Origin: a virus
Virus record (IMG/VR): IMGVR_UViG_3300048839_000462
Location: 1-21,439 of that record
Length of the DNA stretch: 21,439 nucleotides
Reading direction: 5' to 3' (one strand)
Shown here: one piece after another, positions 1 to 21,439 of the stretch
How positions within the stretch are numbered: position 1 is the first letter of the stretch
Layout: the number at the start of each line of letters is the position of its first letter
Translations under genes and position numbers: made by a program
Notes under the pieces: generated by a model
The model's database searches: none
Seen by the model: the letters and a program-made list of their open reading frames with translations, nothing else
Told to the model about the DNA's origin: nothing

Positions 1-11
1 GAGAAATCGAA

Positions 12-425
12 ATGAATCGCATCATCCTTGCCCTCGCCGCCCTGGCGCTGTTCGCGTTCGCCCGTCCGGCGGCGGCCCAATGCCCCGGCGGCGACTGCGG
101 CGTCAGTCAGTCCGCGACCTACGAAGTTCTGCCGCCCGGCGTGACGACGTACCAAACGAGCTGCGACTGTAACTGCGCCGACTGTAGTTGCGGCGCGGCC
201 GCGACGACGACGACGACCACGACGTACTACAGCAACGGCGGCGAGCGGAGCATCCTGCGGCGAGACGGTCGCTGGTTCCCTGGCCGCGGCGTGCTGCGAG
301 TCGCCTCGGTTCCGTTTCGCATCGTCGCCCGCGGCGTCGAGCGGCGGCATGAGCGGCGTCAAGCCAGACGGGCGGACGGGCGGATTTTCCCGCTGTTCGG
401 TCGCGGCTGCGCCGGCTGTCGGTAA
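12..425 (+). CDS. Small secreted Cys-rich protein, function unknown
   Basis: This 137-residue protein starts with a clear Sec signal peptide: a short basic start (MNR), a hydrophobic core and a likely cleavage after Ala22 in the PAAAQ context. The mature part has a Cys cluster (residues about 49-60, in the run CDCNCADCSC), then a seven-threonine tract encoded by a CGA/ACG repeat, then a strongly Arg-rich C-terminal half with several RR pairs, ending GCAGCR. Alternating Cys suggests disulphides or metal binding outside the cytoplasm. I do not recognise a family. Small secreted Cys/Arg-rich proteins of this look are familiar from planctomycete genomes, which is a weak host hint. It could be a cargo gene of the phage or the last gene of an upstream lysis block. 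A terminator follows immediately. Confidence 0.6.
   Translation: MNRIILALAALALFAFARPAAAQCPGGDCGVSQSATYEVLPPGVTTYQTSCDCNCADCSCGAAATTTTTTTYYSNGGERSILRRDGRWFPGRGVLRVASVPFRIVARGVERRHERRQARRADGRIFPLFGRGCAGCR
202..217 (+). repeat. Short CGA trinucleotide repeat inside the secreted protein gene
   Basis: Five consecutive CGA units (read in frame as ACG, Thr) followed by further ACC/ACG codons encode the seven-residue threonine tract of the Cys-rich secreted protein. Such a run can change length by replication slippage without breaking the frame. Confidence 0.6.
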
Positions 426-435
426 CACCGCCTGG

Positions 436-481
436 CCCGGCGTGTCGGGCTTTGGACATTTCACCGGCACGCCGGGTTTTT
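436..481 (+). terminator. Rho-independent terminator after the secreted protein gene
   Basis: CCCGGCGTG at 436-444 pairs perfectly with CACGCCGGG at 468-476, and the stem is followed directly by five T residues (477-481). The loop is long (23 bases), which weakens it slightly. It lies 11 bases after the stop of the secreted protein gene and before the next ribosome binding site, so it would separate that gene from the coiled-coil/membrane pair downstream. Confidence 0.7.
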
Positions 482-508
482 GTGACTAGCTGACCAGAGG
501 AGCCGCCG

Positions 509-883
509 ATGGGCTTTTTCTCCGCGATCTGGGCGATCATTGCCGGCGGATTTTCGACGCTCATCGGGAGCAACAGCGAATCGCGCAAAGATTTTATCGC
601 CATCAACAACGCCTTGGAGTCGATCAACGCCGCGCTGGAGGCGCAGATTGCACGGCAGGAACGCCGCATCGACGCCATGCAGACGCAGCTCGACAAGATG
701 CAATCCGAGGCGGTGACGACCCGCGCCGAAGTCATCGCGCTGCGGACGGAAAACTCCGACCTGCGACGCGAACTGGCCGAAAGCAATCGGCGACACGACG
801 AAGACGAAATCGTCATCGGCAACCTCAAAGCCCGCGTAGCTGAACTTGAGGCACGGAACTGCGACAAGGGGCTGGGAAGTTGA
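509..883 (+). CDS. Membrane-anchored coiled-coil protein, lysis or spanin-like candidate
   Basis: The 124-residue protein begins with a hydrophobic segment (residues about 3-20, MGFFSAIWAIIAGGFSTLIG) and continues as an almost uninterrupted charged coiled coil from about residue 30 to 115, with heptad-like Leu/Ile/Ala spacing. The start ATG is preceded by GAGGAG about 8 bases upstream. One N-terminal membrane anchor plus a long periplasm-facing coiled coil is the architecture of inner-membrane spanins such as Rz, and it sits next to a small membrane protein upstream of the terminase, where lambda-like phages carry lysis genes. No sequence-level match to a spanin is claimed; a structural or assembly role is possible. 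Its stop overlaps the next start (TTGA). Confidence 0.7.
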   Translation: MGFFSAIWAIIAGGFSTLIGSNSESRKDFIAINNALESINAALEAQIARQERRIDAMQTQLDKMQSEAVTTRAEVIALRTENSDLRRELAESNRRHDEDEIVIGNLKARVAELEARNCDKGLGS

Positions 884-1200
884 TCGACGCCAACGACGAA
901 CCGCTCGACGCCATCCTCAAGGGACTGGTCGAGATCGCCCACGACGACGGCGAGCTAGCGAAGTTCTGCCGCTTAGGACCGTTTGAGCGGCGGCAGGTCA
1001 TGCGGGAGATTCGCCGGCTGAGCCTGGGCGCCGTGCGCACCGGCGCGCGACCGTGCGAGGAAGTCATCGACGTGGTGTACGGCTCGATGCGAGACGATCC
1101 GAAGTACGGCAGCATTATCGCGGTCATCGGGATCGCGGCGCTGCTGGCGGCGATTCAATGGGCGGTGCCCAAGATACTCGAATGGTGGTGGAACCGATGA
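880..1200 (+). CDS. Small single-pass membrane protein, holin-like candidate
   Basis: The TTG start at 880 overlaps the preceding TGA stop, implying translational coupling. The 106-residue product has a soluble, charged helical N-terminal part (residues 1-75) and one strong hydrophobic segment near the C terminus (residues about 78-97), ending with Trp-rich EWWWNR. The helical part with GDGELAKFC-like acidic residues is not a family I recognise. One C-terminal membrane segment and a position in a possible lysis cassette would suit a type III holin-like or lysis accessory protein, but a tail-anchored protein of other function is equally possible. Its stop overlaps the next start (ATGA). Confidence 0.65.
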   Translation: MIDANDEPLDAILKGLVEIAHDDGELAKFCRLGPFERRQVMREIRRLSLGAVRTGARPCEEVIDVVYGSMRDDPKYGSIIAVIGIAALLAAIQWAVPKILEWWWNR

Positions 1201-2276
1201 AGCCAATCCGCGTCGCTTTCCTGTTCGCCCTCGCCTGCTGGTACGCCAGCGGAGCGTTCGCGTTTGCCGCGGACTACCCTTCGGGCGCGCACTGCATCGC
1301 CGAGTCGATCGACACGGGGCGGACCATCGGCTTTCGCCTGGTCGGTCAGGCGTCCGGCCCGCTGGTCGCCGATCACTGGTACGCCGACGCGACCCGCTTA
1401 GTCTGGACGGGCCAGCCCGCTCAAGGCCCGTTGCTGGCCGTCACTGGGCAGGACGCGATCGTCCGCGATATTACCCTGGCCGGCGCCGCCTACGGAGCAG
1501 ACCCGAAAGAGCGGTGCAGCGTCGGCATCCACGTCGACCGCAAAGTCGGCGGGCTGGCCATCGGGCGGATGCGAATTGATAACGTCCACCTGTGCAGCTT
1601 CCGCACGGGCCTTCAGTTCGGGCGCGTCCCCGGCGACGGCAACTGCGACGAAACGGTCGCCCGGTCGCTCTCGATCATGGACTGCGACGCGGCGATTCAC
1701 ATGGTCAACCTCCAGTCGATGGGGCATCAGTTCCACGCGCTGAAGGTCTACCGCACGCCGCTGGCGTTCCTGGTCAACGGCGGCGGCAAGCTGCTGGTCG
1801 ACGGCTTCTTTTCGCCGACGCCCTGCACGATCCTCAAGCTCGACAACCAGCAAGGCATCGGTCACAACAACGCGCGCTACGAGTTCCGCAGCGTCTACCT
1901 GGACAACCAGAGCGAAAACACGAAGCTGCTCGACGTCGAGCCCGGCTCGCGACTGTACGCGGCCGTTTACTTCAGCGGCGTGAAGATCTCATACAAGAAC
2001 TACTCGCAGCCGGCGTTCGTCATTGCCGGCCGCACGTCGGTTACGGTGCGCGACGCCGAGCACCTGCAAGCGGGCATGTTCCACTGGAACGAGTCGCGAG
2101 AATCGCCGCGGGTGCTGATTGAGAATTGCGCCTGTTGGGACGTAGATAAGGCGCTCGAACTGTTCGACGTCGCCGGCTCTCGCGGCAGCCTCAACGTGAC
2201 GGTGCGGGACTGCTACCGGCAGGACGGGGCGGTGCTGGAAAACTTAGAAACCACGCTAGTCGGGGAGCGGGAATAA
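1197..2276 (+). CDS. Signal-peptide-bearing right-handed beta-helix protein
   Basis: Start ATG at 1197 overlaps the previous TGA and is preferred over an upstream in-frame start at 1053 because it gives a clean N terminus. The 359-residue product opens with a Sec-type signal peptide (MKPIRVAFLFALACWYASGA, cleavage near residue 23). The rest shows repeating short strands with patterns such as IDNVHLCSFRTGLQFG, LSIMDCDAAIHMVN and ALKVYRTPLAFLVNGGGKLLVDG, the spacing seen in pectate-lyase-like parallel beta helices. Such folds are common in phage tail spikes and polysaccharide lyases. The signal peptide is odd for a virion protein, which is normally assembled in the cytoplasm. It may instead be exported by the infected or lysogenic cell as a surface carbohydrate-binding or depolymerising protein. 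Catalytic residues cannot be assigned. Confidence 0.7.
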   Translation: MKPIRVAFLFALACWYASGAFAFAADYPSGAHCIAESIDTGRTIGFRLVGQASGPLVADHWYADATRLVWTGQPAQGPLLAVTGQDAIVRDITLAGAAYGADPKERCSVGIHVDRKVGGLAIGRMRIDNVHLCSFRTGLQFGRVPGDGNCDETVARSLSIMDCDAAIHMVNLQSMGHQFHALKVYRTPLAFLVNGGGKLLVDGFFSPTPCTILKLDNQQGIGHNNARYEFRSVYLDNQSENTKLLDVEPGSRLYAAVYFSGVKISYKNYSQPAFVIAGRTSVTVRDAEHLQAGMFHWNESRESPRVLIENCACWDVDKALELFDVAGSRGSLNVTVRDCYRQDGAVLENLETTLVGERE

Positions 2277-2279
2277 ACG

Positions 2280-4709
2280 ATGGCCACCAAACACGCCAAC
2301 ACGAACAACAATCGCCTCGATTACGCCGGGCTGCAAACGGCGCTTGCCGGCAAGACGAAGCTCTGGGGCGGCTTCTGGGTCAAGTTTACCGACGTGACCG
2401 ATGGCCGCGCGGACCAGTCGATTCTCACGATCCGCAACGCCGCCGACTTTAAGTCGGTCCAATTCTTCTGGGACGAGGTAGCCGGCGGCGGCATCGACCG
2501 CTCGATGTGCGTCTATGTTCGCGACGCCTCCAACGCGGCAGTGACGAAGTTCACCGGCGACGAAGGCGACGTCACCGCCGACGAATGGCACCACTTCATT
2601 TTCTCCGTCGTGTTAAACACTGGCGCCGACACGGCAGACGTGCGGCTGTGGAAGGATGGCGTCGAAGTCGGGACCGCCTCGACGGGAACCTACGTCGACG
2701 TGGGCGGCGGGCTGGACCTGGACGGGACGGTCATTCGCGTCGGCGGCCGGGCTAGCGACAAACCGCTCGACGGCTGGCTCGAAGGCTTGTTTCTCTGCCA
2801 CAGCGGCGAACCGACGACGCAAGAGATTACCGACCTGCAAACCAAGTTGCCGCACGTCGCCCTGGCCGACAGCGCCTCGACGCTCTACTTCTGCCCCGAT
2901 CTGGCCGAGAGCACGACCTACGCCGATCGCGTCAACGCCACGGCCGGCGTGCCGTCGTCCGTTTCGCCAGTGCGGCATTTCGTTTCGTTCCTCGATTACG
3001 GACGTTCGCCCACCATCGTCAACAGCGGCGATCCGCAATACTACGGCGAGTTGCCGCTCGGCGACGCAGGCCAGATGTACGACGATTGGGCCGATTGGCT
3101 CATCGCGCACAAGGCCGCGCTGAACATCATCGGCTGGGTCTGCCCCGGCGATTGGTGCGACGACATGGACGAAGAGGCGCAGTACATCGCCGCCCGCGCG
3201 GCGGTTGATCTTGTTCTGGCCGCCGGCATCTGGGTCTACGGCTCGACCGGAAACCACGACACTAACGCCTCGCGGCAACTCGACCCGCCCGAAGGCTACA
3301 TGATGAGCACCAACGGCCTGCCTCAGTCGCTGTTCAGCGGGCAGGCGACGTTCGACGAGGCGATGCTGACCAGCGGCGCGACTTACGATTCGGATTACTA
3401 CACGTATTCAGCGACGATCATGGACGGCTGGCTGCTGATCTGCCTGCCGTGGGCGCCGTCGACGGCACAACTCGATTGGGCCGTAGCTAAGGCCGCCGAG
3501 CATCCCACGCGCAAGGTCTGGTTGCAGACGCACGTTTTCCTCAATTCTCGCGGCGGCGTCGGCAGCGGTCGCGCGGCCTACGATGCGACGTTCGCCGGGA
3601 CCGGCAACGGCTACGGCGATTACAACGTCGCCGATCGCTATATGCCAAACAACTATAACGTGCCTGGCGGGAGCGAATCGCCCGACCCCGACGGCCAGTA
3701 CCCGACCAACGGCCGCTCGACGGCCCCGCTGGGCAGCGGCTGGTGGTATACGCACCTCGCGCAGATTCCCAACCTGGCGATCATCTCCAACGGCCACGAC
3801 ATCACGGAGATCACGACGCACAAGACGGCGTACAACCTGCTCTTCGGTCGCTACGGCAACAACGTCCTGGCGATCTACTGCAACTCGCAGAGCGTGACCG
3901 ACGGCGGCTACGGCATGTGCCAACTGCTAGAGATCGACGGCAGCAGCGTCAATTGCGTCAGCTACCGCGCGCTGCTCAACAGCGGCGAAGTCTGGACGGG
4001 CGTGAGCAGCAGCTTTGCGCACACGATAACCGAATCAGTGTCGGACGCCGACAACCCCGGCGCGGCGGCAATCGCTCAGGCCGTGCGCGAGGAGTTGGCC
4101 GTCGAACTGGCGCGGCTCGACGCGGCGGTGAGCACCAGAACAACGCCGTCGTCGCTCGCCAACCTCACGTTGGTCGTGAGCGGCATCAACGATTCGGTTT
4201 TGGACGAAGATACCGGTTTGGCGGCCACGGCGGCGAAGATGGACGCCGTGGGGGCCGTGACCGACGCCCTCTCCCCCCGGCTGCCGGGCAGCGGCACGCT
4301 GGCGACGGGGGAGGAACTGACCGGCTTGGCCCACGTAAGCAGCGGCCAGCCGCGTATCAACCGCAAGCCCTCTCCTGCGTTCTCCTACCAAGTCAGCCGC
4401 CGGGCCGACGGTACGCACAAGGTTACACGACCTGTCAGGCTCACGCCTGGCGCCGTCTCCAACGTGTACCCCTACATCGACATGGCCCCGCTATTCGGGC
4501 CAGACGACAACGTGGACACAGTAGGCACGCCGACAGTATCCGGCGGCAGTATCACCGCAGACGCTGAGGGGCCAAGAGACACAGGCTTCTTTCTTGATTT
4601 AGGGGGCACGGCAACCGCGAGCGAGTCGCGGACCATCACTGTGCCGGTGCAGATGGAGAGCGGGACAACGGTCGACGTGGTGATCGATGTCGAGGTGTTT
4701 GCGGAGTGA
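2280..4709 (+). CDS. Chimeric fibre protein: LamG-like domain, metallophosphoesterase, C-terminal beta domain
   Basis: The 809-residue protein has three parts. Residues 1 to about 210 look like a concanavalin A/LamG-type sandwich, with typical stretches such as DEWHHFIFSV, VRLWKDGVEVG and DGWLEGLFLCHSGE. Residues about 235-565 carry calcineurin-like metallophosphoesterase motifs: PGDWCDD (289-295), the signature GNHD (324-327), a His in LQTHVF (418) and a GHD motif (505-507). The first D-x-H motif is degenerate (FLDYGR near 237). The C-terminal region has a linker of the AVREELAVELARLDAAVSTR kind, often found in phage fibres, and ends in a beta-rich domain (about 680-809). I infer a receptor-binding or envelope-modifying fibre whose esterase may act on phosphodiester-containing surface polymers. 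The substrate is unknown. Confidence 0.8.
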   Translation: MATKHANTNNNRLDYAGLQTALAGKTKLWGGFWVKFTDVTDGRADQSILTIRNAADFKSVQFFWDEVAGGGIDRSMCVYVRDASNAAVTKFTGDEGDVTADEWHHFIFSVVLNTGADTADVRLWKDGVEVGTASTGTYVDVGGGLDLDGTVIRVGGRASDKPLDGWLEGLFLCHSGEPTTQEITDLQTKLPHVALADSASTLYFCPDLAESTTYADRVNATAGVPSSVSPVRHFVSFLDYGRSPTIVNSGDPQYYGELPLGDAGQMYDDWADWLIAHKAALNIIGWVCPGDWCDDMDEEAQYIAARAAVDLVLAAGIWVYGSTGNHDTNASRQLDPPEGYMMSTNGLPQSLFSGQATFDEAMLTSGATYDSDYYTYSATIMDGWLLICLPWAPSTAQLDWAVAKAAEHPTRKVWLQTHVFLNSRGGVGSGRAAYDATFAGTGNGYGDYNVADRYMPNNYNVPGGSESPDPDGQYPTNGRSTAPLGSGWWYTHLAQIPNLAIISNGHDITEITTHKTAYNLLFGRYGNNVLAIYCNSQSVTDGGYGMCQLLEIDGSSVNCVSYRALLNSGEVWTGVSSSFAHTITESVSDADNPGAAAIAQAVREELAVELARLDAAVSTRTTPSSLANLTLVVSGINDSVLDEDTGLAATAAKMDAVGAVTDALSPRLPGSGTLATGEELTGLAHVSSGQPRINRKPSPAFSYQVSRRADGTHKVTRPVRLTPGAVSNVYPYIDMAPLFGPDDNVDTVGTPTVSGGSITADAEGPRDTGFFLDLGGTATASESRTITVPVQMESGTTVDVVIDVEVFAE

Positions 4710-4728
4710 TCCGTAAGGAGTTAGGGCG

Positions 4729-4836
4729 ATGACGATGCGACGTAAGTCCTTATGTCTCATTTTGGGTCCTTCCGCCGCCGCCCCGGGCAGTGCCCTGTCG
4801 GGGCGATCAACCCACTTTTTTACACACGCCACTTAA
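4729..4836 (+). CDS. Possible 35-residue small protein between fibre and terminase genes
   Basis: ATG at 4729 is preceded by a textbook AAGGAG (4715-4720) at 8-base spacing. The ORF runs 35 codons to TAA, encoding a basic start (MTMRRKS), a short hydrophobic stretch and a Ser/Ala/Gly-rich tail. The strong ribosome binding site is the only good evidence. The same bases contain a GC-rich hairpin, so the sequence may be constrained by DNA or RNA structure rather than by protein. It could be a leader peptide that keeps ribosomes moving toward the small terminase gene. No family recognised. Confidence 0.3.
   Translation: MTMRRKSLCLILGPSAAAPGSALSGRSTHFFTHAT
4780..4821 (+). other. GC-rich imperfect dyad and T-run: weak terminator or candidate cos element
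   Basis: GCCCC (4780-4784) pairs with GGGGC (4800-4804), enclosing GGGC/GCCC (4785-4788/4792-4795) around an AGT loop, with a bulge. Six T residues follow at 4816-4821, but 11 bases after the stem, too far for a standard terminator. In lambda-like phages cos lies just upstream of the small terminase gene, which is exactly this position. The element is therefore a reasonable place to look for a packaging site, though nothing here proves it. Confidence 0.3.
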
Positions 4837-4850
4837 AGCCGCTGGTGAGC

Positions 4851-4866
4851 AGGAGAAGCGACGATT
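4851..4866 (+). promoter_or_regulatory. Ribosome binding site pointing to an ATT start for the small terminase
   Basis: AGGAGAAG (4851-4858) ends close to the codon ATT at 4864; the core AGGAG has 8-base spacing to it. Within this reading frame, back to the TGA at 4846, there is no ATG, GTG or TTG before the helix-turn-helix begins. The next usable codon, TTG at 4918, has GGAG only two bases away and would delete the first helix. ATT is therefore the best-supported start. Confidence 0.5.
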
Positions 4867-5421
4867 GAACGGCCAGCGTTTCAACCGGATTCAGGTGAAT
4901 GGGTTCGCCTTGGAGCATTGCAGACGGCCCTTGGGATCGGCAGCGACAACACCCTCACCAAGTGGCGAAAGCGACTGGCGAAGTGGGAACATCACGAGAA
5001 GCGCGGACGCTATCGGGGCCGCTGGGTCTACTTGGCCGGCTGGGTCAGTGACTACCGCGCCGCCGCTGACGCACCCGCTGCCGCCGCTTCTGTCGACGAG
5101 AAGCCAACGGCCAGAACTCGACTAGAGGACGCGAAGGCACGCAAGGCGGAGTTGGAGCTTCGCAAGTTTGAAGGTTCCGTCGTCGACGTCGACGAGTTTT
5201 TCGCGTCACGGTTGGCGCCGTGCCTGGACGAAGTTCGCGGAGCGGCGGAGCGAGTGGCAAAGCGAGCTCCGGAATACAGCCAGGTCATCCTCGACGGTAT
5301 CAATCGCGGAATCGAAAAGCTGCAGGCCAATGGTAGTGCAGGCATTCTCCACGGGACTGGACGCTCTGGGCGCAAAGGCCGCGGTTCGGCTCGCGCCAAG
5401 AATTCCGCTGAGCCATCGTGA
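4864..5421 (+). CDS. Terminase small subunit, lambda Nu1-like
   Basis: Read from ATT 4864 the product is 185 residues, close to the length of lambda Nu1. Residues about 13-34 (WVRLGALQTALGIG then NTLTKW) line up by eye with the Nu1 winged helix-turn-helix start, VxxxxLxxxxGxS followed by T[IL]xxW. The helical middle (RLEDAKARKAELELRKFEG, then VDVDEF) and the ERVAKRAPEYSQVILDGINR segment also fit this family's dimerisation and TerL-contact regions. It should recognise the packaging site and load the large subunit. Oddity: the first 18 codons have AT-rich third positions, while the neighbouring frame there is GC-rich at third positions. A one-base indel near 4919 with a TTG start at 4865 is therefore an alternative. 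It overlaps the large-subunit gene by 92 bases. Confidence 0.8.
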   Translation: MERPAFQPDSGEWVRLGALQTALGIGSDNTLTKWRKRLAKWEHHEKRGRYRGRWVYLAGWVSDYRAAADAPAAAASVDEKPTARTRLEDAKARKAELELRKFEGSVVDVDEFFASRLAPCLDEVRGAAERVAKRAPEYSQVILDGINRGIEKLQANGSAGILHGTGRSGRKGRGSARAKNSAEPS

Positions 5422-7366
5422 ATTCGCTGAGAAATACATTCGCTTGGCGACGGGTCCGCTCAAAGGGGAGCCGTTTCGAGTCGCCAATCAGCCGTTTACT
5501 GGTTTGCTCTTCCATGAATTGGACTCCGGCAAGTGGCCGGAGGTGTACGCTACGGGGCCGTCGCAATCGAGCAAGACGCTCTCGTGCTTCGTGATCCCGA
5601 CGCTGCGGACGGTGTGTGAACTGCGCGAGGACGCCCTCATCGGCGTGCCGGAAGCCGACATGGCGGCCGACAAATGGGACAAGGATTTCCTGCCGACGCT
5701 GAAGGCTTCGCCGGATCTGACGTGGCTGATTCCCCGGGAAGGGCCTGGCAGCCGCGGGGGGCGCATCCGAGACCGTATCACGCTCGGGAGCGGCGTCGAC
5801 ATCAAAATCATGTCCCGAGGCGGGCAAGACACGAACAAAGCCGGCTACACGGCGCCTCGGATCTGCGTGACTGAACTCAAAGGCTTTGGCGGACGAAGCG
5901 AAACGTCGACCGAGGCCGACGACCTCAAGAAGATCAAGGCTCGCCAGCGTGCATTCAGACGGAGCGAGAGGCAATTGCTGGGCGAAGGGACGCTCGGGGA
6001 GCCGCACGAGCTGCCATGGACGCTTCGCGGCGACGACGAAGACGAGACGATCATCAGCACAAGATCGCGGATTGTGTCGCCGTGCCCACATTGCGGTGGG
6101 CATATCGCGCCGACGAGAGAGCATCTGCTGGGCTGGCAGGATGCCGAAAGCGAGTGGCAGGTACAAGATCAGGCGTTTTTTGCCTGCCCGAAATGCGGCA
6201 AGGCGATCAACGACCTGCAACGGCGGCAGTCAATGGCGGAATGCGTTCTAGTTCACTGGGGCCAGACGGTGGATCGCAACGGCCGCGTTCACGGGGATCC
6301 GCCGCCGACGTCGACGCTCTGGTTTCATTGGTGGTGCTGGCACAATCTGCTTCTGGACGCCGCCGATACGGCCGTCGACGAGTGGAAAGCCGCCCAGCTC
6401 GATGAGGGGACCGTCGAACGCGAGAACGCCGAGCGCGAGCTGTGCCAATTCGCGCATGCTGTTCCGTTTAGATCGAAGCTGGCCGAGAACGAGATGTTAA
6501 GCGCTCAGTCCGTGCGGAAGCGCACAGACGAATGGCAAGCCGGCCTGCTGCCGGCTGACACGGTGAAGCTGTTGATCGGCGTCGATATCGGCGATTGGAC
6601 GGCATGGTGGGTCGCGCTGGCTCTTCGGTCTAACGGCTGCCTGCACATCCCTGCTTATGGCGCTTTCGATGTTAAGCGGACCAAAGACGATGAGGCGTCC
6701 ACTCGCGTCGTGGATGCGCTGATCGAATTCAACCAGACCGTCGTCGAGGCTGGTTTTGCCGTCGAATCGAGCGACGGCCTGCGATTGCCGGACGGGGTTG
6801 GCGTTGACCTGGGCCACATGCCGGACGACGTAGCCAAGGCGATTCGTTCGTTCGGCCGAGGCTGGGGCAATCGGTGGAAGGGCCTGCGTGGTCGCGGCGC
6901 TTCCAAGCGTCGCGCCGGGAAAGTAGCTGGTGGATACAACCATCCAACCAGAGTCAGCATGCAGCGTCCGAAGATCGGGACGGAGTGGTTCGCCGACTTG
7001 AACGTGAAGCGCGGTATCCCCGAGATTACCTTCAACGCGGATTACTGGCTGCTGCACATGCAAGACCGATTACGTGCGAAGCGAGGAAGCAAAGGGGCGC
7101 TAACGCTGTTCCGCCCGGACTTCCCGAAGCAGCACGACCGACTGACGAATCACCTGACCGCTGAGCATCTGAAACGCGAGTGGGATCCGACCAAAGGCGG
7201 CCTCGTCGAGAAGTGGATCGTGAACGGCCAGAATCATCTTGGCGATGCGCTCAAGATGGCTCTCGTCATGGGCGACGTTCACGGCTATCGACTCCGAGAT
7301 ATTCCTCGAGAGGAAGCCGAGCCACTGCCGGCCGTCGAGAACTGGTATGCGGGGCTGGCACGATGA
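5330..7366 (+). CDS. Terminase large subunit, lambda gpA family
   Basis: The chosen ATG at 5330 gives 678 residues, near the usual gpA size; the open frame continues upstream but only as overlap with the small subunit. The N-terminal part resembles gpA (LSHREFAEKYIRL...). A Walker A-like loop GPSQSSKT is at residues 76-83. The acidic Walker B position is ICVTELKGFG (178-187), with Thr-Glu instead of the usual Asp-Glu. A zinc ribbon typical of gpA proteins has CPHC (252-255) and CPKC (286-289). RuvC-like nuclease acids are likely Asp419 (GVDIGDW), Asp493 (VDLGHM) and Asp639 (HLGDALKMA). It cuts concatemeric DNA and drives translocation through the portal. The stop overlaps the next start (ATGA). 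Confidence 0.94.
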   Translation: MVVQAFSTGLDALGAKAAVRLAPRIPLSHREFAEKYIRLATGPLKGEPFRVANQPFTGLLFHELDSGKWPEVYATGPSQSSKTLSCFVIPTLRTVCELREDALIGVPEADMAADKWDKDFLPTLKASPDLTWLIPREGPGSRGGRIRDRITLGSGVDIKIMSRGGQDTNKAGYTAPRICVTELKGFGGRSETSTEADDLKKIKARQRAFRRSERQLLGEGTLGEPHELPWTLRGDDEDETIISTRSRIVSPCPHCGGHIAPTREHLLGWQDAESEWQVQDQAFFACPKCGKAINDLQRRQSMAECVLVHWGQTVDRNGRVHGDPPPTSTLWFHWWCWHNLLLDAADTAVDEWKAAQLDEGTVERENAERELCQFAHAVPFRSKLAENEMLSAQSVRKRTDEWQAGLLPADTVKLLIGVDIGDWTAWWVALALRSNGCLHIPAYGAFDVKRTKDDEASTRVVDALIEFNQTVVEAGFAVESSDGLRLPDGVGVDLGHMPDDVAKAIRSFGRGWGNRWKGLRGRGASKRRAGKVAGGYNHPTRVSMQRPKIGTEWFADLNVKRGIPEITFNADYWLLHMQDRLRAKRGSKGALTLFRPDFPKQHDRLTNHLTAEHLKREWDPTKGGLVEKWIVNGQNHLGDALKMALVMGDVHGYRLRDIPREEAEPLPAVENWYAGLAR

Positions 7367-7683
7367 GCACCGGCTTCATCAAAGCGAGCGGTCCCGACTG
7401 CCCCGGCTGCGGGTGCAATGCCACGTCGTTAGTGAGCGCCGGGGAGAGCTTCGGGCGTCCGTGGGCCAAGTACGGCTGCGATTTTTGCCGCAAGACGTTT
7501 ACTGTTGGGCGTCCGCCAGTGGCCGGCGAGGTGGTCAACGGGGTCGTGTACCAGACGGTGCGTTGCGTGTGCCCGAATCCGCAGTGCAAGGCAAAGAATC
7601 CGCGCGTGGTGAACACCAGCGGCAAGTATCGCTGGCATAAATGCGATAAGTGCGGGCAGAGTTTCAAGAGCGTGGAGTCGTGA
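7363..7683 (+). CDS. Small double zinc-ribbon protein after terminase
   Basis: ATG at 7363 overlaps the terminase stop, so translation is coupled. The 106-residue product has two Cys pairs sets: CPGCGC (13-18) with CDFC (39-42), and CVCPNPQC (68-75) with CDKC (94-97). These suggest two treble-clef or zinc-ribbon folds, each ending in a basic/aromatic strand (RKTFTVGR and GQSFKSVES). It resembles nucleic-acid-binding zinc ribbons such as those of transposase or transcription-factor type. It sits where lambda carries the head-completion gene W, but shows no resemblance to gpW. A role in packaging or late transcription is a guess. A terminator follows. Confidence 0.75.
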   Translation: MSTGFIKASGPDCPGCGCNATSLVSAGESFGRPWAKYGCDFCRKTFTVGRPPVAGEVVNGVVYQTVRCVCPNPQCKAKNPRVVNTSGKYRWHKCDKCGQSFKSVES

Positions 7684-7693
7684 CGCCATTCTA

Positions 7694-7705
7694 GTTTCTA
7701 GAAAC
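7694..7705 (+). promoter_or_regulatory. Perfect palindrome GTTTCTAGAAAC, operator-like
   Basis: A 12-base perfect palindrome lies in the gap after the zinc-ribbon gene. It overlaps a second inverted repeat, TTCTAG (7689-7694) with CTAGAA (7698-7703). It stands just upstream of the terminator and 42 bases before the next gene. Dyads of this size are typical of dimeric repressor sites, but the AT-rich half sites could also just be an extra RNA hairpin ahead of the terminator. Confidence 0.35.
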
Positions 7706-7708
7706 AGG

Positions 7709-7735
7709 CCGCCTGGAAGGGCGGTTTTTTCTTTT
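7709..7735 (+). terminator. Strong rho-independent terminator ending the packaging block
   Basis: CCGCC (7709-7713) pairs with GGCGG (7720-7724) around a 6-base loop TGGAAG, followed by TTTTTTCTTTT. This is a standard intrinsic terminator. It should separate the terminase/zinc-ribbon transcript from the portal/capsid genes, which then need their own promoter or antitermination. Confidence 0.85.
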
Positions 7736-7746
7736 ACGATTCGATC

Positions 7747-8031
7747 ATGGCTGAAAGCATCGCTCAGATAGGCAATGCCGCGCATGTCGCCGGTTTATAC
7801 GCCGAGAGAAACGGAGACTTAGTAGAAGCTGCTCGGCAGTACCGTATTGCATGGAAAGCGGCCTCTGCCGTTTCAGAGACGGAAAAGGACGGGCTTCGCT
7901 TTAGTCCAGGCAGTCTTGCGGATTGCATAAGAGACATCGATGTGCAAATAGCAAGGGCAGCCGGACACGGCAAGGTAAAGCGAGTCAACATCGCTCATTG
8001 CCGACCAACAACCTGTGATTGTGATTGCTGA
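7747..8031 (+). CDS. Small TPR-like helical protein, possible moron or portal partner
   Basis: The 94-residue protein is helical. Residues about 11-41 follow a TPR-like pattern: small and aromatic residues in AAHVAGLYAERNGDLVEAAR, then QYRIAWKAA. It ends in a Cys-rich tail, CRPTTCDCDC. The ATG is only 11 bases after the terminator T-run and has no Shine-Dalgarno sequence; a weak TACGAT (-10-like) at 7735-7740 could give a leaderless message. Codon use is visibly more AT-rich at third positions than in the neighbours (AGA, TTA, GTA, ATA occur), which hints at later acquisition. Its TGA is immediately followed by the portal ATG, so the portal may depend on re-initiation after it. No family assigned. 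Confidence 0.65.
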   Translation: MAESIAQIGNAAHVAGLYAERNGDLVEAARQYRIAWKAASAVSETEKDGLRFSPGSLADCIRDIDVQIARAAGHGKVKRVNIAHCRPTTCDCDC

Positions 8032-9582
8032 ATGGGTTTCGCCGCTTCCATCCGCCGCTTCTTTGGCCGTAAGTCGCCGCGGGCGCTGCGCACGTCGCTC
8101 GACAGGCAAGAACGGGCCGGCGCCGTGGGCGTGGAAGTCATTTCCGCGAGTCAGACTCGCCGCTTTCAGGCCGCCGTACCGACTCGATTGAACCGCGAAA
8201 CGCTTGCGCAGTCGCATGGCGAGTCGATCAATACCGATATTGCGACTGATCTGCCCGTGCTGATGGCGCGGTGCGCGTTCGAATTCGCCAGTAATCCGCT
8301 CTTCGAGGGAGTCGTCAACACGTTCAAGGACGACGTTGTCGGTCCCGAAGGGCCGACGTTGCAAGTGTCCAGCGACTCTAACGCCTTCAATGACGCCGTC
8401 GAGGCCGCATTCAAGGCGGTCATGGCCGATCCTGACCCGTCGCACCGATACGGCGGCGTCGAGTCGATGAAAACCTGGGTACACGGTCTGCTGCTGGCCG
8501 GCAGCTACGTCAACGTTTACACGAACGTCGAGCGGCCGGGGAAACGCATCAGCCTTGGCTTTCGCACGATCCATGCGCGGCGTCTGGTCACTCCCGCGCA
8601 ACACGCCGGCGATCCGAGCGTCGCCTTCGGCGTCCGACTCGATCCGACGACCGGCGCCGCGGTCGAATTCTACATCGACAAGCCGCACCAACTCGGCGCC
8701 TTCACGCTGACCTACGGGGAATTCGAAACGATCCCTGCCGTCGCGGTGCAGCACTGCTTCATCCCGGTCGAACCGGAGCAACTGACCGGCTACCCCATGC
8801 TAACTAGCGTGCTGGAAACGGCCGCAGACATCCGCGAGTACGACAAGTACGTGATGGAAGCGGCCAAGAACGCCGCCGGCCATGCTGTTGGGCTGCAAGC
8901 AGCTCACCCGGAGATGATCACTGATCCGGAGCCGATCACCGACGATTGCATTCGGATGGAACCGGGGCAGGCTAACGTCGCTCCGATGGGCTGGCAGTGG
9001 GCATCGCTGGCTCCAACGCAGCCCGGCGCTCAATACGTCGAATTCCGCCGCGAGCGCGGCGCTGAGCTCGGCCGCCCAATCCACATGCCGCTGCTGGTCG
9101 TGTTTCTCACAGCCGCTGAGGCGAACTTTTCCAGCGCTCAGTACGAAGGCACCGTCTACTGCGACGGCGTGCTGAACGTACAGAAGTTCATCGAGCGGCG
9201 ATCAATGAACCCGATCGTCGAGCGAGTCATCGCCGAGCTGACGTTGCGAGGCAGTGTGCAGCCGCCGGCCAAGTACGAACTGACCTGGACCTGGAATGTT
9301 CCAGCCCACGCGAACATCGAGAAGTTCGTGTCGGCGATCGAGAAGATGGTTCAGCTCGGCATCATCGCCGCAAGCGACGCTTCCGCCATGGTCGGCAAGA
9401 ACTGGGAAAAGGTCGTCGCCTCGCGGAAGCGATGCAAGGCCGATCTGGAGGCGGCCGGCCTGCCGCCTACTCCGATGGGGAATGGAGCCGAGTCGAAAGC
9501 CGAGGGCGATGAATCGCCTCCGCCGAAAAAGTTAGTCCCGAAGAAGAATCGCAATGCCCGTCGCTTTGCAATCAACCGCTGA
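8032..9582 (+). CDS. Portal protein, lambda gpB family
   Basis: The 516-residue product has the features of lambda-type portals: a basic N terminus, the early segment SINTDIATDLPVLMARCAFEF, NPLFEGVVNTFKDDVVGPEG (core portal region), the GSYVNVYTNVE strand, and the conserved C-terminal wing with TAAEANFSSAQYEGTVYCDG and the NPIVERVIAEL helix. It ends in a Lys-rich tail. Twelve copies form the ring at one capsid vertex through which DNA enters and to which the tail attaches. ATG directly abuts the preceding TGA, with no separate ribosome binding site. The 3' end overlaps the protease gene by 29 bases. Confidence 0.93.
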   Translation: MGFAASIRRFFGRKSPRALRTSLDRQERAGAVGVEVISASQTRRFQAAVPTRLNRETLAQSHGESINTDIATDLPVLMARCAFEFASNPLFEGVVNTFKDDVVGPEGPTLQVSSDSNAFNDAVEAAFKAVMADPDPSHRYGGVESMKTWVHGLLLAGSYVNVYTNVERPGKRISLGFRTIHARRLVTPAQHAGDPSVAFGVRLDPTTGAAVEFYIDKPHQLGAFTLTYGEFETIPAVAVQHCFIPVEPEQLTGYPMLTSVLETAADIREYDKYVMEAAKNAAGHAVGLQAAHPEMITDPEPITDDCIRMEPGQANVAPMGWQWASLAPTQPGAQYVEFRRERGAELGRPIHMPLLVVFLTAAEANFSSAQYEGTVYCDGVLNVQKFIERRSMNPIVERVIAELTLRGSVQPPAKYELTWTWNVPAHANIEKFVSAIEKMVQLGIIAASDASAMVGKNWEKVVASRKRCKADLEAAGLPPTPMGNGAESKAEGDESPPPKKLVPKKNRNARRFAINR

Positions 9583-10183
9583 AACCTCCCTGTGGGAAGA
9601 CCTGCAGAATCGCGGCCTCGTGGCTCGCGAGCTGGAGCTGCGATCGGCGAACATCAACGTCGAAGAGCGTAGCTTCGAAGCAGTAGTTTCGACCGAGCAG
9701 CGTGTTCTCGTGTTCGATCGCCGGCGGTACGAGATCATCGAAGAGATTCTGATCAGCCGCGGCGGGGAGTTTCCCGACCAAATGCCGCTGCTTCCTAATC
9801 ATCGGATGTACGACGTCCTCGACGTAATCGGCTCGGCTCGCGGATTCCAGCTTCGCGACGACAAGTGGCATGGCCGCGGCTACGTCGCAGCGCCGGCCAA
9901 TGAGCGAGACAACGAGGTCGAGGCGATTTGGGCGCGAGTTCGCGACGGCCACGTTCGCGCGGTGTCTGTCGGCTATGTTCCGCTCGAATTCACCGACATC
10001 GCCCCCAACTCTCGCGGCTCAGTAGGCGGAAAAACCTACCAAGCCGGCGAGCGCACGCTGCGAATCACGACTCGCTGGCGCCCCCACGAACTTTCACTAA
10101 CGCCCGTTGGCGCCGACAGCTTGGCGCAGATTCGTTCACTGTTGGGCAATTCCGCCCCGAAATCCAGGAGAATCTTTCGATGA
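9554..10183 (+). CDS. Prohead maturation protease, S78 (HK97) family
   Basis: The 209-residue protein has the S78 catalytic layout: His83 in LLPNHRM, Ser138 in VRAVSVGY, and the conserved strand HELSLTPVGAD (about 178-188). It digests scaffold or delta domains inside the procapsid before DNA packaging. The start ATG lies inside the portal reading end (29-base overlap) with AAGAAGAA upstream. The stop overlaps the capsid start (ATGA), which keeps protease and capsid synthesis coupled. Lambda-type portals more often accompany ClpP-like (S49) proteases, so this pairing suggests a mosaic head module. Confidence 0.9.
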   Translation: MPVALQSTAETSLWEDLQNRGLVARELELRSANINVEERSFEAVVSTEQRVLVFDRRRYEIIEEILISRGGEFPDQMPLLPNHRMYDVLDVIGSARGFQLRDDKWHGRGYVAAPANERDNEVEAIWARVRDGHVRAVSVGYVPLEFTDIAPNSRGSVGGKTYQAGERTLRITTRWRPHELSLTPVGADSLAQIRSLLGNSAPKSRRIFR

Positions 10184-11907
10184 ACCCCCGCCTCATTAAG
10201 TATCTTCGCAGCCTTGGCCTGGCCGCCGACGCCGATGAGGCGCGGACCGATGAGTTTTTCCGCGGTCTTCGCGGCGTGCAGGCGTCGATCGCCAACGCAC
10301 TGAACTACAACGAGGCCGACCAAGCGGCTCGCACGAACTGCGACCTGATGATCCGAGCGCTTGGTTACGATCCGGAGAGTCCGAACAACTTGCTTGCAGC
10401 CGAAGAGCCCCCGCAGCAGCGGCAGCAGGCCGGCAGCGACGGGGCGTCGGTCAACGGCGACCTGGAGCGGGCTCGCGTCGAAGGCGCCAACGCCGAACGC
10501 CAGCGCCGTAGCGCCATCGAGCAGTACGCGGCCATCGCCGGATGCTCGGACGACTTCGTTCGCGGCCTCATCGACGACGCCGCGATCACGGCCGACGTCG
10601 CCCGCGAGCGGATCTTCGAAGATCACCGCACTCGTACCCGGGCGAACGTCCAACAGGACATGCCGAGCGGTCCGGCGATCCACTCGCGCAACAGCGTGAG
10701 CGGCTACACCGTCGAGACGCTCGAAGCAGCGATGCTGCACCGCAGCGGCATTGACCCGACTCAGGGTTGGGTCCGCGGCGACGCCAACGGCGTTCCGTCG
10801 CGAGCTCGGATCGCGGCCGCCGACGCCGCACGTCACGCCGATTTGGCGTGGCAGCACCGTGCTGCGTCGATCGAGGACATGATGCGGATGGCCGCCACGC
10901 TCGACCGCGTGACGCTCCCCAGCGGTCGCAACGGCCTGATGCGGGCCTACTGCGAAGGCTTGGCCGCTCGCGCCTTCAGTACGTCGGCCTTGAGCAGCAT
11001 CTTCACGACGAATATGAACTCCCAACTCCTGGGGGCGTTCGAGACGGCGCCGGACACCACGACCGGCGGCTGGATCCGCGAATCGGACGTGGCCGACTTC
11101 AAGAGCAACGAGCGCGCGCGCATGAAAAACGGCGGCACGCTCGACAAGCTGCCGCGCGGCTCGGAAGCGAACCACGCCAGCTACGAAGATCTGGTCGAGT
11201 CGTTCAAGATCGCTCGCTACGCCAAGCAGTTCGTTGTCGACGATCAGGACATTGTCGACGACACCTTCGGAGCCATCAATCAGCACGCTCCTGCCGACTT
11301 GGGCGTCGCGGCCCGTCAACTCCGCCCCGATCTGGTTTACTCGATTCTGATCGGCAATCCGACGATGCGCGACGGCAATCCGTTGTTCGACGCGACGAAC
11401 CATGGCAACTACAAGGCGTCGTCCGGCGCCTTGGCGTCGTGGCTCGGCTCGGCTCGCACCGCCATGCGGTTGCAGGCCGAGAACGGTCGCAACCTGAACA
11501 TCATGCCGAAGTTCCTGCTGCTTCCGCCGACGCTGGAAGACACCGGCGACACCATGCTCAATTCGCGCCTGTTAATCACCGGTGCGTCGGGAACGCTGCC
11601 CGAGAACAACCCAAACTTCAACAAGGGGCTCGTTCCGGTGATTGAGGCGCGGCTCGAAAACGGCGTCACCGACCCGACCGACCCGACCGGGGCGACGGTT
11701 CACGCCGGCGCCGCCGATCATTGGTTCCTGGCTGCGATGGCCGCCGCGCACACGATCGAGGTCGCGTACCTTCGCGGATCCGGTCGCGTGCCGCAGATCC
11801 GGCCGTTCGTGCTCACGCAAGGCCGCTGGGGCATCGGCTGGGACATCAAGATGGACATCGGCGCCAAGGCGTTGAGCTGGGAGGGCTTGTACCGCTCCGA
11901 AGCGTAG
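10180..11907 (+). CDS. Major capsid protein with N-terminal scaffold-like region
   Basis: ATG at 10180 overlaps the protease stop and has AGGAG (10166-10170) upstream, giving 575 residues. Residues 1 to about 170 are helical and charged, with a Gln-rich linker (75-92) and an ERARVEGANAERQRRSAIEQ coiled stretch, resembling the scaffold or delta domain removed by the S78 protease. Residues about 175-575 form the shell domain. Segments such as FETAPDTTTGGWIRESDV, FVVDDQDIVDDTFGAI, NPLFDATNHGN and PKFLLLPPTLED resemble Mu gpT-type HK97-fold capsid proteins. I infer the mature capsid lacks the N-terminal part. A 9-base tandem repeat (11671-11688) encodes a DPTDPT loop. Confidence 0.9.
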   Translation: MNPRLIKYLRSLGLAADADEARTDEFFRGLRGVQASIANALNYNEADQAARTNCDLMIRALGYDPESPNNLLAAEEPPQQRQQAGSDGASVNGDLERARVEGANAERQRRSAIEQYAAIAGCSDDFVRGLIDDAAITADVARERIFEDHRTRTRANVQQDMPSGPAIHSRNSVSGYTVETLEAAMLHRSGIDPTQGWVRGDANGVPSRARIAAADAARHADLAWQHRAASIEDMMRMAATLDRVTLPSGRNGLMRAYCEGLAARAFSTSALSSIFTTNMNSQLLGAFETAPDTTTGGWIRESDVADFKSNERARMKNGGTLDKLPRGSEANHASYEDLVESFKIARYAKQFVVDDQDIVDDTFGAINQHAPADLGVAARQLRPDLVYSILIGNPTMRDGNPLFDATNHGNYKASSGALASWLGSARTAMRLQAENGRNLNIMPKFLLLPPTLEDTGDTMLNSRLLITGASGTLPENNPNFNKGLVPVIEARLENGVTDPTDPTGATVHAGAADHWFLAAMAAAHTIEVAYLRGSGRVPQIRPFVLTQGRWGIGWDIKMDIGAKALSWEGLYRSEA

Positions 11908-11928
11908 TCAACGCAATCAACCGCCACA

Positions 11929-11958
11929 CCCGGCGGTCTGCTGACGCGGGCCGCCGGG
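11929..11958 (+). terminator. GC-rich hairpin after the capsid gene
   Basis: CCCGGCGG (11929-11936) pairs perfectly with CCGCCGGG (11951-11958) around a 14-base loop. Only ACTTT follows, so a complete stop is doubtful. It may instead be a partial terminator or a 3' stabiliser that keeps capsid message abundant while reducing read-through to later genes. It lies 21 bases after the capsid stop. Confidence 0.45.
11933..11943 (+). repeat. Direct repeat GCGGTCTGCTG, copy 1
   Basis: The same 11 bases recur at 12956-12966. Each copy lies shortly after the stop codon of a highly expressed head gene: the capsid gene here and the cement gene for copy 2. The pair therefore flanks the cement gene. It may be chance or a trace of cassette exchange. 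Confidence 0.35.
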
Positions 11959-12007
11959 ACTTTCGATCACTACTAAACCACCTGCGAACATTCCGAGGAT
12001 TTTAATC

Positions 12008-12955
12008 ATGTCCATCGAAGCCGTTACCCATCATGGGCCGGGCGAAGTGAAGGCCGTCACGTCCGCAGCGCTCGTGAACGGGCAGCTCGTGCAACTCCCC
12101 GACAGTCGCGCCGGAGTTTACACCGGCCTCAAGGCGGCCGAGGCCGGTGAGTACGTGACGCTTTCCTGCGGTGGCGTGCGTGAAGTTCTAAAAACCGCCA
12201 GCGTCGCCATTCTGGCCGGTCAGGAGGTGTGGGCGAAGATCTCGACGAGTCGAGCGACGTATCGCCTGGCCGGCGATTACTTCGTCGGCATCGCCGTGGC
12301 GGACGCTGCTGCGTCGGCGACGACGGTCAAGGTCGATATGAATGCCCGGCCGAACTACAACATCAATCTCGCCGAGAACGGCGGGCAGTGGACGACTGAG
12401 GCGACGAACGGCCTTGGCGCAACGGCGCTGCTTGGCGGCGGTGTATCGCTCGCGTTCGATGCTGTGGCGGAAGTCGCCCAAGCTGCACTGCTTTCTGATC
12501 GGACTTTCGACGTTGACGACGGCTTGATTTACGAGGTCGAAGCCGCCGTCTTCGACATCGGCAATAACGCCGCTCTCGACATCGACTTTGGGTTGGCCAG
12601 CGCCTCGCACGGCACCGACCTGGGAGCGGTGACGGCGCTTGCGACGATCCACCTGGACGGCAACGATTTGTCGGCGACGACGCAGAGTGACGACAACGTC
12701 ACGGACGTTGCCCCGGATGATACTGGCGTCGATCTGGTTGACGATGCCTGGACGTTCCTGCAGGTCGACGCGCGCGACAAGGACGACGTGAAGTTCTACA
12801 TCAACGGCGTGCGGGTCAACGACGACGGCGCCCACGTCCTGGCGGCCTACACGTCGACGGTCGTCGCGATCGCCCACATGGAGAAGACTTCCGACGACAC
12901 GTCGGCGGAAGTTCGCGTCCGTCGCATGACGGTGCGGTCGCGGGCCGCTGCGTAA
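12008..12955 (+). CDS. Capsid cement/decoration protein: DUF2190 domain plus beta-sandwich domain
   Basis: ATG at 12008 has GAGGA (11995-11999) at good spacing. Residues 1 to about 110 look like the DUF2190 capsid-stabilising fold (GQLVQLPDSRAGVYTGLKAA, the central GQEVWAK turn, FVGIAVADAAAS, then VKVDMN). Residues about 115-315 form a second, beta-rich domain with LIYEVEAAVFDIG, DAWTFLQVDARDKDDVKFYI and VAIAHMEKTS, the pattern of jelly-roll/LamG-like sandwiches. The first domain probably plugs capsid three-fold positions, as lambda gpD does, and the second probably projects outward and may bind surfaces or glycans. The extra domain makes it about three times the length of a plain cement protein. 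Confidence 0.75.
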   Translation: MSIEAVTHHGPGEVKAVTSAALVNGQLVQLPDSRAGVYTGLKAAEAGEYVTLSCGGVREVLKTASVAILAGQEVWAKISTSRATYRLAGDYFVGIAVADAAASATTVKVDMNARPNYNINLAENGGQWTTEATNGLGATALLGGGVSLAFDAVAEVAQAALLSDRTFDVDDGLIYEVEAAVFDIGNNAALDIDFGLASASHGTDLGAVTALATIHLDGNDLSATTQSDDNVTDVAPDDTGVDLVDDAWTFLQVDARDKDDVKFYINGVRVNDDGAHVLAAYTSTVVAIAHMEKTSDDTSAEVRVRRMTVRSRAAA

Positions 12956-12966
12956 GCGGTCTGCTG
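12956..12966 (+). repeat. Direct repeat GCGGTCTGCTG, copy 2
   Basis: Identical to 11933-11943; this copy starts directly after the TAA of the cement protein gene. Confidence 0.35.
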
Positions 12967-13012
12967 GGCGCGTAGCGGCGAAGGAGCTTGATCGAAACAT
13001 AGAGACCGATCG

Positions 13013-13435
13013 ATGGCCGAGAAGTATTGCTTATGCGTCGATTGCCTCACCGTCACCCGCGGGGGCGTCAAAAGGACGTACGCACGAGGCGACGACGTGT
13101 CGGAATTGCCGTCTGGCGTTCTCGGCCCGCTGGTCAGGCTGCAGAAGGTCTCGCCGACCCCTCCCCCGACGCCGACTGTCGGGCCGGAGATTGAAGTCGA
13201 GCCTGCCGTTGTCCCGTCGGCGCCCGAAGCGGATTGGCGTGACGCGCCCGTCGCCAGCCTCGGGCTCTCGGTTCACGTCGAGGAAGCGTTGCTGGCGGCC
13301 AACCTGCAAACGGTTCGCGAGGTCATCGCCTACGGGGCTGAAAACGGCGGCTCGTTGGTGAGCCTCAAGGGCATCGGCGCCGCGAGCGAGCGGGCCATCC
13401 AAGAAGCGATCGAGGCGATTATTCCCAAGGAGTGA
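13013..13435 (+). CDS. Helix-hairpin-helix protein in the head operon
   Basis: The 140-residue protein has three parts. The N-terminal domain (1-46) contains CLCVDC and a VTRGGVKRTYARGDDV pattern like the FluMu-type N-terminal domains of Mu-like phages. A Pro-rich linker (48-70) follows. The C-terminal domain (about 80-138) has the LGLSVHVEEALLAANLQTV and SLKGIGAASERAI motifs of helix-hairpin-helix folds, strikingly like the C-terminal domain of RNA polymerase alpha. It sits in the position of lambda FI/head-tail connector genes. It may act in head completion or DNA contact at the portal. A regulatory role by mimicry of alpha is speculation. The upstream Shine-Dalgarno is weak (AGAG, 13001-13004). 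Confidence 0.75.
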   Translation: MAEKYCLCVDCLTVTRGGVKRTYARGDDVSELPSGVLGPLVRLQKVSPTPPPTPTVGPEIEVEPAVVPSAPEADWRDAPVASLGLSVHVEEALLAANLQTVREVIAYGAENGGSLVSLKGIGAASERAIQEAIEAIIPKE

Positions 13436-13438
13436 CCA

Positions 13439-13780
13439 GTGGAAGCAACCCTGAAACACGCCGGCGGCATCATCAAGCGGTACAGCGCCGCCGCTGCGAT
13501 GGATCCTGGCGACGTCGAAGTCATTGGCGAGCGGATCGGCATTGTGTCAGGCGGCAAGCCGATTGAGATCGGAGACGATTACACGCTGCAGACGTGCGAC
13601 GTCTTCGAAATGGACGCCAAGAGCGCCGACGAGTGGAGCGACGGAGACGTTCTGTATTGGGACGCATCGGAGCGAGAACTCACCGACACAGCTGGATCCA
13701 ATGTGAAGGCTGGCCTGGCCGTCGGCGACAAGGCGTCTGGCGCCACGCGAGCCGACTGCGACATCAATAAGCGACAGTGA
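13439..13780 (+). CDS. Second DUF2190-type capsid cement protein
   Basis: GTG at 13439 is chosen because AAGGAG (13427-13432) lies 6 bases upstream and only 3 bases separate it from the previous stop. The 113-residue product matches the DUF2190 pattern from end to end: GDVEVIGERIGIVSG, IGDDYTLQTCDVFEM, the hallmark GDVLYWDASERELT turn, and VKAGLAVGDKASGAT. It probably binds the capsid exterior as a stabilising trimer. It is the second protein of this fold in the operon; the first (12008) carries an extra domain. The stop overlaps the next start (GTGA). Confidence 0.75.
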   Translation: MEATLKHAGGIIKRYSAAAAMDPGDVEVIGERIGIVSGGKPIEIGDDYTLQTCDVFEMDAKSADEWSDGDVLYWDASERELTDTAGSNVKAGLAVGDKASGATRADCDINKRQ

Positions 13781-14205
13781 ACGAATTCGATCAATTAGCG
13801 CGCACGTTCGCCGCCCCGTCGTTGATGCAACAGTTCGGCGATCGCGACGGCAACGGCGTGCTGCAGTCAGCCAAGTATCACCCGCCGTACGCTCAGCCCG
13901 GCTCGCCGGCGATCGAATTGAGCGGGGCGATTTGGTCGGACGTTCGTTTCGAGGACCTACCGGATATTGAAAGCGGCGGAATCATGCGCCGCGAGGCGCG
14001 GACCTGCCGCGTGATGCGGAGTGAGTTGGATGCGCGAGGAATCGACGGCTTCGAGTTCAATGCCTGGGTTGAAGACCCGAGCGGAGATCCCGACGCGGGC
14101 TGGACGCTGGAGGAGTCGACGACGGTCTGGGGTGAAGTGTTCGTGACGCTGGGCCTCGTGCGGATTCCGCTAGTGCGAAAGGGCGAGCAGCGTGCCACTG
14201 TTTGA
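13777..14205 (+). CDS. Head-tail connector candidate
   Basis: GTG at 13777 overlaps the cement protein stop. The 142-residue product has a helical N-terminal 20 residues followed by a beta-rich body (IELSGAIWSDVRFEDL, RTCRVMRSELDARG, STTVWGEVFVTLGLVRIPLV). Position right after the cement proteins corresponds to the lambda FII/head-tail stopper region. No family is recognised from sequence. The last 14 bases overlap the next gene. Confidence 0.6.
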   Translation: MNEFDQLARTFAAPSLMQQFGDRDGNGVLQSAKYHPPYAQPGSPAIELSGAIWSDVRFEDLPDIESGGIMRREARTCRVMRSELDARGIDGFEFNAWVEDPSGDPDAGWTLEESTTVWGEVFVTLGLVRIPLVRKGEQRATV

Positions 14206-14731
14206 CCGCGACAATCCGGTGAGCGAGGAGCTGGCGGTTGCGGTTCACCTGTCGGAACTGATGGCCGCCGCGGACCAGTGGCAGGCGTTGGCCGAGACGA
14301 CGAACTTTAACGCGTGCCTGGAGAAGATCACGATCGGCGGAGCGGACGAGCCGGCGGACGGAGTGGAGTTCAACGTCGATGAACTAGCGAACGAACTGAT
14401 AACCGCCCGAATTTTTCGAGTTGAAGGGACGCATGTTGTCACTCCCGGCGGATTCGACCGACCGAATGAGCAAGGCGACCTGCAAGTTTTGATTCGCCGG
14501 CACACGCGAGAATCCGAACAAGAGAACGACGCTTACCTGAACTTTTGGGACCGAACGTCGCGGCTAGTCCGCGACTTGCAGCTAGCCATCGAGACGCTGA
14601 CCTGCCCTCGCATCCTGTCGATCAGTGAACCCCAGGGACCGTGGCGGAATAGCTACCAAGTCGTCCGAGCGCAAGGCAAATACTGCTGGACGTTGCTCCA
14701 GGTGAAGTGGGGCGACCCGATAGAAGAATGA
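14192..14731 (+). CDS. Tail terminator or connector candidate
   Basis: GTG at 14192 lies inside the previous gene (14-base overlap). The 179-residue alpha/beta protein contains a charged helix, EQENDAYLNFWDRTSRLVRD, in its middle and ends with strands around GKYCWTLLQVKWGDPIEE. Its place between a connector candidate and the tail tube gene matches lambda Z/U, so a tail-terminator-like role is inferred from synteny only. It ends in an ATGA overlap with the next gene. Confidence 0.5.
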   Translation: MPLFDRDNPVSEELAVAVHLSELMAAADQWQALAETTNFNACLEKITIGGADEPADGVEFNVDELANELITARIFRVEGTHVVTPGGFDRPNEQGDLQVLIRRHTRESEQENDAYLNFWDRTSRLVRDLQLAIETLTCPRILSISEPQGPWRNSYQVVRAQGKYCWTLLQVKWGDPIEE

Positions 14732-15258
14732 TGAAGATCACCATCACCCGCAGCGGCATCGCGGCCATCGGCAAACGCGGCTTTCAGGAAGTCGGGCGGG
14801 CGGCCATTCATGCGGCCGGACTCTACTGGTGGACTAAGTACCTTCCGCTGCACTTCACCAACGTCGCCTATCTCCGCTATCGCTTCGCCGGCCGCGACAG
14901 CCGGACTAACAAATACAAGCGCGAGCGCCGATCGTGGCCGTTCGGCGAGCATACCGAGCCGGCCATCGGCGAGGTTAAGCCGCTTGTTTACACCGGCCGC
15001 TCACGCGAGGCAGCTCTGCGAGCCCCGAACATCCGCGCCAAGGCGCCGAACTACCAGAGCTACCGGGCCGACGTCATCATCGACGCCCCGGCGTTCAACT
15101 TCGGCGCCGGGAAACGCATTGACATGCGCGACGAAGTGACCCGCTTCACGCCGCAGGAAGAAAAGACGCTGGAGAAGGTCTTCGCCGCCGAGTGGGAGCG
15201 GCAGTTAGTCGCCAAGGGAGTCGCCAGTCCTAAACGCACCCGGCGCATCGCCGCCTAA
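14728..15258 (+). CDS. Minor tail / tail completion protein candidate
   Basis: ATG at 14728 overlaps the previous TGA (a second ATG at 14731 is also possible), giving 176 residues. The protein is very basic and aromatic: AAIHAAGLYWWTKYLPLHFT, then LRYRFAGRDSRTNKYKRERR, then the PLVYTGRSREAAL strand. This mix, followed by a helix with many acidic residues, fits HK97 gp10-like or gpZ-like tail completion proteins that sit at the head-tail junction. The assignment rests on general pattern and position. The next gene starts 11 bases later. Confidence 0.55.
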   Translation: MMKITITRSGIAAIGKRGFQEVGRAAIHAAGLYWWTKYLPLHFTNVAYLRYRFAGRDSRTNKYKRERRSWPFGEHTEPAIGEVKPLVYTGRSREAALRAPNIRAKAPNYQSYRADVIIDAPAFNFGAGKRIDMRDEVTRFTPQEEKTLEKVFAAEWERQLVAKGVASPKRTRRIAA

Positions 15259-15269
15259 CGAGGTAAATC

Positions 15270-16211
15270 ATGGGCAAGCAATACACGCTCGGCTGCTTTT
15301 CGTTCGTCACCGGCGGCGGCACGACGCATATCGGCGGTACGAGCGTCGACTTTCCGCTGAACGTGGAAGTGTCGGGTAACGACTCCGGCTCGCTGTACGA
15401 GGAATTCCAGGCGCTGACCCGCGTCGACCCGGTAGCGACGATCACTACCAAGAACATCGCGCAGATTCTCAGCCTGATCGGGTTGGGCGGTCAGTGCGTC
15501 GGTTCGGCGTTCGACGTCACCGCCGTTGACGTCATCACTCGCCGCACGTCAGATTGCCAGAACGCCCTGGGAGGCACGCCCCATATTCGCGACCGCGTTA
15601 GCGCCGGTCTACTGACACTCGGCACGCTCAGTGCGACGCGCGGCCAGGATGCGACCATTACGGCCATGCTGGACGCGATCACCGACGGCTCTAACGCCCC
15701 GGTGGCGCGGACGGACGGCGTGGCCCTGCCGTCGCCGATCGTGGCCGAGCGGTTCACGCTTGGCCTGCCAGCCATCGCCGGCAGCACGTTCCCTGAGATC
15801 GAGGACGTGTCGATCGAGTTCGGGATCACCAAGACAGAGAAAACCCCGTCGCTCGGTTCGATCTGGACCGACGCGATCGGCGTGCTGACGGTGCGGCCTG
15901 TCGTGACGTTCCGCGGGCGCGACCTGTCGAAAGTCACCAACGCCCTGATTGCCGCCGGCGCCAGCGGTGCGACGCACCTGAACACGGTGATTCAGCTCAT
16001 CGCTCGCCAGTCGGCCGGCTCGTTCGTTGACTTTGGTGACAGCGAGCATATTACGATCACCGTCAACGGCCTGGTTGCTCCCGAAAACCTAGTCAGCGCA
16101 TCCGCCGGCCAGCGAGCGACAACGTCGCTGCGGCTGGCCGCCTCCTATGACGGTTCCAACGCTCCGTTGGTGTTCGACCTGGCCGCCCAGTACGACACGA
16201 CGCCCCCATGA
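15270..16211 (+). CDS. Major tail tube protein candidate
   Basis: ATG at 15270 has GAGG at 15260-15263. The 313-residue product is rich in beta strands and Thr/Val/Gly, with tube-protein-like stretches such as VDFPLNVEVSGNDSG, VDPVATITTKNIAQILSLIG, FTLGLPAIAGSTFPEIEDVS and IGVLTVRPVVTFRGRDLS. It occupies the place of the lambda V gene, before the chaperone/tape measure pair. It would polymerise as hexameric rings to form the non-contractile tail tube. It is somewhat longer than gpV (246 residues). Its stop overlaps the next start. Confidence 0.65.
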   Translation: MGKQYTLGCFSFVTGGGTTHIGGTSVDFPLNVEVSGNDSGSLYEEFQALTRVDPVATITTKNIAQILSLIGLGGQCVGSAFDVTAVDVITRRTSDCQNALGGTPHIRDRVSAGLLTLGTLSATRGQDATITAMLDAITDGSNAPVARTDGVALPSPIVAERFTLGLPAIAGSTFPEIEDVSIEFGITKTEKTPSLGSIWTDAIGVLTVRPVVTFRGRDLSKVTNALIAAGASGATHLNTVIQLIARQSAGSFVDFGDSEHITITVNGLVAPENLVSASAGQRATTSLRLAASYDGSNAPLVFDLAAQYDTTPP

Positions 16212-16468
16212 GCCTAAAGCCCAAGACATACGCGACCGTCGAAGAGAAGTGCCGCCGCGTGCTGACGTGCTGCGGTCGAGCGATCATTTCGATGGCCGAC
16301 ATGGACGACGCCGAACTGGACCGCCTGGCGGCGCTGTGCGACGTCGACGGCGTGCTGGTCGACGGGGCGCAGGAGAAGTGCCGGCTGCTGCTGGTGCGGC
16401 ACGCGAACAAGCGGGCGTTCGATAAGCGGGCCGCCGAGAAACAAACCACCACCGTAACCGAGGGCTGA
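16208..16468 (+). CDS. Small helical protein between tail tube and chaperone genes
   Basis: ATG at 16208 overlaps the tail tube stop (ATGA). The 86-residue product is helical and charged, with CC in LTCCGRAI and two further Cys (residues about 44 and 58); the C-terminal third (RHANKRAFDKRAAEKQT) is basic. No family recognised. Being between tube and tape measure genes, it is likely to help tail assembly. Confidence 0.6.
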   Translation: MSLKPKTYATVEEKCRRVLTCCGRAIISMADMDDAELDRLAALCDVDGVLVDGAQEKCRLLLVRHANKRAFDKRAAEKQTTTVTEG

Positions 16469-16473
16469 TTGCC

Positions 16474-16863
16474 ATGAGCCACACTTTCCAGTTCACCGAG
16501 CGCGTGACGATCGGCAACGAGACGACGACGGCCAACAACTCCGTCACCGCGGGCCAGCTTATCTCGATCGAGGAAGCGATCCCCGATTCGTCGACTGACT
16601 TGCTGGTTGCGCTATCGGTCGACGTGTCCCAGATCCGGGGCGTCTACATCGAATCGGACCAAGCGTTGCTCTTGGAGACGAACGACGGCAGCTCGCCCGA
16701 CGACACGCTCACGCTGGTCGCCGGCATTCCCTACGTCTGGTACACGTCCAAGTACGATGCGCTGTTTTGCATCGGCGACGACATTACCGCGCTCTACGTC
16801 ACCAACGCCTCGGGGGAGACGGCGAACCTCAAGATCAAGCTGCTCATTGACCCCACGGTGTAA
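16474..16863 (+). CDS. Small beta-rich tail-region protein
   Basis: ATG at 16474 has GAGGG at 16460-16464. The 129-residue product alternates strands and turns (FQFTERVTIGNETTTANNS, LLVALSVDVSQIRGVYIESD, GIPYVWYTSKYDALFCIG, ANLKIKLLID) without long helices. This fits a small structural tail or virion surface protein. No known family is recognised, and it has no membrane segment or signal peptide. Confidence 0.6.
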   Translation: MSHTFQFTERVTIGNETTTANNSVTAGQLISIEEAIPDSSTDLLVALSVDVSQIRGVYIESDQALLLETNDGSSPDDTLTLVAGIPYVWYTSKYDALFCIGDDITALYVTNASGETANLKIKLLIDPTV

Positions 16864-16865
16864 CC

Positions 16866-17636
16866 TTGGCTGGCTTTCTCTACTTCCGCTCCGGCGACAC
16901 GCGCCCGCTTAATCGCGCCGGCGTGGTCGCGCTCGGCCTGGGGTACATGCTCGACGGCGGCGGGCTGGAAACGCGGCCGACTTCCAACGGCGGTCCAGGC
17001 GGCAAATCGGGACTGGTGTTCGCCGACGCCAAGCGGCATGCAGACAAGACGCTTGGCTACTACCCGGATCAACAGACGTGGCGGAAGCTGCCGCGCGTCG
17101 AGGGGCGACCAGAGCTGTGGCTTGGGTACTGGAACGATGCGAAGCCGGGGCCGGTGGACTTACAGCGCAAGCGAATGCTGACGGGGGTCCCGCTCACGCT
17201 TGGCGACGACCAGGAATGGTCAATTCCGCGACTCACTGAACTTGACGACGACCGACAAGGAGAGTGCCTACTGCCCGCGCCGCTGGACTATGACGACGAC
17301 GGGAACCTGATTGCCGGCAAGCCGGTAGGGGAGAACGCGGAACTCTGGGACGCGGTGCATCCGGTCGCGCTGGGCATGTGCTTCGAGGACGCTGACACCA
17401 GGGCGACGGCCGAAGATATCCAGCGGGCGGCATTTGCACTTATGAAGCGAAACTACGCCGTCGATATGCCGGAATTGATTGTGCTCGGGACGCTGCAAGA
17501 GGAAATAGCATTGAGCTTGATCATCGTCGCTAGTTGCCGCATGCGATGGTTGGTTGACGCCATTAACAGTTCAAAAAAAAACGAATCCCGGCAACTCGCG
17601 GATGGCTCCAATACGTCCGCTGGCGAAGCGGCCTAG
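16866..17636 (+). CDS. Tail assembly chaperone candidate, short (G-like) form
   Basis: TTG at 16866 follows the previous TAA by two bases and gives a sensible N terminus (MAGFLYFRSGDTRPL); no Shine-Dalgarno is seen, so re-initiation is likely. The 256-residue zero-frame product has a beta-rich N-terminal half (ELWLGYWNDAKPG, then VPLTLGDDQEWSIPR) and a helical C-terminal part (DTRATAEDIQRAAFALMKRN, TLQEEIALSLIIVASCRMRW). Near its end, nine A residues contain the slippery heptamer A AAA AAC (17576-17582). The gene lies directly before the tape measure gene, exactly where lambda and most long-tailed phages make frameshifted chaperones. It is longer than lambda gpG (140 residues). The assignment depends on position and the frameshift signal rather than on fold recognition. 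Confidence 0.65.
   Translation: MAGFLYFRSGDTRPLNRAGVVALGLGYMLDGGGLETRPTSNGGPGGKSGLVFADAKRHADKTLGYYPDQQTWRKLPRVEGRPELWLGYWNDAKPGPVDLQRKRMLTGVPLTLGDDQEWSIPRLTELDDDRQGECLLPAPLDYDDDGNLIAGKPVGENAELWDAVHPVALGMCFEDADTRATAEDIQRAAFALMKRNYAVDMPELIVLGTLQEEIALSLIIVASCRMRWLVDAINSSKKNESRQLADGSNTSAGEAA
17576..17582 (+). promoter_or_regulatory. Canonical -1 programmed frameshift heptamer A AAA AAC
   Basis: In the zero frame the codons read TCA AAA AAA AAC GAA, so the heptamer is in the correct X XXY YYZ register. The -1 frame is then open for 37 codons, ending 2 bases before the tape measure ATG. A small stem CCGCT/AGCGG (17617-17621/17627-17631) lies 34 bases downstream, and an alternative, GCGGA/TCCGC (17598-17602/17616-17620), 15 bases downstream; either could stimulate slipping. 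The A9 tract is exceptional in this GC-rich sequence. Confidence 0.7.
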
Positions 17637-17695
17637 CTCCGCCTAGTTATCAGCCCAGTTGGGCCGACTTGATGGCGCTCAATATAGGACTCTGA
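17582..17695 (+). CDS. T-like -1 frame extension of the tail assembly chaperone
   Basis: After a -1 slip the ribosome would add 37 residues, including GWLQYVRWRSGLAPPSYQPS and then WADLMALNIGL, and stop at TGA 17693-17695. The sequence is Trp-rich and ends in an amphipathic helix, unlike random out-of-frame translation. It fills the otherwise empty gap up to the tape measure ATG at 17698. The full trans-frame product (16866 to 17695) is about 276 residues. In lambda, the GT fusion binds the tape measure and recruits tube protein, and this extension would do the same. Alternatively the A9 tract may be a miscalled A10 and the whole may be one continuous gene. Confidence 0.6.
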   Translation, partial: RIPATRGWLQYVRWRSGLAPPSYQPSWADLMALNIGL

Positions 17696-17697
17696 AC

Positions 17698-19296
17698 ATG
17701 GGCGCTAAGTTTGTTCTCGAAGGGTCGGGCCAAGGCGCCGTCAAAGTTGTCGAGTACCTGACCAAGGCCCTCGACAACAATCAGCTCAGCGCCGAGCGAG
17801 CCGTTAAGTCCGCCAGTCGCTTGGAGAATCAAGCGAAGCGCATCGCTGAAGCTGTAAACCCGCTCGAAAAATACAGCAACAAGATGAAAGAGCTTGCCCA
17901 GCATGTTCAATCTGGGCGGCTCAACATGGACTACGCTCAGCGGGCGGCTGAAAAATATAACCGAGAACTGCACGGCGTCGGCAATTCCGGCGACCGGGCA
18001 TTCGGCGCACAGGCCATCGCGACGATCAAGAATTACGCGCTTGGCATGGTCAGCATTGGGACGGCTGTATCGCTCATTCGCGGTGAGATGCAGGCGTTGA
18101 TCGAACTGGGACAGCGAACCAGCCGGGCTCAGTTAGGCGCTGCCGATTCCGAGGCTGCATTGCGAGAGACAATCGCTACCGATCCACAACGCGATTGGAT
18201 GATTGCGCAGGCCAACCGCATTGCCAAGGAGAGAAACCTCCCCGTCGCCGGAATCTATAACGCGGTAGAGCAGTCGTACGGCGCCGGCGGTGACGCCACG
18301 CTGGCCATTGCGACCGTCGAGGAAGGTACTCGCCAGACGCGCAATATTGAGCGAGTAGTTCAGTTCGCGGCCGGCGTTGGCGACATCGTGCAGGCGACGA
18401 ACATCAAGGACGTCGAGGAGGCTGCCGGCTTCCTGGCGATCACTCAAGCCACGTCACGCATCAAGGGCGAGAAGGTTGCCGCTGCTGCATCAAAGACGGC
18501 GGCGGCGTTCACGGCCCAAGGGGGCAGCGAGGCTGCTGCTGCTGCCATGCTCTCGGCATTGTCAGTTGCCGGCGCCGACCCGGAAGGCGACCGCTCGCGG
18601 ACTGCCGCCATTCAGTTCATTACGAAGTCGGAGGACTTTTTCGACAAGCGGAAGATGCGCAAGTACGGATTGAGCGCTGAGCAAGTCGACACTCCCGACG
18701 AGCGGATGGCATTGCTCCAAGGCAGCGCAGAAATGGGCGCCGACTTTCTGGCGAGCGCCACTTTCGAGGCCGCCATGACGGGGGCCATGCGGAAAACCAT
18801 TCAGGATGATTCCACCAAGCAGCTCTATGCCAGTGCGTTCCGGGCCAACGACCAACGCGACGAGCGATTGAAGGCCGCCGCCGAGCGTCGCGGATACGTC
18901 ACAAGCGGCGATCTGCAACAGACGAAGCAAACCGAGGACATTCTATCCTCCACCGACGAGGCCCTGAGTCTTGGTTCTGAAGCGGTCATTAGCGACGAAG
19001 AGCGCACGAAACTGCGCAGTCGAGTTGGGCAGTTGTTTGGCAGCCAGACAAAAGCTCGCACTCGCATGTTTAGCCGCACTGGCCTTACGCTCGAACGATC
19101 GGAAGTCGAGGACTACATCCAGGGTGAGCTAAGCGAGTTTTATACGCGCGAAAGAGAGAACGAGATTCTATCGCTTGGGTTCTACGAACGGTCGGCCGAG
19201 AAGGACGCCATCGTCAAGGAATTGCAGAACGCCGTTCAGGAATTGCAGGGACTGAACACTAAGACCAAAGCGAAGGTAACGACCCGCGCCGAATAA
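17698..19296 (+). CDS. Tail tape measure protein
   Basis: ATG at 17698 has AGGA (17686-17689) at good spacing, and is preferred over an upstream TTG at 17659 that would overlap the frameshift extension. The 532-residue product is almost entirely helical and rich in Ala, Gln, Glu and Lys, with coiled-coil stretches (SAERAVKSASRLENQAKRIA, then EKYSNKMKELAQHVQ). A more hydrophobic segment, NYALGMVSIGTAVSLI, lies at about residues 106-121, followed by long repetitive helices. Tape measure proteins set tail length at roughly 0.15 nm per residue, so a tail near 80 nm would be expected. This is shorter than lambda's tape measure (853 residues). Codon use is slightly less GC-rich than in the tube gene. 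Confidence 0.85.
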   Translation: MGAKFVLEGSGQGAVKVVEYLTKALDNNQLSAERAVKSASRLENQAKRIAEAVNPLEKYSNKMKELAQHVQSGRLNMDYAQRAAEKYNRELHGVGNSGDRAFGAQAIATIKNYALGMVSIGTAVSLIRGEMQALIELGQRTSRAQLGAADSEAALRETIATDPQRDWMIAQANRIAKERNLPVAGIYNAVEQSYGAGGDATLAIATVEEGTRQTRNIERVVQFAAGVGDIVQATNIKDVEEAAGFLAITQATSRIKGEKVAAAASKTAAAFTAQGGSEAAAAAMLSALSVAGADPEGDRSRTAAIQFITKSEDFFDKRKMRKYGLSAEQVDTPDERMALLQGSAEMGADFLASATFEAAMTGAMRKTIQDDSTKQLYASAFRANDQRDERLKAAAERRGYVTSGDLQQTKQTEDILSSTDEALSLGSEAVISDEERTKLRSRVGQLFGSQTKARTRMFSRTGLTLERSEVEDYIQGELSEFYTRERENEILSLGFYERSAEKDAIVKELQNAVQELQGLNTKTKAKVTTRAE

Positions 19297-19302
19297 CCAC
19301 CC

Positions 19303-19707
19303 ATGCCCTACCACCTCAACACCATCGGCATCTACTCCTTCGAGGATATCCGCGGGCGCCTGCAACCCAAGGCGCAGCAGATGGAAATCACCGTCCGCGC
19401 GGGCCTCGCGGGCGAGGCGTTTCGCCGTACTGGCGTCCGGGCCGTGCCGAGCCAGATTCAGACTGTCCATTACGTCGCCGATTGGGCGGCTGCCAGGGAC
19501 GCCATCAACGCCTATATCGGGCTAATCGACGGCCACCCCTATGAGATCATCCAACACTCGCACACCTACGGCTATTTCCGCGTAGCGCAGGTGGCCGAAG
19601 TCGAGGCCCGCGCCGTGGAGAACGTCGTCGGCTCGATCGTCGCGACGCCGACCGTCCTACAAATCTGCCAGTGGACGGTGATTAGCACGGAGGCCCCGAC
19701 ACCGTAA
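19303..19707 (+). CDS. Distal tail protein candidate
   Basis: The 134-residue product follows the tape measure gene by 6 bases and overlaps the next start by one base (TAATG). It is alpha/beta, with clear strands (MEITVRAGLAG, YEIIQHSHTYGYFRVAQVAE, TVLQICQWTVIS). By position it corresponds to lambda M or distal tail (Dit-like) proteins that link the tube to the hub. No family recognised from sequence, and no clear ribosome binding site is seen. Confidence 0.6.
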   Translation: MPYHLNTIGIYSFEDIRGRLQPKAQQMEITVRAGLAGEAFRRTGVRAVPSQIQTVHYVADWAAARDAINAYIGLIDGHPYEIIQHSHTYGYFRVAQVAEVEARAVENVVGSIVATPTVLQICQWTVISTEAPTP

Positions 19708-21439
19708 TGGCCGCCGATTTTTGGGTCGAGCACCGCGTCTACGTCGCCGACGAACTTCACCCGCCGTACCACGACTCGTGGACGCGATACGAACGGTTGG
19801 AGTGCAGCTCGCTCACGCGCGGGCTGGCGCCGACGATCAGCCAGGCCACGCTGCACTGGCAGTTCGGCAGTATCGCACTGCCGGGCGAAGCAATGGCCTA
19901 CGTCGACCGGCTGAACATCGCCGGCAAGTACGTTTGGATTTACATTCCGAGCCTGGCTGGGACCGGCTACGAAGACTGGTTCGGCTACGTCGTGCGCGAG
20001 GAAATGGACCGCTGGCCGGAAGAAACGGACGCGGGCCAGCAGCGAATCTCTGGCGGGGATCAGGTGCTCGAGGCGGTCGGGCTGGAATGGTTCTTGTCGC
20101 GCGAAACGGTGCATACGTCGTGGGTTTACAGCGACGCCGAAATGGCGGCGTATGAGATCAACCGCGCCATCGGCTTCAATATGGGGTTCGGCGAGGGTCG
20201 CGGCGTCACCTACGAAGACCGCGCGAACATGCACGTGGACGGCGATGGGTTTGCGGAAGACCCCAGCGATGCATATCTGTGGAATGCGAGGTTCGCCGTC
20301 GATTACATGCTCTATCGCCACGGCCCGAAAGACGACGGCGGCTCAGCGGCGCCCTGTCCGTTCGCACTCGCCAACGCCGCCACGCCGTTTCTCAACATTT
20401 ACGAGCCAAGCGTCCCGACCGAAGGCCGCTCCGTCTGGCAAATCCTCAACGACTTAATCAGCCACTCCCGCGGCTTGGTCTGGTGGATCAGTTACGCCTT
20501 CAACCGGTTCGTCACTGAGTTCACTGCCGTCATCAACGTCAGCAGCATGGCCCCCGCGCCGCTATCGTTGCCAGGCGGCGCCACGCTGCCGGCCGCCCTG
20601 ATCGACGTCGCCCTGCCAGACCTGAACGACCCCAACGAACGCCCGCGCATCAGCCGCGACCTATCGCGCAAATACGACCATGTTATTTGCCGCGGCGCCC
20701 GCCGTCGCGCCGTGTTCACCGTGGGCGTGCCGGCCGAGAACCTTGAGCCGGCGTGGAAAACTGAACTGGAAACTGCGTACAAGGCTGGCAGCCCGACCGA
20801 CGACACCGACGAAAAGCTGAACGACGAATTCCGCAAGGCCAACAGATTCGAGCGCGTCTATCAGGCGTTTCGCATCCCGAAAGATTGGGACGGCACCAGC
20901 GGCGACGGCAGCGCCCCGCCCGCCGCCGATCAGTGGTGCTGTCCGCAGTTGCCGCAGGGCAGCGTTTCAATCGTCGGCGCCGAAAAGCTGTCGATGCCGG
21001 GACTCCGTCTAATGCGGACCATGCCGATCAAAGTCGGCTACGATTACACCGACGCCACGAACGTCACTGGCGAAGACCCCGATTCGACCGCGCCGGAATG
21101 GTTGCAACCGTTCGCGTTCATCGACGTGAGCGAGGACGAAACGCCGAGCTATCGCTTTACGCACGATCTGGGCGAAGACGCCAGCGGAGAAACGCTCAAG
21201 AGCTTTCGAATGCAGTGCCTGAGCGCCGAGGCGGGCGTCCAGTTCTCCGCTCCGCAGGGCCTGCCGCACACGCTGGCGCTGAATCACTTCGACCCTGAAA
21301 CGGACGCCGTATCTGACACGGAGCCGCAAGTCGACTATGAGCAATTGCGCGTGACCGTCGCTGGCGAGTGGGACGCCTACTGCGAGGGCCGCTACCCATC
21401 GGCCGACGCGACGGCATCCCCCATGTCGACGCTCTATAT
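19707..21439 (+). CDS. Tail hub / baseplate protein, partial (cut at right edge)
   Basis: An open frame starts at ATG 19707, overlapping the previous TAA by one base, and runs without a stop for 577 codons to the window edge, so the C terminus is missing. The N-terminal 140 residues are rich in Trp, Tyr and Gly, with a hub-like strand pattern (TISQATLHWQFGSIALPG, YVWIYIPSLAG, DWFGYVVREEMDRWPEE, then QQRISGGDQVLEAVGLEWFL). Later parts mix alpha and beta (SVWQILNDLISHSRGLVWWI; ISRDLSRKYDHVICRGARR). This matches tail hub proteins (gp27/gpJ N-terminal-like folds) that close the tail tip and carry fibres. The exact family is uncertain. Confidence 0.75.
   Translation, partial: MAADFWVEHRVYVADELHPPYHDSWTRYERLECSSLTRGLAPTISQATLHWQFGSIALPGEAMAYVDRLNIAGKYVWIYIPSLAGTGYEDWFGYVVREEMDRWPEETDAGQQRISGGDQVLEAVGLEWFLSRETVHTSWVYSDAEMAAYEINRAIGFNMGFGEGRGVTYEDRANMHVDGDGFAEDPSDAYLWNARFAVDYMLYRHGPKDDGGSAAPCPFALANAATPFLNIYEPSVPTEGRSVWQILNDLISHSRGLVWWISYAFNRFVTEFTAVINVSSMAPAPLSLPGGATLPAALIDVALPDLNDPNERPRISRDLSRKYDHVICRGARRRAVFTVGVPAENLEPAWKTELETAYKAGSPTDDTDEKLNDEFRKANRFERVYQAFRIPKDWDGTSGDGSAPPAADQWCCPQLPQGSVSIVGAEKLSMPGLRLMRTMPIKVGYDYTDATNVTGEDPDSTAPEWLQPFAFIDVSEDETPSYRFTHDLGEDASGETLKSFRMQCLSAEAGVQFSAPQGLPHTLALNHFDPETDAVSDTEPQVDYEQLRVTVAGEWDAYCEGRYPSADATASPMSTLY

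Follow-up and report, generated by a model that had tools for sequence, protein, structure and literature searches.

What joins two reading frames at the 3' end of a phage tail gene, and which machine slips where they meet, are the questions raised by a run of nine adenines (A9) in a viral sequence from IMG/VR. The window, by which we mean the whole stretch of DNA analysed here, is an IMG/VR virus record of 21,439 bases, and its A9 run sits near the end of a gene predicted to encode a tail assembly chaperone, ahead of a putative tape measure gene. In phage lambda, the corresponding gene gives a short product, gpG, and a longer one, gpGT, in which the same short product carries a C-terminal extension in the -1 frame that ends just before the tape measure gene. 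The lambda heptamer is GGGAAAG. Few recoding events are as widely conserved among tailed phages as the G/GT frameshift, which is regarded as ribosomal. A preliminary description of the window proposed that a programmed -1 shift of this kind, read by the ribosome at A AAA AAC, precedes its tape measure gene. Here we examine that proposal by comparison with 26 relatives.

Relatives of the locus

A first scan with the fused protein produced one relative (L002), which has A9 and a -1 peptide 49% identical to that of the window (peptide match E 2e-6). With capsid relatives and two profile scans, the number of distinct contigs covering the site rose to 27, the window included. Because the profile scans searched with peptide motifs lying a long way upstream (GYYPDxQTW and variants), the set was not chosen for its A-run; a third profile scan, made with a broader alignment, returned only contigs that were already known. 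All 26 relatives are uncultured phages, being 25-64% identical to the window, and searches of cultured phages, plasmids and species genomes (prophage scans included) yielded no relative at the sensitivity used. The contigs are not fully independent. L019 and L020, and likewise L034 and L035, are near-identical pairs, with the two members of a pair coming from different metagenomes.

Three contigs were left out of the counts. L027 ends before the site. L046 carries a chaperone homologue (5956-6663) with neither A-run nor extension, which ends directly before a putative tape measure start. L008 is a capsid relative with an unrelated chaperone gene (4977-5809) of classical appearance, having a long -1 ORF with GLDPGPLTMRQIYDMWHG and a T8 run (5257-5264) in the overlap.

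A probable chaperone gene in the lambda position

The head module of the window is of the lambda type, comprising a GpA-type terminase, a lambda-family portal, protease, capsid and cement proteins. Two genes carry phage cement (decoration) domains (12008-12955 and 13439-13780), one of them with a long C-terminal extension; the small protein encoded between them (13013-13435) weakly resembles the C-terminal domain of RNA polymerase alpha (E 8e-4, below the curated cut-off), and an 809-aa ORF before the terminase (2280-4709) has a weak polysaccharide-lyase match, also below cut-off.

The features of the tail locus are collected in Table 1. The best PDB matches of the predicted tube protein are 8xan (E 1e-8), the P74-26 tube 8ed0 (E 8e-8) and the T5 tube 9iny (E 1e-6), and a tail tube homologue lies upstream of the chaperone gene in 24 of the 26 relatives. 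Tape measure matches in PHROGs are stronger for the corresponding genes of relatives (E 2e-5 in L041, 2e-3 in L029) than in the window. The chaperone gene thus lies between those for major tail protein and tape measure, the place that its counterparts occupy in lambda, HK97, P2 and SPP1 (17.5/17.5*).

Table 1. Predicted features of the tail locus in the window.
Feature	Position	Strand	Basis or remark
Major tail (tube) protein, 313 aa	15270..16211	+	AlphaFold2 model, pLDDT 86; PDB tail tube folds
Predicted G-like tail assembly chaperone, 0 frame, 256 aa, TTG start	16866..17636	+	ORF; 27-member family
A9 run, proposed slip site	17573..17581	+	Only A9 in the window; followed by C
-1 frame extension, predicted T-like part of the fusion	17582..17695	+	37 codons and TGA
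Putative tape measure protein, 532 aa	17698..19296	+	Weak PHROG tape measure match, E 0.11

The TTG start (MAGFLYF...) is backed by the relatives, and the 0-frame ORF has the length of 256 residues previously attributed to a G-like protein. Its model (pLDDT 90) combines a beta-rich N-terminal domain with C-terminal helices. No PDB fold matched at E <= 0.001. In a library of viral folds the sole significant match, A0A6J5LCU1 (E 8e-4), carries the annotation tail assembly chaperone and has a modest TM-score of 0.29/0.47. Neither Pfam nor PHROGs matched the protein, searching PHROGs with every one of the 27 members gave nothing useful, and no sequence similarity to lambda-type chaperones was found in PHROGs, Pfam or INPHARED. 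The family is also unlike lambda in its proportions, with about 238 residues before the shift and an extension of only about 30-55. In all 27 contigs the frames are arranged such that the predicted products share an N-terminus, the longer form arising through a change of frame at the 3' end. Gene position, frame change and fold together make it very likely that the gene of the window encodes a chaperone pair of the G/GT type.

The site and its conservation

From the TTG codon, the 0 frame crosses the run as ...AGT TCA AAA AAA AAC GAA... and ends in the tail ESRQLADGSNTSAGEAA. Two heptamers are in register: the A AAA AAC (17576-17582) of the preliminary description and, overlapping it, an A AAA AAA (17573-17579) that we add here. 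Starting at 17567, the -1 frame stays open until a TGA at 17693-17695 and contributes, after the run, the Trp/Tyr-rich peptide RIPATRGWLQYVRWRSGLAPPSYQPSWADLMALNIGL; both its 37 codons and the two bases that part its stop from the tape measure ATG at 17698 are as first reported. The impression that A9 was out of place in this DNA also proved well founded, for such a run is expected 0.04 times per shuffled window, and the 344,002 bases of the 27 contigs hold just 26 A/T runs of nine or more, all of them at the chaperone site.

The run is A9 in 23 contigs, A10 in three (L006, L007, L040) and A7 in one (L013). A -1 step at the run joins the 0-frame ORF to the extension in every contig, and in 26 of the 27 the frames meet at an uninterrupted A9 or A10, the arrangement looked for in transcriptional slippage. 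The comparison with relatives that the preliminary description had named as a possible refutation went in favour of a frameshift, the site and the -1 peptide both being conserved in the 26 relatives.

The consensus of the -1 peptide across the 27 contigs, KKxxxxxxxRWLxYxRWxxGLxPxYRPTxADLxxLxxxx, includes a Pro that never varies and Trp and Gly that hardly do, and the conserved part starts shortly after the run. The 0-frame tail, counted from the run onward, varies from four to 52 residues. Pairwise differences at codon positions 1, 2 and 3 of the -1 frame are 0.479, 0.478 and 0.644, a pattern similar to that of the gene body in its own frame (0.517, 0.466 and 0.623); the third position being the most variable, selection acts on the -1 frame. 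On these comparative grounds, we regard it as almost certain that the tail-chaperone gene uses a frameshift of the G/GT type.

Run length is conserved independently of codon phase

Ribosomal and transcriptional slippage make different demands on such a run. Classical programmed -1 frameshifting would have tRNA-Lys pairs slip on A AAA AAA or A AAA AAC, with a long run raising the level of slippage, and the minimum run that it needs is nine, eight or seven adenines for a start at codon position 1, 2 or 3 (phases 1 to 3), or one fewer where AAG comes last. At least one A AAA AAA is in register in all 27 contigs, and the phase-3 A9 contigs have two overlapping heptamers; ribosomal slippage is therefore possible at every site, which leaves a purely comparative argument for RNA polymerase. 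A AAA AAC is in register in just three of the 27. The earlier proposal of a programmed, lambda-like -1 shift before the tape measure gene is supported, while its identification of A AAA AAC, read by the ribosome, as the conserved signal is not.

What is conserved is length. The run starts at codon position 1 in 13 contigs and at positions 2 and 3 in seven each, and its length is kept whatever the phase, rather than conservation tracking the codon register of a heptamer. Contigs with more adenines on the left of the minimal in-register A AAA AAA tend to have fewer on its right (r = -0.83), such that the total stays at nine, and a variance of total length this low was reached in none of 200,000 permutations. 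Phases 2 and 3 retain surplus adenines, beyond those a ribosome would need. All seven phase-2 contigs have a following codon with A in first position, as do only 22% of nearby codons. All 13 phase-1 contigs use AAA, never AAG, as their third Lys codon, although 68% of the lysines in these genes are encoded by AAG and A AAA AAG would still be slippery (P about 2e-9, P values here treating contigs as independent, which is only roughly true).

Phase requires about ten changes on the best tree. Well supported branches force at least two changes of a phase label and are incompatible with a single origin for phases 2 and 3; the well supported clade of the window is itself mixed, with the window, L011 and L005 in phase 3 and L004 in phase 2, all having A9. 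A length of nine, kept without regard to phase, is what would matter to RNA polymerase, whose hybrid spans about nine base pairs.

Downstream structure and a relative with a short run

A ribosomal site might also be expected to have a stimulator. In the A9/A10 set there is no conserved stem and no conserved Shine-Dalgarno-like element, a strong example of the latter being confined to a few contigs (L028, L032, L039, L040). Folding of the 50 nt downstream gives a mean z of -0.59 +/- 0.26 for the set and -0.21 (sd 1.05) for control windows; the value for the window, -0.3, is background. Terminator-like hairpins upstream, beside the run, are likewise absent (mean z 0.01). Since length is kept at nine to ten adenines regardless of phase and no general downstream structure accompanies it, slippage by RNA polymerase fits these sites better than a ribosomal heptamer does.

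L013 is different. It is the only member with A7, and its site (in the region 6738-6830) sits in the sole phase where A7 yields A AAA AAA; the heptamer is in register and is followed by a 6-nt spacer and a 12-bp stem, whose z of -3.0 is equalled or passed in 1.4% of controls. A site worked by the ribosome would be expected to take this form, and the order of slippery site, spacer and stem resembles that of Escherichia coli dnaX, which the window and its A9/A10 relatives, taken as a group, do not. In L013, the frameshift shared by the family seems to have taken a ribosomal form. Two contigs, L005 and L039, have strong structures downstream of A9, which count against the polymerase, and these may be mixed cases.

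Transcriptional slippage as the favoured mechanism

We favour slippage of RNA polymerase at A9, turning A9 into A10 in the mRNA, with a probability of roughly 0.6. While A9 is transcribed, the RNA:DNA hybrid would be able to realign without mismatch, and a fraction of transcripts would gain one extra A. The A9 mRNA would then give the short chaperone, and the A10 mRNA would be read straight into the -1 frame to give the fusion, a minority GT-like product bearing the 37-residue extension. By analogy with lambda, the short form may coat the tape measure protein and the extension may recruit the major tail protein. We infer that transcripts are heterogeneous, how often slippage occurs and what each of the two proteins does.

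Precedents for such a run at a frame junction come from Thermus thermophilus dnaX, IS elements and Shigella spa13, all of which share the A9 or A10. Slippage has been demonstrated at the A9 of Thermus dnaX, and in many bacteria selection against A/T runs becomes visible at a length of nine (PMC1088944). Ribosome sliding is slight at A9 and A10 and robust at A11 (PMC4363877). RNA polymerase of E. coli inserts a base at A7 in 0.39% of transcripts (PMC6260861), and slippage at homopolymers in E. coli and Buchnera, where the hybrid is about 9 nt, rises exponentially with length (PMC5574713). By extrapolation, a low per cent at A9 is plausible, which would be near the 30:1 ratio of lambda (PMC5009743). 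The E. coli enzyme nevertheless slips little on A7 and slips more readily on runs of T than of A (PMC6260861), and may not match that of the host.

Direction has to be weighed as well. The shift is -1 in all 27 contigs. Antonov et al. (PMC3711429) offer as a rule of thumb, not strictly defining, that orthologues with transcriptional slippage may shift in either direction, one constant direction being a ribosomal sign. Single-base insertions predominate in homopolymer slippage, however (PMC5574713), such that the same constant direction is expected of the polymerase, and the rule is weakened.

The parallel with dnaX extends to its evolution, and has its limits. Between species, dnaX mixes long-run and ribosomal-type sites (PMC5009743, PMC3711429), as the family of the window seems to do. 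In Thermus dnaX, however, slippage makes the shorter product and here it would make the longer; the dnaX-type genes are not phage tail genes; and slippage is demonstrated for dnaX, whereas for this family we infer it. We consider it slightly the better bet that polymerase slippage prevails in this broad group of uncultured phages, with a classical ribosomal form in at least one lineage (L013), after the pattern of dnaX.

Alternative explanations

The strongest rival is classical ribosomal frameshifting. It would account for the in-register heptamers, for the uniform direction and for the complete site in L013, and it has precedent on its side: accounts of lambda G/GT and its counterparts describe them as ribosomal (PMC5009743, PMC6316719, PMC10885494), as does the searchable literature for every tail-chaperone frameshift. 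In the mostly open-access literature covered, transcriptional slippage and tail assembly chaperones came together only in general works, whose passages on the subject assign no tail-chaperone shift to polymerase slippage. In the family of the window, however, A9/A10 runs in any codon phase stand where SPP1 has a heptamer, UUUUUUC (PMC6316719); adenines are kept that register does not call for, and the A9 contigs do without the stimulator seen in L013. We therefore hold ribosomal slippage alone to be possible but rather doubtful. Polymerase is favoured over ribosome by about 2 to 1, and both could act together.

A second proposal assigns the shift to translation coupling, in which ribosomes in the -1 frame stop beside the tape measure start and reinitiate, with the shift setting the dose of tape measure protein. 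The -1 stop does lie within about ten bases of the next ORF start in most contigs, yet the extension is conserved as a peptide, with the third-position variability of a -1 reading, and coupling alone has no need of this. We think it improbable as the sole function; coupling and a role for the extension are compatible.

The run might instead be a contingency tract, at which replication slippage toggles fused and unfused states within the phage population, given that homopolymer tracts can be hypermutable (PMC3711429). A phase-variable switch would yield a mixture of states, however, and all 27 contigs, from different metagenomes, are unfused, requiring -1; the near-identical pairs L019/L020 and L034/L035 agree in A9 across metagenomes. 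This uniformity led us to reject phase variation as very unlikely. Nor is it any more credible that the -1 ORF is translated independently, as a small protein from a start codon of its own: possible start codons exist in some relatives but a usable one is absent in 11 of the 27 contigs, the window among them, and the conserved part begins so soon after the run; this too was rejected. Least probable of all is an error of sequencing or assembly hiding one continuous frame, which we dismiss, error-prone as homopolymers are on some platforms, as 27 contigs show the same disposition with very unequal 0-frame tails and the A10 contigs still need -1.

Implications

Gene callers and heptamer-based tools will miss or shorten genes of this kind. 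The 26 long runs, set against one short run with a hairpin, offer a natural comparison for testing which machine slips. If our reading is true, it is the ratio of products that is conserved and not the decoding step, in proteins mostly 25-40% identical and with runs in every phase; polymerase and ribosome would then be interchangeable means to one ratio.
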